From Patescibacteria group bacterium (GTDB lineage Bacteria > Patescibacteriota > Minisyncoccia > Moranbacterales > DUUL01), in NCBI GenBank assembly GCA_015493225.1, contig WGDO01000032.1, positions 1-58,234 of the forward strand: a DNA stretch of 58,234 nt. The letters are read 5' to 3'. Of this stretch, positions 1 to 58,234 are shown in pieces. The notes under the pieces were generated by a model. It was not told where the DNA came from. It was given only the letters and a program-made list of their open reading frames with translations, and ran no database searches. A program made the position numbers and the translations under genes. Each line of letters opens with the position of its first letter. The stretch's first letter is position 1.

Positions 1-63
1 AGCTGGAAATACCCGGATGTATCACATTATTTTATTGATTTTCTGATTGGTCCAGCTAATTGA
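1..63 (+). CDS. 3' end of an unidentified gene (partial)
   Basis: Frame 1 is open from the window edge for 20 codons and ends at TGA. The tail reads SWKYPDVSHYFIDFLIGPAN, which has a protein-like composition. A good intrinsic terminator lies 85 bases downstream, as expected after a gene end. Too little is visible to name a family, and a chance open frame of this length is possible. Confidence 0.4.
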   Translation, partial: SWKYPDVSHYFIDFLIGPAN

Positions 64-147
64 TTGAATGCTAACCTCAACTCTGATATATATATATATA
101 TCCTTAATTGGTAAAACTGATTAAAGATGAATATATGTGTATCAGGA

Positions 148-185
148 AAGGTGTCGTAGAGTAAAACTTTACGGTGCCTTTTTTA
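148..185 (+). terminator. Intrinsic terminator
   Basis: An 11-bp stem (AAGGTGTCGTA with TACGGTGCCTT, three G-T pairs) is followed by a run of Ts. It probably ends the transcript that enters from the left edge. Confidence 0.7.
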
Positions 186-231
186 ATATACAAAACAAAA
201 TATTTCCAACAAAAATAAAACAAAAACCGGT

Positions 232-257
232 GTTTCCTTTTAACCATATAAGGTAAC
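232..257. repeat. TTACCTTATA-type palindrome, copy 1
   Basis: An imperfect inverted repeat built from GTTTCCTTTTA and TATAAGGTAAC around ACCA. The same element recurs at 297-320, 47220-47249 and 47268-47301. Here it lies upstream of the Wzz-like gene. The remaining 64-451 interval is otherwise non-coding, with a short TA microsatellite near 90-102. Confidence 0.6.
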
Positions 258-296
258 AATTAATTTTTAGTCTAAGGGGGTTTAAAAGAGGAGCAC

Positions 297-320
297 TTCC
301 TTATAACCATATAAGGTAAC
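297..320. repeat. TTACCTTATA-type palindrome, copy 2
   Basis: TTCCTTATA and TATAAGGTAA flank ACCA. This is the second copy of the element within 65 bases, upstream of a polysaccharide gene. Confidence 0.6.
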
Positions 321-398
321 AGGTAGGGCAGTAGGGAAAGTAATGGGGTCAAAGATGGTGGTAGGCGGAGTGTTATGATGTTGGATGTTAAAGAGGAG

Positions 399-428
399 TA
401 TTATGATATTATGAATAATATCATAATA
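399..428. promoter_or_regulatory. Palindrome upstream of a promoter (possible operator)
   Basis: Two perfect 13-base arms, TATTATGATATTA and its reverse complement, are separated by TGAA. The palindrome ends 23 bases before the -35 of the promoter for the Wzz-like gene, a position suited to a regulator. No terminator-like T-run follows. Confidence 0.45.
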
Positions 429-451
429 GGTAAAATAGAGGTAAAATTTAT

Positions 452-480
452 TTGCTTATTTAAAAAAATTTCAGTATAAT
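452..480 (+). promoter_or_regulatory. Sigma70-type promoter of the Wzz-like gene
   Basis: TTGCTT and TATAAT are separated by 17 bases, giving a start near 487. The leader contains a direct repeat of ACTAGCTTAAA (487-497 and 502-512). The gene itself has no Shine-Dalgarno sequence. Confidence 0.6.
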
Positions 481-528
481 GAAAAACTAGCTTAAAAAGA
501 CTAGCTTAAATATTAAGGTGAAATCAAA

Positions 529-1149
529 ATGGAATTAAAAGATTATTTACAAATTATTAAAAAATACCCAAAAATATTTTGGGGCATTTGGGGGAGTATT
601 GTTTTTTTAGGTTTATTTGCAGTCGCAGTTCAACCAGTTATTTATCAAGGAGAAACCACAGTGATGATTTTAAGGGAGCATCCGCAGAAAAATTTAAAAG
701 TTTCCGATAAATACGATTATTATTATCAGCTGGAAGCCAATAAGGATATTTCCACCATTGTAAAAAATATTTTCAAAGACAAAGCAGTCCTTTTGAGAAG
801 TCTGCGACCAAAAGGAGAAAATAATTTACAAAGAGGTATGTCCCCGGAAGAAACTTGGATAATTTCTAAACTAAGAACAGAAGATTTAGGGGCAGGGTAT
901 GTTAAATTGATTATTAAGGCTCATCAGCCAAAAGAAATTGAAAGATTGACTCAGGGGCTTAGAAGAGAATTGGATTATAAAATATCATTGCTAGGTGGAG
1001 ATAAGGATAGAATTTTAAAAATTAAAATGGAGCCGGTAATAATTACTGCTCTTAGTAAGTTATATTTACCGGTTGGTCTGGCAGTATTTTTCGGAGGATT
1101 ATTGGTGGCAGTGATTGGGGTGTTGGCGGTGGAGTATTTTAGGGAGTAG
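529..1149 (+). CDS. Wzz-like polysaccharide chain-length/co-polymerase protein
   Basis: A 206-residue membrane protein with the two-helix topology of the Wzz/chain-length-determinant family. One helix lies near residues 17-38 and one near 178-200, around an extracytoplasmic domain; a very short cytoplasmic tail (EYFRE) follows. Such proteins set polysaccharide chain length or tether export machinery. It lacks a BY-kinase domain. It is the first gene of a surface-polysaccharide run with two GT4 transferases and a DUF4012 protein. Related architectures occur at 24555 and 26856. The family call rests on topology and context, since sequence conservation in this family is low. Confidence 0.6.
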   Translation: MELKDYLQIIKKYPKIFWGIWGSIVFLGLFAVAVQPVIYQGETTVMILREHPQKNLKVSDKYDYYYQLEANKDISTIVKNIFKDKAVLLRSLRPKGENNLQRGMSPEETWIISKLRTEDLGAGYVKLIIKAHQPKEIERLTQGLRRELDYKISLLGGDKDRILKIKMEPVIITALSKLYLPVGLAVFFGGLLVAVIGVLAVEYFRE

Positions 1150-1246
1150 AACTAAACTAAATCCACCCCTAACCCCTCCTTTACAAGGGGGGGGAACTAA
1201 AACTAAATCCACCCCTAACCCCTCCTTTACAAAGGAGGGGGACTAA
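1150..1246. repeat. Two tandem C-run hairpin repeats
   Basis: Two copies of a unit reading AAATCCACCCCTAACCCC followed by the hairpin CCTCCTTT-ACA-AAGGAGG lie back to back between the Wzz-like gene and the next gene. The unit recurs in both orientations at about 22187, 34640-34760 and 36361. Confidence 0.8.
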
Positions 1247-1255
1247 GGTAAATGA

Positions 1256-2446
1256 ATGAACAATCATAAACAACAACTAAAAACCAAAAACAAACCAAAA
1301 ACCATCGGCATTGATGGACGTTGCTTGTTGGATGAAAATTATACTGGGGTTAGTGAATACACCGTTACCTTGATTAAAAAACTATTAAAAAAATATCCCC
1401 ACAATAAATACATTATTTTTCTAAACAGTTTTAAGGGGCGAGATATTCAGGAAAAATTATTATGGTTACGAAGATATCCCAATGTCTCTTTAAAGCATTT
1501 TTATTGGCCAAATAAATTATTAAATTTTAGCCTATGGTTTTTTCGTTGGCCAAAATTAGATAAATTAATTGGTGGAACAGATATTTTCATTGCTCCTAAT
1601 ATTTCTTTCCTTGGAGTTAGTGAAAAAACGAAATTCGTTTTAACTGTTCATGACCTATCTTTTGAAAGATTTAAAAAAACTTTTTCCTGGAAACGACGAC
1701 TTTGGCATTTTATTATTAATCCTCGTCAATTAAGCAAACAAGCTAATGAAATTTGGACTGTCTCCAACTCTACCAAATGGGACTTAGAATCTTTATATAA
1801 AATTCCTGGTAAACAAATAAAAGTAAAACCGATTATTCAAAATTTACAAGCCTTTAGAAAAGAAAATATAAAACAAAGCAAAATTAAGTTTATTCAAAAA
1901 AAATATAATTTACCCAATAAGTTTATTTTATATTTAGGAACAATCGAGCCTCGGAAAAATATTATTAAGTTGGTTCAGGCTTTTGAGTATCTACGAAAAA
2001 ACAAATTAATTAATTCGGATTATAAATTGGTTTTGGCAGGACAATTTGGCTGGAAATACGGCAATATTTTGAAATATATAAATAATTCATCTTATCGGTC
2101 AGAAATTATTCTACCTCAATTTGTCAAGCCAGAAGATAAACCATATTTTTATTATCTGACAACTGTTTTTGTTTTTCCATCTTTATTTGAAGGATTTGGC
2201 ATTCCGGTGGTGGAAGCAATGGCCAGCGGAACGCCGGTAATTACTTCCAATAATTCTTCTTTGCCGGAAGTGGTCAACGATGCCGGTATTTTAATTGATC
2301 CTGACCGGACCGAAGATTTAATTGATGCTCTGGAACTATTGTTAAACAATAAAATTCTGCGAAAAGAATTTCACGACAAAGGGTTGGAGAGGGTGGTGGA
2401 GCTGGAGAGGGTTTCGGAGGATTGTTTTTTGAATTTTAATTTGTAA
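1256..2446 (+). CDS. GT4 (GT-B) glycosyltransferase, altered C-terminus
   Basis: A 396-residue group 1 glycosyltransferase, probably transferring a nucleotide-activated sugar during surface polysaccharide synthesis. Visible marks are the N-terminal [26 protein letters not shown], the start of the C-terminal Rossmann domain ([13 protein letters not shown]), and the nucleotide-sugar site [19 protein letters not shown] with the catalytic-type EGFG...E pattern. The last 20 residues ([20 protein letters not shown]) do not look like the usual helix ending this family. They are encoded by a locally duplicated GGAGAGGGT stretch that runs into an AT-rich dispersed repeat, so the end was probably replaced by a small rearrangement or frameshift. 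Confidence 0.85.
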
Positions 2447-2621
2447 TTTGTAAATTAAGGCGTTGCCAATTTTAATTTGTAATTTGTAAATTTTAATTCA
2501 ATTTTAAATGCTCCAATTTTAAATGGCTAAAACAAACTGTAAATTACCGATTATTAATTATTCATTTGAAAATTTACACAATTAGATTTGAATTACAAAT
2601 TACAAATTACAAATTAAAATT
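2432..2621. repeat. AT-rich dispersed repeat with inverted ends, copy 1
   Basis: The ends are inverted copies of TTTTAATTTGTAATTTGTAA, and the core includes GATTATTAATTATTCATTTG. The central 130 bases are nearly the same as 17219-17352. The left end lies inside the last codons of the preceding glycosyltransferase. Confidence 0.75.
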
Positions 2622-2712
2622 TTTTTAAGTTGCTAGCCCAAAAAGCACCATTATGTTATTATGCAAAGGTAAGATCTCATTTAAAATAAACTTGCATATT
2701 AAGCATGCCATC

Positions 2713-2805
2713 GAGCTTTTCGGGCGTTATTTTCTACCTGATGTTCGACCTCTCTTTATTTCTGGGGCGTCGAACATGCGTCCGAAAATAACGCCCGAAA
2801 AGCTC
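2713..2805. repeat. Long perfect hairpin (two nested inverted repeats)
   Basis: A perfect 22-base arm pair begins GAGCTTTTCGGGCG and ends with its complement at 2784-2805. A second pair, ATGTTCGAC (2741-2749) with GTCGAACAT (2769-2777), is nested inside. It is GC-richer than its surroundings and has no T-run, so it is not a classical terminator. It may be a small mobile relic or a structured RNA. Confidence 0.75.
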
Positions 2806-2864
2806 TCTAAATAAGGGAGTTTAGCAATTTACTTTAAATGGCTTATAATTAAGTCTATAAATAA

Positions 2865-4052
2865 ATGCTTAAAATCAAAAGTAAAAAAAAACAAAAAGTT
2901 TACCGCATTGGCATTGACGCTAGGTTCTTTGGTTTGGAAAATAAAGGACTGGGACGATATACAAATGAATTAATTAAGTGGTTGGAGAATATTGACGAAA
3001 GAATTCGAAAAGACAACCAGTCTAAAAAAATTGAATTTTATGTTTTTTTACGAAAAAATAATTTTTCTGAATATATTCCTCAAAATAAACATTTTCATAA
3101 AGTTTTGGCTGATTTTCATTGGTATTCCTTTGCAGAACAAGTCAGATTTCCTTTTTTGCTCAATAAATATAAATTGGATTTAGTCCATTTTCCTCACTTC
3201 AACGTTCCCTTGCTATACCGAAAAAAATTTATAGTAACGGTTCATGACTTAATTCTTTTTCATTATCCAACGGTGAGAAATACAACTCTAAATAAGTTTG
3301 TTTATTGGTTTAAATTATTGATGTACCATCTGGTTATTCGCTCAACCATCCGACGAAGCAACTTGGTAGTTGCCATCTCTAAATTTACGAAAAACGACCT
3401 GATAACTACTCTAAAAACACCATCTCAAAAAATAGAAGTTATCTATGAAGGAGCTGAATTTAATTTAAACAAAGAGCATAACGTCTCAGAACAACAAAAG
3501 AATACTTTTTTTAAAAAATATGGTATAATAAAACCATATTTATTATATGTTGGCAATGCCTATCCTCATAAAAACTTGGAACGGCTTGTTTTGGTTTTTA
3601 AGAGGTTGGTACAGAATGGATTTGATAAACAGCTGGTCTTGGTTGGTAAAAATGATTATTTTTATCAACGACTTAAGAAGTTTATTCAAAATAATAAAAT
3701 TAAACAGGTTGTCGTTACTGATTATGTGGATGATATTGACTTGGAGCAATTATATCAGAAAGCAGAAGTCTTTATTTTTCCTTCCTTGTATGAAGGATTT
3801 GGATTGCCACCTTTGGAAGCTTTAGGCTATGGCTTACCGGTAATAAGTTCTAATAAAAGTTCTTTGCCGGAAATATTAGAAGATAAAGTAATATATTTTA
3901 ATCCGGAAAGTAAAGAAGATATGGCGAATAGCATTTTAAAATATAATCAACAAACAAAAATAAGCAGGGTAGACATTGCTAAGCTAAAAGAAAAATATTC
4001 TTGGCATAGAATGGCTAAAGAAATTTATCAAATTTATTTGAAAGTTTTATAG
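2865..4052 (+). CDS. GT4 (GT-B) glycosyltransferase
   Basis: A 395-residue group 1 glycosyltransferase, full length for the family. Marks include GIDARFFGLENKGLGRYT at the N-terminus, TVHDLILFHYP, VAISKFTKNDL, the second Rossmann entry PYLLYVGNAYPHKNLERL, and the donor-binding FPSLYEGFGLPPLEAL. It resembles the preceding transferase in architecture but not closely enough to be a recent copy. It probably adds a different sugar in the same polysaccharide. It ends 12 bases before the start of the DUF4012 gene, suggesting cotranscription. No Shine-Dalgarno sequence is seen. Confidence 0.87.
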   Translation: MLKIKSKKKQKVYRIGIDARFFGLENKGLGRYTNELIKWLENIDERIRKDNQSKKIEFYVFLRKNNFSEYIPQNKHFHKVLADFHWYSFAEQVRFPFLLNKYKLDLVHFPHFNVPLLYRKKFIVTVHDLILFHYPTVRNTTLNKFVYWFKLLMYHLVIRSTIRRSNLVVAISKFTKNDLITTLKTPSQKIEVIYEGAEFNLNKEHNVSEQQKNTFFKKYGIIKPYLLYVGNAYPHKNLERLVLVFKRLVQNGFDKQLVLVGKNDYFYQRLKKFIQNNKIKQVVVTDYVDDIDLEQLYQKAEVFIFPSLYEGFGLPPLEALGYGLPVISSNKSSLPEILEDKVIYFNPESKEDMANSILKYNQQTKISRVDIAKLKEKYSWHRMAKEIYQIYLKVL

Positions 4053-4064
4053 AAAATAATCTTG

Positions 4065-6710
4065 ATGACAAATCAAAAATTACCAAAACAAAATATTATT
4101 CGTAATACCGGTGATATTGCTCCGCCTCAACGGACTAGTGTTAAAAGTGTCAAAAATCCTGTTGCCAAACAAGTTATTCCAGGGGAAAATACTTCCCAAG
4201 GGATAAGACCGTCTTCTACTCAGGATCAAAAAAATTCCCAGGCTCAGTATAATGAACAGTCGCCTGACAGTGATCCTCAAAATAAGGTTATTACTGAAAC
4301 CCCTTTTATTCAAAAAATTGGAGAATATAACAATGACAACAAAGTAACGGACGATTTGAATTTTGGCAAGCAATCCTTAGGAGTGTCAGTACCATCAGTA
4401 CCATCAGTGTCATCAGACAGTGTCATAAATGATGTTGTGCAACCAAAAATAATATCATTTAATCATTCCCAACATATTTATGAAGACGAGGAAGAGCAAA
4501 ATGAGAGAAAAAATAGCAAACAAGAATATGAAATAAGAGATACGGATACTTCAACCAATGATACAATGTCATCGGTGGGCACTGAAAAACAAAATACACC
4601 AATTAATACTGATGGGCAGAATAATTTTCAGGCAAATTTTCAACAAGATAGAACCGACCAACAAATAGCCGGCTTTTTTCAGGGGCAGAAGAAAATAAAT
4701 TTACAAAGTAAACCAAAAAAGAAAAAACAAACAGGAAGAAAAGCTCCTTTATTGGGATTTTCTTTGGGGGCAATTACAGCCTTGTTTTTGATAGGGGTAG
4801 GAGTGTTTGCATCTTTTGGTTATCAATCTAAAAAAACAATAGAAGTTAAAGGAGCTCAGGCTGTTAATTATTTGCAAGAGGCAAAAGTAAATTTAAAAGA
4901 TAAAAATTTTGAATTAGCTTCAACAAATTTATTGGCAGCCAAGCAGGAATTTCAAGATTCTCAAAAAGAATTAGATAAACTTGGGGGAAAGAAATTAAAC
5001 TTACTAAAGCACATTCCTATTTTGTCAAAAGTAAGTAGCGGTAAAAATGTGGTTGATTTAGGAAAAAATCTAACGGATGCAGTTTATGAATTATCAAAAA
5101 TTTCTAAGTTGCTAGATGGAATACAAAACCCTTTTGATTTAGAAAATTCAAATTCTTTTTCTTTGACAGCTATTCTAGTAGAAGCTCAAAAACATATTGA
5201 TATTGCCAGACAATCATTGCACAGGGCTGAAATTGCCAGCCAGGGAATTAAGCTAGAAGATTTGCCGAAACAATATGTTGGTAAAATAAAAACAATTCAA
5301 GAATTATTACCCTTGGTAAATGACAATTTAGAAGATACCGACAGATTTACCAAAATATTTTTAGAACTTTTTGGGCATTATGGACCACGCAAATATTTAA
5401 TAGTTTTTCAGAATAATCAAGAGATGAGAGCAACGGGTGGGTTTATTGGTAGCTACGGCTTACTAGAGACAAACGCTGGCAGAATAGAAAAATTAAAGGT
5501 GGAAGGAATATACAATCCCGATGGACAGTTAAGAGTTAATGTTGTTCCACCCCGACCAATTCAAAAAATGTCTGCCACCTGGACTACCCATGATGCCAAT
5601 TGGTGGCCAGATTTTCCTAAATCGGCTCAGAAAATAGCTTGGTTCTATGAAAAAACTGGTGGACCAACAACCGATGGAGTGATTGCCATAACTCCAACTG
5701 TACTAGAAAAAATGCTAGCAGTTACTGGACCAATTGAAATGCCAGAGTATGATATAACTGTTACCGATAAAAATTTTACTAAAGTTATTCAAAAGCAGGT
5801 CGAGGAAGATTATGACAAAGAAGAAAATAAGCCCAAAAAGATATTGGCAGACTTGACCCCCAAATTATTTGCCAAATTTTTTGATTTAAAAAACCCAAAA
5901 CAAATGGCTGAAGCAGTTAAAGTTTTACTTAATGCCCTAGAAGAAAAACATATTTTACTATATTTCACAGACCAAGAAGCGGAAAAAACTGTTGTTGATC
6001 AGAAATGGGCTGGTAAAATATTAGACACAGATAAAGACTATTTAGCAGTTATCAATACCAACATCAATGGGTATAAAACCGATGGAGTTATAGATGAAGT
6101 AATTAATCATCAGGCAAAAATTGAAACAGATGGCTCAGTAGTTGACACAGTAACTATCACCAGAAAACATCTGGGAGGCAACACAGATTATGAGTGGTGG
6201 AATAAAGTCAATTCAGATTATATGAGGGTTTATGTTCCCAAGGGAAGTAAGTTAATCTCAGTTAGTGGACAGACCAGGGAGTTCAATGAGCCTCGCTTGG
6301 TCTATGATAAATTGGGATTTCAAATTGATAGCGATGTAGCTAAAGAGGAAAAGTATATGAAAATAGACCCCAATAGTGGTACGAGAATTTATGACGAAAA
6401 TAATAAAACAATTTTCGCCAATTGGGTTTATGTTTCACCCCATGAACAGGTGACCGTAATTTATAAATATAAATTACCATTTAAAGTTAATCCTTCTGCG
6501 GAGGGAGAAGGAGGGTATTCATTTTTAATGCAGAAACAATCTGGATCAACCCATTCTAAATTAATTGCCGAAATAGAATTTCCTTTTCGCTGGGAAACAA
6601 CTTGGTTACATCCGGAGGATATGAATTTTGACAAAGAAAATAATAAATTCATTTATAGACGTAATTTAAATACAGACCAATTTGTAGGGGTTGTATTCAA
6701 GGAGAAATAA
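4065..6710 (+). CDS. DUF4012 domain surface protein
   Basis: An 881-residue bitopic membrane protein. Residues 1-225 form a low-complexity, Gln/Asn/Ser-rich, likely disordered cytoplasmic region ending in a basic KPKKKKQTGRK stop-transfer patch. One transmembrane helix follows at about 230-252 (LLGFSLGAITALFLIGVGVF). The large outer part carries the DUF4012 hallmarks, including LIVFQNNQEMRATGGFIGSY and TTHDANWWPDFPKSA. DUF4012 proteins are widespread in Patescibacteria and Actinobacteria beside polysaccharide genes; the function is unknown, and a LytR-like envelope role is sometimes suggested. A TTG lies immediately upstream, but ATG is the more natural start. The two GT4 genes precede it closely. 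Confidence 0.88.
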   Translation: MTNQKLPKQNIIRNTGDIAPPQRTSVKSVKNPVAKQVIPGENTSQGIRPSSTQDQKNSQAQYNEQSPDSDPQNKVITETPFIQKIGEYNNDNKVTDDLNFGKQSLGVSVPSVPSVSSDSVINDVVQPKIISFNHSQHIYEDEEEQNERKNSKQEYEIRDTDTSTNDTMSSVGTEKQNTPINTDGQNNFQANFQQDRTDQQIAGFFQGQKKINLQSKPKKKKQTGRKAPLLGFSLGAITALFLIGVGVFASFGYQSKKTIEVKGAQAVNYLQEAKVNLKDKNFELASTNLLAAKQEFQDSQKELDKLGGKKLNLLKHIPILSKVSSGKNVVDLGKNLTDAVYELSKISKLLDGIQNPFDLENSNSFSLTAILVEAQKHIDIARQSLHRAEIASQGIKLEDLPKQYVGKIKTIQELLPLVNDNLEDTDRFTKIFLELFGHYGPRKYLIVFQNNQEMRATGGFIGSYGLLETNAGRIEKLKVEGIYNPDGQLRVNVVPPRPIQKMSATWTTHDANWWPDFPKSAQKIAWFYEKTGGPTTDGVIAITPTVLEKMLAVTGPIEMPEYDITVTDKNFTKVIQKQVEEDYDKEENKPKKILADLTPKLFAKFFDLKNPKQMAEAVKVLLNALEEKHILLYFTDQEAEKTVVDQKWAGKILDTDKDYLAVINTNINGYKTDGVIDEVINHQAKIETDGSVVDTVTITRKHLGGNTDYEWWNKVNSDYMRVYVPKGSKLISVSGQTREFNEPRLVYDKLGFQIDSDVAKEEKYMKIDPNSGTRIYDENNKTIFANWVYVSPHEQVTVIYKYKLPFKVNPSAEGEGGYSFLMQKQSGSTHSKLIAEIEFPFRWETTWLHPEDMNFDKENNKFIYRRNLNTDQFVGVVFKEK

Positions 6711-6737
6711 AGAGTGAGCAAAGCCGGGTTTATAGGG

Positions 6738-6796
6738 AGATGGTTATTTCCTAGCTTCCCTCCTTTGAAAAAGGGGGGACTGAGGGGGGATTTTAA
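6738..6796. repeat. C-run dispersed repeat, copy 1
   Basis: About 60 bases (GGGAGATGGTTATTTCCTAG, then a CCCTCCTTT/AAAGGGGGG hairpin and GAGGGGGGATTTTAA) reappear almost unchanged at 36284-36346. It sits between the DUF4012 gene and the promoter of the zinc-ribbon pair. Confidence 0.75.
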
Positions 6797-6806
6797 GAAA
6801 CAGCAC

Positions 6807-6834
6807 TTGACATCAAAAACAAAACAATTATAAT
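6807..6834 (+). promoter_or_regulatory. Strong sigma70-type promoter
   Basis: TTGACA and TATAAT are both perfect, with a 16-base spacer. The predicted start is at about 6841, one base before an ATG, so the transcript would be leaderless for the small reading frame that follows. Confidence 0.8.
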
Positions 6835-6841
6835 AAATAAT

Positions 6842-6928
6842 ATGTTAAGTTTAAATCAAGTTAAAAATTATTTCTTTTGGTTTTTTGCCGGTTTTCGACC
6901 CGGTCTATTTTCGTTTGTGAATAATTAA
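6842..6928 (+). CDS. Possible Phe-rich leader peptide
   Basis: A 28-codon frame starts at the predicted transcription start and ends at TAA inside the following hairpin. Seven of its residues are Phe, concentrated in YFFWFFAGF, just upstream of the pairing arm at 6899. This is the arrangement of an amino-acid attenuation leader. The T-rich sequence makes Phe codons likely by chance, and the gene downstream is not an aromatic-amino-acid gene, so this is a hypothesis. Confidence 0.35.
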   Translation: MLSLNQVKNYFFWFFAGFRPGLFSFVNN

Positions 6929-6978
6929 AATATATATTTTACAAATAAAAATAGACCGGCTTCAAAAGTCGGTTTTTT
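6899..6978 (+). terminator. Competing hairpins: attenuator-like terminator
   Basis: Hairpin A pairs CCGGTCTATTTT (6899-6910) with AAAATAGACCGG (6948-6959), extended inward by TTTGT/ACAAA. Hairpin B is an intrinsic terminator: CCGGCTT (6956-6962), loop CAA, AAGTCGG (6966-6972), then six Ts. Both need the CCGG at 6956-6959, so they exclude each other. The element lies between the promoter and the zinc-ribbon genes. Confidence 0.65.
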
Positions 6979-7028
6979 GTTTTTTTAGGGGATGTTCTTT
7001 GCTAAATTAATCTAGAGAGGTGATGGGG

Positions 7029-7226
7029 ATGTACGCAACATCCGTAATTGAAGGTGTTACTCACAGTTTTCCGGTTAAGCATGAATTAAATAAATGTCCG
7101 GAGTGTTTTACTAAAAACAAAGATGGAAAATTATGGAGAGAATCTTCTCCAGTTGTACGACAGTGTAGAAAATGTGGCGCTGTAATAGATATTGAAATTA
7201 ATGAAACCATTGTTAAAAAAGACTAA
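7029..7226 (+). CDS. Small zinc-ribbon protein
   Basis: A 65-residue protein with two knuckles, CPEC near residue 23 and CRKC near residue 49, spaced as in a treble-clef or rubredoxin-like zinc ribbon. No family is recognised. The third in-frame start is chosen because GAGAGGTGA ends six bases before it; GTG at 7020 and ATG at 7023 overlap that ribosome-binding site. The strong Shine-Dalgarno sequence contrasts with most genes of the window. It is followed 17 bases later by a second zinc-ribbon gene and probably shares its transcript. Confidence 0.7.
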   Translation: MYATSVIEGVTHSFPVKHELNKCPECFTKNKDGKLWRESSPVVRQCRKCGAVIDIEINETIVKKD

Positions 7227-7243
7227 AAAGGAGTGAAATTACA

Positions 7244-7501
7244 ATGAAGAGGGGAATATTAACATCAGGAGATACAACTAGCTTTGGTAGAATAGTGTTG
7301 TGTGCAATCAAGACACAAAAAAGGTGTCACTGTTGCAACGGGCAATATTATGCGCTAAAGACATCTTTGGGAGGTGTGGTTGAAATTAATCATGCCCAAT
7401 GTCACGGGTGTGGAAGATTAACTCCATTTGTGTATGACAATTTTGGGGACGATTTTTATATCATTAAGAATATGTCTAGTCCCTGGCCGATATCAAGTTG
7501 A
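7244..7501 (+). CDS. Small double-CxxC protein
   Basis: An 85-residue protein with CHCC near residue 28 and CHGC near residue 53, forming a likely single zinc site. No signal peptide or membrane segment is present. AGGAG stands 10 bases before the ATG. It pairs with the zinc-ribbon gene just upstream and is closed by a terminator, so the two form one small operon. Function unknown; nucleic-acid or protein binding would fit the fold. Confidence 0.7.
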   Translation: MKRGILTSGDTTSFGRIVLCAIKTQKRCHCCNGQYYALKTSLGGVVEINHAQCHGCGRLTPFVYDNFGDDFYIIKNMSSPWPISS

Positions 7502-7530
7502 TACTCTTATATAGGGTAACATCCCAAAAG

Positions 7531-7572
7531 CCGGACAAGATTCACAAGGATTTGTCCGGTTTTATTTTTTTT
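7531..7572 (+). terminator. Intrinsic terminator of the zinc-ribbon operon
   Basis: CCGGACAA (7531-7538) pairs with TTGTCCGG (7552-7559), followed by a T-rich tract. Confidence 0.85.
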
Positions 7573-7585
7573 GGATTAGAAACAA

Positions 7586-7837
7586 TAGACCTCTCCGAAA
7601 ACTAGCTTCGTTACGAAATTTGCTAGTTTTGAGTAAAATTTATTGAACAACTTTTGAAAATTTAGCCTTGGCTAAGTTGAAAAAGTTTGCCAACCAAAGG
7701 TTGACCAGCAATTTGTGATAAATGTCATATTATTAATCACTTGAAACTTTCGCTCCGAAATTGGTCAGCCTCTGGCTGGAAATAAATTTTATCAAAAATG
7801 GAAAATTGCAGTAGGAGATAGTTTTCGAAGAGGTCTA
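7586..7837. mobile_element. MITE-like element with terminal inverted repeats
   Basis: The ends TAGACCTCTCCGAAAACTA (from 7586) and TAGTTTTCGAAGAGGTCTA (to 7837) are inverted repeats with one mismatch. The 252-base interior has no open frame of note and contains smaller inverted repeats such as TTAGCC-TTGGCTAA. The outermost TA could be a mariner-type target duplication. It accounts for most of the 360-base gap between the zinc-ribbon operon and the AhpD-like gene. Confidence 0.6.
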
Positions 7838-7862
7838 ATTACTTTTTAGAGTTTTTAAAAAC

Positions 7863-8402
7863 CTAGTTTTCTACCTCTGGAAATACCCTCAAGGCATCAT
7901 TAAAACGATTAATATAATTAAATAATCCAACAACGCTAGTAATCTCCACAATTTGTTGATCAGTGAAATTTTCTTTCATTCTCAACATTAGATCTTCATC
8001 TATTTTATAGGCCTCATTATTTACAGCCTTAGCATAATCAATTGCTAAACATTCTTTATCGTTGCAAACTTTTTCAATATCCACTAACTTTTCTTCAGCA
8101 ATTCCAAGAGTGTCAAGCTGTTTTTTTGTAACACTGACACAGTAGTGACATTTATTTAATTCCGAAACCACAAAAGCCACTTTCCATTTTAGTAGTTTAT
8201 CGGTAGGAGCATCATCCATTAGAGATTTAAAGAGAGAAAAAAATCCCACTAGGCTATCATCACAATTAGCCATTACCCGCATCCACTTTGGTACTTGCCC
8301 GGTAGATTCCTCCATTTTCTCAAAAATTTCCTTAGCTTTACCATCCACTTCATCATCGCCTACCATTTTAACGACTGGTGTTGTCAATTTACTTTCACTC
8401 AT
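7863..8402 (-). CDS. Carboxymuconolactone decarboxylase/AhpD-like protein
   Basis: A 179-residue protein of the CMD/AhpD superfamily, helical disulfide-active proteins linked to peroxide defence. The redox pair is KCHYC near residue 89; the usual downstream His of the ExxCxxCxxxH motif is not seen (CVSVTKKQ), so peroxidase-cycle activity is uncertain. The start MSESKLTT is preferred; an upstream extension in the same frame would be hydrophobic and would overlap the divergent promoter region. It is divergent from the DUF3160 gene. No Shine-Dalgarno sequence. Confidence 0.8.
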   Translation of the reverse strand: MSESKLTTPVVKMVGDDEVDGKAKEIFEKMEESTGQVPKWMRVMANCDDSLVGFFSLFKSLMDDAPTDKLLKWKVAFVVSELNKCHYCVSVTKKQLDTLGIAEEKLVDIEKVCNDKECLAIDYAKAVNNEAYKIDEDLMLRMKENFTDQQIVEITSVVGLFNYINRFNDALRVFPEVEN

Positions 8403-8454
8403 AGTTTTGTTTTTAATATTTATATATGTCTTAAGTGTAACACAAAACACTGCG

Positions 8455-8482
8455 TTGACCAAGGTAAATATAAGAGTATAAT
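8455..8482 (+). promoter_or_regulatory. Promoter of the DUF3160-MEMO operon
   Basis: TTGACC and a perfect TATAAT with 16-base spacing, 36 bases before the start codon of the DUF3160 gene. Confidence 0.65.
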
Positions 8483-8518
8483 TGTAATTAAGAGATAAAT
8501 AATCTTTAATAAAAACAA

Positions 8519-11002
8519 ATGACAAAAACACAATTAAATAATGAAAATCATACCGAGCAGGACAGTCCCCAAAAAATATCAAAACTAATAGGGGCTTTAA
8601 TAGCAGTTTTATTAATCAGCATTTTGGGGGCAGGTATTATCTTAGCTCAGAGAAATGGTTTATTGAATTCTTTTATTGCCAAAATAAAACATATTCAACA
8701 AAATAATAAAATAGATAAAACAGAAAAAGCAAATAAACTTGCCAGCGGTGATGAAAAAAATAACATTCCAGAAAAAATAGAAAAAAAACAACTTGGTTTT
8801 CCCGCCTTCAATTACAAACCATCAGAAGTTACACCAAAAATTCCCAAGTATAAAATTTCCCTAGATGAATTAACAAATTTAAAATTTTTTACCGCTAAGC
8901 CTGAAGACCCAGAATATAAACCATTGGAAATGAATACAGCCAGGGAGAATGCTCTAATAAAAAATGGTTTTTTTATTACTCTAGATAAAGATAAATTTTT
9001 TAATACCGATGCAGATGCTAATACTGGTCGGGTGGATGATTGGACAGACCTCTATGAATACATTGGTGGTAGCTCTGATAAACATTATAGACGACCAGAA
9101 AATTCCATTTTTATTACCAGTGATTTTGCTTTGCATCTCTATCATCGTTTACTAGATAAAGAATTTAAATATATTGAACAGAAAGAATTTTATCCACGTT
9201 TAGAAAAAATAACAAACAGAATGTTTAATTCTAGCGTAGAGGCTTATCAAAAAACTAACAATAAAAAAGCAAAAGAAAGCTACCAGCGATTAATCGCTTA
9301 TTTTGCTATACCAAAAGCAATTTTAAATTCAGCAAATAATTTCTCCGAAAAAGGACTAATTAATGATGATAAATCAGATAGTGATGAAAATATATTGACA
9401 GAGTTGGAAAAAATCAAGGGTCAAATGCTAGTTGAATCATATCAAATTGCTAAAACTGAAATAGAGAGAATCAATAAGGGTGAAGGAATGGCAAATTCTT
9501 CTTTGTTTGGTAAATATTATCAAGCTAAAGACTTAGACATTAAAGAAGATTATACTCAATTTGTGCCACGTAGTCACTATGAAGAAAATCCAATATTACG
9601 TTCTTATTTTAAAACAATGATGTGGTATGGCCGAAGTAACTTTGTGGTAGCTAGTCCGGAATTAACCAGGGATGCTATGAATATCACCCTGTTAATGAAA
9701 GATAATAATTTATTAGATGATTGGCAAGAAATTTATTTGCCAACCGTATTTTTTGTCGGTAAGAGTGATGACTTAGGATTGGCAGAATATCAAAAAGCTT
9801 TAGATAGTCATCCAGAATTGCATCCAGGAGATCAGTTAACCGCTCAACTCCAAAAAGATATTGCCGAAATGCCTCAGCCGAAAATTATGTCAACTGTTTT
9901 TGGGGAAATTAATAATAGAGATAAAGAAGGCTTGAAAAATGCTACTAAGGGATTTCGTTTTATGGGTCAGCGATTTGTACCCGATGCTTTTATTTTTTCA
10001 ACTTTAACCCAGGGAGTTGAACCAGCAGATCCAGAAACAGGAGAAAGTTTACCCAGTACTCCCACAGCCCTAATGGTGGTATCTTTATTAGGTAACAAAA
10101 CGGCCTATAATTATCTACAACAATGGATAAATACGGAAGCTCCTAATTCAAAAAGAGTTTTAGCCAAAAAATATACTGAACTGGAAAACTCATTTAATAA
10201 ACTCACCGAAGATGATTGGACTCAAAATATTTATTGGGGCTGGCTATATACCTTAAAAGCATTTAACAATGATTTTATTTCCGAAGAGGGTTATCCTCAG
10301 TTTATGAAAAATAAAAATTGGAATGATAAATCTTTGCAGGCAAGTCTAGGCTCTTGGACAGAATTAAAGCACGATACCTTATTATATGCCAAACAATCCT
10401 ATGCCGAAATGGGTGGAGGTTATGATGAATATAAAGACATCCCGCCGGTTCCAAAGGGTTACGTTGAGCCAAACATCGAATTTTGGGATAAATTAATTGC
10501 TTTGGCAGAGATGACTAAAAATGGCTTGCAAAGTGGGGATTTACTCCCTCAGGAATTTTCTGGTAGAAATGATAAATTATTATCAGGATTTAAATTTATG
10601 AGAGATATTGCTATTAAAGAATTGAATAATCAAAAAATCAGTGATGATGAATTTGAGCAACTACGCTTGATTGCCGGTAATATGGAAAATGTGATTTTAC
10701 CATTACCCTCAGAAACACAATTGGAAAAAAATGCCCGTTCAGGACTTATTGCCGATGTGCACACCGATGCGGTTAAACATCAAATACTTTATGAAGCTGA
10801 TGCCATACCAAATTATATTTATGTGGCAGTTAAAGATGTCAACGGGACAAGATTGACCAAAGGATTAGTTTTTTCTCAAAGAGAGTTTACAGCTCCTTTG
10901 CAAAAACGACTTACCGACACTGATTGGCAAAAGCAAGTTTATTCAGAGAGCACAAAAAATTTACCATCTTTACCAACCTGGTCCAAAAATTTAATGCCTT
11001 AA
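8519..11002 (+). CDS. DUF3160 domain protein, membrane-anchored
   Basis: An 827-residue protein with one N-terminal transmembrane helix (about residues 22-44, LIGALIAVLLISILGAG), a charged linker, and a long outward region matching DUF3160, with blocks such as FITSDFALHLYHRLLDKEF, GQRFVPDAFIFSTL and GSWTELKHDTLLYAKQSYAE. DUF3160 proteins occur in archaea and Patescibacteria and have no proven activity. Here it is followed after four bases by a MEMO-family gene, a pairing that suggests a shared envelope function. No Shine-Dalgarno sequence. Confidence 0.85.
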   Translation: MTKTQLNNENHTEQDSPQKISKLIGALIAVLLISILGAGIILAQRNGLLNSFIAKIKHIQQNNKIDKTEKANKLASGDEKNNIPEKIEKKQLGFPAFNYKPSEVTPKIPKYKISLDELTNLKFFTAKPEDPEYKPLEMNTARENALIKNGFFITLDKDKFFNTDADANTGRVDDWTDLYEYIGGSSDKHYRRPENSIFITSDFALHLYHRLLDKEFKYIEQKEFYPRLEKITNRMFNSSVEAYQKTNNKKAKESYQRLIAYFAIPKAILNSANNFSEKGLINDDKSDSDENILTELEKIKGQMLVESYQIAKTEIERINKGEGMANSSLFGKYYQAKDLDIKEDYTQFVPRSHYEENPILRSYFKTMMWYGRSNFVVASPELTRDAMNITLLMKDNNLLDDWQEIYLPTVFFVGKSDDLGLAEYQKALDSHPELHPGDQLTAQLQKDIAEMPQPKIMSTVFGEINNRDKEGLKNATKGFRFMGQRFVPDAFIFSTLTQGVEPADPETGESLPSTPTALMVVSLLGNKTAYNYLQQWINTEAPNSKRVLAKKYTELENSFNKLTEDDWTQNIYWGWLYTLKAFNNDFISEEGYPQFMKNKNWNDKSLQASLGSWTELKHDTLLYAKQSYAEMGGGYDEYKDIPPVPKGYVEPNIEFWDKLIALAEMTKNGLQSGDLLPQEFSGRNDKLLSGFKFMRDIAIKELNNQKISDDEFEQLRLIAGNMENVILPLPSETQLEKNARSGLIADVHTDAVKHQILYEADAIPNYIYVAVKDVNGTRLTKGLVFSQREFTAPLQKRLTDTDWQKQVYSESTKNLPSLPTWSKNLMP

Positions 11003-11006
11003 TTTA

Positions 11007-11966
11007 ATGAATAGGCTAAATAAAATTTTTATATTTGTTATAGGGGCAGGTATAGTTATCAGCGGTTATTATTGGTGGCAAAGTGGATTGAAAAATAAAA
11101 CCATAAATAAAGACGGACAAAATAACACTGTTAAAAAAGAAAACATCATCAAAACTTCTTCTCATAATTCAGAAGGCAAATCTCTGCATAGTTTCTTTAA
11201 TCAAAAAGAAGATTATTTAGAAGCATTTGCATCCTGTGATAAAATGCAACGGATAAATTTTACTAGTTCTCCCAGAGTTGGCATTGTTTCCCATCATTTT
11301 TTAGCCAAGAATAGCATTGCTTGTTTTTTTGATAATTTTCCAAATAAAAACAAAATTACAACTATTATTTTAATTGGCCCAGATCATTTTCATTCTTTTG
11401 GGGAAAAACAATCTTTGTTTTTTACAACTAAAACAAAATGGTCTACTCCTTTTGGAAATTTATTACCAGAGGATAAAATTATTAATAATTTATTGAAAAA
11501 TAAATTAGTTATGGAGAATAATCCGGTTTTTCAAACCGAGCATTCTATTTACACAGAAATACCTTTTATCAAAAAAGCATTTCCCCAGGCTAAGGTTGTC
11601 CCGCTGATTGTTAAAAATAATTTTGATTATACTACTTTTCAAGATTTTGGGAGAAAGATATTGGCGCCGTTAATTAAAAAGAACTCTTTGATTATAGTTA
11701 GTAGTGATTTTACGCATCACAGTACAAACAAAGAAGCTCGCCAAATAGACAGAAAAAGTTTGGAGGCTTTAGAAAATCTATCAATTAAAACTTTGCCAAA
11801 AATAACTTCCGATTGCCGGGCTTGTCTGGCGTTGATGTCAGGTTGTTTACTAAAAGAAAATGGCAAGGATAACAATAAGCATTTTAAGTTATTTGCTAAT
11901 CAAAATTCCACCGACTTCGGCGGGGAAGATAAAAATGTTACCAGTTACATATTTGGATATTATTAA
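11007..11966 (+). CDS. amrB: AmmeMemoRadiSam system protein B (MEMO family), anchored
   Basis: A 319-residue protein with an N-terminal transmembrane or signal segment (IFIFVIGAGIVISGYYWW) and a MEMO domain from about residue 90. Conserved blocks include GIVSHHFLAK, ILIGPDHFHSFG, TEHSIYTEIPF and SSDFTHH, which hold the metal-binding His residues. MEMO proteins resemble class III extradiol dioxygenases and partner with AMMECR1 and a radical SAM enzyme; those partners are not in this window. The membrane anchor and the tight link to the DUF3160 gene suggest an extracytoplasmic version. Confidence 0.83.
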   Translation: MNRLNKIFIFVIGAGIVISGYYWWQSGLKNKTINKDGQNNTVKKENIIKTSSHNSEGKSLHSFFNQKEDYLEAFASCDKMQRINFTSSPRVGIVSHHFLAKNSIACFFDNFPNKNKITTIILIGPDHFHSFGEKQSLFFTTKTKWSTPFGNLLPEDKIINNLLKNKLVMENNPVFQTEHSIYTEIPFIKKAFPQAKVVPLIVKNNFDYTTFQDFGRKILAPLIKKNSLIIVSSDFTHHSTNKEARQIDRKSLEALENLSIKTLPKITSDCRACLALMSGCLLKENGKDNNKHFKLFANQNSTDFGGEDKNVTSYIFGYY

Positions 11967-12008
11967 TGAAATAAACTTAAGAATAATTAATAATTAAAAT
12001 AACTAGCT

Positions 12009-14390
12009 ATGAAATCAGAAGAGATAAAAAGATTGGGAATTAGTAGTTCGCAAAAGTATTATAATTATCTCTCTGAAAATGGTCAGGGTGTTGTAATAAT
12101 TAATATTATTGATAAATCTAGAAGAGGAGAAATTTTTAAATTTAGTCTAAATAGAAAAATACACAATATTGAAATGATTGAGTTTGAAATATCTGGAGAG
12201 CAAATTGATTCAGATAGAATTAAGATTATTGAGTACGATAGGGATAATAACACACTCACAGTAAAGCCCATTAAGAATTTACAAGAACAGTTTAGGAAAT
12301 TACACAATGATGAGATAAGGATTATTTCAGATTTAAAATTTCTTATTAAGCGAGTAGAAGATTGGTATGAAAAGCATGGAGATGAAATCAAAATTCCCTC
12401 TCCAGGTGTTTCACTACATATTAATACCCCAACAAATGAAGATTTTTTCCCTGAGATGATGCCATCACCTGATCAAAGATTGGGTATAGAGGCAATTTTT
12501 AATAGTCCATTGAACTATGTTTGGGGAGCACCAGGCACAGGGAAAACGCAGTTAGTACTTGCATATTCTCTCATTCAATATATACGTTCAGGAAAGAAAG
12601 TAGCTATTTTTGCTGCCACAAATAATGCCTTAGAGCAGATTTTATACGGCGTACTAAAGATGACTAAAGAAGCAGGGATTGAAGATAGTAAAATTCTCCG
12701 ATTAGGAACTCCTTCGAGTAAATTCGCTCAAGAACATCCTAATTCTTGTGAATCAATAGGAGTCCAACGAAGGATAAGTGAACTTAATAATCAAATTGAA
12801 ATTATCAAGAAAGGTATAGAACACAAGGAGCTATTTGAAGCCTTAAAGATAATTAAAGACAAAAGTCAAGAAATATTTTCTCAATTTGAAGAGGTATATA
12901 TACAAAAAGAGAAAATTCGACTAGGTATGAAATCAATAAAGGAGAATATTCTACATTCACAATATGTATTGGATAAGTTGCAACTGCAAGTATTAGAATT
13001 AGAGGAAAATATTAAACAAAAAGAAAAAATTAAGGCAGCTTTCTCATATAGGCTCAAGAAATTATTTACTAAAAATATAAATCTAGAGATAGAACTCAGA
13101 GAAGAAAGAATTAGATTATACGAAATCAAAAATGAGAGCAATATAAAAGAAGATGAAGTTAGTATCCTTAGGCGACAGTACAAGGAATTGGAAATAGAGC
13201 ATAATGATTCATCGGAGAGTGTAAAACTAATTGAAGATATTCAAAGTCTTTGTGCCAACAATGAGCAGATAGAAGAAATCGTTTCCAGTATAACATTGCA
13301 GAATTATCAAAGTATTCAAAATAATTTGAACGCGTATGTACAGGAGTATAATGAGATGTTGATTACAGAAAAGTACATTAGATTAACAGAGCAAGAACTG
13401 TTAAAAAAATTAAAAAATCTGGAGTCTAAAAAAAATAATCTTGAATCAGATAGTACAGAAAGTGTAGAGAAAGCCAATGTTATTGCACTTACTTTAGATT
13501 GTTATATTGGTAGATACCAGGACAAAGAACTACCTGCCGAGCATTATTTTCTTGATGAGGCTGGGTACGCTAGTCTGATCAAAGCACTTACACTTTTCAG
13601 AAGAAATATCCCTATTACGTTATTGGGTGATCATATGCAATTACCACCTGTTTGTGAAATGAATGATAGTAACATAGAAGAGGATAATCAAGATATTTTT
13701 ATGTGGGCACAATCATCTTTGTATGCTGAATGGATTTTTACAAAGGAGAGTCAAGAAACATTTCTAGATTATTCTAAAAGGAACCCTTACGTTTTTAATA
13801 GAACAAAAAAAATAGATTTATTGCATACATATCGATTTGGAGCAGCATTGGCGCACAAATTGGACGAGTTTGTTTATCAGAATGGATTTGTTGCACATGA
13901 CCAAATTGGAGAGACGGGGGTTTATTATGTAGATGCACCGCACACTAGTCCACAATCACCAGCAATTGTTAATGGTCACGAAACTCATTCACCTTCAAGG
14001 GAAAATCAAGCTGAGGCTTCTAAGATTCGTGAATTAGTTGGTGACCTTGATGAAAACAGTTTTGCTATTCTAACACCCTATAGAAAACAGGCAACACTCA
14101 TTGAAAATGAATTGCCAGGGGCAAGGCGTAACCAAAGAATCATGACAATACACGGATCTCAAGGGAAAGAATGGGATGACGTAGTTTTAAGTGTTGTCGA
14201 TACAGACAGAATGTATTTTGTTAATACTCTTAATAGGCAGATTAGAGGTCTTAATATTTTAAATACAGCGGTAAGTAGGGCAAGGAAAAGATTATTTATT
14301 GTTTGTAACTACAATTTTTGGATTAGGCAAGATAATCAACTAATTAAAGGACTTTTAGAGACGGCAACACCAGCGGAAAATATTGAATAA
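12009..14390 (+). CDS. Superfamily 1 helicase (UPF1/DNA2-like)
   Basis: A 793-residue P-loop ATPase. Walker A is WGAPGTGKTQLV (about residue 175), motif II is FLDEAG (about 516), motif III is LLGDHMQLPPV, motif V is HGSQGKEWDDVVLS and motif VI is NTAVSRARKRL. A coiled-coil insertion of about 220 residues (about 260-480) separates motifs I and II. The N-terminal 130 residues have no recognised nuclease. Such helicases act in nucleic-acid repair, RNA turnover or phage defence. It stands alone, with no visible partner gene. Codon choice looks somewhat different from its neighbours, so acquisition by transfer is possible. Confidence 0.85.
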   Translation: MKSEEIKRLGISSSQKYYNYLSENGQGVVIINIIDKSRRGEIFKFSLNRKIHNIEMIEFEISGEQIDSDRIKIIEYDRDNNTLTVKPIKNLQEQFRKLHNDEIRIISDLKFLIKRVEDWYEKHGDEIKIPSPGVSLHINTPTNEDFFPEMMPSPDQRLGIEAIFNSPLNYVWGAPGTGKTQLVLAYSLIQYIRSGKKVAIFAATNNALEQILYGVLKMTKEAGIEDSKILRLGTPSSKFAQEHPNSCESIGVQRRISELNNQIEIIKKGIEHKELFEALKIIKDKSQEIFSQFEEVYIQKEKIRLGMKSIKENILHSQYVLDKLQLQVLELEENIKQKEKIKAAFSYRLKKLFTKNINLEIELREERIRLYEIKNESNIKEDEVSILRRQYKELEIEHNDSSESVKLIEDIQSLCANNEQIEEIVSSITLQNYQSIQNNLNAYVQEYNEMLITEKYIRLTEQELLKKLKNLESKKNNLESDSTESVEKANVIALTLDCYIGRYQDKELPAEHYFLDEAGYASLIKALTLFRRNIPITLLGDHMQLPPVCEMNDSNIEEDNQDIFMWAQSSLYAEWIFTKESQETFLDYSKRNPYVFNRTKKIDLLHTYRFGAALAHKLDEFVYQNGFVAHDQIGETGVYYVDAPHTSPQSPAIVNGHETHSPSRENQAEASKIRELVGDLDENSFAILTPYRKQATLIENELPGARRNQRIMTIHGSQGKEWDDVVLSVVDTDRMYFVNTLNRQIRGLNILNTAVSRARKRLFIVCNYNFWIRQDNQLIKGLLETATPAENIE

Positions 14391-14447
14391 TAGTATTTAT
14401 TGATAAGTAACATATTTTTATTTACAATTGACATAATTGACACAATG

Positions 14448-14476
14448 TTGACGAGGATTGTTTTATAGGGTATATT
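14448..14476 (+). promoter_or_regulatory. Promoter of the T-box-glyS transcript
   Basis: TTGACG and TATATT with the optimal 17-base spacing, placing the start near 14483, at the beginning of the T-box leader. Confidence 0.75.
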
Positions 14477-14482
14477 AATAAA

Positions 14483-14634
14483 TGAAAGGAGATTGGAACC
14501 TTTTGTCAGTTTATAAAAAAGGTGTCCAGCTGTTTTGGAATAGCTGGGAAACTAGATGGAACCGCGAGAATCTCTCGTTCTAGTAACCAAAAATACTTTT
14601 TAGTATTTTGGTTATGAGAACGAGGGATTTTTTT
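14483..14634 (+). promoter_or_regulatory. T-box riboswitch upstream of glyS
   Basis: The hallmark T-box sequence TGGAACCGCG is present. The antiterminator pairs CTAGA (14552-14556) with TCTAG (14579-14583), and CGAGA (14565-14569) with TCTCG (14573-14577), leaving the TGGAACCG bulge. TGGA is complementary to UCCA, the 3' end expected for tRNA-Gly with its U73. The competing terminator pairs 14574-14596 with 14603-14624, followed by seven Ts. A hairpin CCAGCT/AGCTGG precedes the antiterminator. The 5' domain is short; several GGA or GGT triplets could be the specifier and I cannot choose between them. Confidence 0.88.
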
Positions 14635-14784
14635 GTTAATAATTTGTACAGTCCTCAAAGTCTATAAACCAGGCATTTGCCGGTCAAGAGTCTGTAAAGT
14701 AGAAATCTTAAAATAGCCAAAAATGATTTTAAAATCATTCAAGAAGTTGTGAAAAGTATTTAAAATAATTATTAAATCAAACCC

Positions 14785-16227
14785 ATGAGTAAAAATCAAG
14801 AAGACATGTCCAGCGAAGCTCCAGCGAAGTTGGAAAATAAACAAGATGATAAATTAATGGAAAAAATAGTCAGTTTTGCGAAACGGCGAGGATTTGTTTT
14901 TCCGTCCAGTGAAATTTATGGTGGCTTCGGAGCGGTTTATGACTATGGTCCCTATGGTGTAGAGTTGGCTAAAAATATCAAGGAATCCTGGTGGAAGGCC
15001 ATGGTGCAAGAAAACGAAAACATTGTCGGTTTGGATGCCAGTATTTTTATGAGTCCAAAAGTTTGGGAGGCCTCAGGCCACGTCAGCGGTTTTAGTGACC
15101 CTTTGGCAGAATGTAAACAATGTCATTCCAGAATAAGAGTTGATCATTTATTAGAAGATGCCGGTATATTTGCCGATGAAAAAATGACCGAAGAAGAAAT
15201 AAATAAATTATTAAATGAAAACAAGGATAAATTAAAATGTCCAAAATGCGGAACAAAGGGAAAATTTACCGAAGCAAAAAGTTTCAATCTTCTGGTACAA
15301 TCAAATCTAGGAAACTTTACTGGAGATTGGGACAAGGAACCAACTTATTTAAGAGGAGAAACTTGTCAAGGAATTTATGTTAATTTCAAAAATGTTTTGG
15401 ATTCCACCCGGGTAAAAATTCCTTTTGGCATTGCTCAAATTGGTAAAGCCTTTAGAAATGAAATTACCGCCCGTCAATTCATTTTTCGTAAGAGAGAATT
15501 TGAGCAAATGGAAATGCAAATGTTTACTCACCCCGATGAGGATATGAAAATTTATGAAGAGTGGCGAGAACGAAGATGGCAATATTATTTAGACCTAGGA
15601 ATTAAAGAAGAAAATTTACAATGGCATAAACATGAAAATTTAGTTTTTTACGCCAAAGCCGCCTGGGACATTGAATATAAATTCCCATTTGGTTTTAAAG
15701 AGTTGGAAGGAATTCATGCTCGAGGAGATTATGATTTAACTCAACATAGTAAATTTTCTGGAAAAAAATTAGAATATCGGGACCCCCAAACAAATGAAGT
15801 TTATACTCCCCATGTGGTGGAAACTTCAGTAGGGACAGATAGAACTTTTTTAGCAGTTCTCACTGAAGCATTTAGGGAAGAAGATTTAGGTGAAGGGAAG
15901 AGCCGAATAGTTTTAAAACTACCAAAGAAATTAGCACCAATCAAAGTAGCCGTTTTTCCTTTGATGAAAAATAAACCAGAGTTAGTGAAAAAAGCCAAGG
16001 AAATTTTTGATAAATTAAAAATGGAAATGATGTGTGAATTTGATGACAATGGAAATGTGGGGAAGCGATATCGTCGCCAAGATGAAATAGGAACGCCTTA
16101 TTGTGTAACAGTTGATTTTGATACTTTAGAAACCAATGAGGTAACCGTGCGTAATCGAGATACAATGGAACAAGAGAAAGTGAAAGTTGAAGAATTGGAA
16201 AAATGGCTAAAGAAAAAATTCAGCTAG
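14785..16227 (+). CDS. glyS: Glycyl-tRNA synthetase (alpha2 type)
   Basis: A 480-residue class II synthetase that charges tRNA-Gly in the cytoplasm, of the single-chain alpha2 type rather than the alpha2beta2 type. Visible are RGFVFPSSEIYGGFGAVYDYGP, the zinc-like pair CKQC (about residue 111) with CPKC (about 152), class II motif 2 (FRNEITARQFIFRKREFEQME) and the anticodon-binding C-terminus. Length is typical of the family. Its control by the upstream T-box matches its substrate. The first 25 residues are a low-conservation extension. No Shine-Dalgarno sequence. Confidence 0.95.
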   Translation: MSKNQEDMSSEAPAKLENKQDDKLMEKIVSFAKRRGFVFPSSEIYGGFGAVYDYGPYGVELAKNIKESWWKAMVQENENIVGLDASIFMSPKVWEASGHVSGFSDPLAECKQCHSRIRVDHLLEDAGIFADEKMTEEEINKLLNENKDKLKCPKCGTKGKFTEAKSFNLLVQSNLGNFTGDWDKEPTYLRGETCQGIYVNFKNVLDSTRVKIPFGIAQIGKAFRNEITARQFIFRKREFEQMEMQMFTHPDEDMKIYEEWRERRWQYYLDLGIKEENLQWHKHENLVFYAKAAWDIEYKFPFGFKELEGIHARGDYDLTQHSKFSGKKLEYRDPQTNEVYTPHVVETSVGTDRTFLAVLTEAFREEDLGEGKSRIVLKLPKKLAPIKVAVFPLMKNKPELVKKAKEIFDKLKMEMMCEFDDNGNVGKRYRRQDEIGTPYCVTVDFDTLETNEVTVRNRDTMEQEKVKVEELEKWLKKKFS

Positions 16228-16235
16228 AGTAAATT

Positions 16236-16265
16236 TTGACAAAAAATTATCTAGAGGGCTATAAT
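16236..16265 (+). promoter_or_regulatory. Promoter of the class IV aminotransferase gene
   Basis: TTGACA and TATAAT with an 18-base spacer, starting nine bases after the glyS stop and 35 bases before the next start codon. Confidence 0.6.
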
Positions 16266-16299
16266 TAAGAATCTTAAGAAGTAACTAAAAAAACAAAAA

Positions 16300-17124
16300 A
16301 TGAAAAAAACATATTACAACGGAAAAATAATTTCGGAAGATGAGGTGAAAATTAATTTTAATGACTTGGGGTTTGCACGGGGATATGGGGTTTTTGACGC
16401 CATGAGAACAGTAGAGGGACACCCATTTTTATTGAAGGCACATTTTAAGAGATTACAAAATTCCGCTAAGTTGTTAAATATTAATCTCAAATTATCTTTA
16501 TCTGAATTAGTCGGAATCGTTAATGAATTATTAGTATTAAATAAAAATATATTTTCTAATAACGATGTAACTATTCGTACAACCGTTACTGGCGGAGTGT
16601 CATCAAATGGTTTAAAGATGGACGATGAACCAACAGTCTTGATAACCATAAATGACTTAAGTCTAGTCACCCCAGATAAAGAATTATATAAAACGGGGGC
16701 TAAAATTATTACCATTGATTTTCAAAGAATAATGCCGGAGGCCAAAACTACTAATTATCTGACTGCTATTTTGCACCAAAAAGACAAAGAGGAAAGTGGA
16801 GCAACAGAAATTGTTTATCACCATAATGATTTATTATTAGAAGGAGCCACCAGTAATATTTTTATTGTTAAAAATGGAGAATTTATTACTCCTGATAAAA
16901 ATGTACTTTCCGGAACAACTCGAAATTTGGTCGTTAAATTATTATCAGAAGCAGGAGAAGTAACAGAAAAACGAAATGTTAAAATAGAAGAGTTGTTTGA
17001 GGCCGATGAAGTTTTTTTAACTGGTACATTTAAGGGTGTTTTGCCAATAACTAAAGTTAATGATAAAATGATTGGAGATGGGCAGGTAGGAGAGAAGACG
17101 AAGTTGGCGATGGAGTTAATATAA
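16300..17124 (+). CDS. Class IV PLP-dependent aminotransferase
   Basis: A 274-residue fold-type IV enzyme of the branched-chain aminotransferase, D-amino-acid transaminase and aminodeoxychorismate lyase family. Marks are the start YYNGKIISEDE, the GFARGYGVFDAMRTVEG block, a PLP-lysine region (TNYLTAILHQKDKEESG), ETGATSNIF-like EGATSNIFIV, and LSGTTRNLV. The substrate cannot be fixed from sequence alone. Few amino-acid synthesis genes are visible nearby, so a stand-alone scavenging or D-amino-acid role is as likely as branched-chain synthesis. Confidence 0.85.
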   Translation: MKKTYYNGKIISEDEVKINFNDLGFARGYGVFDAMRTVEGHPFLLKAHFKRLQNSAKLLNINLKLSLSELVGIVNELLVLNKNIFSNNDVTIRTTVTGGVSSNGLKMDDEPTVLITINDLSLVTPDKELYKTGAKIITIDFQRIMPEAKTTNYLTAILHQKDKEESGATEIVYHHNDLLLEGATSNIFIVKNGEFITPDKNVLSGTTRNLVVKLLSEAGEVTEKRNVKIEELFEADEVFLTGTFKGVLPITKVNDKMIGDGQVGEKTKLAMELI

Positions 17125-17195
17125 CTGGAAGGTTATAAATTATGGATTTGCCGACTAAGAGTCTGTAAAATTTATAAAGTATAAAGTTGAGATTA

Positions 17196-17352
17196 AATTT
17201 TAATTTGTAATTTGTAAATTTTAATTCAATTTTAAATAATCTAATTTTAAATGTTTAAAACAAGCTGCGAGTTACCGATCGTTAATTATTCATTTAAAAA
17301 TTTACACAATTAGATTTGAATTAAAATTTACAAATTACAAATTAAAATTATT
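17196..17352. repeat. AT-rich dispersed repeat, copy 2
   Basis: This closely matches the element at 2432-2621, including TTTAAATGTTTAAAACAAGC and ACACAATTAGATTTGAATTA. The ends are inverted copies of each other. It separates the aminotransferase and HAD genes. Confidence 0.75.
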
Positions 17353-17391
17353 CTCAAATAGAAATTCATAATTCATAATTCATAATTACAA

Positions 17392-18075
17392 ATGCAACCT
17401 CTAGTTATTTTTGACATTGACGGAACAATTTTTCGTAAAAATTTACACTTTGAGTTAATTAATCAATTAGTTTTGATGGGTGTTTTTCCGGAAAGCATAC
17501 GCAAAGAACTAACAACTTTATATTCTAAGTGGCTAGAGCACGAGGGAACCTATGGACAATATCGAGATGCTTTGGTAAAATTATATGCGGAAAATATTCC
17601 CGGCGTCACAGTGGACACTGTTAAAATTGCCAGTAAACGAATGATTGAATTCCATAAAAAGCGAACCTATATTTTTGCCGAACGATTAATTAAACATCTT
17701 CGAGAGAAGAATTATTATATTATTTCCGTCTCTGGTTCTCCCGAAGAAGCAGTGCAAGAATACAATAAAGTTCATCTACATTTTGATGAGGTATTTGGAA
17801 CAATGTACGAAGAAATAGAAGGAAAATATACTGGTAAAGAAAAAGAAACTCCAGTAGTGGACAAGAAAAAATTCGTAGAGAAATATATGAAGGAGAATAA
17901 TTTTAATAAAAAAGATTCCTATGGGATTGGGGATACGGAATCTGATGCTGGCTTTTTGGAATTAGTAGATAACCCCATTGCCTTTAATCCGGACAGTAAT
18001 TTAAAAAATATTGCCGAAGTGAAGAATTGGAAAATAAAGGTGGAGAGAAAGGATGTTGTCTACGATATAATCTAG
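17392..18075 (+). CDS. HAD-IB family phosphatase (SerB-like)
   Basis: A 227-residue haloacid dehalogenase hydrolase. Motif I is FDIDGTIF near the N-terminus with the nucleophilic Asp, motif II is SVSGSPEE, and motif IV is GIGDTESDAGFLE. The helical cap between motifs I and II is typical of subclass IB, which includes phosphoserine phosphatase and lipid or nucleotide phosphatases. The substrate is not determinable. Confidence 0.87.
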   Translation: MQPLVIFDIDGTIFRKNLHFELINQLVLMGVFPESIRKELTTLYSKWLEHEGTYGQYRDALVKLYAENIPGVTVDTVKIASKRMIEFHKKRTYIFAERLIKHLREKNYYIISVSGSPEEAVQEYNKVHLHFDEVFGTMYEEIEGKYTGKEKETPVVDKKKFVEKYMKENNFNKKDSYGIGDTESDAGFLELVDNPIAFNPDSNLKNIAEVKNWKIKVERKDVVYDII

Positions 18076-18185
18076 AAAATTCTACGAATTTTCTGAAAAT
18101 TTTAATTTGTAAATTTTAAATTTTAATTCAATGACTTAATTTTAAATGAAAAAATTATTTAAAAATTAAGTTATTAAGTATAAAG

Positions 18186-19025
18186 ATGAATAAAAAACAT
18201 ATTATTTTATTAAGTTTGTTTGGGGCGGTTTTTTTGGCGGGATGTGCCGAGATGCCGGCCACAAACAATGGAACTATAAGTAATGAAAAAGAAATAAAAA
18301 CAGAAATTCCTAGAAATAATCAAGCGGATAATACTAAATTGGGTAATAATACTCAGGAGCTGGTTAATTTGAGAAAAAAGCAAGAAGCTGAAAATCAACA
18401 AAGCAAAAAAACTCAAGAGTCTGTCGAAAAAAAATCAGCAGATGAAAATAATTTAAATAATAAATCAATAAATCAAATGAGTAATGAAGAAAATAGTAAT
18501 ATAAATATGGAATTGGCAAAAACTTGTCAGTCAGTTACTTTGGATACAACTATGGGAAAAATAAAAATAAAACTATATGGTGATAAAGCGCCAACAACTG
18601 TGGCCAATTTTTGCACCTTGGCGAAAAAAGGTTTTTATGATGGTATTAAATTTCACAGAGTGATTGATGGATTTATGATTCAAACTGGGGATCCAAAATC
18701 AAAAGATAATAGCTTGAAAAGTGAGTGGGGAACAGGAGATCCAGGATATAAATTTAAAGATGAACTTCCTCAGGCTGGAGAATACAAACTTGGTTCAGTA
18801 GCCATGGCCAATTCCGGACCTAATACTAATGGAAGTCAATTTTTTATAGTCTCTGGACAATCCGGCGTAACTTTACCACCAGCGTATTCTTTATTTGGAG
18901 AAGTAGTAGAAGGAATGGATGTAGTAGAAAAAATTCAAAAAGTAGCTACCGAAGAAAAAGGCATCAAAGACCGCCCAGCAGACGACATCACCATCAAAAC
19001 CGCCGTCCCGGAAATTAAGAAATAA
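18186..19025 (+). CDS. Lipoprotein peptidyl-prolyl isomerase (cyclophilin type)
   Basis: A 279-residue secreted lipoprotein. The signal peptide ends at the lipobox LAGC (Cys about residue 20), followed by a charged Asn/Lys/Glu-rich linker to about 110 and a cyclophilin domain. Domain marks are FHRVIDGFMIQTGDP, GSVAMANSGPNTNGSQFFI and YSLFGEVVEGMDVV. It probably assists folding of exported proteins at the outer face of the membrane. A terminator lies about 150 bases downstream. Confidence 0.92.
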   Translation: MNKKHIILLSLFGAVFLAGCAEMPATNNGTISNEKEIKTEIPRNNQADNTKLGNNTQELVNLRKKQEAENQQSKKTQESVEKKSADENNLNNKSINQMSNEENSNINMELAKTCQSVTLDTTMGKIKIKLYGDKAPTTVANFCTLAKKGFYDGIKFHRVIDGFMIQTGDPKSKDNSLKSEWGTGDPGYKFKDELPQAGEYKLGSVAMANSGPNTNGSQFFIVSGQSGVTLPPAYSLFGEVVEGMDVVEKIQKVATEEKGIKDRPADDITIKTAVPEIKK

Positions 19026-19075
19026 CAGCCACCCTTGGCGCCTGTCCCTCGTAGTTGATTAGGCGAAGTGGGATA

Positions 19076-19125
19076 AAGGGGGTCAAATTTTCTCAGTTTA
19101 TTATTTACAAATCATTATCTTTCCA
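19076..19125. repeat. Half copy of a C-run/AAATTTTCTC repeat
   Basis: AAAGGGGGTCAAATTTTCTC matches one arm of the hairpin repeats at about 40885 and 55660. Confidence 0.55.
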
Positions 19126-19178
19126 TTCCACAAAAACAAGAAAGAGATTAAATCTCGGTATCAATAAGTATTTTAAAT

Positions 19179-19211
19179 AAGACTCTTAAGATTTTTAAGG
19201 GTCTTGTTTTT
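19179..19211 (+). terminator. Intrinsic terminator
   Basis: AAGACTCTTAA pairs with TTAAGGGTCTT around GATTT, followed by Ts. It probably ends the cyclophilin transcript. Confidence 0.75.
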
Positions 19212-19332
19212 ATCAACCACAAAACATTTTTCGAGCCAATACTTCAGCGATACCTCCCTAAACGGCAGGCAGGTGTATTACTAAAATATTGACTTGTTTT
19301 CTTTTTCTTAATTTTTTATTCCTTATTTAACG

Positions 19333-19374
19333 CCCGTTACGTCTAGCTCACGGCCGTGAGTTTGACGTAACGGG
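19333..19374. repeat. GC-rich long hairpin upstream of clpB
   Basis: Outer arms CCCGTTACGTC and GACGTAACGGG enclose the self-complementary CTCACGGCCGTGAG. It is unusually GC-rich for this genome and lies 40 bases upstream of the clpB promoter. It could be an operator or a repeat relic; there is no T-run. Confidence 0.6.
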
Positions 19375-19414
19375 GTATTTTGGTTTGGTAAGATCTTTTT
19401 TTGAGTTTTAAATT

Positions 19415-19442
19415 TTGAAATTTTTGGATTTGGTGATATAAT
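19415..19442 (+). promoter_or_regulatory. Probable clpB promoter
   Basis: TTGAAA and TATAAT with a 16-base spacer, leaving a leader of about 108 bases. No CIRCE box is present here. Confidence 0.55.
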
Positions 19443-19450
19443 AATAACAG

Positions 19451-19531
19451 TCAAAAGTCTATAAAGTCCATAAAGTTGAAAGTCAGATAAAATATTAATT
19501 TTAATGGACAAGGGACTTTATAGAATTTTGA
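19451..19531 (+). promoter_or_regulatory. Long stem in the clpB leader
   Basis: TCAAAAGTCTATAAAGTCC (19451-19469) pairs with GGACTTTATAGAATTTTGA (19513-19531) with one mismatch. Similar AGTCTATAAAGT segments nearer the start codon allow alternative pairing. A heat-sensitive RNA switch is conceivable because the gene is a heat-shock chaperone, but the start codon itself is not clearly sequestered. Confidence 0.45.
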
Positions 19532-19556
19532 CTTTATAAACTTTAGACTTAATATT

Positions 19557-22160
19557 ATGGATTTAGAAAAACTAACCACAAAATCACAAGAAGCAATTCA
19601 GCAGGCTCAACAATTAGCGGCCCAGAACGGACATCAGCAAATTGATGTTTGGCACTTATTGTCGGCTTTAATTAATCAAGATGGTTCGGTAATTCCCACC
19701 ATTCTTGATAAATTACAGGTTGACAGTAATGCTTTAAGCCAAGAGATTCAGGAGGAGTTAAAAAAGAAACCGACTATTACCGGTGGAGTAGAAGCCGATA
19801 AGGTTTATGCCACCCAAGAAATTTCTAAAGTGATAGAAGGAGCTTTTTCCGAAGCAAAAACAATGGGAGATGAATATGTTTCCACTGAACACCTTTTGTT
19901 GAGCTTAATGAATATTAGTTCAGAGGTTAAAAATTTATTGGAGAAATATCAAATAACTTCTCAAAAAATAATGGATATTTTGAAAGAAGTGCGAGGTAGT
20001 CAAAAAGTTGATTCGCCAGACCCAGAGGGAAAATATCAGATTATTAAAAAGTACACGGTGAATTTAACAAAAGAAGCGGAAGAAGGAAAAATGGATCCGA
20101 TTATTGGGCGAGATGAGGAAATTAGAAGAGTAATCCAAATCCTAACTAGACGAACTAAAAACAATCCAGTACTTCTGGGAGAGCCAGGAACAGGAAAAAC
20201 CGCCATTGTGGAAGGGTTAGCCCAGCGAATTATCAATAAAGATGTGCCGGATAATTTGCAGGACAAGGAAATTATCGTTATTGATATGGGCTCTTTATTG
20301 GCGGGAGCAAAATACCGAGGTGAGTTTGAAGACCGTTTAAAGGCCTTGATTAATGAAATTGAAAAATCTGACGGACACTATATTCCATTTATTGATGAGT
20401 TGCACACTTTGGTTGGAGCCGGTGCCGGTGAAGGACAGGCCGATGCTTCCAATATGCTTAAGCCAGCCTTAGCCCGTGGAAAATTGAAAATGATTGGGGC
20501 AACTACTTTAAAAGAATATCAAAAATATATTGAGAAAGATGCCGCCCTGGAAAGAAGATTCCAACCAGTTTACGTAGATGAACCTACCGAGGAAGACGCC
20601 ATTGCTATTTTGCGAGGAATTAAAGAAAAGTATGAATTGCATCACGGAGTGCGAATTACGGATGATGCGGTGAAGGCGGCCGTGAAATTAGCGGTGCGAT
20701 ATATTCCGGAAAGATTTTTGCCAGACAAGGCAATTGATTTGTTGGACGAAGCTACGTCTGCTTTGAGAATGGAAATAGAATCTCGTCCAACGGAAATTGA
20801 TCAAATGGAAAGAGAATTGACCAAGTTAGAAATTGAGGAGAAAGCGCTTCAAAGAGAAAAAACGGAAAAATCCAAAAAACGGATAGAAGAAATTAAAAAA
20901 GAAAAGGCTCAGATTAATGATAAGTTAAAAGCAGTTAAGGTGAAATGGCAAAGCGAGAAGGAATTGATAGATAAAATTAAAAAAGATAAAGAGGAGATTG
21001 ACCGTTTGAAAAATGAAGCAGAACAGGCGGAGAGAGAAGGTCATCTAGATAAGGTGGCGGAAATTCGCTATGGAGAAATTCCAAAACTAGAAGAGGAAAT
21101 TAAAAAAACTCAAAAAGAATTAAATAATATCCAGAAGCAGGGTGGTATTTTAAAAGAAGAAGTTACCGAGGAAGATATTGCCAAAGTTGTTTCTCGTTGG
21201 ACGGGAATTCCAGTGGATAAAATGTTAAAAACAGAAAATCAAAAACTAGTACAAGCAGAGAAAGAGTTGTCTAAAAGAGTTATCAGTCAGAGAGAAGCCA
21301 TTAAAGCTGTTGCTAATGCCTTGCGAAGGAACCAGGCTGGACTGACTGATGAAAATCGTCCCATCGGTTCTTTTATGTTTCTTGGTCCGACCGGAGTTGG
21401 TAAAACTGAGTTGGCTAAAGCCTTGGCGGAATTTTTGTTTGATAATGAAGATGCTTTGATTAGAGTGGACATGAGTGAATATATGGAGCAACATAGCGTA
21501 GCCAAATTTATTGGTTCGCCTCCGGGTTATGTGGGACACGAAGAGGGTGGACAATTAACAGAAAAAATTCGACGAAAACCCTACAGCGTGATTCTTTTTG
21601 ATGAAATTGAAAAGGCCCATCCGGAAATCTTTAATATTCTATTGCAAATCTTAGATGATGGAAGATTGACGGATGCTAAAGGACGAACGGTTGATTTCAA
21701 AAACACAGTGATTATTATGACTTCTAATTTAGGCAGTGACGTTATTATTCAAACCTATGATGAAGCTAGAAAAAAGAAAGAAAAAGTTAACCGAGAGGCT
21801 TTAAAACAAAAAGTTCTTGATATTTTACATCAAAGATTCAAACCAGAATTTCTAAATCGCTTTGATGAAATTATTGTCTTTGAATCTTTGAGTCGAGAAG
21901 ATATTGAAAAAATTATTGATTTACAAATTGCTAAAGTAAATCAACGATTAAAAGAAAAGGGTGTGACAATAGAATTGACCGCCAAGGCTAAGAAATTTAT
22001 TCTTGACCATGGTTATGATCCAGCCTACGGCGCCCGTCCTTTAAAAAGAGCTATTCAAAAATATATTTTAGATGAATTAGCTTTACGGCTGATTGAAGGA
22101 AAAATTAAAAAAGGAAAAGTAAAAGTTGATGTAGAGAAGGGAAAGGTTGTGTTTGGATAA
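19557..22160 (+). CDS. clpB: ATP-dependent disaggregase ClpB
   Basis: An 867-residue Hsp100 chaperone that extracts proteins from aggregates together with DnaK. Order: Clp N-domain (1-145), NBD1 with Walker A GEPGTGKT (about residue 210) and [16 protein letters not shown], the coiled-coil M domain (about 400-530) that separates ClpB from ClpA/ClpC, and NBD2 with GPTGVGKT and [15 protein letters not shown]. The C-terminal D2-small domain ends at KVVFG. Full length. It has its own promoter and a structured leader; no Shine-Dalgarno sequence. Confidence 0.96.
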
Positions 22161-22186
22161 GGTTGGTTTGTTTTAAGGAACTAAAG

Positions 22187-22231
22187 AAATCCACCCCTAA
22201 CCCCTCCTTTACAAAGGAGGGGAACTAAAAT
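22187..22231. repeat. C-run hairpin repeat
   Basis: A single copy of AAATCCACCCCTAACCCC followed by the CCTCCTTT-ACA-AAGGAGG hairpin, as at 1150-1246. Confidence 0.8.
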
Positions 22232-22249
22232 CACTAATTTCTCAAAGTT

Positions 22250-23071
22250 TTGTTTCTAAAATTTAAATTAATTATTTTAAGTTTTATTTTTGCTACCGGA
22301 CTGGGAGTTTTTTCTTGGCGAGCCGATTTATATTTTGGGGTTTTGGGATTTTTGATATTATTTAATCTTCTATTGATTTGGCCACTATCAGAAAGAATAC
22401 GTTTTCTAGCCATTCCATTTTTTCTTAGTATCGGTTCCTTAAATTTACTTTATTTGATTGATGGGCAAATGGAGAGAATTCTTTTTATAATCTTGGCTAC
22501 CATTATTCATTATTTATCATTATTGGGAGCTTATCGTCTAAAGCAATATGACTGTGACCAAACGGCCCAGGGAATGATTAATTTAGCCACCATTATAACA
22601 ATTTTTTTCTGGTTTGTCTCTAATTATGGCTGGTATTTAAATTTTGCCATTGATAGTTGGGTGCTGGTAGTTACTTTTGTCGCTTCCACTTTTTTTATTA
22701 CTTTACCGTCCTTAACAATTTGTTTTGTTTCCTGTTATAAAATTAATTATAGACAAAAGAAACAAAAAGAAACAAAAAAGAATTTTGTTATTGCTCTGAA
22801 ACAGCAATTAAAGGTGGAAAAAACAGCCTTATTTTTTAGTAGCATTTTAGCTTTTATTATGGGAGAAGTGATTTGGGGGCTATCATTCTGGCCATTTGGG
22901 TATTTAATAACTGGAATGACGGCGGTAATCATTTTCTTTTTATTCTGGTCAGTGGTGCGTCGTTTCATAATGGGTCGTTTGACAAAAAAGTTTATGGCTG
23001 TTAACATAGTTATGATGTTGACCTTAGTGGTATTAATGATTCTAACTTCCCCCTGGGATATTATAAAATGA
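22250..23071 (+). CDS. Polytopic membrane protein of unknown function
   Basis: A 273-residue, strongly hydrophobic protein with about seven predicted membrane helices and a basic loop near residues 165-185 (KINYRQKKQKETKK). No family is recognised. The start is probably TTG, since no ATG lies near the beginning of the frame. Its stop overlaps the start of the HtrA-like gene (ATGA), implying translational coupling and a joint envelope role. Confidence 0.7.
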   Translation: MFLKFKLIILSFIFATGLGVFSWRADLYFGVLGFLILFNLLLIWPLSERIRFLAIPFFLSIGSLNLLYLIDGQMERILFIILATIIHYLSLLGAYRLKQYDCDQTAQGMINLATIITIFFWFVSNYGWYLNFAIDSWVLVVTFVASTFFITLPSLTICFVSCYKINYRQKKQKETKKNFVIALKQQLKVEKTALFFSSILAFIMGEVIWGLSFWPFGYLITGMTAVIIFFLFWSVVRRFIMGRLTKKFMAVNIVMMLTLVVLMILTSPWDIIK

Positions 23072-24201
23072 TGAAAAAAAGTATAAAATTTATTTTAGGG
23101 ATTATTCTATTTATAGGCTCAGTTTTATTTCTAGCCCTTTTTGTTGCACCAAAAATTTCTACTATGCCCTGGTTTTTAAAATATAATTTATCGGGAAGTA
23201 ATAATCAAAAAACAGTGGTTATAAATAAAACGGAAAAAGTAACCGTCCAGGAGAATTTTTCCCTGAAAAAAGTTGCTGAAAATACTTTGCCCAGTATAGT
23301 GCAAGTTATCTTTGAGCCGACTAAGCCCAAAAAGGGCCAAATTATTTTACCGGTTTCTCAAAGTGGTATTATTTTATCCAGTGACGGAATTATTGTTACA
23401 TCCATTAGTAACAATGATGAAAAATTTATTAATTCAAAATATAAAATTGAAATTTCTTTAAATGATGGAGAAACTATTGAAGCGAAAATTATAGCAAATG
23501 ATGACTTTAATAATTTAGTTTTTTTGAAAGTTGATAAAGACAATTTACCGGTTGCCCCATTTGGTGAAACCGATTCTGTGGAAAGCGGAGAAAAAACCGT
23601 GTTGATTGGACACTCCAAAGAAAATACCGAACAATTATTAATGTCTAACTTAATAGAGGAATATCAAAGAAACTTCAATTCCAGCGGAGCTAAATTTATT
23701 TTTTCCGATAAAAACAGTAATGTTTTAAAATTGGGAATGCCTCTTTCTAACAAATTTATCGGCGGTGCCACAATAGATTTTCAAGGGTCATTGATAGGGA
23801 TTATCAATCAGAGAAGTGATTATGCCGGTAAAGAACATTTTTTTGTTACTCCTATAGAAAATATTCAAAATTCATTTCAACAATTAATTCAAAACAAAAA
23901 AATCAGTTATCCTAAGTTAGGGATATATTATTTAAATATTAATCCAAGCCTAGTTAGATTAAATAGTTTGTCTTCGAAAAATGGGGCTTTGATTTATACT
24001 CCTTCCGGTAAATTAGTTACCATCAAGGGTTCCCGTGGTCGATTGGCAGGATTACGTTTTGGTGATATTATTCTTAAAGTTAATAATGAAGATATTACAA
24101 CAGAAAATACCTTGGGTATGATTTTAAATAAATATAGAGCGGAAGATAAACTGGAATTAGAAATTAAGCGTCAGGACAAAATAATACAGGTAAAGTTATA
24201 A
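23068..24201 (+). CDS. HtrA-like protein with lost catalytic residues, PDZ domain
   Basis: A 377-residue membrane-anchored protein: N-terminal helix (about 5-28), trypsin-like S1C fold (about 70-270) and C-terminal PDZ domain (about 285-377, LAGLRFGDIILKVNNEDI). At the places of the HtrA triad the sequence reads IIVTSISNND (no His), DDFNNLVFLKVD (Asn where DLAVLKI has Asp) and NKFIGGATID (Ile in place of the GNSGGP Ser). It is therefore probably an inactive binding or scaffold protein. It is translationally coupled to the upstream membrane protein and closed by a terminator. Confidence 0.82.
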   Translation: MMKKSIKFILGIILFIGSVLFLALFVAPKISTMPWFLKYNLSGSNNQKTVVINKTEKVTVQENFSLKKVAENTLPSIVQVIFEPTKPKKGQIILPVSQSGIILSSDGIIVTSISNNDEKFINSKYKIEISLNDGETIEAKIIANDDFNNLVFLKVDKDNLPVAPFGETDSVESGEKTVLIGHSKENTEQLLMSNLIEEYQRNFNSSGAKFIFSDKNSNVLKLGMPLSNKFIGGATIDFQGSLIGIINQRSDYAGKEHFFVTPIENIQNSFQQLIQNKKISYPKLGIYYLNINPSLVRLNSLSSKNGALIYTPSGKLVTIKGSRGRLAGLRFGDIILKVNNEDITTENTLGMILNKYRAEDKLELEIKRQDKIIQVKL

Positions 24202-24223
24202 AAAATTTTTATTTGATTTTAAA

Positions 24224-24251
24224 ACAGGCTATTTAATAGCTTGTTTTTTTT
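24224..24251 (+). terminator. Intrinsic terminator
   Basis: ACAGGCTAT pairs with ATAGCTTGT around TTA, followed by eight Ts. It ends the membrane protein/HtrA-like operon. The rest of the 24252-24500 gap holds AT-rich AAATTTAAAATT repeats and C-run fragments only. Confidence 0.85.
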
Positions 24252-24500
24252 GTTACCCCCTATGAAAAGGAGAATGGGGGAGGGTCGGTTAGTTATTTAA
24301 AATTAATGATTTTGCCTATGATCAAAATATGGCATTATAGATTATCGTTTAAAATATTTAAAATTTAAAATTAAATATTCATTTAAAATTTAAAACTTAA
24401 AACTTAAAATTCCCCCTCATCCCCTTTTTACGAAAGGATGACCGCCTTTATCCTACTTTATTAAAATTATGCGGAATAGACTCAGGGGGTATCCCAGCTA

Positions 24501-24528
24501 TTGACAATATTTAAAAACGCGTTATAAT
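24501..24528 (+). promoter_or_regulatory. Promoter of the second envelope cluster
   Basis: A perfect TTGACA and TATAAT with a 16-base spacer, 26 bases upstream of the Wzz-like start codon. Confidence 0.75.
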
Positions 24529-24554
24529 AAAGCGTCATAGTTAATTTTAATCAA

Positions 24555-25826
24555 ATGGACAATTATTTTCAGAAGACAACTAAATCTTGGCAAACTGTAT
24601 TATTTTTTGTCATATTACTAGGCAGTGCCGTTTTTATCGGTAGCGTTTTTGGTTTGGGCGGATATGTTGCTGAAACAGATTTATTGGTAGTCGCCAGTAA
24701 TCCTCAGATTAATCGTGCTTATAATTATGGTGACCTAGGGCAAACCTTAAAAGTAGTTTTGCGAGAGGATGCTTTTCATAAATTGTTGCAGGATAAATTT
24801 TCCTTTGATGTCCCAGATAAAAAAATTAGAGTAAGGCATTATAAAAAAACAGACGTTTTAAAAATCAAAGTGAGAGATAAATCAGTTGCCAATACTCAAA
24901 AGGATATAAAAAATATTTATCAGGCAATTGTTTCATATGCTCCAGAATATTATACCCAGAGTGATAAAATTATTATCAAAACTCTCAAAGCTCCCCAACT
25001 AGTAGACAGCTACACCTTGGCTTGGCAAAGAGGTCTGGAAGGAGCGTTTGCCGGATTGGTAGTTGGCCTACTGGTCATTTGGTTTACTGATTTTCGGCTA
25101 GATTTGTCATTACAAGGAAAATCATCTCGAGCAATAGTTAGACAGAAATTAAGAAGGGAGTTAGAGCGAAGTAACTTTAAAAAAGAATTAGAACCGGAAG
25201 TAGAAGAGTATGTTTTTACTAGTAATGGCTTATTAAAAAATGGTCAATTAGAAAAACTTAAAAAAGAAAAAGAGAAGCAATCTTCTAAAAAACAGAATCA
25301 AAATGCTTTAAAAAAATCCAATTTAACCGAAGTAGATCAGAAAAATAAAAGGAGTAATCAAGACAAAATAACAATAAAACCACAATGTATTACCCTTAAT
25401 ACTTTTGTGGATGATGATTTAAAAGGTAGGAGGCAGAAAGAAATAATTCCGGACAATTTACCAGTTTTTGTTGATGAAAAATATAATAAGGAAAACGAAC
25501 TGGAGCAAGAAAATAGTGACAATAAAAGCACGGAGAAAGTAGAAGAAGTTAGTGTTGATAAAAGTATATCCAAAGAAACAGAAAATATTATTCAGAAAGA
25601 GGAAAGGCAAGTGAAAGAAGTAGCGGAAAAGGAAGACAAAAAAAACATCCAGCAACCCCAAAAAGTTATTTCTTCTTTGGAAAAACCGGAAGCAAAAATT
25701 CCCAGTGCTCATAATATTGCCAATGGTTTTACCCCACCAGTTATTCCAGATATTCCGGCCGATGAAGATTTAAGCCCCGAAGAAATCAAAGATCGCCTCA
25801 ACAAACTATTGAGGGGAGATTTATAG
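24555..25826 (+). CDS. Wzz-like membrane protein with long charged tail
   Basis: A 423-residue protein. Residues 1-185 have the two-helix Wzz plan (helices about 15-38 and 163-183) around a small outer domain. Residues 190-400 are a Lys/Glu/Gln-rich, probably disordered cytoplasmic tail, ending in a conserved-looking acidic helix (DLSPEEIKDRLNKLL). The tail might bind cytoplasmic partners. It heads an operon with a GT2 transferase (13 bases later) and another Wzz-like gene. The family assignment is from topology and neighbours. Confidence 0.6.
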   Translation: MDNYFQKTTKSWQTVLFFVILLGSAVFIGSVFGLGGYVAETDLLVVASNPQINRAYNYGDLGQTLKVVLREDAFHKLLQDKFSFDVPDKKIRVRHYKKTDVLKIKVRDKSVANTQKDIKNIYQAIVSYAPEYYTQSDKIIIKTLKAPQLVDSYTLAWQRGLEGAFAGLVVGLLVIWFTDFRLDLSLQGKSSRAIVRQKLRRELERSNFKKELEPEVEEYVFTSNGLLKNGQLEKLKKEKEKQSSKKQNQNALKKSNLTEVDQKNKRSNQDKITIKPQCITLNTFVDDDLKGRRQKEIIPDNLPVFVDEKYNKENELEQENSDNKSTEKVEEVSVDKSISKETENIIQKEERQVKEVAEKEDKKNIQQPQKVISSLEKPEAKIPSAHNIANGFTPPVIPDIPADEDLSPEEIKDRLNKLLRGDL

Positions 25827-25839
25827 ATAATAAAAAACT

Positions 25840-26832
25840 ATGTCTAAAGAAGTAAAAAAATTAACAGCACTATTACCAACGAGGAGCAGGGATTTTACCT
25901 TGTTGCAAAAAGCTGTCGCCTCGGTAGACTGGGCAGATGAGATATTAATTGCCGATTCTTCAAAGAATAAAAATGGTGCTAAAAAAATTAAAGAATTTGC
26001 CAAAAAGATTGGCGCAAGATATATTTACAGAGATTATAAATATAGTGCCAATTTTAAAAATTGGGTCATTCCCCAGGCTAAATATAATTGGATTCTTTTG
26101 CTTGATTCTGATGAAATAGTGACTGATAAGTTAAAAAAGTATACCAAGAAATTATTAAAAAGTAAATCAATTAATAATTATGATGGTTTTGGAATTGCTA
26201 GAAAACATTTTTTCTTTGGTAAATTTTTAAAGTATGGTGGTAGATACCCATTATATAATATTAGACTTTTTAATAAAAAATGTCGTTATGAAGATAGAAA
26301 CGTACATGCTCATATTATTGTTAATAAAGAACGTTTATTAAATATTAATCCTACTCACGGAGACATTTTACATTTTTCTGATAGGAACTTTGATCAATTT
26401 TTTGAAAGATTTAATCGTTACAGCGATTACCAGGCTCAATATATCTTAAAAATGGCTAAGAAAAAATTATCAATTAATTGGTGGCAATTTTTAACTAATT
26501 TTTTGTATTTTAAAGCAACAATGAAGGATATTTGGTTCTTTATTCCCGGGCATAGCCTCTGGCGTTTTGTTTGGATGTATATTTTGAAATTTGGTTTTAT
26601 GGATGGCAAGGCCGGTTTAAATATTGCTGTATTGTATGCTTTTCAAGATTTTATTTCCAAGACAAAATACTATCATTTGATAGGTAGGAAAGCAAAATTA
26701 AGAACAACCTATCAAAATATATTAATTTATCTCATAGCAACATTATTTAATAACCGTAGTCAATTTATAGAAGAATATCAGAATTTATTTTTTATTAATA
26801 AAGGAAAAGTTAATATCATGAAGAGCGTTTAG
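25840..26832 (+). CDS. GT2 (GT-A) glycosyltransferase, WaaE/KdtX-like
   Basis: A 330-residue family 2 glycosyltransferase. The N-terminal GT-A domain has ALLPTRSRDF, ADEILIADSS and the metal-binding LLLDSDE. The remainder (YPLYNIRLFNKKCRYED, HGDILHFSDRNFDQFFERFNRYS) resembles WaaE-type beta-glucosyltransferases of LPS or capsule cores. The product is presumably a lipid-linked or surface glycan. It lies in an operon with flanking Wzz-like genes; no Shine-Dalgarno sequence. Confidence 0.86.
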   Translation: MSKEVKKLTALLPTRSRDFTLLQKAVASVDWADEILIADSSKNKNGAKKIKEFAKKIGARYIYRDYKYSANFKNWVIPQAKYNWILLLDSDEIVTDKLKKYTKKLLKSKSINNYDGFGIARKHFFFGKFLKYGGRYPLYNIRLFNKKCRYEDRNVHAHIIVNKERLLNINPTHGDILHFSDRNFDQFFERFNRYSDYQAQYILKMAKKKLSINWWQFLTNFLYFKATMKDIWFFIPGHSLWRFVWMYILKFGFMDGKAGLNIAVLYAFQDFISKTKYYHLIGRKAKLRTTYQNILIYLIATLFNNRSQFIEEYQNLFFINKGKVNIMKSV

Positions 26833-26855
26833 TTATAATTAATTTATTTAAAAAT

Positions 26856-27569
26856 ATGCGAAACAATAAATTAGACAACAACTTACAACCATTAAAAAAT
26901 ATTTGGCAATCACGCAATATTGTTTTTTGGCTGGCTATTATTATGGCGATGATTTTTTTTGTGATTAGTGCCTTGATTCCGCCTTCCTACAAATCATTGT
27001 CCACCATAGCCGTCAATCAATCCCGAACAGTTGGTTTAGATGCTTACCGAGAGGCGAAATCATCAGAGTTTATTGCTCGTTCTATTAAAGAAATGGTTAT
27101 AGCCAATTCTTTTATGCAAACAGTCATCAATGACGATAATATTCATTGGGAAAAAATAAGTAAAGAAAAAAGTCAAGATAAAAAAATCAAGTTATGGAAA
27201 AAGAAAATAAAAGTTACCATTGTGCCCAACACTGGGATTGTGCATATTTTAGTATACACAAATGACAGAGAGCTATCTAAAGCCATAAATGCAAAAATAA
27301 TAAATACCCTAAAAGATAAGGAGCTAGTCTTTTTTTCAAAAAAAGGAATTAATTTAAATGTTATTGATGAACCTTATTATTTTTATAAACCGGCTTTTCC
27401 AAATTTAATTCTCAATACTTTGTTAGGATTTGTTTTTGGAGGAATGTTTGCGATTATTTTAATTTTGTTAAGTGACGATGAAAAATCAAAAATATCTTCC
27501 CCAATAATCAATCTTGGAGTAAATAAAAAACAAAAATATATAAAAATAAAAGATGAAGATTTAAATTAG
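26856..27569 (+). CDS. Wzz-like membrane protein
   Basis: A 237-residue protein with helices at about 22-43 and 185-206 and an outer domain that begins PPSYKSLSTIAV, a common Wzz start. The cytoplasmic tail is about 30 residues. Its stop shares four bases with the convergent O-antigen ligase gene, so the two transcripts overlap tail to tail without an obvious terminator. Confidence 0.62.
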   Translation: MRNNKLDNNLQPLKNIWQSRNIVFWLAIIMAMIFFVISALIPPSYKSLSTIAVNQSRTVGLDAYREAKSSEFIARSIKEMVIANSFMQTVINDDNIHWEKISKEKSQDKKIKLWKKKIKVTIVPNTGIVHILVYTNDRELSKAINAKIINTLKDKELVFFSKKGINLNVIDEPYYFYKPAFPNLILNTLLGFVFGGMFAIILILLSDDEKSKISSPIINLGVNKKQKYIKIKDEDLN

Positions 27570-28957
27570 ATTTTATTTTTATTATTTACCGCCAACCAAC
27601 CAGCCAGAAGAGACCAGGTAAACAGGTGAATAAAATTACCTTCGTAATAAGATTCAACGGTACTAATTATGGTCAAAGAAACAAGAAGGGCGATGGCTCC
27701 CCAACTTATAATTAAATAAGAAGCTTTATTGGGACTTCTGCTGGATGTAATTTGCAAATGAGTTTTAATAATTTGATAATAAAAACTAAAAATTAAAACC
27801 AAATATAAAACAACACCCAATAAGCCATTTTCGACGGAGAAAAATACTAAGTCATCATGAGGATTTTCCGTACCATTGGCTGATTCTTTGGCATCATTAA
27901 TTATTTTTGGGAAACTGCCTGCCCCATAGCCAAAAAAAGGTTTCTCAACAAATTTACGTCTGCTCAGATACCAAATATTTTCTCGGGCGTACATAGAGTC
28001 AAACATAGTATGATTAGTGAAGCCTTCAATTCTATTTTTAGTCGGTTCAAAGGATAACAGTAAAGGAATTAATAATACCGTTAAAAAAATACCAACCATT
28101 ACCAACTTTTTCTTTTGCAGAGAAAAAATTCCTAGAAAAATTATAAAGCCAAGCCAAGCAGAACGAGAAAAAGTCATAATAAATATAGGCATAGCTAGAA
28201 ATAAATAGCTCAATAATAGCCAAATATATTTTTTAATATTTTGTTTCTGAAAGTGAAATAGTAAAATAATTGCTGAGGCTATGGTTATTAACAAAAAACT
28301 TCCCAATAGATTAGGACTATCAAAAGGGCCGGACACTCTTTTGATATCCAGATCACTATACTCATAAAAAATCCCTCCAAATATTTGATAATACGATAAT
28401 AGAATAGCTGGTAGAGAAAGCGTTATTAAAAAAGTCACTAAATGATAAAAGGATTTAATATTTTTAATAAGAGTATAAGTGGTTAAAAATAAAAAAAACA
28501 AAACCAAATAAAAACTAAGTTGGATATATTTATCATCCCCCTGGGACCATAGTACTGAAAGACAGAAATATCCAAGGGTCAAGAGAATTATTTTTGCATT
28601 GGGAATAATCTTTAACTTAGCTTTTTTTTTCCAAAGGATTAATCCGGAAAATAAAGTTATTAGAGAGAAACCAATTATTCTTGGGTCAATGGCATAAAAA
28701 GAAAACGATAGATTGGTTTGACTTTGGTAAACCTGACCGATGATAGATAAATTTTGCAAGAGAAAGAAAACGGGCAATAAAAGTAGGGATACAAAAAAAG
28801 CATAATCAATCTTTAAAAGAGCTACCAAAAAAACACCTATTAATATTGCATCAATAAAAATGGTGTCCATAATCAGTTTATAATCAGTACTGAAAAGTGA
28901 AATAATAAGATGGTAACTAAGGCCACCAATTAATATTAAAAAGAAATACTTTTTCAT
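27566..28957 (-). CDS. O-antigen ligase/polymerase (Wzy_C) family protein
   Basis: A 463-residue membrane protein with about 11-12 helices. The Wzy_C region contains FSRSAWLGF and, in the large periplasmic loop, FGYGAGSFP and ENPHDDLVFFSVENG, matching the catalytic Arg and His regions of WaaL ligases. It would join or polymerise glycan repeat units on the outer face. It is convergent with the Wzz-like operon whose products would control the same polymer. No Shine-Dalgarno sequence. Confidence 0.85.
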   Translation of the reverse strand: MKKYFFLILIGGLSYHLIISLFSTDYKLIMDTIFIDAILIGVFLVALLKIDYAFFVSLLLLPVFFLLQNLSIIGQVYQSQTNLSFSFYAIDPRIIGFSLITLFSGLILWKKKAKLKIIPNAKIILLTLGYFCLSVLWSQGDDKYIQLSFYLVLFFLFLTTYTLIKNIKSFYHLVTFLITLSLPAILLSYYQIFGGIFYEYSDLDIKRVSGPFDSPNLLGSFLLITIASAIILLFHFQKQNIKKYIWLLLSYLFLAMPIFIMTFSRSAWLGFIIFLGIFSLQKKKLVMVGIFLTVLLIPLLLSFEPTKNRIEGFTNHTMFDSMYARENIWYLSRRKFVEKPFFGYGAGSFPKIINDAKESANGTENPHDDLVFFSVENGLLGVVLYLVLIFSFYYQIIKTHLQITSSRSPNKASYLIISWGAIALLVSLTIISTVESYYEGNFIHLFTWSLLAGWLAVNNKNKI

Positions 28958-28980
28958 TGTTTAAGTTTAAAAATTTCTTG

Positions 28981-29040
28981 GTTTACCCCCTGCGTAAAGG
29001 GGGCCAAATTTTCTCAATTACTTTTATTTGACAACACAGT
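28981..29040. repeat. Half copy of the C-run/AAATTTTCTC hairpin repeat
   Basis: TACCCCCTGCGTAAAGGGGG is followed by CAAATTTTCTC and TTACTTTTATTTGACAAC, one complete arm of the hairpin element at 55660 without its partner. Confidence 0.6.
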
Positions 29041-29068
29041 GTCAATGCTTTTTTATATGACCCAAGAA

Positions 29069-30073
29069 TTAAACCAGCCCCAATAATTCTAGCCTAAGAG
29101 CATCAACATTCTCCGGATGTTTAAGCTCTGCAATAGCTGCCTGTACTTTTTTGGCTAAAGCTTTTCTTTTTAGAGGATTGCCTTTCATATAAAATTGGAC
29201 ACTGCGAGTATAACCAAAATTTATGGTATCAAAGCCAAACTTCTCATAGTTTTTGATAAAGTCTGGTAGCTCATCTAGGTTTCGCAAAAGCAAAGTCATA
29301 TGACCAATAATATTTAAATCTGTCCCCAGGAGTTCTTTTTGCTTTTTAATCTTTTGAATATTTTCCAAAACCCGCTCCCAATTAGAACCACGATTAATGG
29401 CTTCGTGAGTTTCTTTAGTAGAGGCATTAAGAGAGATATGTACAAACTCCGAATGACGAGCAATCTTTTCCGCCCAAATATCATTAACCAAAGTGCAATT
29501 GGTTATCAGGTTTATTTTTTTACCCTGGGAGGTGGCATGATCAAAAAATTGGTTAGCTTCTTTTATAAATAAAGATTCACCACCCTGGGAGTCAATAGAT
29601 TCAAAAGGGCGAAGGTCAATATTTTTTTTCATTACATCCATACTCAGTACTTGCTTGGCATTGCTATTTTGATGACACATCACACAGTTAAGATTACATT
29701 TTTCCGAGAATAACATTCTTAATTTTTTCATTTTGCCATAATCAGCTTTTGGTTTTTTGTTAAAATCCGGCTTGATTTTATCTTTCTTTAAAAGACGACA
29801 ATTTTTGTAACATTTCAATTTTCCATTTAAAGAATCCCGACGCATTTGTTGGTAGGTTTCACTGTTACAAATTTCCGTTAGGGTATTGTGATATAAATTA
29901 CCAACTTCCTGGGGTCGTTCACAGCAAGGGAAAACAGCTCCGTCTTCCACAATAAAAAACTCTTCCCATAATTTAGGGCAAAAAGTATGTTTAGTTGGTT
30001 TAGTATCTTCTTTGAAATTATGCTCCAACTCCTCAGCAAAAGAAGTGGAACAATTTGTGGTACATTTTGACAT
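29069..30073 (-). CDS. Radical SAM protein with N-terminal SPASM/twitch-like Cys cluster
   Basis: A 334-residue iron-sulfur enzyme. The SAM-cluster motif is CNLNCVMC (about residue 130). Before it lies a Cys-rich stretch (FCPKLWEEFFIVEDGAVFPCCERP and CYKNC), like the auxiliary-cluster SPASM/twitch region, which is more often found C-terminal. QGGESLF and the INLITNCTLV strand fit the partial TIM barrel. Enzymes of this type modify peptides or envelope molecules; no small substrate gene is evident beside it. No Shine-Dalgarno sequence. Confidence 0.85.
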   Translation of the reverse strand: MSKCTTNCSTSFAEELEHNFKEDTKPTKHTFCPKLWEEFFIVEDGAVFPCCERPQEVGNLYHNTLTEICNSETYQQMRRDSLNGKLKCYKNCRLLKKDKIKPDFNKKPKADYGKMKKLRMLFSEKCNLNCVMCHQNSNAKQVLSMDVMKKNIDLRPFESIDSQGGESLFIKEANQFFDHATSQGKKINLITNCTLVNDIWAEKIARHSEFVHISLNASTKETHEAINRGSNWERVLENIQKIKKQKELLGTDLNIIGHMTLLLRNLDELPDFIKNYEKFGFDTINFGYTRSVQFYMKGNPLKRKALAKKVQAAIAELKHPENVDALRLELLGLV

Positions 30074-30084
30074 AAGCTTAATAA

Positions 30085-30235
30085 ATTTTAAATTTTAAGT
30101 TTTAAATTTTAATTCAATTATTTTATTTTTAAATTTTTAAATGAATATTGTTATTTTAAATATTTATTCTAGAGCCTTTAATCATTTATTAATTTAAAAT
30201 TGAATTAAAATTTACAAATTACAAATTAAAATTAT
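30085..30235. repeat. AT-rich dispersed repeat, divergent copy
   Basis: Ends rich in TTTAAATTTTAATTCAATT and its complement, with AAATTTACAAATTACAAATT at the right, as in the elements at 2432 and 17196. The middle is different. Confidence 0.55.
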
Positions 30236-30266
30236 GTAAGACATATTATAATAACACACTTCTAAT

Positions 30267-30307
30267 AAAAAAGCAACCCCCAGCACCGATAATACAAGTG
30301 CTGAGGG
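30267..30307 (-). terminator. Intrinsic terminator (minus strand)
   Basis: CCCTCAGCAC and GTGCTGGGGG form a 10-bp stem on the minus strand, followed by TTGC and six Ts. It ends the transcript of the secreted protein gene just upstream. Confidence 0.85.
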
Positions 30308-30325
30308 CGAGACCGAGGTCCCTGG

Positions 30326-30925
30326 TTAGTCGCAGGACCTAAGCCATGGCCCGAAGACCATATCCGGTTCCCAATTTTTTGTTGGGATTGGAGGGGTAGG
30401 CCTGCTAATTAAAGTAATAATATTGCCCCAAGCTTCTCCCTTGGTCGGAGGACACTGTTTGCCAATATTATCATAGCAACGAATGCCTACGTGGCCCCAT
30501 TGGCCATCTTTTTCTCCAGGGTGAGAAGTCTTGTCTGTTCTCCATGCCACGGAGAAATTTACATCTTGCTTGGTGGAGCAAATAGGAATACCTTTTGCAA
30601 TTTTCTCTTCGACTTTTTTTGGGTCTCTGGCAGGAGCATTTTGAAAAGAAACCCAAACAAGTTTTCCGTCTGCTCGTTGAACCTGTGCCCACACTTTTTT
30701 GTCTCCTGCACTTCCCCAGGCATTTTCCGGCACAGGGTGTATCCAGGTTGACGAAGTGGCTTTTTTTGCCACAGTTGAATTTTTAACCCACGGGGGAGTT
30801 TTCGTTACCCCGTGGATAACCTGCATTTTTACCTCCCGTGGAGCAATTGGTTGCTCTGCAACAGCAAAGGTGGTTATGCCCAGAATAATAAACAGGACAG
30901 ATAATAATACCGTAATCTTTTTCAT
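30326..30925 (-). CDS. Secreted protein of unknown function
   Basis: A 199-residue protein with a clear signal peptide (MKKITVLLSVLFIILGITTFAVA), cleaved around residue 23. The mature part has four to five Cys (ICSTKQ, IRCYDN, QCPPTK, RSCD), compatible with disulfides, and several Trp-rich segments. No family is recognised. Expression signals are strong: GGAGG before the start, a TTGACA/TACAAT promoter and a perfect terminator. It is visibly GC-richer than neighbouring genes. Together with the next gene it looks like an acquired secreted-protein pair. Confidence 0.75.
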   Translation of the reverse strand: MKKITVLLSVLFIILGITTFAVAEQPIAPREVKMQVIHGVTKTPPWVKNSTVAKKATSSTWIHPVPENAWGSAGDKKVWAQVQRADGKLVWVSFQNAPARDPKKVEEKIAKGIPICSTKQDVNFSVAWRTDKTSHPGEKDGQWGHVGIRCYDNIGKQCPPTKGEAWGNIITLISRPTPPIPTKNWEPDMVFGPWLRSCD

Positions 30926-31019
30926 CTTTTTTCCTCCAAAGAATTGATGAAAATAATCTTTTCCCCTCTATCACCCGACAGCAACAACGCTGACGGAGAG
31001 GGGAGTTAATGTACAAACT

Positions 31020-31044
31020 CTCAGTGACTTGCAATATCACTGAG
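31020..31044 (-). promoter_or_regulatory. 5' stem-loop of the secreted-protein mRNA
   Basis: CTCAGTGA pairs with TCACTGAG at the predicted transcript start. The upstream secreted-protein mRNA begins with a similar CTCAGTAAT stem-loop (31788-31806). It may stabilise the 5' end or serve as the end of the preceding transcript. Confidence 0.5.
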
Positions 31045-31051
31045 ATATTTT

Positions 31052-31081
31052 ATTGTATCACCTTGACAAAACTTGTCAAGG
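31052..31081 (-). promoter_or_regulatory. Promoter with palindromic -35 (possible operator)
   Basis: On the minus strand TTGACA and TACAAT have a 16-base spacer. The -35 is embedded in the palindrome CCTTGACAA-AAC-TTGTCAAGG. Nearly the same palindrome overlaps the promoter of the toxin-antitoxin pair at 32730. Confidence 0.65.
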
Positions 31082-31095
31082 AGATATTAGGAAAA

Positions 31096-31746
31096 TCAGT
31101 AATGTCCAACAAACTGATTTCCGTAGATATCCCCATTATTTCCAGGTGTGCCTGGCGGGGGAAGTTGCATTGAGGTTATGACCTGATTAAGTCCAGGCCA
31201 TTCGTTCTCTGTTGCCCAGCTCCGCTCGTCGTAGCTGGTAACTAGGATATGCCAAGCATCGGCATACCAAGCCACCGCTACGGAATACCTGTAATTTTTT
31301 TTGTGGTACTTTGAAATACTGCGATACACCACAATCCGATCAGGGTCAACAAACCCTTTAAACAGATAATGACCAGCAGGCTTTTGATAAACCTCCCAAT
31401 CCTCCTGACCAGGGATTCTACGTGCCCAAGATAATAAGGATTGATATTCACCTATCACCTGATAAATCTTAGTCCAATTTTCCTTTTCGGGCTTAGAAAG
31501 ACCCGAATAGGAAGTAATCACGGTTCTAGCGATACCGTGATACTTTACTAACATCACAGTATAATCATATCCCTTCGAATGATGATCGGTTTTTTCCCTG
31601 AAAATCGGCGTTCGACTGCCAGCCTGAATTGCCGGCATAAAGATTACAAAATTGTTTCCAGCCTGGGCCATTCGTACTGACATGACCCCAAACAGTATAG
31701 TTCCCCCAAATACAAATATCAGGAGGAATAAAGCTAGTTTTCTCAT
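31096..31746 (-). CDS. Secreted protein of unknown function
   Basis: A 216-residue protein with an N-terminal signal segment (LALFLLIFVFGGTILFGV, cleavage likely after AQA near residue 29). The mature domain is rich in Tyr and Trp (YSVAVAWYADAWHILVTSY) and ends in a Gly/Pro/Asn tail. No cysteines and no known family are seen. AGAGGTG precedes the start, with promoter TTGACT-N16-TATGAT. It is adjacent to and codirectional with another secreted orphan; both may be surface or host-interaction factors. Confidence 0.72.
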   Translation of the reverse strand: MRKLALFLLIFVFGGTILFGVMSVRMAQAGNNFVIFMPAIQAGSRTPIFREKTDHHSKGYDYTVMLVKYHGIARTVITSYSGLSKPEKENWTKIYQVIGEYQSLLSWARRIPGQEDWEVYQKPAGHYLFKGFVDPDRIVVYRSISKYHKKNYRYSVAVAWYADAWHILVTSYDERSWATENEWPGLNQVITSMQLPPPGTPGNNGDIYGNQFVGHY

Positions 31747-31787
31747 AACGCACCTCTTTCTTTTTTGAATTTTTTATATGAACATCC

Positions 31788-31806
31788 CAGTAATCCTGCA
31801 TTACTG
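31788..31806 (-). promoter_or_regulatory. 5' stem-loop of the second secreted-protein mRNA
   Basis: CAGTAAT pairs with ATTACTG just after the predicted start. It parallels the stem-loop at 31020-31044. Confidence 0.5.
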
Positions 31807-31816
31807 AGAATGCTTA

Positions 31817-31844
31817 ATCATAGCATAAAAATAGAAAAAGTCAA
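31817..31844 (-). promoter_or_regulatory. Promoter of the 31746 secreted-protein gene
   Basis: Minus-strand TTGACT and TATGAT with a 16-base spacer, about 65 bases upstream of the start codon. Confidence 0.65.
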
Positions 31845-31919
31845 GGGTTTTTGACATAATCCGGTGTGCTTTTAGACAAATAATAAAGTAATTTTTATAA
31901 AAAAAGCAACTAAAAAACT

Positions 31920-31985
31920 ATTTCTTAAAAACCCCCCAAAATCTTCGTCCCTCAGATTTTGACCCCCTTTACACAGGGGGTGGGA
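31920..31985. repeat. C-run repeat with short hairpin
   Basis: AAAACCCCCC, CAAAATCT/AGATTTTG and ACCCCCTTTACACAGGGGGT match the frame of the elements at 40885 and 55660, with a shorter central hairpin. The rest of the 31845-32089 gap holds no gene. Confidence 0.6.
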
Positions 31986-32089
31986 GAAGTTGGTTTTTGG
32001 TTGAAAAATTGTGGGGAGGTGGTATACTTTGGGTAGTGTGGAAATGAGACTGTTTAAAAATTTTCGCAAGAATTAAACTATATAAATAA

Positions 32090-32698
32090 ATGAATTGTTG
32101 TAAAAAAATACGAGAAGTATTGAGTAAAAAAATAATCAAATTACTATTGTCTGCGACATTGATTGGGGGCTTGTTTTTTATAGTTGTTATTAGTACACAA
32201 AAACTAAAAGAATTTATTGTTATTAAAAAAGACGAGGTGATTAAAGAAAGTCTAAATGTGGCTGATGATTATATTAAACAAGAGCAAGAGGGAGATTTTA
32301 ACAAATTAAAAAACAAAATTCTCCAAAGTAAGAAAGATGTGGTCGAACTAGATGATTTGTTAACCAAAATAAATAAAAGACGTTGGTTATATTTAACACC
32401 GAAGGAAAAAGACGCTTTGCTGGATACTTCTTGGAAGCTGGAAAAAGATTCTCTAAGAATAGGAAATACCATAATGGTTCATTATAATGATTTGTCTGTT
32501 AATTTATATCCTCGGCGAGATGAAGAAATTATAAAAAAAAGAGAAGAATATTGGGCAATGCAAAAATTGATGGAAAGAACGGTTAGAGATGTGGAAAGAT
32601 TGGTTTACACTCCTCGTCCAAGCAAATGGCAAATGAAAAAACTGGAAGAAAATTTGAAAGAGATTAAAAATAAAATTAACAAAATATCAGTGGAATGA
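32090..32698 (+). CDS. Membrane-anchored helical protein, unknown
   Basis: A 202-residue protein with one N-terminal transmembrane helix (about residues 18-40, LLLSATLIGGLFFIVVI) and a long, charged, mostly helical outer region with Lys/Glu/Leu heptad-like spacing. No family is recognised. No Shine-Dalgarno sequence. Confidence 0.6.
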   Translation: MNCCKKIREVLSKKIIKLLLSATLIGGLFFIVVISTQKLKEFIVIKKDEVIKESLNVADDYIKQEQEGDFNKLKNKILQSKKDVVELDDLLTKINKRRWLYLTPKEKDALLDTSWKLEKDSLRIGNTIMVHYNDLSVNLYPRRDEEIIKKREEYWAMQKLMERTVRDVERLVYTPRPSKWQMKKLEENLKEIKNKINKISVE

Positions 32699-32729
32699 AT
32701 TTTGTTTTGAAATAAATATTATCATATCA

Positions 32730-32758
32730 TTGACAAAGTTTGTCAAGAAAAATATACT
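32730..32758 (+). promoter_or_regulatory. Promoter and palindromic operator of the toxin-antitoxin operon
   Basis: TTGACA and TATACT with a 17-base spacer. The -35 is part of the perfect palindrome TTGACAAAGTTTGTCAA (8+1+8). This suggests autorepression, as is usual for toxin-antitoxin operons. Confidence 0.75.
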
Positions 32759-32784
32759 ATAAGTATAAAAATAAAATACATTTT

Positions 32785-33087
32785 ATGAGCAAAGAAGAAA
32801 TTAAAAAAGCTATTTTAAAAAATATCCAAAACAATGAATTCAAAGATGACATTAAAAGTGTTTCATTATTTGGGTCATATGTTTATAACAAAGAAACCAA
32901 GAATAGCGATGTAGATATTTTAATAAGTTTTCATCCACAAGCAACCGTGGGGTTTTTTAAGTTGGCTAAAATAAAAAAAAGTTTAGAAGACTCTATCAAG
33001 AGAGATGTAGACTTAATTACTCCTGAGGCTTTAAGTCAATATTTCAAGCAAGATGTAATTAACAATGTCGAACAAATTTATGCTTAG
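32785..33087 (+). CDS. mntA: MntA-type nucleotidyltransferase antitoxin
   Basis: A 100-residue minimal nucleotidyltransferase. The catalytic GSYVYNKETKNSDVDIL has GS followed by the DxD pair. MntA antitoxins AMPylate a tyrosine of the partner HEPN toxin, silencing it. ATG (MSKEEIKK) is chosen as the start because an upstream TTG in frame lies inside the promoter. The 3' end overlaps the HEPN gene by 23 bases, typical of coupled toxin-antitoxin genes. Confidence 0.88.
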   Translation: MSKEEIKKAILKNIQNNEFKDDIKSVSLFGSYVYNKETKNSDVDILISFHPQATVGFFKLAKIKKSLEDSIKRDVDLITPEALSQYFKQDVINNVEQIYA

Positions 33088-33421
33088 TAAAAAAGATGTT
33101 GTATATTTAAAACATATTCGTGATGCAATTATAAATATTGAAAATTATTTAAAAGATTGCACCTATACTAAATTAGAAACAAATTCTATGATTCTTGATG
33201 CTGTTGTTAGAAATCTGGAAATTATTGGAGAAGCAACAAATAACCTAAGTGATGATTTTCAAAGTAGTTATTCTGAAATTATTTATTCCGACATAGTTAG
33301 TATGCGTAATTTTTTGATTCATGAATATTTTGGAGTTAATCCAAAGGTTGTTTGGGATACTTACAAGGCAGATCTGCCAACGTTGAAAAAACAAGTTTTA
33401 AATATACTACAACAAAAATAA
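33065..33421 (+). CDS. hepT: HepT-type HEPN ribonuclease toxin (DUF86)
   Basis: A 118-residue all-helical HEPN protein. The catalytic motif is RNFLIHEYF, matching Rx4HxY, in which the Tyr is the site AMPylated by MntA. Toxins of this family cleave RNA such as tRNA ends. AUG lies within the antitoxin's 3' end; a terminator follows the stop within 15 bases. Confidence 0.88.
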   Translation: MSNKFMLSKKDVVYLKHIRDAIINIENYLKDCTYTKLETNSMILDAVVRNLEIIGEATNNLSDDFQSSYSEIIYSDIVSMRNFLIHEYFGVNPKVVWDTYKADLPTLKKQVLNILQQK

Positions 33422-33434
33422 GTCGTTACAGTAA

Positions 33435-33460
33435 AACTGCCCATGCGAGGTGGTTTTTTT
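33435..33460 (+). terminator. Terminator of the HepT-MntA operon
   Basis: AACTGCC pairs with GGTGGTT (two G-T pairs), running into seven Ts. Confidence 0.7.
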
Positions 33461-33499
33461 GATATTTAAGTGTTAGTGTGGTAGTATGGTAATATAGAC

Positions 33500-33543
33500 A
33501 GTAGACTGGTAGACAGTAGATAGTAGATAGTAGATAGTAGACG
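33500..33543. repeat. Heptad microsatellite upstream of mreB
   Basis: About four and a half copies of AGTAGAT in tandem, preceded by decayed copies, ending 17 bases before mreB. It is the reverse complement of the ATCTACT array upstream of the PBP2 gene. Confidence 0.85.
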
Positions 33544-33560
33544 ATTAAATTTAAAAACTT

Positions 33561-34619
33561 ATGTTAAACAAACTATTAGGAAAATTTAGCAAAGACATTG
33601 GCATTGACCTGGGAACGGCCAATACTTTAGTTTATGTTAAAGATAAGGGTATTGTTATCAATGAGCCATCGGTGGTAGCCTTGAATAAAAAAACTGGGCA
33701 GATTTTAGCCATTGGTAAAAAAGCCAGAGAGATGGTTGGAAAAACCCCAGCCCACATTATTGTAACTAGGCCATTGGTGGACGGAGTAGTTTCTGATTTT
33801 GAGACAACAGAACAAATGCTTAAATATTTTATTGACAAGGTGCATAAGGATAGTTTTACTCTTTTACCTCGTCCCCGAGTTATAGTGGGAATTCCTTCCG
33901 GCGTTACCGAAGTAGAAAAGAGGGCGGTAATCGATGCTACTATTAATGCCGGTGCCAGGGAGGCTTATTTAATTGACGAACCCATGGCGGCAGCCATCGG
34001 AGCCCGTTTACCAGTACAGGAAGCGGCCGGAAATATGATTGTGGATATTGGCGGAGGAACGACAGAAGTGGCAGTAATTTCTCTGGGAGGAGTAGTGGTT
34101 AGCCGTAGTCTACGAATTGCCGGCGACGAAATGAACGAAGATATTATTCGCTATGCTCGCAATGAACATAATTTACTCTTGGGCGAAAGAACCGCCGAAG
34201 ACACTAAGATTGCTATTGGCAATGCCTACAAAACAGACAAGTCGGAGAGCAAGGAATCGCCAATCAGGGGAAGAGATTTAATCAGTGGCTTGCCGAAAGA
34301 AATTTATATAACGGACGACGAGGCTCGCAAGGCAATATCCCGCTCCATTAAAGTAATCATTAACAATGTTAAATCTGCCGTAGAGGAATCTCCGCCAGAG
34401 TTAGTGGGAGAGATTATGCAGAAGGGAATTATTTTGGCCGGTGGTGGTGGATTGATTGGAGGACTAGATAAACTAATTTCTGAACAAACAGAAATGCCCG
34501 TGCATAAAATGGAAGACCCTTTAACCGCCGTAGTCAGAGGGATTGGAATGGTTCTAGAAAATTTAGATTCTCTAAAGGAAGTCTTGATTGAAACGGGGGA
34601 TGAGAAGAAAATAAAGTAG
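33561..34619 (+). CDS. mreB: Rod-shape actin homolog MreB
   Basis: A 352-residue bacterial actin that organises elongation-mode peptidoglycan synthesis at the membrane. Phosphate-1 loop GIDLGTANTLVYVKDKG, phosphate-2 MIVDIGGGTTEVAVISLGG and adenosine motif ILAGGGGLIGGLD are intact, and the length is typical. It heads the cluster mreB-mreC-mreD-PBP2. It has no Shine-Dalgarno sequence but is preceded by a heptad repeat. Confidence 0.96.
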   Translation: MLNKLLGKFSKDIGIDLGTANTLVYVKDKGIVINEPSVVALNKKTGQILAIGKKAREMVGKTPAHIIVTRPLVDGVVSDFETTEQMLKYFIDKVHKDSFTLLPRPRVIVGIPSGVTEVEKRAVIDATINAGAREAYLIDEPMAAAIGARLPVQEAAGNMIVDIGGGTTEVAVISLGGVVVSRSLRIAGDEMNEDIIRYARNEHNLLLGERTAEDTKIAIGNAYKTDKSESKESPIRGRDLISGLPKEIYITDDEARKAISRSIKVIINNVKSAVEESPPELVGEIMQKGIILAGGGGLIGGLDKLISEQTEMPVHKMEDPLTAVVRGIGMVLENLDSLKEVLIETGDEKKIK

Positions 34620-34639
34620 ATATAGAGTAGGCTATAAAT

Positions 34640-34905
34640 CAGTAGTTCCCCTCCTTTTTAAAGGAGGGGTTAGGGGTGGATTTTCTTTAGTTTCCCCCCT
34701 TTGTAAAGGAGGGGTTAGGGGTGGATTTAGTTTTAAAAAATTCTTAAAATCCCCCCTCAATCCCCCATTTACAAAGGGGGGAAGCTACAGAAATTTCCCC
34801 TCAATCCCCCCCTACAAAGGGGGGAAGCTAATGAATAATCCCCTCTCTATAATAAAAAAGGGGAAAGCTGGAAAACAAACCTCTTTCTACGCAGGGGGTA
34901 TAGCT
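34640..34905. repeat. Block of five or more C-run hairpin repeats
   Basis: Tandem and inverted copies of CCCCTCCTTT/AAAGGAGGGG with TTAGGGGTGGATTT, then of AATCCCCCCTCAATCCCCC with a GGGGGGAAGCTA end, fill the mreB-mreC gap. Nothing else is visible there. Confidence 0.85.
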
Positions 34906-34919
34906 AAATTAAAAATTCC

Positions 34920-35732
34920 ATGCCATTATTTAAAAAACATCAAAAAATTTTCTACACCATATTCATAATTTTAGCGGTGCTGATCGGGACTCGTTTTTTG
35001 GCAGTGGGAAAAAACAAAACAATAACAAATGTATTTTCTATCATAACCAGGCCAGTGGGAACAGTTTTTTCAACCATGGGTTGGTGGACTCATCAAAAAT
35101 TATCCTTTTTTATTAATATCGGCGACTTAAAAAATCAGAATCAAAAACTATTTAATGAAAATTTAACATTGCGTAGCCAAGTCGCCCAACTGGAAGAAAT
35201 AAAAAATGAAAATAATATTTTTAGGGAACAATTAAAACTCGCTCCCAGAGAAAAATATAATTTACTACCAGCTTTAATTATTGGTAGAGAATCAGGAGGA
35301 TATTCGGAAATTGTTTATATTAATAGAGGGCTTGGAGATGGAATAAAAAATAATATGGCAGTTTTAGTGGATAAAGGTGTCTTAATTGGTAGAGTGGTGG
35401 AAGCAGAAAAACACACTGCTAAGGTACGTTTAATTACAGACAAGGACTCTCGTCTAAATGCTCAAATAGTTAATAGCTCCGGCAAGGGATTGATAAAGGG
35501 GCAATTTGGTACCTCAATGATTATGACCATGATTCCCCAGACAGTGAAACTAAATAAAGGTGATACGGTGGTTACGTCCAATCTTAGTAATTATTTTCCG
35601 GAAGGATTATTGGTTGGCTACATCCAGGAAATAACCAGCAGTTCGGATCAACTTTTTCAACAGGCAACTATTTTTTCACCAGTTGATTTTGACAATTTAC
35701 ATTTAGTTTGGGTTTTGTTAGAAGGTAGATAG
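34920..35732 (+). CDS. mreC: Rod-shape protein MreC
   Basis: A 270-residue bitopic protein: N-terminal helix (about 10-28), coiled coil (about 70-100, NQKLFNENLTLRSQVAQLEE) and two beta-barrel domains (LPALIIGRESGGYSEIVYIN onward). MreC scaffolds the elongasome by contacting PBP2 and MreD. The order relative to mreB and mreD is conventional. Confidence 0.92.
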   Translation: MPLFKKHQKIFYTIFIILAVLIGTRFLAVGKNKTITNVFSIITRPVGTVFSTMGWWTHQKLSFFINIGDLKNQNQKLFNENLTLRSQVAQLEEIKNENNIFREQLKLAPREKYNLLPALIIGRESGGYSEIVYINRGLGDGIKNNMAVLVDKGVLIGRVVEAEKHTAKVRLITDKDSRLNAQIVNSSGKGLIKGQFGTSMIMTMIPQTVKLNKGDTVVTSNLSNYFPEGLLVGYIQEITSSSDQLFQQATIFSPVDFDNLHLVWVLLEGR

Positions 35733-35771
35733 AGGTATTAATTTTAAAGCTTTTCTTCTTACCATAATATT

Positions 35772-36245
35772 ATGAAAAAAAGATACATTTTTCTATTTCT
35801 ATTCCTATTCTTTTTCTTGGATTTTGCTTTTTTGCCAAATTTATTTACCGGACACTGGCGATTTCCATATTTTTTAGCTTCATTTTTAGTTTTACTATTA
35901 ATAAAAAGGAACTTTAGAAAAAATATTTTAGTATTGTTTGTGACTACTTATTTATTAACTATTGTCACCGGAATATCCTGGTGGTTAATGGTTTTAATTT
36001 GGCTGGGCATAGTCGGTTTAATCCTATTTTTAAAGGCAATTTTTTTAGAAAAGAATGTTTCTTTCCGACAAGCCAATTTAATTTTTTTAATTATTATGAC
36101 AATTTATTTTACAGGGATAATAATAATCAATAAATTTTTTATTGCTAGCTCACCTTATTTTACCTATTGGTTTGATTGGATATTTTACTTTCTGCTACTA
36201 ATGTTATTTTTTAATTTTAATTTATGGTTGGAAAATAAATTTTAA
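35772..36245 (+). CDS. mreD: MreD-like membrane protein
   Basis: A 157-residue, almost entirely hydrophobic protein with about five helices, placed between mreC and the PBP2 gene. Sequence identity with MreD is hard to judge because of low complexity, so the name rests on size, topology and position. Confidence 0.75.
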   Translation: MKKRYIFLFLFLFFFLDFAFLPNLFTGHWRFPYFLASFLVLLLIKRNFRKNILVLFVTTYLLTIVTGISWWLMVLIWLGIVGLILFLKAIFLEKNVSFRQANLIFLIIMTIYFTGIIIINKFFIASSPYFTYWFDWIFYFLLLMLFFNFNLWLENKF

Positions 36246-36283
36246 TTATTCAGTTTTGTATTAAAGCTCATTGTTTATTTCCA

Positions 36284-36401
36284 AAGGGAGAAATTATTTC
36301 CTAGCTTCCCCCCTTTGAAAAGGGGGGATTGAGGGGGGATTTTAAAGGTTTATCATCAATCTAAATCCACCCCTAACCCCTCCTTTACAAAGGAGGGGAA
36401 C
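36284..36401. repeat. C-run dispersed repeats
   Basis: The first 60 bases match 6738-6796 (AAATTATTTCCTAGCTTCCC onward). A second unit with AAATCCACCCCTAACCCC and the CCTCCTTT-ACA-AAGGAGG hairpin follows. Confidence 0.8.
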
Positions 36402-36408
36402 CAAAAAA

Positions 36409-36475
<67 letters not shown>

Positions 36476-36478
36476 CCT

Positions 36479-38422
36479 ATGAATCTCAAACGAAGAAAAA
36501 AAATAATCAGTCTAGAAATTGAAAATCCCTTGGATGAAGTATCCTTTACCAGGGAGACCTCGGAAATTATCAAGACTGAAAATACTAACTGGCAATATCG
36601 CGTTTTCTTTTCGATTATTTTTTTATTATTGGGAATATTATTTTTGAGAATGTTCTTTTTGCAAGTTTTAAAAGGAAATTATTATACAAAAGTAGCTAAT
36701 AATAATAGAATTAGAAAAGTGGTTATTAAAGCTCCTCGGGGAATTATTAAAGATGTTAAGGGAGAAGTTTTAGCTAGAAATATTCCTAGTTTTGAATTAA
36801 CTTTTGTGCCGGCTTTTTTACCTAGGGATAATCAAAAATTAGATGATATTTTAAACAAGATAGCGAATTTAACTGGCACTTCCAAAGAAATTCTGTGGCA
36901 AACAATTAACGAACAAAAAAGAACAGACCGCAGAACTTTTCAATTAATAGAACATTTAGATAATGATTTAGCCCTAAGACTTAAAGAGCAAAATAATATT
37001 TTATTAGGTATTGATGTTAGCCAAACCGCCCAGCGAGAGTATAATAAGGGAGAAATTTTTGCTCATGTTATTGGTTATGATGGAAAGGTGAATAAAAAGG
37101 ATTTGGAAAAATATCCCAATTATTTGCTGATTGATTATGTTGGTAAAAATGGACTGGAGGAGACTTATGAAAAATATTTACATGGAAAACATGGGGAGCA
37201 TCGTTATGAGGTAAATGCCCAGGGAAAAATTATTCAAGACCTGGGAGTAGTCGCTCCAACACCTGGCTCAGAATTAATTTTAAATATTGACGCAAAATTA
37301 CAAGAAAAAATTTATCAAGAAGCAGGTAAAATGATGGAGAAAAATAATGATGCCACAGGAGTAGTGGTAGTGGCTATTGATCCACGCGATGGAGCAGTGA
37401 GAGCCTTGGTTAGCTATCCAAGCTTTGATAATAATTTATTTACTAGGGGAATTTCTCAGGAGGTTTATCAAAACTTATTAAATGATTTTCATAAACCTCT
37501 TTTGAATAAAGCAATTTCTGGAACTTATCCTCCCGGTTCAACCTTTAAACCTCTGGTAGCTTGTGCCGCCCTAGAAGAGCATGTAGTTGATGAACACACA
37601 ACGGTAGATTGTCATGGACACATTAATGTTGGAAAGTGGCAATTTCCTGATTGGAAAGCTCATGGAGTAACTGACATTCGTAAAGCTATTGCTGAAAGTT
37701 GTGATGTTTATTTTTATGCCGTTGGAGGAGGATGGCAAAATATTAAAGGGTTGGGAATTGAGCAATTACGACGATACTCTAAATTATTTGGGTTAGGAGA
37801 TTATCTAGGAATAGATTTACCAGGAGAAAAAAAGGGATTGGTGCCGGGTACAACTTGGAAATTTAAGGAGTTGGGAGAAAGATGGTATATTGGAGATACC
37901 TATCACGGATCCATTGGACAAGGATATTTATTAACCACTCCTTTGCAAATGGCCAATGTAACTGCCACCATTGCCAATGGTGGAAAATTATATAGACCTA
38001 GAATAACAAAAGAGATTATTAATCCCTTAACAAAAAAGAAAACAGAAATAAAAAAAGATATTTTAAATGAAAATTTTATTAGTCCAGAGAATATTAAAAT
38101 TGTTCAGGAGGGAATGCGTCAAACCGTTACTGCTGGGTCGGGTAGAGCTTTAAATAATTTAAAAGTACATACAGCCGGTAAGACAGGAACTGCTCAATTT
38201 GGCAATGAAGATAAAACTCATTCTTGGTATGTTTCCTATGGTCCCTATGAAAATCCAGAATTGGCTATGGTTGTTTTGGTAGAAGGAGGCGGAGAAGGGC
38301 ATGAATGGGCTGTCCCCTTGACGAAGGAGGTATATAAGTGGTATTTTGATGAAGGGAGAGGAGCGACACCGATAATTAGCGTTGATATAGATAGAGTGGA
38401 CAAAAAAGATAGTAGCAATTAA
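36479..38422 (+). CDS. mrdA: Penicillin-binding protein 2 (elongation transpeptidase)
   Basis: A 647-residue class B PBP that cross-links peptidoglycan during elongation. One transmembrane helix (about 43-63) is followed by the dimerisation domain (KAPRGIIKDVKGEVLARN) and the transpeptidase domain with SxxK in PGSTFKPL, SCD in AESCDVYFYA where SxN is usual, and KTGTAQ. It lies downstream of mreBCD. Translation starts directly after a heptad repeat with no Shine-Dalgarno sequence. Confidence 0.94.
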   Translation: MNLKRRKKIISLEIENPLDEVSFTRETSEIIKTENTNWQYRVFFSIIFLLLGILFLRMFFLQVLKGNYYTKVANNNRIRKVVIKAPRGIIKDVKGEVLARNIPSFELTFVPAFLPRDNQKLDDILNKIANLTGTSKEILWQTINEQKRTDRRTFQLIEHLDNDLALRLKEQNNILLGIDVSQTAQREYNKGEIFAHVIGYDGKVNKKDLEKYPNYLLIDYVGKNGLEETYEKYLHGKHGEHRYEVNAQGKIIQDLGVVAPTPGSELILNIDAKLQEKIYQEAGKMMEKNNDATGVVVVAIDPRDGAVRALVSYPSFDNNLFTRGISQEVYQNLLNDFHKPLLNKAISGTYPPGSTFKPLVACAALEEHVVDEHTTVDCHGHINVGKWQFPDWKAHGVTDIRKAIAESCDVYFYAVGGGWQNIKGLGIEQLRRYSKLFGLGDYLGIDLPGEKKGLVPGTTWKFKELGERWYIGDTYHGSIGQGYLLTTPLQMANVTATIANGGKLYRPRITKEIINPLTKKKTEIKKDILNENFISPENIKIVQEGMRQTVTAGSGRALNNLKVHTAGKTGTAQFGNEDKTHSWYVSYGPYENPELAMVVLVEGGGEGHEWAVPLTKEVYKWYFDEGRGATPIISVDIDRVDKKDSSN

Positions 38423-38445
38423 GATGAAAGTAAGTAGTTTGTGTC

Positions 38446-38602
38446 GCAATTTTAAGTTTTAAATTTTAAGTTTTAAATGAATTTTAAATGATTTAGTGAT
38501 AAATTTTAAATATAGTTATAATACTATTCTTTTTTATTTAAAATTGAAACATTTAAAATTGGAATATTGAATTAAAATTTAAAATTTACAAATTAAAATT
38601 AA
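38446..38602. repeat. AT-rich dispersed repeat, divergent copy
   Basis: Inverted TTTTAAATTTTAAGTTTTAA and AATTGAATTAAAATTTAAAA type ends around a short unique middle, filling the gap before yebC. Confidence 0.55.
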
Positions 38603-38621
38603 TTTTTTAAGAAAAAATTAT

Positions 38622-39341
38622 ATGTCAGGACATAGTAAATGGTCAACCATCAAACACAAAAAAGCGATTAACGATGCCAAACGAGCCAATGTTTTTACCA
38701 AGTATGCCAAAATAATTGAAGTGGCGGCGCGAAATGGTGGCGACCCGGAAATGAATTTTGGTCTTCGGATGGCCATTGATAAGGCTCGTTCAATTAATAT
38801 GCCAAAAGACAACATTGAAAGAGCTATTAAACGAGGAACCGGCGAAGCCAAAGACGGAGTTATTTTGGAAGAAATAACCTACGAAGCCTATGGCCCAGGG
38901 CAGGTTTCTATGTTAATCCAGTGTATTACGGATAATAAAAACAGAACTCTAACCGATGTCAAAACAACCCTAAAAAAGAATAAGGGTAAATTTGTGGAAG
39001 GAGGCGGAGTCAGTTGGCAGTTTGAACAGAAAGGACTAATTGTGGTGGAAGATATCAAACCAGAAGAGCAAGAAAAAATAGAAATGGATATTATTGAAAG
39101 TGGCGCAGATGATTATGAATTTGACGACGAGATGGCGATGATTTACACAAAAGGTAATGAATTAAAAAAGGTACAAGATACTTTGGAGAATGCCGGTCTA
39201 AAAATCACCGAAGCAAAAATAATTTTTGATGCCAAAGATAAAATCTCCGTTTCCGACGAGGAATTGGCAGACCTAGAAAACTTAATAGGATTATTAGAAG
39301 AAAATGACGACGTCTCAGAAGTCTGGACGTCGTTGGAGTAA
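38622..39341 (+). CDS. yebC: YebC/PmpR family protein
   Basis: A 239-residue member of the YebC family, annotated as transcriptional regulators and more recently implicated in translation of difficult motifs. The invariant start MSGHSKWSTIKHKKAINDAK and KDNIERAIKRGTGE are intact. In many bacteria it neighbours ruvC, as here with one gene between. Confidence 0.95.
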   Translation: MSGHSKWSTIKHKKAINDAKRANVFTKYAKIIEVAARNGGDPEMNFGLRMAIDKARSINMPKDNIERAIKRGTGEAKDGVILEEITYEAYGPGQVSMLIQCITDNKNRTLTDVKTTLKKNKGKFVEGGGVSWQFEQKGLIVVEDIKPEEQEKIEMDIIESGADDYEFDDEMAMIYTKGNELKKVQDTLENAGLKITEAKIIFDAKDKISVSDEELADLENLIGLLEENDDVSEVWTSLE

Positions 39342-39348
39342 GAATTGC

Positions 39349-39440
39349 TCTCCAGCTCCCCCCTTTTTTTAAAGGGGAATTGAGAGAGGATTTTCGTAGC
39401 CTCCCCCCTTCACAAAGGGGGGATTGAGGGGGGATTTTTA
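39349..39440. repeat. C-run hairpin repeats
   Basis: Two units: CCCCCCTTTTTTTAAAGGGG with GAGAGAGGATTTT, then CCCCCCTTCACAAAGGGGGG with GAGGGGGGATTTTT. Confidence 0.75.
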
Positions 39441-39571
39441 GACTGAAGAGATAAAATGAATTAATTTTTAATTTTAAACTTTTCAACAAGATCAAAAGAT
39501 AAAGCTCACCCATAATAACTAATAATTTTTATTAAATGAAATTAGACAAAAACAAATAACATTAAAACCCA

Positions 39572-40204
39572 ATGACAAAAAAACTATCTGAAAAAGAAAT
39601 AACCTTGCAAACCTATAATAAATCAGCCAAAGAATTGGCTGAATATTTTAATAGTATTGGCTCTCGTAAAAGTGATATTAATAGGGCTTTCTCTTATATA
39701 AATAAAAAAGAGCCAAAGGTATTAGAAATTGGTTGTGGGGATGGTCGTGATGCGGAATATATTATAAATAAAACGAAAAATTATGAGGGATTTGATTTAT
39801 CTGAGGAGATGATAAATACAGTTAAGACAAAAGTATCTAAAGGAAATTTTCATGTGGCTGACTTAGAAGAATATTTTTTCAAAAACAAACCAAATAAAAA
39901 GTATGACATTATTTTTGCCTTTGCATCACTACTACACAGTAATAAACAGACATTAAAAAAAGTAATTTTAAGAGTTAGTGACTTTATAACGAAAGGAGGA
40001 ATATTTTATATCTCATTAAAAATAAAAAAAGTTTATACAAGAGAAACAAAAAAAGATAGATTTGGTACACGGGTATTTTATTATTATACCCCAGAATTAA
40101 TTCAAAATTTTGCGCAAAATAGATATAAAACTCTTTTTATGGAAACTCAAATAATTGGTAAAACAGAATGGTTGACCATCATTTTACAAAAAACTAAAAA
40201 TTAG
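39572..40204 (+). CDS. Class I SAM-dependent methyltransferase
   Basis: A 210-residue Rossmann methyltransferase. Motif I is VLEIGCGDGRDAEYI, followed by EGFDLSEEMI and the acidic FHVADLEEYF; IIFAFASLLHSNK fits motif IV. The substrate is unknown. It is 12 bases upstream of ruvC, suggesting an operon. Confidence 0.88.
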   Translation: MTKKLSEKEITLQTYNKSAKELAEYFNSIGSRKSDINRAFSYINKKEPKVLEIGCGDGRDAEYIINKTKNYEGFDLSEEMINTVKTKVSKGNFHVADLEEYFFKNKPNKKYDIIFAFASLLHSNKQTLKKVILRVSDFITKGGIFYISLKIKKVYTRETKKDRFGTRVFYYYTPELIQNFAQNRYKTLFMETQIIGKTEWLTIILQKTKN

Positions 40205-40216
40205 GGATTAAAAACA

Positions 40217-40729
40217 ATGAAAGATAAAAACAAAGAAATAATTATTCTCGGTATTGACCCGGGGACGGCGATTACTGGTTGGGGAATTATTAAGGATGGG
40301 AAGAAGGAGATGGAGGTAGTGGCTTATGGCTGTATTGAGACGAGTAAAAACAAAACCGATGTGGAAAGATTAAAAGAAACAGCTAAAGATTTACAGGCAA
40401 TTATCAAAGAATACAAACCAGATGAAATGGCCATTGAGGAATTATTCTTTTTTAAGAATCTAAAGACAGCTATAAAAGTAGCTCAATCCCGAGGAGTACT
40501 AATGTTTGTTACTGCCAAGCAGAAAATTTCGGTGGCGGAATATACTCCCTTGCAAATTAAGCAAGCCTTAACTGGTTACGGGAGAGCAGATAAAAAACAG
40601 ATGCAAATAATGGTGCAAAGCATTCTTAAACTTAAAACTATTCCTAAACCAGATGATGCTGCTGATGCTCTGGCCGTCGCCATCTGTCATCAACAATCTC
40701 GCAAACTAGAACAACTGATGAAAAAGTGA
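40217..40729 (+). CDS. ruvC: Holliday junction endonuclease RuvC
   Basis: A 170-residue resolvase that cleaves four-way junctions in recombination. The four acidic residues are visible in ILGIDPGTAITGWGI, AIEELFF and KPDDAADALAVAICH, and the length is typical. RuvA and RuvB are not in this window. Confidence 0.95.
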   Translation: MKDKNKEIIILGIDPGTAITGWGIIKDGKKEMEVVAYGCIETSKNKTDVERLKETAKDLQAIIKEYKPDEMAIEELFFFKNLKTAIKVAQSRGVLMFVTAKQKISVAEYTPLQIKQALTGYGRADKKQMQIMVQSILKLKTIPKPDDAADALAVAICHQQSRKLEQLMKK

Positions 40730-40884
40730 TTGATTTTAAGTTGCCCCCTTTTTAAAGGGGGCAGAAGGCTGGACAAATTTTTTTAGTTTGCGTAGTTGTG
40801 AATTTATCCCGCGAAGCCAAAGGCGAAGTAGGAGAGTGGAATAAAAAGAATTTGTTCAGGCTTCGGGGGTTTTTAAGTAGCTAA

Positions 40885-40985
40885 CCGAAAAACCCCCCAA
40901 ATTCTCTTATTACTTTTATTTATCAACTTCGTTGATAAATAAAAGTAATAAGAGAATTTGACCCCCTTTACACAGGAGGCAGACC
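40885..40985. repeat. Perfect 30-bp hairpin repeat with C-run ends
   Basis: Between CCCCCC and GACCCCCTTTACACAGGAGG lies an inverted repeat with 30-base perfect arms (starting CAAATTCTCTTATTAC) around the loop TTC. The same design is at 55660-55765. C-run fragments also occupy 40738-40765. Confidence 0.85.
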
Positions 40986-41014
40986 AAGACAATTTTAAAT
41001 TTTAACAAAAAATC

Positions 41015-42319
41015 ATGCAAGAAAATAATCAAAAACGAATAATTAACTTTGAAAAATATGAGTTAGCCAACGGGGTGAGGGTGGTTTTGGCTCCAGATGA
41101 ACGAGCAGTAGCAACCATTGCTCAAGTTTTGGTTGGCACTGGTTCAAAATATGAAAATAAAAAAAATAACGGTATTTCCCATTTTTTAGAACATATGGTT
41201 TTTAAGGGAACGAAAACTAGACCGTCCACCAAAGCCATAGCCGAAGAGGTAGATAGTGTTGGCGGACAAATGAATGCTTTTACCGGACAAGAAGAAACTG
41301 GTTATTGGATTAAAATGCCAACGGAACATAGTGGATTGGCTTTGGATTTGGTGGCGGACATTTATCTTAATTCCTTACTGGAGCAAAAAGAACTAGAGAA
41401 AGAAAGAGGCGTAATTTTACAGGAGATGGCTATGTATGAAGATATGCCAATGCGTAAAGTGGAAGAAGTTTTTGAGGAGTTATTATATGGCGATCAACCA
41501 GCTGGATGGCCAATAATCGGTCAGGAAAAAAATATTCAAAAACTGACTGCCCAAGATTTAAAAAAATACATACAAAAACAATACCTGCCGGCCGAAACAG
41601 TCGTAACGGTAGCTGGTAATTTTTCCGTTCCGAAGATTAAAAAACAAATACAGGAATTATTTGGTAAGAAAAGAAAGACAGATAAAAGAAATAAGCGACC
41701 AGAAGTTAAAGAAAAACAACGACAGCCTCGTTTGCAAATAGAAGAAAAAGACACTGACCAGACTCATTTGGTACTGGGCTTTCGTTCCTATAATATGTTT
41801 GACCGACGAAAATATGCCCTAAGTTTATTGTCTAGTATTCTCGGCGGGGGAATGAGTTCTCGGATGTTTCTGCGAATTAGAGAACGAGAAGGACTGGCTT
41901 ACTACATTCACACCGCCAGTGAAACAAATTTAGATACGGGGGTTTTTGCTATTCAAGCTGGTGTCAGTCACGATAATTCAGAAAAGACCGTTAAATTAAT
42001 TTTGCAGGAGGTTCTAAAAGTCGCTAAAAAGAAAGTAACAGAAAAAGAGTTGAAAAAATCCAAGGATAAAATCAAAGGTTCTTTTACAATGGGATTAGAG
42101 ACCATTCAATCCCGGGCTGGATTTTTAGCCAACCAAGAACTTTTCCGAAGAGATATTAAAACGGTTAAATATATTTTAAAACAGTATGATAGAGTAACCG
42201 CAGAAGACATTCAAAAAGTCGCCCAACAAATTTTCAAAAATTCCAAACTCAACCTAGCCATCATCGGCCCGCATAAGAATAATGAAGAAAGGTTGAAAGA
42301 AATTTTGAAGGTTTCTTAA
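41015..42319 (+). CDS. M16 family zinc peptidase (processing-protease type)
   Basis: A 434-residue single-chain M16B-like peptidase. The inverted zinc motif HFLEH is near residue 51 with the distant Glu in LEKERGVILQEM. SSILGGGMSSRMFLRIRE and REGLAYYIHTASET fit the C-terminal half. Homologues degrade small peptides. No signal peptide is seen, so it is cytoplasmic. Confidence 0.92.
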   Translation: MQENNQKRIINFEKYELANGVRVVLAPDERAVATIAQVLVGTGSKYENKKNNGISHFLEHMVFKGTKTRPSTKAIAEEVDSVGGQMNAFTGQEETGYWIKMPTEHSGLALDLVADIYLNSLLEQKELEKERGVILQEMAMYEDMPMRKVEEVFEELLYGDQPAGWPIIGQEKNIQKLTAQDLKKYIQKQYLPAETVVTVAGNFSVPKIKKQIQELFGKKRKTDKRNKRPEVKEKQRQPRLQIEEKDTDQTHLVLGFRSYNMFDRRKYALSLLSSILGGGMSSRMFLRIREREGLAYYIHTASETNLDTGVFAIQAGVSHDNSEKTVKLILQEVLKVAKKKVTEKELKKSKDKIKGSFTMGLETIQSRAGFLANQELFRRDIKTVKYILKQYDRVTAEDIQKVAQQIFKNSKLNLAIIGPHKNNEERLKEILKVS

Positions 42320-42402
42320 AAATTTTAAATTTTAAATTTTAAGTTTTCCAGCCTTACTGAAGTATTGACTGAGCTGTTAATGTTGTGCTAACCTTAATTT
42401 GT

Positions 42403-42455
42403 AGGTATAGGGTGTACATTAAAGATGGTGCTAAAATTAAATTAGCATAATCAAC
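42403..42455 (+). pseudogene. Duplicated tail of the 42726 gene
   Basis: The frame reads CRYRVYIKDGAKIKLA and stops, resembling CRWAVKKIEKDGAKIEL at the end of the small gene 440 bases downstream; the DNA KDGAKI segments match closely. It has no proper start and looks like the remnant of a duplicated gene. Confidence 0.5.
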
Positions 42456-42482
42456 AAAATAATTTACAGAGGAGGAATTGGC

Positions 42483-42668
42483 ATGACCAATATCATAACA
42501 TTTTTTTTGGGGTCAAGTAATAATATAAATCCTTTATTTACTACACTAGGTGTTGGGTGGCTATGTGTTTTTATTTACCTGCTGTGGCAAAAGGGTCGTC
42601 TAGAAAAATATATGAACAAAATAACCAATGTTGAATTTTGTTATACTGTCAGTTCTGGTGATAACTGA
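42483..42668 (+). CDS. Small single-pass membrane protein
   Basis: A 61-residue protein with one helix (FTTLGVGWLCVFIYLLW, about 19-36) and a short hydrophilic tail. GAGGAGG stands seven bases before the ATG. The stop is UGA, and the same frame stays open for another 76 codons, ending as the next gene. It is the first of a series of tiny genes with strong ribosome-binding sites. No family is recognised. Confidence 0.6.
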   Translation: MTNIITFFLGSSNNINPLFTTLGVGWLCVFIYLLWQKGRLEKYMNKITNVEFCYTVSSGDN

Positions 42669-42690
42669 GCGGTCACTATACATACGTTCA

Positions 42691-42717
42691 TATGTGTCGG
42701 GAACACATACTGGGAGG
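42691..42717 (+). promoter_or_regulatory. Hairpin next to Shine-Dalgarno sequence
   Basis: TATGTGT-CGGGA-ACACATA forms a 7-bp hairpin ending two bases before GGGAGG, which serves a TTG start at 42726. This spacing could couple translation to the upstream gene. Confidence 0.5.
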
Positions 42718-42725
42718 CAGTACCT

Positions 42726-42899
42726 TTGTTTTTGTTCTTTGTTGTGGTAAGAAAATGTATTTACGATGAAGATATTGTAAGAAAAATGACAAAAGAAAGT
42801 TATCGAGACTCAGAATTAATCATCTGGCAATGTCGCTGGGCAGTTAAGAAAATCGAAAAAGATGGTGCTAAAATTGAATTGGTGCAATCAGCAGATTAG
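42726..42899 (+). CDS. Small basic protein (TTG start)
   Basis: A 57-residue protein beginning with a hydrophobic patch (LFFVVV) and continuing in a charged helix (DGAKIEL near the end). The start is TTG, eight bases after GGGAGG. It is in the same frame as the preceding gene across its UGA stop, so a read-through product is formally possible. A decayed copy of its 3' end lies at 42403. Confidence 0.5.
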   Translation: MFLFFVVVRKCIYDEDIVRKMTKESYRDSELIIWQCRWAVKKIEKDGAKIELVQSAD

Positions 42900-42914
42900 C
42901 CTTTGGAGGGTGTC

Positions 42915-43052
42915 ATGAACAAAAAGGGAAAAGCGGCAAAAAGAAAACAAGCAAAAAAAACGGAAAAATACTGCAATAAAAAGAAAAGCCGAGGTGCTTA
43001 TAACGTCGAAATCAAGATGGGTTGGCTGGATGAGGGAGAGAAGATACTCTGA
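42915..43052 (+). CDS. Tiny Lys-rich protein, possibly frameshifted
   Basis: GGAGGG precedes ATG by four bases. The zero frame gives 45 residues, very Lys-rich at the start. An A8 run at 42953-42960 sits early in it; skipping one base there opens a frame that continues to 43161 with RYSDLKKQLSKKSLEIVRAR. The longer reading looks more protein-like, so this is either a frameshifted or phase-variable gene. Confidence 0.4.
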   Translation: MNKKGKAAKRKQAKKTEKYCNKKKSRGAYNVEIKMGWLDEGEKIL

Positions 43053-43108
43053 CTTGAAAAAGCAGCTAAGTAAAAAGTCCCTAGAAATTGTTCGGGCGAG
43101 AACATTAA

Positions 43109-43510
43109 TTGAGGACATTGTTTTTTTTAAATGCTGGTACAGAGCCATTCGTGCGTATTGAATTATCTACGCCCAATTCTCATGTTAAAGCCCTGGATAA
43201 ACTTGTCCGGAAAAAAACATTCAAGGGGGACAATTTTGTAAATTTAGCAACCAGACAGCGTTATTCGACAAATTGTGCCTTTTCTAGAGAAAATTTATTT
43301 TTAGTTGGTTATTTATCAGAAGATGAGTATGCCGAATTTGAACGAATTTCCACAGGAGGCTCTTCATTGTCATGGACAGCAGAAGTTATTGTTTACAATT
43401 TTCCTCGTGAAAAGACTAAGATTGTCGAAGTTTATGCAGATGTTAATTGGTCTATGGACAGGGAATTGATTTCTAGGGATCTTGAAGTATATAATTTTCA
43501 GGGGTTGTAA
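43109..43510 (+). CDS. Protein of unknown function, uncertain start
   Basis: The open frame encodes up to 133 residues with a regular mixed composition (FVNLATRQRYSTNCAFSREN, SLSWTAEVIVYNFPREKTK). No ATG start exists near its beginning; TTG at 43109 or GTG at 43151 would be needed, neither with a ribosome-binding site. A T8 run at 43121-43128 joins it to the preceding frame if one base is skipped, so it may be the body of a single gene started at 42915. Confidence 0.5.
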   Translation: MRTLFFLNAGTEPFVRIELSTPNSHVKALDKLVRKKTFKGDNFVNLATRQRYSTNCAFSRENLFLVGYLSEDEYAEFERISTGGSSLSWTAEVIVYNFPREKTKIVEVYADVNWSMDRELISRDLEVYNFQGL

Positions 43511-43583
43511 AATATCTTATGGCAGTTTTATGGCGATGTTTATTCGAGTATTTCCTATTGGGTGAATATCGTCTTTTTTATCC

Positions 43584-43612
43584 TTGATATTTCTTTCAAA
43601 GTAGGCTATTAT
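43584..43612 (+). promoter_or_regulatory. Promoter of the structured RNA gene
   Basis: TTGATA and TATTAT with the optimal 17-base spacing, predicting a start near 43619. Confidence 0.65.
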
Positions 43613-43618
43613 AAAACC

Positions 43619-43813
43619 AATCTCGGGTGGAATGGCACAGAACCACCCAATTAAGAGATAAAGTGCCATTGACTCATCGGTTTTGTACGAATCCTTAAGT
43701 AGCGGCGAGCGAACGGGGTATAAATCTCTAAGTAGCGGCGAGCGAATGGAGATAGATATGTACAAACACAACTAACAAGTTGTGGGACAAACGTTCACCG
43801 ATGAGTTTTTTTG
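43619..43813 (+). ncRNA. Structured RNA with two 23S rRNA hairpin mimics
   Basis: A roughly 195-nt RNA. It begins with hairpin GGGTGG/CCACCC (43625-43648). An outer stem ACTCATCGGT (43672) with ACCGATGAGT (43797) is followed by seven Ts, so it doubles as terminator. TTTGTAC/GTACAAA continues inward. Enclosed are two hairpins with the identical loop core AGTAGCGGCGAGCGAA (43698-43713 and 43731-43746), closed by CCTT/GGGG and by ATCTCT/GGAGAT. A further hairpin is CACAACT/AGTTGTG. The loop core and its 18-nt loop size equal the conserved domain I hairpin of bacterial 23S rRNA. The two stems differ but both pair. No convincing reading frame lies on this strand. Confidence 0.7.
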
Positions 43814-43897
43814 TTTTTAAAATCAAGATATTATAAATGGGATTATGCGACAAAAAATCTTTATGGGTCGCCATCTATAATTGCTGGCATAAATAGC

Positions 43898-43925
43898 ATA
43901 CAACTATTCAATTGAATAGTTGTAT
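43898..43925. promoter_or_regulatory. Operator of the ArsR-like regulator, copy 1
   Basis: A perfect palindrome with half-site ACAACTATTCAA. Its right end overlaps the -35 box of the regulator's own promoter, as expected for autorepression. Confidence 0.8.
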
Positions 43926-43948
43926 AACTTAATAAACTGTGTTATGAT
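43920..43948 (+). promoter_or_regulatory. Promoter of the ArsR-like regulator
   Basis: TTGTAT and TATGAT with a 17-base spacer. The -35 lies within the palindromic operator. Confidence 0.65.
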
Positions 43949-43998
43949 AATAAACCAATTTACTATTGGTAAGTTTATTATTAAGATAAAATATTGTC

Positions 43999-44277
43999 AT
44001 GAAGAACAAAATCAAAAAAAGCAATCAATTGGATTATATTGTAAAAGGTTTTGCAAATAAAAGAAGAATTGATATTATTTTTCTCTTAGAAAAATATCCG
44101 GAATTATCAGTATCGGATATTGCTAAGCATTTTAACATTAGTTATACGGCAGTATCTAATCATTTGTTAAAGATGATGAGCAGAGGAATAGTAATGAAAC
44201 GAAATGATAAATCGGAGGTTAGGCATGCTTTAACCAATAAAGGAAAAGCAATTGCTAACTTTCTATCAAAAATATGA
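43999..44277 (+). CDS. ArsR-like winged-helix regulator
   Basis: A 92-residue winged-helix protein. The recognition helix region reads SVSDIAKHFNISYTAVSNHLLKMMSRG, and the wing includes KSEVRHALTNKGK. It has no cysteines, and the metal-binding ELCVC segment of ArsR/SmtB is ELSVS here, so it is probably not a metal sensor of that type. Three perfect copies of one 24-bp palindrome surround it, one over its promoter. No Shine-Dalgarno sequence. Confidence 0.85.
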   Translation: MKNKIKKSNQLDYIVKGFANKRRIDIIFLLEKYPELSVSDIAKHFNISYTAVSNHLLKMMSRGIVMKRNDKSEVRHALTNKGKAIANFLSKI

Positions 44278-44345
44278 AATAATTTTTTTATCACAATTGT
44301 TAGATTAACATCCGGTGATTTATGCTCAATTATTTGGAATTGTGT

Positions 44346-44381
44346 CGGACTATACAACTATTCAATTGAATAGTTGTATAG
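44346..44381. promoter_or_regulatory. Operator copy 2 (36-bp palindrome)
   Basis: The ACAACTATTCAA palindrome is extended by GACTAT and ATAGTC into an 18+18 perfect inverted repeat. It lies 70 bases after the regulator gene. Confidence 0.75.
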
Positions 44382-44450
44382 TCGTATTTATATTTAAGCT
44401 TAGGATGGGATAAAAAGTGGGAGATACAAATTATCTCCTGTAGCACTGAT

Positions 44451-44513
44451 CAACTATTCAATGTATACAATCATTCATTTAATATATACAACTATTCAAT
44501 TGAATAGTTGTAT
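44451..44513. promoter_or_regulatory. Operator copy 3 plus a degenerate half-site
   Basis: A perfect ACAACTATTCAA palindrome at 44488-44511 is preceded by the half-site CAACTATTCAATG at 44451. It lies 50 bases upstream of the promoter of the AI-2E family gene. Confidence 0.7.
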
Positions 44514-44561
44514 GGTTGTTAAAAGAGTATAAAGATTATATTGATTAATGATTTGGTTTAC

Positions 44562-44590
44562 TTGATAAATTAACAAATTACAGGTATTAT
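44562..44590 (+). promoter_or_regulatory. Promoter of the AI-2E family transporter
   Basis: TTGATA and TATTAT with a 17-base spacer, 50 bases before the start codon. Confidence 0.6.
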
Positions 44591-44640
44591 AAGAGTAGAG
44601 AAATGAAGGAAGTGGACAGAATAATCATTAAAATATAATC

Positions 44641-45675
44641 ATGCATCAACAGACAAAAACCATCGAAATTTCTTTGAAAACGATTTGGTATACAGTCTTC
44701 ATTGTGGCCGGAGCTTGGTTTTTGTTTGCCATTAGAGACATTTTATTACTTTTGTTTTTAGCCATTATTCTTTCCAGTGCCATTCAGCCAATCGTTGATA
44801 AGCTAGAAAAGAAAAAAATACCTCGCACCCTAACCACATTAAGTATTTACATTTTAGCTCTGGTTGTTTTTTTCTGGTTCTTTAATATTATTATTCCTAT
44901 CCTGGGCAGTGAATTAAAAGAATTAGGTTTAGTGCTGGGAACTTATTTTGGCAACTTTAACAATATTTTCAGTGGGTACATAAATATGATTAGTAACTGG
45001 AATATTTTAGATCAACTAGCAACCATCAAAGAAAGTACTTCCGGGGGAGTAGCCCAACTAGGTGCAAATATTTTTTCCAATACAGTAGGTGTCTTTACTG
45101 GACTCTTTAAAACCATGATTGTTCTTTCCCTATCTTTCTATATGATTGTTAAAAAAGATGGAGCCTGGGGATTTGTGAATAATGTTGTACCAAAAAAATA
45201 TGAAAAATACACCATTAATTTAATTAAGAGAATACAACATCAGGTAGGTCGCTGGATGATTAGTCAATTTATTCTAGCTGGCATTATTTTTGTTTTAGAA
45301 TATTTGGTTTTAATGTTGTTGAACGTACCCTTAGCTTTAACCCTAGCTCTACTGGGAGGCCTCTTGGAAATAATTCCTTACATTGGACCAACGATTAGTG
45401 TTATTCCCGCTGTTCTAATAGGGCTAACTATTTCTCCCTGGGTAGCGGTTGTTATTTTTCTATTATATATTTTAATTCAACAACTGGAAAATCATATTAT
45501 TGTACCCTTGCTTATGAAAAAAGCAGTTGGATTAAATCCAGTGGTGGTAATTTTAGTTTTACTGATCGGAGGAAAATTGGCAGGAGTAGCCGGATTAATT
45601 TTAGCCGTACCCCTTACCGCCGCCGCCAGTGTTGTTTGGGATGATTTGGTGAATAGGGAAGTCGCTAAAAGATAG
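44641..45675 (+). CDS. AI-2E family transporter
   Basis: A 344-residue polytopic membrane protein of the PerM/TqsA family with about seven to eight helices. The conserved block GGLLEIIPYIGPTISVIPAVLIG and ENHIIVPLLMKKAVGLNPVVV identify it. Members export small molecules or ions, including AI-2 or Na+/H+. The operators upstream suggest possible control by the ArsR-like regulator. No Shine-Dalgarno sequence. Confidence 0.92.
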   Translation: MHQQTKTIEISLKTIWYTVFIVAGAWFLFAIRDILLLLFLAIILSSAIQPIVDKLEKKKIPRTLTTLSIYILALVVFFWFFNIIIPILGSELKELGLVLGTYFGNFNNIFSGYINMISNWNILDQLATIKESTSGGVAQLGANIFSNTVGVFTGLFKTMIVLSLSFYMIVKKDGAWGFVNNVVPKKYEKYTINLIKRIQHQVGRWMISQFILAGIIFVLEYLVLMLLNVPLALTLALLGGLLEIIPYIGPTISVIPAVLIGLTISPWVAVVIFLLYILIQQLENHIIVPLLMKKAVGLNPVVVILVLLIGGKLAGVAGLILAVPLTAAASVVWDDLVNREVAKR

Positions 45676-45693
45676 AAATATTTAAGAATAAAT

Positions 45694-45728
45694 AAAAATG
45701 GGCGTGCCATATAAATTTATGACAGCCC
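45694..45728 (-). terminator. Intrinsic terminator (minus strand)
   Basis: On the minus strand GGGCTGTCAT pairs with ATGGCACGCCC (one bulged C), followed by ATTTTTATTT. It ends the small secreted-protein transcript. Confidence 0.75.
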
Positions 45729-45752
45729 AAATTACTCTGTTGAGATTCTCCC

Positions 45753-46064
45753 TTAATCTTCTTTGAAAGTAGTGTTACAAGAAGCCGGGGTGATAGATTC
45801 TGATATTGAGACCTTATTACCCAGTGAATTGTTAGAAATGAAAACCATTTCATGTTGAAGAAAGCACTCAGTGGTATTCATTTGAAATAAAATCCAGGTA
45901 GAAATGTTTTGTTTCCTTATAATCTGGCTATCACGTTGAAGCATTTTAGCCCCAGGTGGGAGAGCTGGTATAGTGTTTTTTCCGCAATCACTCGCCGAAG
46001 CAAGCGATGTAAGAAAAATAACAATACCAATACAAATTAGGGAAAGAACTAACGATTTTCTCAT
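45753..46064 (-). CDS. Small secreted protein of unknown function
   Basis: A 103-residue protein with a signal peptide (LVLSLICIGIVIFLTSLASA, cleavage near residue 24). The mature part has three Cys (DCGKN, ECFLQ, SCNTT). No family is recognised. AAGGAG lies nine bases before the ATG; the promoter is canonical and a terminator follows. It stands alone between two housekeeping genes, like the secreted orphans at 30-31 kb. Confidence 0.7.
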   Translation of the reverse strand: MRKSLVLSLICIGIVIFLTSLASASDCGKNTIPALPPGAKMLQRDSQIIRKQNISTWILFQMNTTECFLQHEMVFISNNSLGNKVSISESITPASCNTTFKED

Positions 46065-46126
46065 AATAAATCTCCTTGTTATGAGGGTTGAGTAAAAATT
46101 TATTGAAATTATTAAGCCAACATTCT

Positions 46127-46154
46127 ATTATACACCATTATGTTATTATGTCAA
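46127..46154 (-). promoter_or_regulatory. Promoter of the small secreted-protein gene
   Basis: Minus-strand TTGACA and TATAAT, both perfect, with a 16-base spacer. Confidence 0.8.
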
Positions 46155-46203
46155 GAAAATAAATGTTTTAAATCACAAACTCTAATTTCTAATTAAAGCA
46201 CCT

Positions 46204-47160
46204 ATGTTAATCGATGATGTCACAATTAAAGTAAAAGCAGGGCGAGGAGGAGATGGTTTATCTACCTTTTCCAAGGTTGTTCTTGAAAATGGGCCAACTG
46301 GTGGTGATGGTGGACGAGGAGGAAATGTTGTCATAAAAGGAGTAACTGATTTGGGAGCTCTTAGACAATTTCAACATAAAAAAGTCATCAAAGCTGCGCC
46401 CGGAGGACGAGGCGGTCAAAATACTCGAGAAGGAGCTGGTGGTAAAGATGCCGTTATTTTAGTCCCCATGGGAACAGTCATTCATAATCTAGATAATGAC
46501 ACCAGCCAAGAAATTACAAAAAAAGATGCGGAAATAATCATTGCCCGTGGAGGCAATGGTGGTTTTGGAAATCATCATTATCGTTCTAGTAGAAATACCT
46601 CGCCCACTAGAGCCAACGAGGGTGCCCCAGGAGAAGAATTTACTATTCGCTTAGAACTAAAATTAATTGCCGACATAGGATTAATTGGTTATCCCAATGT
46701 AGGAAAATCTACTTTTTTAAATACCTTTACCAGTGCTAAGAGTAAAGTAGCTAATTATCAATTTACTACTCTAGAACCTCATTTAGGGGTTTACTATGGT
46801 TTAATTTTGGCGGACATTCCCGGCTTAATAGAAGGCGCAGCCCAGGGAAAAGGCCTGGGGCATAAATTTTTGCAACACATTGAACGAACTAAAATGTTAT
46901 TTCATTTCATCGCTTCAGACAGTATTGACCCAATTAATGATTATTTAATCATTCGAAAAGAGTTGGAAAAATTTAACCCAAAAATGTTAAAGAAAAAAGA
47001 GTGGATAATTTTAAGTCGGATTGATGAGACAGACCAAAAAGAATTAAAGCAAATAGAAAAGAAATTACAAAAATATAATAAAAATGTTATCGCATTAAGT
47101 GTAGTCGATGATGATAGTATAAAAGAAATGAAGGAGTTTTTGAATAAAATTAAAGACTAG
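46204..47160 (+). CDS. obg: GTPase Obg
   Basis: A 318-residue ribosome-associated GTPase. The glycine-rich Obg fold (KAGRGGDGLSTF, GGDGGRGGNV) occupies about residues 1-158. The G domain follows with G1 GYPNVGKST and G3 ADIPGLIEGA; the G4 position reads LSRIDE instead of NKxD, which may weaken guanine specificity. The variable C-terminal extension of many Obg proteins is absent. Confidence 0.95.
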   Translation: MLIDDVTIKVKAGRGGDGLSTFSKVVLENGPTGGDGGRGGNVVIKGVTDLGALRQFQHKKVIKAAPGGRGGQNTREGAGGKDAVILVPMGTVIHNLDNDTSQEITKKDAEIIIARGGNGGFGNHHYRSSRNTSPTRANEGAPGEEFTIRLELKLIADIGLIGYPNVGKSTFLNTFTSAKSKVANYQFTTLEPHLGVYYGLILADIPGLIEGAAQGKGLGHKFLQHIERTKMLFHFIASDSIDPINDYLIIRKELEKFNPKMLKKKEWIILSRIDETDQKELKQIEKKLQKYNKNVIALSVVDDDSIKEMKEFLNKIKD

Positions 47161-47219
47161 AACAAAAACAGTAATTAAACAGAACAAGTAAGACAAGAAC
47201 AATTACTAGAAAACAACTC

Positions 47220-47249
47220 GCGTTACCTTATATGGTTATAAGGTAACGC
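47220..47249. repeat. TTACCTTATA-type palindrome, copy 3
   Basis: GCGTTACCTTATA and its reverse complement flank TGGT: a perfect 13+4+13 palindrome. Confidence 0.8.
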
Positions 47250-47267
47250 AATACTACAACCGTCAAA

Positions 47268-47301
47268 CTTTGTTTCCTTATAACCATATAAGGAAACAAA
47301 G
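47268..47301. repeat. TTACCTTATA-type palindrome, copy 4
   Basis: CTTTGTTTCCTTATA and its reverse complement flank ACCA: a perfect 15+4+15 palindrome ending 31 bases before the WecG/TagA-like gene. Confidence 0.8.
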
Positions 47302-47332
47302 TAAACCAATAAATTAATTGAATTACAGTGAG

Positions 47333-48067
47333 ATGAATTTTAAATGTTTAAATGTCAAAATTGATAATTTATCACGGAAGGAAATATCGGATAGAATTAG
47401 AAATGTTTTGAATCAGAAAGGTCAAGATAAAGCCTCTCTTCAAATTAACACAATCAACCCGGAATTTATTCTGGAGGCACAAAAAAATCAAAAATTTAGA
47501 GACATTCTCAATGCAAAAACAAGTTTAAATATCGCTGACGGTATTGGTGTTAAATTCGCTAGTTGGCGTTACGGAAAAAATTTAAAACATCGTTGGGCAG
47601 GGGTTGATTTGATGCAAGAGATTTTAAAAATTGCCAACAAAAACAAACAAAAGGTTTTAATTATAACCCACAAAGACAGTTTGAGTAGCAAGAATGACAT
47701 TAAAACAGTCGTTAAGGAATTATATCCAAAATTAAAAGTCAAAATAATTACAATGCAAAGGTTCAACCTTCGCAAAGATGAGGATTGGAAATTTACAAAT
47801 ATGAATTATGATATTGCGTTATGTAATTTTGGTGCACCACAACAAGAAATGTTATTACACAACTTACAAAACTATAACATAGAATTGGCAATGGGCGTCG
47901 GAGGTAGTTTTGATTTTTTAACTGGGAAAATTAAACGGGCACCGAAGTGGATGCGAAAAATCGGGCTAGAATGGCTCTGGCGTTTAATCCTGGAAGCACG
48001 CTATCGTTTAAAAAGAATCTGGCAAGCAGTAATCGTGTTTCCAGTAAAAATTATGTTTAATAAATGA
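47333..48067 (+). CDS. WecG/TagA/CpsF family glycosyltransferase (GT26)
   Basis: A 244-residue enzyme of the family that adds N-acetylmannosaminuronate or ManNAc to lipid-linked precursors. Conserved blocks are INTINPEFILEAQ, NIADGIGV with the catalytic-type Asp, FGAPQQEML and GVGGSFDFLTGKIKRAPKWM. ATG is preferred over an in-frame TTG 15 bases upstream. Two palindromes precede the gene, as they do the polysaccharide genes at the start of the window. Confidence 0.92.
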   Translation: MNFKCLNVKIDNLSRKEISDRIRNVLNQKGQDKASLQINTINPEFILEAQKNQKFRDILNAKTSLNIADGIGVKFASWRYGKNLKHRWAGVDLMQEILKIANKNKQKVLIITHKDSLSSKNDIKTVVKELYPKLKVKIITMQRFNLRKDEDWKFTNMNYDIALCNFGAPQQEMLLHNLQNYNIELAMGVGGSFDFLTGKIKRAPKWMRKIGLEWLWRLILEARYRLKRIWQAVIVFPVKIMFNK

Positions 48068-48178
48068 TTTAAAATAGATGGATAAACAAATCAATAAATT
48101 TAATAAAAATAGTCAGGAAAGATTACCTGAAATAAAATTAAAAAAAATGTCTGTTGATAATAAATAACTTAAATCACA

Positions 48179-48766
48179 ATGGAAAAAATAAAGAATTCAT
48201 ATAATATTTTAACAAGCGAAGAAACTGTTGAGAAAAGTGAACAAGAAAAAGAAATACATTCATTGGTCAATAATATTCAAGAGAGATTGTCCAAACAATA
48301 TCCTAATTTGAGAATTGTTTTTAGAGGGATGCAAAAAGGTGCCTCAGCACATAATATACCAGATAGCTATCTATTTGATATATGGATGGAACCATTAATA
48401 ATCAAACAACAACCAACAACTATCACCTTATTGACACTAAACGAACAATCTTTAACCACAAAAACAAAAGAAACATTATTGGCATACATAGACAGTGCTA
48501 TTAAATCGGTTGAAGACGAGTTAAAGCCAGAATACCCTGATTTAAAAATAGCATACAAAGATTATAGCTCCATGCTTGGAAATTATCATTTTTTTCAATT
48601 AATTTATCCGGGACTAATTCCACCCAGCCCAACAGATGGAAAATCATCAACACCAATCAGTTTAAAAAGTATTTCCAAAAGAGAGTTATTTAAAAAAACA
48701 AAAGCCGTATTAGATATGTATAAAAAGTATGGAAAACAATGGCCTCAACAAGAGTTAGATATTTAA
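48179..48766 (+). CDS. Protein of unknown function
   Basis: A 195-residue soluble protein with a mixed alpha/beta composition and two similar halves in feel (SKQYPNLRIVFRGM and KPEYPDLKIAYKDY), which could indicate an internal duplication. No signal peptide, membrane helix or known motif. It lies directly upstream of tRNA-Pro, ending four bases before it. No Shine-Dalgarno sequence. Confidence 0.6.
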   Translation: MEKIKNSYNILTSEETVEKSEQEKEIHSLVNNIQERLSKQYPNLRIVFRGMQKGASAHNIPDSYLFDIWMEPLIIKQQPTTITLLTLNEQSLTTKTKETLLAYIDSAIKSVEDELKPEYPDLKIAYKDYSSMLGNYHFFQLIYPGLIPPSPTDGKSSTPISLKSISKRELFKKTKAVLDMYKKYGKQWPQQELDI

Positions 48767-48770
48767 ATTT

Positions 48771-48841
48771 CGGGGTGTAGTATAAAGGTAGTACGCACGC
48801 ATGGGGTGTGTGTAGCCTGGGTTCGATTCCCAGCATCCCGA
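48771..48841 (+). tRNA. tRNA-Pro (anticodon GGG)
   Basis: A complete cloverleaf: acceptor CGGGGTG/CATCCCG, D stem GTAT/GTAC, anticodon stem CACGC/GTGTG with loop ATGGGGT, T stem CTGGG/CCCAG, discriminator A. The CCA end is not encoded. The gene following it is an accessory type (RhuM), as often seen after tRNA genes. Confidence 0.93.
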
Positions 48842-48873
48842 CATTGAATTAAATAAATTAAGTAAAATTTATT

Positions 48874-49860
48874 ATGATAAACAAGAAGCAAAGTAGTGTT
48901 ATTATTTATGAAGGTGCCAAAGGTCAGCCTAAAATTGAAGTACATTTTGAAAATGAAACGGTGTGGTTAACAATTAATCAAATGGCTGAATTATTTGATA
49001 AGGCTCGCTCTACTATAAATGAGCATATTATTAATATATACGAAGAAAAAGAGCTTGCTAAAAAAGAATCTATGAAAAAAATCGGAAATTCCGATTTTTC
49101 TACTAAACCTACAAACTTTTATAATTTAGATGTAGTTATTTCGGTTGGATACAGAGTAAAATCATTACAAGGTACCAGATTTCGTATTTGGGCAACCAAA
49201 AGACTTAAAGAATATCTCATAAAAGGATTTACAATGGACGATGAAAGGCTTAAGGATACAGGTGGTGGAGTATATTGGAAGGAATTATTGGAGAGAATTC
49301 GTGACATTAGAAGTAGCGAAAAAGTTTTATATCGTCAAGTACTAGATTTATATGCGACAAGTATTGATTATAATCCGAAAAGTACAGAGTCTGTAAAATT
49401 CTTCAAAATAGTTCAAAATAAATTGCATTATGCAGTCAACAAAAAAACTGCGGCGGAAATTATTTATAATCGTGCAAATGCGAAAAAGCAATTTATGGGT
49501 ATGACTACTTTTGCTGGTGATATGCCCGTAAGATCAGAAATAGGAATTGCAAAAAATTATTTAACTAAAAGTGAGTTGTTTAGGCTTAATAGATTAGTGT
49601 CGGCATTTTTTGATCTTGCGGAAATAAAGGCGCAAGAACATATAAAAATGAGCATGGCAGATTGGAGAATAGAACTTGATAAATTTACACAAACATATGG
49701 AAAAGGAGTATTGCAAAATGCAGGAAAAATAAGTCACGAGAAGGCTCTAAAAAAAGCAGAAAAGGAATATAAAAAATATCAAACTAAAACACTTTCACCT
49801 GTCGAAGTCGCATATTTAGATAGTATTAAAAATTTACAAAAAAAGGTAAAAAAAATCTAA
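48874..49860 (+). CDS. RhuM family protein
   Basis: A 328-residue protein of the RhuM virulence-protein family (named from Salmonella SPI-3). The N-terminus VWLTINQMAELFDKARSTINEHI is helix-turn-helix-like, followed by NLDVVISVGYRVKSLQGTRFRIWAT, the family signature. Members are scattered in mobile regions, and some are linked to toxin-antitoxin or defence functions; activity is unknown. It lies 32 bases after tRNA-Pro, a possible integration hotspot. Confidence 0.92.
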   Translation: MINKKQSSVIIYEGAKGQPKIEVHFENETVWLTINQMAELFDKARSTINEHIINIYEEKELAKKESMKKIGNSDFSTKPTNFYNLDVVISVGYRVKSLQGTRFRIWATKRLKEYLIKGFTMDDERLKDTGGGVYWKELLERIRDIRSSEKVLYRQVLDLYATSIDYNPKSTESVKFFKIVQNKLHYAVNKKTAAEIIYNRANAKKQFMGMTTFAGDMPVRSEIGIAKNYLTKSELFRLNRLVSAFFDLAEIKAQEHIKMSMADWRIELDKFTQTYGKGVLQNAGKISHEKALKKAEKEYKKYQTKTLSPVEVAYLDSIKNLQKKVKKI

Positions 49861-49870
49861 TAAGTAAAAA

Positions 49871-50662
49871 ATGAATAATAAAGAGATTAAAAAAGAGTTG
49901 CGAAAATACGCTTCGTTGGAACGAAAGAAAACCAATGAGTGGTTTTTTAAAACTGGGAAAGGGCAGTATGGAGAGGGAGATAAATTTATTGGTGTGCGCG
50001 TGCCAGATGTTCGAAAAATAGCTAGACAGTTTGTGGAGATAGAATTAGAAGCATTGGCAAAAATTTTGCAATCAGAAATTCACGAAGAGCGACTAGTGGC
50101 ATTATTGATTTTGGTTGAGAAAAATAAAACCGCAATTAAGAAAAAAGATCGTATCGAGCAAAAGAAAATTGTTGAATTTTATTTAAATAATAAAAAGTGG
50201 GTAAATAATTGGGATTTGGTTGATTTATCGGCTCACTATATTTTGGGGCAGGCAGTTTTTGATGGTTTAAAGCCTAAGAATATTTTTACAAAATTAACTG
50301 ATTCGTCATCGATGTGGGATAGGCGAATTGGGATTATTGCTCCTTGGATTTTTATTAGAAATGGAGAAATAAATTTAACTTTGCGTCTATCAAAAAAATT
50401 GTTATCAGATAAAGAAGATTTAATGCATAAAGCAGTAGGGTGGATGTTGCGAGAAGCATGGAAATTGGGAGAGCCAAACAAGAAATCCGCCATTACACTC
50501 AAGGCGGACAAGCAGAGCAGGAAAAAAGGCAAAAAGTCTCAAGAACAAGTAGAACAATTTTTAATTCAAAATTACAACCACCTTCCCCGCACCACCCTCC
50601 GCTACGCCATTGAACGAATGGAAGAAGCGAAAAGAAAAAGATTTTTGGAGGGGAAATTTTGA
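49871..50662 (+). CDS. AlkD-like DNA alkylation repair protein
   Basis: A 263-residue HEAT-repeat DNA glycosylase-like protein. Marks are GEGDKFIGVRVPDVRKIAR, WVNNWDLVDLSAHYILG and SSMWDRRIGIIAPWIFI. AlkD excises cationic alkylated bases without base flipping. It follows the RhuM gene closely and may share its transcript. Confidence 0.92.
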   Translation: MNNKEIKKELRKYASLERKKTNEWFFKTGKGQYGEGDKFIGVRVPDVRKIARQFVEIELEALAKILQSEIHEERLVALLILVEKNKTAIKKKDRIEQKKIVEFYLNNKKWVNNWDLVDLSAHYILGQAVFDGLKPKNIFTKLTDSSSMWDRRIGIIAPWIFIRNGEINLTLRLSKKLLSDKEDLMHKAVGWMLREAWKLGEPNKKSAITLKADKQSRKKGKKSQEQVEQFLIQNYNHLPRTTLRYAIERMEEAKRKRFLEGKF

Positions 50663-50689
50663 TAATTTATAAAGGAATAATTCAATATT

Positions 50690-51370
50690 ATGAATAAAAA
50701 ACAACGTATCCAAAAAATAGAAAAAATTGCCAAGAAATATTTTAAAAAAACTAACCCTTGCCACGATTGGACACATGTGGAGCGAGTAAGAAAATTAGCA
50801 TTACATATTGGTCAAGAAGAGGGGGCGGATTTGGAGGTATTGGAAATTGCTTCTTTGTTACATGATATAGGTCGCCTGGAGGAAGAAAAACATAAAGGAC
50901 AGAAAAAATGTGGGATAAAATTATGTCATGCCGTAATCGGTGCCGAAGAAGCGAAAAATATTTTAAAGAAATATAATTTTTCGGCGGATACCTTTAATAA
51001 TATTATTCACTGTATTCAAAGCCATCGTTTTCGCGGCATAAACAAACCAAAAACCTTGGAGGCGAAGATATTATTTGATGCAGATAAATTAGACTCTATT
51101 GGTGCGATAGGAGTAGCAAGGGATTTTTTATTTGCCGGTGGACCAGGTTCACAGACTCTTTATACAGGCAATGAAGAAAAATTAGCCAAGAATAATAAAG
51201 ATTATTCTTACACCAAAGAGGATTCGGCTATTTTGGAGTATGAAATAAAATTAAAATATGTAAAAAATCGGATATTGACGAGCGCTGGAAGACAAATTGC
51301 TAAAGATAGGCATGATTTTATGAAAAAATTTTTCCAAAGATTTTGGCAAGAAGTAGCTGGAAAAAAATAG
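50690..51370 (+). CDS. HD domain phosphohydrolase
   Basis: A 226-residue HD-superfamily protein, YpgQ/YedJ-like. The metal ligands appear as HDWTHVERV, LLHDIGRLEE and FDADKLDSIGAIG. Such enzymes hydrolyse nucleotides or pyrophosphate bonds. The position beside a MazG-like gene suggests nucleotide housekeeping. Confidence 0.9.
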   Translation: MNKKQRIQKIEKIAKKYFKKTNPCHDWTHVERVRKLALHIGQEEGADLEVLEIASLLHDIGRLEEEKHKGQKKCGIKLCHAVIGAEEAKNILKKYNFSADTFNNIIHCIQSHRFRGINKPKTLEAKILFDADKLDSIGAIGVARDFLFAGGPGSQTLYTGNEEKLAKNNKDYSYTKEDSAILEYEIKLKYVKNRILTSAGRQIAKDRHDFMKKFFQRFWQEVAGKK

Positions 51371-51436
51371 TAATATAATTAGACAAATAATCAATTATTA
51401 CCTTATGAGGTGATGGATAATCAATATTTTTAGATC

Positions 51437-51799
51437 ATGAAAAAAGAATTAAAATTAGTGGAGGAGTTTCATCGTAAATTTAAAGCTCCGGTTTTAAAGA
51501 AACCATCTTTGATTTCCGAAGAGCGAGCGGAATTTAGATTTAAGTTAATGAAGGAAGAAGTGGAGGAGTATTTGACAGATGGGGTGAAAAGTAAAAAAAT
51601 TGAAAATATTGCCAAAGAGTTAGCAGATATACTTTATGCAGCTTACGGTACAGTTCTCGAACATGGATTACAAGATAAAATGGAAAAAATTTTTCTAGAA
51701 AATCATCACTCGCAAATGAGTAAAGAATATCACCAATATAAAATGGTCAAGGGCAAAAATTTTAAAGAAGCGGATATTAAAAAAATTCTAAAAGATTAA
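51437..51799 (+). CDS. MazG-like nucleotide pyrophosphohydrolase
   Basis: A 120-residue all-alpha NTP pyrophosphohydrolase-like protein. KLMKEEVEEYL and NIAKELADILYAAYGTV carry the paired acidic residues of the EExxE...ExxD motif. Likely removes unwanted nucleotides; the exact substrate is unknown. Ends three bases before pgeF. Confidence 0.83.
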   Translation: MKKELKLVEEFHRKFKAPVLKKPSLISEERAEFRFKLMKEEVEEYLTDGVKSKKIENIAKELADILYAAYGTVLEHGLQDKMEKIFLENHHSQMSKEYHQYKMVKGKNFKEADIKKILKD

Positions 51800-51802
51800 T
51801 AT

Positions 51803-52528
51803 ATGCTTCAAAAAGTCTTAGAAACAAAAAGAGTGGTGGCTGGATTTACCGACCGGTGGGATGGGGTGAGTAAACCGCCCTATAATACTTTAAATTTAGC
51901 CCTACGCGTTGGGGACAGTGGCAAAGATGTCCTGGAAAACAGACAACTATTAGCTGAAAAATTAACAATAAAGCCGAGTAATTTTGCCTGGATGAATCAG
52001 GTACATTCTGATAAAATTGTGCCTGTTATAAAAAGCGGAGAAGTCTTAAAGACTGACGGGCTAATAACCACTCAACCAGAATTAGCCCTAATGGTTTTGG
52101 TAGCAGATTGTATCCCGATTTTATTTTATGATCCAAAGCAAAAGATAATTGCCGTTGCTCACGCTGGACGAGAGGGTAGTTTCTTAAATATTGCCGGAAA
52201 AATGATTTTAAAATTGCAAAAAGAATATAATTCCAATCCTCAAAATATTAAAGTATATTTAGGGCCATCTATTCAAAAAGAATGTTACCGAGTTGACCAA
52301 AAGATTATTAAACGATTTAAAAAACAGTGGGGTGAAAAATATATTTATAACAACACTAATCTTGATTTGCCCTTACTGAATCAAGATCAACTATTAAAAA
52401 CCGGCATTAAAAAAGAAAATATATTTGTCAGTAAGATTTGTAATCACTGTAACCAAAATTATTTTTCCTATCGTCGTGCCGAAAACAATCGTACGGGTCG
52501 TTTTGGAGGAATTATTATGTTAAAATGA
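51803..52528 (+). CDS. pgeF: PgeF/YfiH family protein (laccase-domain)
   Basis: A 241-residue member of the YfiH/FAMIN family, known as peptidoglycan-editing factor or as purine nucleoside phosphorylase/adenosine deaminase. MNQVHSDKIV, LMVLVADCIPILFYD, AVAHAGREG and ICNHCNQNYFSYRRAENNRTGRF carry the His/Cys zinc ligands. Operonic with the MazG-like gene. Confidence 0.92.
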   Translation: MLQKVLETKRVVAGFTDRWDGVSKPPYNTLNLALRVGDSGKDVLENRQLLAEKLTIKPSNFAWMNQVHSDKIVPVIKSGEVLKTDGLITTQPELALMVLVADCIPILFYDPKQKIIAVAHAGREGSFLNIAGKMILKLQKEYNSNPQNIKVYLGPSIQKECYRVDQKIIKRFKKQWGEKYIYNNTNLDLPLLNQDQLLKTGIKKENIFVSKICNHCNQNYFSYRRAENNRTGRFGGIIMLK

Positions 52529-52529
52529 A

Positions 52530-52556
52530 GGCCCGTCACAATTGAGTAAACGGGCC
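52530..52556 (-). terminator. Terminator hairpin (minus strand)
   Basis: GGCCCGT pairs with ACGGGCC; on the minus strand TTCATTTTA follows. It can end the small minus-strand gene and may also protect the end of pgeF, whose stop is one base away. Confidence 0.65.
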
Positions 52557-52572
52557 AGGAAAGAACAGGTTT

Positions 52573-52809
52573 CTAAGGAACAAACTGCATGAGCTGTTCG
52601 GTAGTATGACCACCAAACAATTCATCAATTTCAATGTTATGTTTTAATAGAAAACATGTTGTTTCAATGTCATTATTATTAAAACATAAATCAATCACTT
52701 TTGTTTTCAGGATATATGCTTTTTGAAAAGAATCTTTGGCTAAATCATAGTCTAAATATAGCCATAAAATAATTGCCTGACAACAATGTAGTCTTGCTAT
52801 GTCTATCAT
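52573..52809 (-). CDS. Small protein, possibly ankyrin-like
   Basis: A 78-residue protein. VIDLCFNNNDIETTCFLLKHNIEID has the helix-turn-helix rhythm of an ankyrin repeat, but one unit is not enough for a firm call. A GGGGGG stretch is nine bases before the ATG. It stands alone on the minus strand and ends with a terminator. Confidence 0.6.
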   Translation of the reverse strand: MIDIARLHCCQAIILWLYLDYDLAKDSFQKAYILKTKVIDLCFNNNDIETTCFLLKHNIEIDELFGGHTTEQLMQFVP

Positions 52810-52887
52810 AATAAATTCCCCCCATCTAAATTTAAATTGACTGTAGTATAAAAGTATATTAACATTTATTTATAATTATGTAAAAAT

Positions 52888-53307
52888 ATGAAAAAAATCA
52901 TCGTATTTGGAACTTTTGATGTTTTTCATCCTGGACACCAGGATTTTTTTCGTCAAGCTAAAAAGTTTGGTGATTTTTTGATAGTAGTAGTAGCTAGAGA
53001 TAAAAATGTTAAAGATATCAAAGGAACTTGGCCAAGAAATAATGAAAGAAAAAGATTAGAAATTATAAGTAGGTATAATTTGGTAGACAAAATTCTTCTG
53101 GGAAATAAAAATGATGCAAATGATTATAAATATAAAATTTTACAGGAAGAAAAACCTGATGTAATTTGTCTTGGCTATGACCAACGAGTAAATGAGAAAG
53201 AGTTGCAAAAAAAGCTAAAAGAATATAGAATGGATAAGGTGGAAATGGTAAGATTAAAGCCTTATAAAGAAGATATTTATAAGTCGTCGTTACTTTCGGA
53301 CAATTAG
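52888..53307 (+). CDS. Cytidylyltransferase-like protein (FAD synthase/TagD type)
   Basis: A 139-residue nucleotidyltransferase of the HxGH superfamily. The start IVFGTFDVFHPGHQDFF carries HPGH; the C-terminal counterpart of ISSTxIR is YKSSLLSDN. It may form FMN-to-FAD as in archaeal RibL, or CDP-glycerol. Its final ten bases lie inside tRNA-Val, a tight overlap. Confidence 0.87.
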   Translation: MKKIIVFGTFDVFHPGHQDFFRQAKKFGDFLIVVVARDKNVKDIKGTWPRNNERKRLEIISRYNLVDKILLGNKNDANDYKYKILQEEKPDVICLGYDQRVNEKELQKKLKEYRMDKVEMVRLKPYKEDIYKSSLLSDN

Positions 53308-53371
53308 CTCAGTTGGTTAGAGCGCTCGCTCGACATGCGAGAGGTCACAGGTTCAAATCCTGTATTGTCCA
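53298..53371 (+). tRNA. tRNA-Val (anticodon GAC) with C33
   Basis: A full cloverleaf: acceptor GGACAAT/ATTGTCC, D stem GCTC/GAGC, anticodon stem CTCGC/GCGAG, loop TCGACAT, T stem ACAGG/CCTGT, discriminator A. The anticodon GAC reads Val codons. Position 33 is C instead of the nearly universal U. CCA is not encoded. The 5' end overlaps the stop of the preceding gene. Confidence 0.88.
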
Positions 53372-53430
53372 CAGGTTCTCACCCTAAACGGGTGACCAAT
53401 CATAGATTGGAAATCCTGTATTGTCTACCA
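53346..53430. repeat. Duplicated 3' end of tRNA-Val with insertion
   Basis: The segment CACAGGTTC-AAATCCTGTATTGTC of the tRNA (53346-53369) is repeated just after it. In the second copy 33 bases with two hairpins (TCACCC/GGGTGA and CCAATC/GATTGG) split the T-loop, and the end reads TACCA, so this copy encodes CCA. Confidence 0.8.
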
Positions 53431-53448
53431 TAATGTTTAAATAAATCC

Positions 53449-54039
53449 ATGAAACGACAAATAATTTTAGCATCACAATCACCGAGACGAAAGCAATTGT
53501 TGAAGCAAATTGGTTTAACTGATTTTATTATTCAAGAAAGTGCTTATGAGGAGGATATGACTCTAGACAAGACACCGGAAGAATTAGCAGAATTCTTATC
53601 TTTAGAAAAGGCAAAAGAAGTGGCTAATCATTATGACGACGCCGTCATTATTGCCGGTGATACAATGATTTTTTTCAAAGACAAGGTAATTGGTAAGCCC
53701 AAAAATAAAGAAGAAGCAATAAAAATGTTAACAAAATTTTCTGGACAAAAAGTAGGGTGTGTTTCCGGATTAGCAATAATTGACACTAAAAATAATAGAA
53801 AAATAGTTAACCATGATATTGGTTGGGTAAATTTTAGAAAATTAGACAAGAAAGAAATTATTGAATATGTAAATAGTGAAGAGAATGTACTAGGATTTGC
53901 CGGTGGGTTTGGGTTATTAAATAAAGGTGCAATTTTAATTGATTCTACGGAAGGAGACTTTTTCTCAATAATTGGACTACCTCTAACAAAACTATATTTA
54001 GGATTAAAAGATTTGGGAGTAGATATTTTAAAAATATAA
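53449..54039 (+). CDS. maf: Maf family nucleotide pyrophosphatase
   Basis: A 196-residue Maf/HAM1-like pyrophosphatase that removes modified or non-canonical nucleotides. ILASQSPRRKQLLKQIG, IIAGDTM and VIGKPKNKEEA are the signature segments. Full length. No Shine-Dalgarno sequence. Confidence 0.94.
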   Translation: MKRQIILASQSPRRKQLLKQIGLTDFIIQESAYEEDMTLDKTPEELAEFLSLEKAKEVANHYDDAVIIAGDTMIFFKDKVIGKPKNKEEAIKMLTKFSGQKVGCVSGLAIIDTKNNRKIVNHDIGWVNFRKLDKKEIIEYVNSEENVLGFAGGFGLLNKGAILIDSTEGDFFSIIGLPLTKLYLGLKDLGVDILKI

Positions 54040-54091
54040 ATTAATTTAGTGAAAAGCATTTGGTTAAAAAAGTATAATAAATAAAAATTTT

Positions 54092-55612
54092 ATGGATAAA
54101 AATAATAAAGAAATTCGAACTCGTTTTGCGCCGTCACCAACGGGAGAACTACACATTGGTGGATTAAAAACAGCCTTGTTTGATTATTTACTCGCCAGAA
54201 AAAATAATGGCAGTTTCATTCTAAGAGTTGAAGATACCGACCGCAAAAGATTAGTAGAGGGTGCAGTGGAGAGAATGATAGCAGACTTAGCTTGGGGCGG
54301 AGTAAAAGTAGATGAGGGAATGAAAGTTGATCAGAACGGCGCCCTAGCAGAAGTTGGTAAATATGGGCCGTATATTCAATCAGAGAGATTAGATATTTAT
54401 AAAAAATATATAGACCAATTAATAGATACAGGAAAAGCCTATCATTGTTTTTGCTCCCCAGAAAGATTAGCCGAAGTTCGTAAAACTCAACAGCAAAATA
54501 AGCAGGCCCCAAAATATGACCGACATTGTCTAAATCTTTCTCCAGAGGAAGTGCAAAAGAAAATTGAAGCCGGTGAATCCTATGTTATTCGTTTTAAAAT
54601 TCCGGAAGGCATAACAACCTTTGAGGATGAGGTTTTTGGTGAAGTATCTGTTAAAAACGAAACCTTAGGTGATCAGGTGATAATGAAATCTGATGGTTTT
54701 CCCACTTATCATTTAGCTGTGGTTGTTGACGACCATCTAATGAAAATTTCTCACGTCATCAGAGGCGCCGAATGGCTCCCTAGCACTCCGAAACATGTTT
54801 TATTGTATGAAGCTTTTGGTTGGAAGAAAGAGATGCCTAAGTTTGTTCATATGGCTAATATTCTTAATAAAAATAAGAAAAAACTTTCTAAACGAGAGGG
54901 CAGTGTTAGCGTGGCTGATTTTAGAGAGGAAGGGTATCCAGCAGAAGCTTTAATAAATTTTATTGCCTTACTGGGCTGGAATCCAAAGACCGAACAAGAA
55001 ATTTTTACAATGGAAGAATTGATTAAACAGTTTGATGTTACTAAAATGAATAGAGCCGGTGGAGTATTTGATTTAGACCGTTTAAGCTGGATTAGCAATC
55101 AACATATTAAAAAAATGTCCATTGATGATTTATATAACCAGGGAATTGAGTTTTTAGAAAAACAAGATTTTTATCAACAATTTCTAAAAAATACATCCTT
55201 GACTACGGCTGAAATAAAAAATTATGTCAAAAAGATTTTGAAAGTAGAACAAGAACGATTAAGTAAATTTACAGAAATTGGCATAGAAAATAAATTTTTC
55301 TTTAAAACTGCCGAAGAATTAGACTTTTCCCTGGAAGATATTAATTGGAAAGAAAATAATGCCGAAGATACAAAAAAAGCCTTAATTGAAATAGAAGAAG
55401 TTTTTCAAAATATTCCTGAAGAAAAATGGACAGAGGAATATATCCAGGAACAATTATTAGAATTAGCCGGAGAAAAGAGGGGGGACTATTTATTTCCACT
55501 TCGCTGGGTTCTGAGTGGTCAACAAAAATCTCCTTCACCCTTTGAAATTTCCTGGGTACTGGGAAAGGAAGAATCCCTAAGAAGAATTCAGAGTGTTATT
55601 AATAAGTTCTAG
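54092..55612 (+). CDS. gltX: Glutamyl-tRNA synthetase
   Basis: A 506-residue class I synthetase that charges tRNA-Glu. The HIGH-type motif is PSPTGELHIGG and the KMSKS-type motif is KKLSKREGSVS. CFCSPERL lies in the zinc-finger region. Length is typical. In bacteria lacking glutaminyl-tRNA synthetase it can also charge tRNA-Gln. Confidence 0.96.
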   Translation: MDKNNKEIRTRFAPSPTGELHIGGLKTALFDYLLARKNNGSFILRVEDTDRKRLVEGAVERMIADLAWGGVKVDEGMKVDQNGALAEVGKYGPYIQSERLDIYKKYIDQLIDTGKAYHCFCSPERLAEVRKTQQQNKQAPKYDRHCLNLSPEEVQKKIEAGESYVIRFKIPEGITTFEDEVFGEVSVKNETLGDQVIMKSDGFPTYHLAVVVDDHLMKISHVIRGAEWLPSTPKHVLLYEAFGWKKEMPKFVHMANILNKNKKKLSKREGSVSVADFREEGYPAEALINFIALLGWNPKTEQEIFTMEELIKQFDVTKMNRAGGVFDLDRLSWISNQHIKKMSIDDLYNQGIEFLEKQDFYQQFLKNTSLTTAEIKNYVKKILKVEQERLSKFTEIGIENKFFFKTAEELDFSLEDINWKENNAEDTKKALIEIEEVFQNIPEEKWTEEYIQEQLLELAGEKRGDYLFPLRWVLSGQQKSPSPFEISWVLGKEESLRRIQSVINKF

Positions 55613-55659
55613 ATCACTAGATCATACGAAAACCATTGACTTTGGGAATTTTAAGCAAC

Positions 55660-55765
55660 GAACAGAAAAACCCCCCCAAAAAATTTTCTCCTTACTTTTA
55701 TTTGTCAACTACGTTGTCAAATAAAAGTAAGGAGAAAATTTGACCCCCTTTACACAGGGGGTAGT
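55660..55765. repeat. 27-30-bp hairpin repeat with C-run ends
   Basis: The second full copy of the 40885 element: ACCCCCCC, then inverted arms containing TTTTCTCCTTACTTTTATTT around TAC, then GACCCCCTTTACACAGGGGG. One mismatch lies in the arms, and the arm sequence differs from the 40885 copy while pairing is kept. Confidence 0.85.
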
Positions 55766-55794
55766 CTAAGGGATTTATACCAGGCGTAGCGGTC

Positions 55795-56148
55795 TTATTT
55801 TGCTTTTTTAAAGTTTATCTTATAAATAGGTTCATAAAGAGTATCCCATTGGTCACGTACTTCCACAGTTTTTCCATCCATTAAATTAGTCATAGCCACA
55901 TCTGTTAAAATTTGTTCCAGATCTTTAATTTTAATTTTATTATCCTCTAACTTATCCCAGGCAGTACCCAATTCATTCTGAGCGGATAATTCAATTTCTT
56001 TTTTTTCAGCTCGTAGAGCATCTAATTTTTCAGTTATAGCTTCATATTCAGATGATTGCAATAAAATATTGCGATAATCTTTGCGGGTAACTTTAATTTC
56101 ATTTTTAAGCTCTTGGAGCTCATTAAATACTTCTTGGACATCTTTCAT
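55795..56148 (-). CDS. Coiled-coil protein of unknown function
   Basis: A 117-residue, highly charged, largely helical protein (DVQEVFNELQELKNEIK, KLDALRAEKKEIEL). The start MKDVQEVF is preferred over an upstream in-frame start. It could be a small scaffold. Divergent from the C39-like gene, with opposed promoters between them. Confidence 0.65.
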   Translation of the reverse strand: MKDVQEVFNELQELKNEIKVTRKDYRNILLQSSEYEAITEKLDALRAEKKEIELSAQNELGTAWDKLEDNKIKIKDLEQILTDVAMTNLMDGKTVEVRDQWDTLYEPIYKINFKKAK

Positions 56149-56184
56149 TTTATTTTTTTTAATTTTTAAACACAAAATTAATTA

Positions 56185-56246
56185 TAACACAAAAATTAAT
56201 TTAGACAAAATTACATAAAAATGTTATAATAACCTCAGGAGTAATT
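56185..56246. promoter_or_regulatory. Divergent promoters
   Basis: Plus strand: TTAGAC-N18-TATAAT, ending near 56233. Minus strand: TTGTCT-N16-TATAAT over about 56182-56209. They share the intergenic region of the coiled-coil and C39-like genes. Confidence 0.5.
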
Positions 56247-56273
56247 AATTTACAGAAGTGCTTAAAATATACT

Positions 56274-57569
56274 ATGACTATTTTATCCAATCAAAAAAAT
56301 ATATTATTTTATCTAGGTTTACCAATATTATTATTGGCTCTTTTGGCTTACAGTATTAATTTTGTTAGTGCCTCCGTTGTCAATTTAGATAAAATTAACA
56401 AAACCAATGATCCCAAAAAATTAGAAAAGTATAAAGACAAGGTAGAAAAGCAACTGAAAAGTACTACCCAACAAAAAAATATTCTTAGTAATCAAGTTAA
56501 GCTATATGATTTAAAAGTAACTACGGCTAAGAGAAATTTAAATAACGTTCAAAAAGAATATGAAAGAAATCAACTAGAGTTAGAAAAATTACAAAAAGAA
56601 CTTCAAAAAAAGGATGAGAAAATTAAAATATTTAAAGAACAGCTCAAAAAGAATTTAGTAATTTACCAGCAAAATGACGATAATTTTAAAATAAAAATAC
56701 TTTCCAGCAAGAATGATATTACTTCATTATTAAATCAATCAGAGTATTTAAAACGTTTATCCGGAGAGATAAATAAAAAGATTAAAAAAATTAAACAAGA
56801 TAAGGAAGAGATAGAAAAGAAAAAAATAAAAATTGAAGAATCAAAAACAAAAATTGAAGACAATAAAAAAGAATTATTGAAGAAAAAAGAGACATTTGAA
56901 TCGCAAAAAAGAATCAAGAATGATTTTTTGGCAAAAACCCAGGGAGATGAAAATAAATATAAGTCTCTATTGGCTCATATTGAAGAGCAAAAAAGAAAAT
57001 TATTTAGTTTCAGTGACGTCTCTTCGGCTGTTAAGTCATCCGTCAAAGAAATCCAAAGAAGTGCCAAAAAACCATCCAGCGGACTAGCCAGTAACTCCTG
57101 GTATTATGCTCAGGACAATCCTAAATGGGGATACAAAAATATTGGTTTTTCTAAAACTTTGATGAAAGATTATGGCTGTGCTGTAACTGCCTTGGCGATG
57201 GTTTTTAGTAAAAATGGCGAAAAAATTAATCCTGGGAAATTAGCTAAAAAACCATTATTTTATCGTGATTTAATAATGTGGCCAAATACCTGGGGAAAAT
57301 TGAAATTAACCTCTGGACGTGGACATGGTAATATCAACTGGAATACAATAGATAAAAAAATTAAAAAGGGCATCCCAGTGGCTGTATTTATTAGGTCACG
57401 GAGTGGGGCAGGGCACTATGTGGTTATTCACCACAAGGATAAGAAGGGTAAATATGTCGTTCACGACCCATTGTTTGGAGCTAACATTTATTTAGAAACA
57501 AGTAAAAAATTAATTTCCTCAATTTATAAAAGTGGAGTCACTATTGATCAAATGATTATTTATGAATAA
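56274..57569 (+). CDS. Exported coiled-coil protein with C39-like peptidase domain
   Basis: A 431-residue secreted or anchored protein. An N-terminal hydrophobic segment (about 12-33) is followed by a long Lys/Glu coiled coil (about 40-235), as in PcsB/FtsX-activated hydrolases, and a C39_2-type papain-like domain (about 270-431). The catalytic residues are likely the Cys in DYGCAVTALAMV, the His in AGHYVVIHH and the Asp in VHDPLFG. It may cleave cell-wall or surface peptides. Confidence 0.88.
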   Translation: MTILSNQKNILFYLGLPILLLALLAYSINFVSASVVNLDKINKTNDPKKLEKYKDKVEKQLKSTTQQKNILSNQVKLYDLKVTTAKRNLNNVQKEYERNQLELEKLQKELQKKDEKIKIFKEQLKKNLVIYQQNDDNFKIKILSSKNDITSLLNQSEYLKRLSGEINKKIKKIKQDKEEIEKKKIKIEESKTKIEDNKKELLKKKETFESQKRIKNDFLAKTQGDENKYKSLLAHIEEQKRKLFSFSDVSSAVKSSVKEIQRSAKKPSSGLASNSWYYAQDNPKWGYKNIGFSKTLMKDYGCAVTALAMVFSKNGEKINPGKLAKKPLFYRDLIMWPNTWGKLKLTSGRGHGNINWNTIDKKIKKGIPVAVFIRSRSGAGHYVVIHHKDKKGKYVVHDPLFGANIYLETSKKLISSIYKSGVTIDQMIIYE

Positions 57570-57625
57570 GAATATATTTTGTGGGATGGCTTACTTACAA
57601 ATACCCTTTTGTTTGGATTATTAAA

Positions 57626-57652
57626 TTAGCACTCATAAGTATTGAGTGCTAA
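57626..57652. promoter_or_regulatory. CIRCE element without a heat-shock gene
   Basis: TTAGCACTC-N9-GAGTGCTAA is a perfect match to the HrcA-binding CIRCE operator. No groES, groEL, hrcA or dnaK follows in the next 500 bases, which are non-coding. Confidence 0.9.
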
Positions 57653-57837
57653 TCTTTAAATTAAAGTATTTTTAAAATTAGTTAAACACTTTTTTAAAAA
57701 TTTATTTATTAATTTAATAATTTGATGATTTAATTATCTAGAAAGGCATTGGTTATATTAAGTACTGAAAAAAAATCTAAAAAATATTATTAAATTTTTA
57801 AATATTTTCAGATGGAATGAGTTTTTTAAAGTTAATA

Positions 57838-57914
57838 TTGAGGTGAAGAGCTATTATATTTTTGTCAAAAAATTAATTGAGATGAAGAGCTATTATATTT
57901 TTGTCAAAAAGTTA
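57838..57914. repeat. 39-bp tandem duplication
   Basis: GATGAAGAGCTATTATATTT plus TTGTCAAAAA appears twice in tandem with one difference. It is in the otherwise gene-free 57570-58153 interval. Confidence 0.85.
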
Positions 57915-58042
57915 GAGGTAGGTAGATGCCTGTTTTTAACGCATAAACTTCACCAGATGTCTTCTGGTGTCTGAAAATGATCTAATGATACCTAGGGGCA
58001 TATTTTTGAAAAAAGTTGCAGGTAGGTAGATACCTGTTTTTT
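57912..58042 (+). terminator. Two related terminator hairpins
   Basis: AGGTAGGTAGATGCCTGTTTTT (57914-57936 region) and CAGGTAGGTAGATACCTG with six Ts (58019-58042) are copies of one hairpin terminator. CACCAGA/TCTGGTG forms another hairpin between them. Confidence 0.65.
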
Positions 58043-58113
58043 AATCCAAAAAAGCTGTTTAATGTTTCTTGAAAAATTGGCATATAGTGCCCAATGGGAC
58101 CTAACATGTTAAA

Positions 58114-58141
58114 CTAACCTAGTATTTAACTAGGTTTTTTA
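58114..58141 (+). terminator. Intrinsic terminator before the transposase
   Basis: AACCTAGT pairs with ACTAGGTT and runs into Ts. It would shield the transposase gene from upstream transcription, a usual feature of insertion sequences. Confidence 0.75.
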
Positions 58142-58153
58142 ACATTCAAACGT

Positions 58154-58234
58154 ATGAATAAGAAAAAATGTCCTTATTGCAACAATAGCAAATGTATTAA
58201 AAAAGGTAAAAGAGATGGTCATCAGAGATGGCAA
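58154..58234 (+). CDS. Transposase N-terminus (partial, zinc-finger type)
   Basis: The first 27 codons read MNKKKCPYCNNSKCIKKGKR and continue. CPYC followed by a spaced Cys and KxGKR is the N-terminal zinc finger of IS1/IS1595-type transposases. The gene runs off the right edge. The insertion sequence probably starts within the preceding 100 bases; its terminal repeat cannot be fixed without the other end. Confidence 0.7.
   Translation, partial: MNKKKCPYCNNSKCIKKGKRDGHQRWQ

Follow-up and report, generated by a model that had tools for sequence, protein, structure and literature searches.

A hairpin that reproduces the loop of helix 13 (H13) of 23S ribosomal RNA (rRNA) was found on different stems in an RNA of a Patescibacteria group bacterium, in relatives from the same order and in large phages, and this suggests that such mimics of ribosomal RNA form a class not yet described. 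In the window (the whole stretch of DNA analysed here, 58,234 nucleotides), positions 43584–43813 are predicted to encode a stand-alone RNA of approximately 195 nt, in which a pseudoknot domain at the 5′ end is followed on the 3′ side by a junction that the terminator stem closes. Our preferred explanation, to which we attach about even confidence, is that this RNA is transcribed, acts in trans as a mimic of H13 and serves as a decoy in conflict among mobile elements, phages and cells.

The preliminary description of this DNA had proposed a self-contained promoter–RNA–terminator unit at 43584–43813, and the promoter, both hairpin stems, the outer stem and the T run were all located in the sequence. 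The 5′ pseudoknot had been overlooked and is added here. The features of the unit are as follows:

43584–43612, forward strand: putative sigma-70-like promoter TTGATA-N17-TATTAT, matching the consensus (TTGATA at 43584–43589, TATTAT at 43607–43612)
43620–43670, forward strand: 5′ domain, composed of P1, P2 and a pseudoknot
43620–43624/43655–43659, forward strand: P1, ATCTC/GAGAT, present in the MFE fold
43625–43630/43643–43648, forward strand: P2, GGGTGG/CCACCC, present in the MFE fold
43631–43638/43663–43670, forward strand: pseudoknot AATGGCAC/GTGCCATT, drawn from complementarity alone, AATGGCAC being the loop of P2
43672–43681/43797–43806, forward strand: P3, the terminator stem ACTCATCGGT/ACCGATGAGT closing a multibranch junction, seen in folds and followed by the T run
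43682–43766, forward strand: P4, TTTGTAC/GTACAAA, the arm bearing both H13 hairpins, seen in folds
43693–43718, forward strand: H13 mimic hairpin 1, stem CCTT/GGGG, core at 43698–43713
43724–43753, forward strand: H13 mimic hairpin 2, stem ATCTCTA/TGGAGAT, core at 43731–43746
43767–43784, forward strand: hairpin P7, CACAACT/AGTTGTG, seen in folds
43785–43796, forward strand: weak 4-bp hairpin P8, GGAC/GTTC, in the MFE fold
43806–43812, forward strand: T run of the intrinsic terminator, read from the sequence

The window RNA folds better than its shuffled versions (z = −3.3). Its unconstrained MFE structure does not contain both H13 hairpins together, and imposing both costs just 0.1 kcal/mol. 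Among Rfam ncRNA families no match to the window RNA was obtained at the gathering threshold, all matches in the window scoring below it. Two known types of RNA were considered and rejected: a type III toxin–antitoxin RNA (pseudoknot repeats in tandem, followed by a ToxN-like gene), as the neighbouring proteins have no such domain, and a ribosomal-protein leader, as the gene 3′ of the RNA encodes an ArsR/MarR-type HTH protein and starts past the terminator, and the RNAs at other loci adjoin unrelated genes. The palindrome ACAACTATTCAATTGAATAGTTGT is present in three exact copies (43900–43923, 44354–44377 and 44488–44511) surrounding this HTH gene (43999–44277), and the copies are likely its operators. 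Elsewhere in the window, a long near-perfect hairpin lies between two genes at 40902–40956, where microRNA models match below threshold.

The core AGTAGCGGCGAGCGAA occurs twice, 33 bases apart, at 43698–43713 and 43731–43746, on differing paired stems as had been described, and the 1.3-Mb genome contains no further exact copy. The stems CCTT/GGGG and ATCTCT/GGAGAT pair as claimed. Of the 18-nt loops that had been drawn on them, the stems and the location hold and the open loop does not, as G5-C13 and C6-G12 can pair around GGCGA; in hairpin 2, an optional A-U pair at −1/+1 would also shrink the loop to 16 nt. Both in the RNA and in the 23S rRNA of the same genome the loop can be drawn as AGUA-GC-GGCGA-GC-GAA, that is, an internal loop with a pentaloop cap, and its AGUA/GAA part matches what we take to be the bulged-G (sarcin–ricin type) motif. 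A helix-13-like arrangement was found: core AGUAGCGGCGAGCGAA, GC/GC pairs, a −1/+1 mismatch and then a stem.

In 23S rRNA, AGTAGCGGCGAGCGAA forms the loop of helix 13, a universally conserved hairpin of domain I, and the earlier claim of a conserved 23S hairpin agreed with the 23S gene of the same genome (L034, contig C6), in which the matching hairpin has the loop AGTAGTGGCGAGCGAA and the stem GATTCCCTA..CGGGGA. This loop is one base off AGTAGCGGCGAGCGAA (U6-G12 in place of C6-G12), and the RNA was therefore not copied from the local rRNA. No 23S fragment was detected with the Rfam LSU covariance model in window positions 40000–47000 at E values up to 5. Like 23S helix 13 (RF02541), the window RNA combines the identical 16-nt core with one −1/+1 mismatch and then a short stem, and the mimics vary at core positions 5, 6 and 13 (phage forms AGTAA.. 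and AGTAGT..), as do 23S loops; in eukaryotes the loop has the form AGTAACGGCGAGTGAA. Unlike helix 13, the window RNA lies outside LSU RNA, has other stems and two copies of the hairpin, and is served by its own promoter and terminator; the U6 form is the one in the genome's own 23S rRNA. The 23S gene itself (L034, 2928–6854) is approximately 3.9 kb long against a 2.9-kb model, which implies insertions of approximately 1 kb. Such an insertion-rich 23S gene and the size of the genome are both in keeping with the earlier reading of the source as CPR.

Searches of 131 genomes of the order by BLAST, a single-sequence covariance model and exact-pattern scans detected the core outside 23S genes in ten further genomes, nine with the C form (G006, G013, G054, G075, G080, G081, G087, G107 and G130) and one with the T form (G070); this set was gathered by exact or near-exact loop match and is no measure of loop invariance. 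Together with the source genome, carriers make up 11 of the 131 genomes and are distributed patchily. Approximately 0.03 exact chance matches were expected in the order, the reversed-pattern control gave none in the 131 genomes, and a sarcin–ricin-loop control was never present more than once per genome, with no extra copies. All ten RNAs are intergenic, and an intrinsic terminator closes or comes after each; none matched an Rfam family. They have one hairpin each, the two-copy form being peculiar to the source genome. Exact scans for the double-core pattern found no match in genome or viral contigs, records of the source genome or near it having possibly been left out, and relaxed double-core forms likewise gave none in these contigs. 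Unconstrained MFE folds of the G006, G081, G087 and G070 RNAs contain the H13 hairpin, and the P3-closed junction plan recurs in folds of the G070 RNA and others.

Beyond the order, 384 genomes from the class and 380 from the phylum were scanned with a 5′ filter that skips hairpins with G at position −9; among the matches listed, G239 was the one other clear case. There the core lies 3′ of a 16S gene, in a structured unit that has a promoter and a terminator to itself. At locus L197 (340–1250) three consecutive units, with similar promoter and terminator sequences repeated, follow a 16S gene; the first contains the H13 loop and also a short frame encoding what resembles a signal peptide.

The preliminary description had asked for homologues with compensatory stem changes around the same loop, and these were found within the order. 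Pairing holds across the 12 CPR-type rows, at 90% of cells overall and 85% of those in the stem. Covariation in these rows, which were picked by the core alone from genomes with the core outside 23S and not for pairing, was 0.697 versus 0.206 ± 0.057 in shuffled rows and at most 0.258 with partners slid. It rose to 0.817 with the phage rows included; these were partly selected for pairing, and the CPR rows alone are unbiased. In nearly all hairpins one mismatch beside the core is followed by pairing, which is the geometry of H13. A relative of the G070 RNA in genome G028 is 90% identical over the region and keeps the stem by a compensated change. Its loop, AGGAGCGGCGAGCGAA, has one substitution relative to the C form, and the loop is therefore not absolutely fixed.

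Apart from the core and a 5′ element shared by three RNAs, no k-mer is common to the RNAs above chance. The exception is a 5′ pseudoknot element, TTCGGCGA..TCGTGCACCC, in G013, G075 and G054 (L235, L236 and L242), which belong to three different families; the model of this element (R2) was confined to these three genomes within the order, weak matches elsewhere being left out, and matches to its pattern in viral contigs were mostly without model support. Scaffolds are unrelated even inside one genus (G080/G081 and G130/G054). A search across the loci for a shared neighbour gene found none, the neighbours being ordinary and unrelated (secA, a class II tRNA synthetase, an msrAB-like gene and exonuclease VII among them). 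Since they differ at each locus, the earlier suggestion of an element required by the adjacent island of mini-genes found no support. Nor was a consistent defence-gene neighbour found, PADLOC matches near the loci being mostly helicase-type or scattered; the G028 relative precedes what reads by eye as a RhuM remnant and a type I HsdR. The G070 RNA lies inside an insertion of approximately 1.17 kb that is missing from the sister genomes G067, G033 and G069, with flanks read by eye as rpsT and holA. Small orphan frames occur in this insertion and likewise upstream of the window RNA, and siting within insertions bearing small orphan genes may recur. Short frames just upstream of the window RNA (42483–43510) were without Pfam or convincing PHROGs matches.

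In viral contigs, 49 loop-variant matches were compared with 67 matches of the reversed pattern. Strong flanking stems accompanied nine of the former (seven of them non-rRNA) and none of the latter, and for non-rRNA matches the difference (7/44 versus 0/67) corresponds to a Fisher p of approximately 0.001. Several of the carrier contigs exceed 140 kb. The phage hairpin is located on tRNA-like RNAs (L040, L045/L047 and L088) or beside a tRNA (L041). In L045 (at about 175), L047 (about 145) and L040 (about 971) the H13 loop apparently replaces the anticodon loop, and a long variable region is present; in L088 (8087–8102), on a 172-kb phage contig, the hairpin seems to lie within the D-loop of a tRNA-like RNA. 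In L182 (831–846) the order is T-arm and acceptor 3′ strand, H13 loop, acceptor 5′ strand and D-arm, an arrangement resembling a permuted tRNA that the H13 loop closes. Near this loop, L182 has a ROOL RNA together with a weak YrlA-like match; the mimics share this type of setting, tRNA-rich stretches in large phages, with ROOL, GOLLD and similar large phage ncRNAs, from which the window RNA differs in being much shorter and in having no Rfam match.

A second part of 23S rRNA, the GTPase-associated region (GAR), also has a likeness in some of these phages. In L086 (10055–10193) it is situated a little more than 100 nt upstream of the H13 mimic (z = 7.7 versus shuffles), and in L093/L094 a 21-nt exact piece of GAR lies in the same long noncoding region as the mimic; L093, where the region is at 11549–12372, also has a tmRNA and a twister-P5 ribozyme. 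Most other viral matches to the GAR core (L190–L196) were without surrounding GAR sequence and were set aside. Also excluded were L110 (G502), which reads as a divergent 23S, and L112 and L113 (G226), as 23S copies. BLAST of the whole RNA against phages gave no match, and matches of the short hairpin in phages and plasmids were mostly at sites annotated or readable as 23S.

As the hairpin alone is common to most of the RNAs, intermolecular recognition by something that recognises H13 is the simplest explanation. The hairpins would bind a factor that normally recognises H13 in 23S rRNA; the RNA, acting in trans, would titrate or recruit this factor and, as a decoy, could pull an rRNA-directed factor off ribosomes. 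A conflict, and with it a decoy, is favoured because the scaffolds are patchy and fast-changing, one locus is an insertion and phages carry copies. Phage-borne RNAs that imitate a host RNA to occupy a protein are known, RNA anti-CRISPRs among them, and offer a working model by analogy; the H13 mimics differ from these in copying rRNA instead of CRISPR repeats and in being chromosomal in CPR-type genomes as well. A wider proposal, in which RNA decoys copying H13, and in some phages GAR too, form a diffuse class encoded by large phages and CPR-type bacteria and neutralise an undiscovered factor that attacks or reads 23S rRNA (for example, a toxin or a defence enzyme), we put forward tentatively and with some doubt.

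The main rivals of the decoy are a housekeeping regulator and a generic structural module. In the former case, ribosome synthesis would be tuned in trans through binding of the hairpins to a ribosomal protein or a 50S assembly factor, with no conflict involved. The mRNA leaders of ribosomal proteins, in which a protein-binding site of rRNA is copied into another RNA, are established biology, H13 itself is conserved within domain I and the G070 RNA comes after what reads as rpsT. Unlike these leaders, the window RNA is a stand-alone RNA with a terminator. The scaffolds, unrelated even between congeneric genomes, the patchy presence, the phage copies and the insertion locus all weigh against regulation of this kind, which we consider unlikely. 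The bulged-G hairpin with its GGCGA loop could instead be a stable or docking element unlinked to recognition of 23S rRNA, given that this motif type recurs among structured RNAs and that phages place the hairpin in tRNA-like scaffolds. That would leave the recurrence of the entire 16-nt sequence, pentaloop included, and its near-restriction to one order among the sampled CPR genomes to be explained; the RNAs have no receptor in common, and the GAR mimicry in L086 and L093 speaks for mimicry of 23S rRNA over a generic module, a reading we also find rather improbable.

Two further explanations fare worse. The core might be a target site at the DNA or RNA level, for instance of an element homing to or integrating in 23S genes, and one locus is indeed an insertion; compensatory stem changes are not needed by a DNA target, though, and the insertion boundary lies away from the core, which makes this very improbable. 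That the unit is what is left of a broken or duplicated 23S gene, or matches by chance, is refuted for practical purposes: hairpin 1 is 90–93% identical to 23S over 30 nt, but no LSU match was found, the two copies have different stems, the genome's own 23S gene, whose loop is different, lies intact on a separate contig, and more than ten loci are independent. The earlier reading as mimicry rather than an rRNA fragment is thus supported, by the compensatory stems in relatives, the loop unlike that of the genome's own 23S rRNA and the lack of an LSU match.

The literature search returned no paper treating this sequence as an RNA element and no list of H13 contacts for ribosomal proteins, and a recognition event at helix 13, if shown, would be one not described in the literature searched. 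The hairpin could be used as bait to find its partner. Should the partner be an rRNA-directed toxin or defence enzyme, the mimics would mark a new front in the conflict between phages and their hosts; should it be a ribosomal or assembly protein, they would represent a new form of trans regulation of ribosomes.
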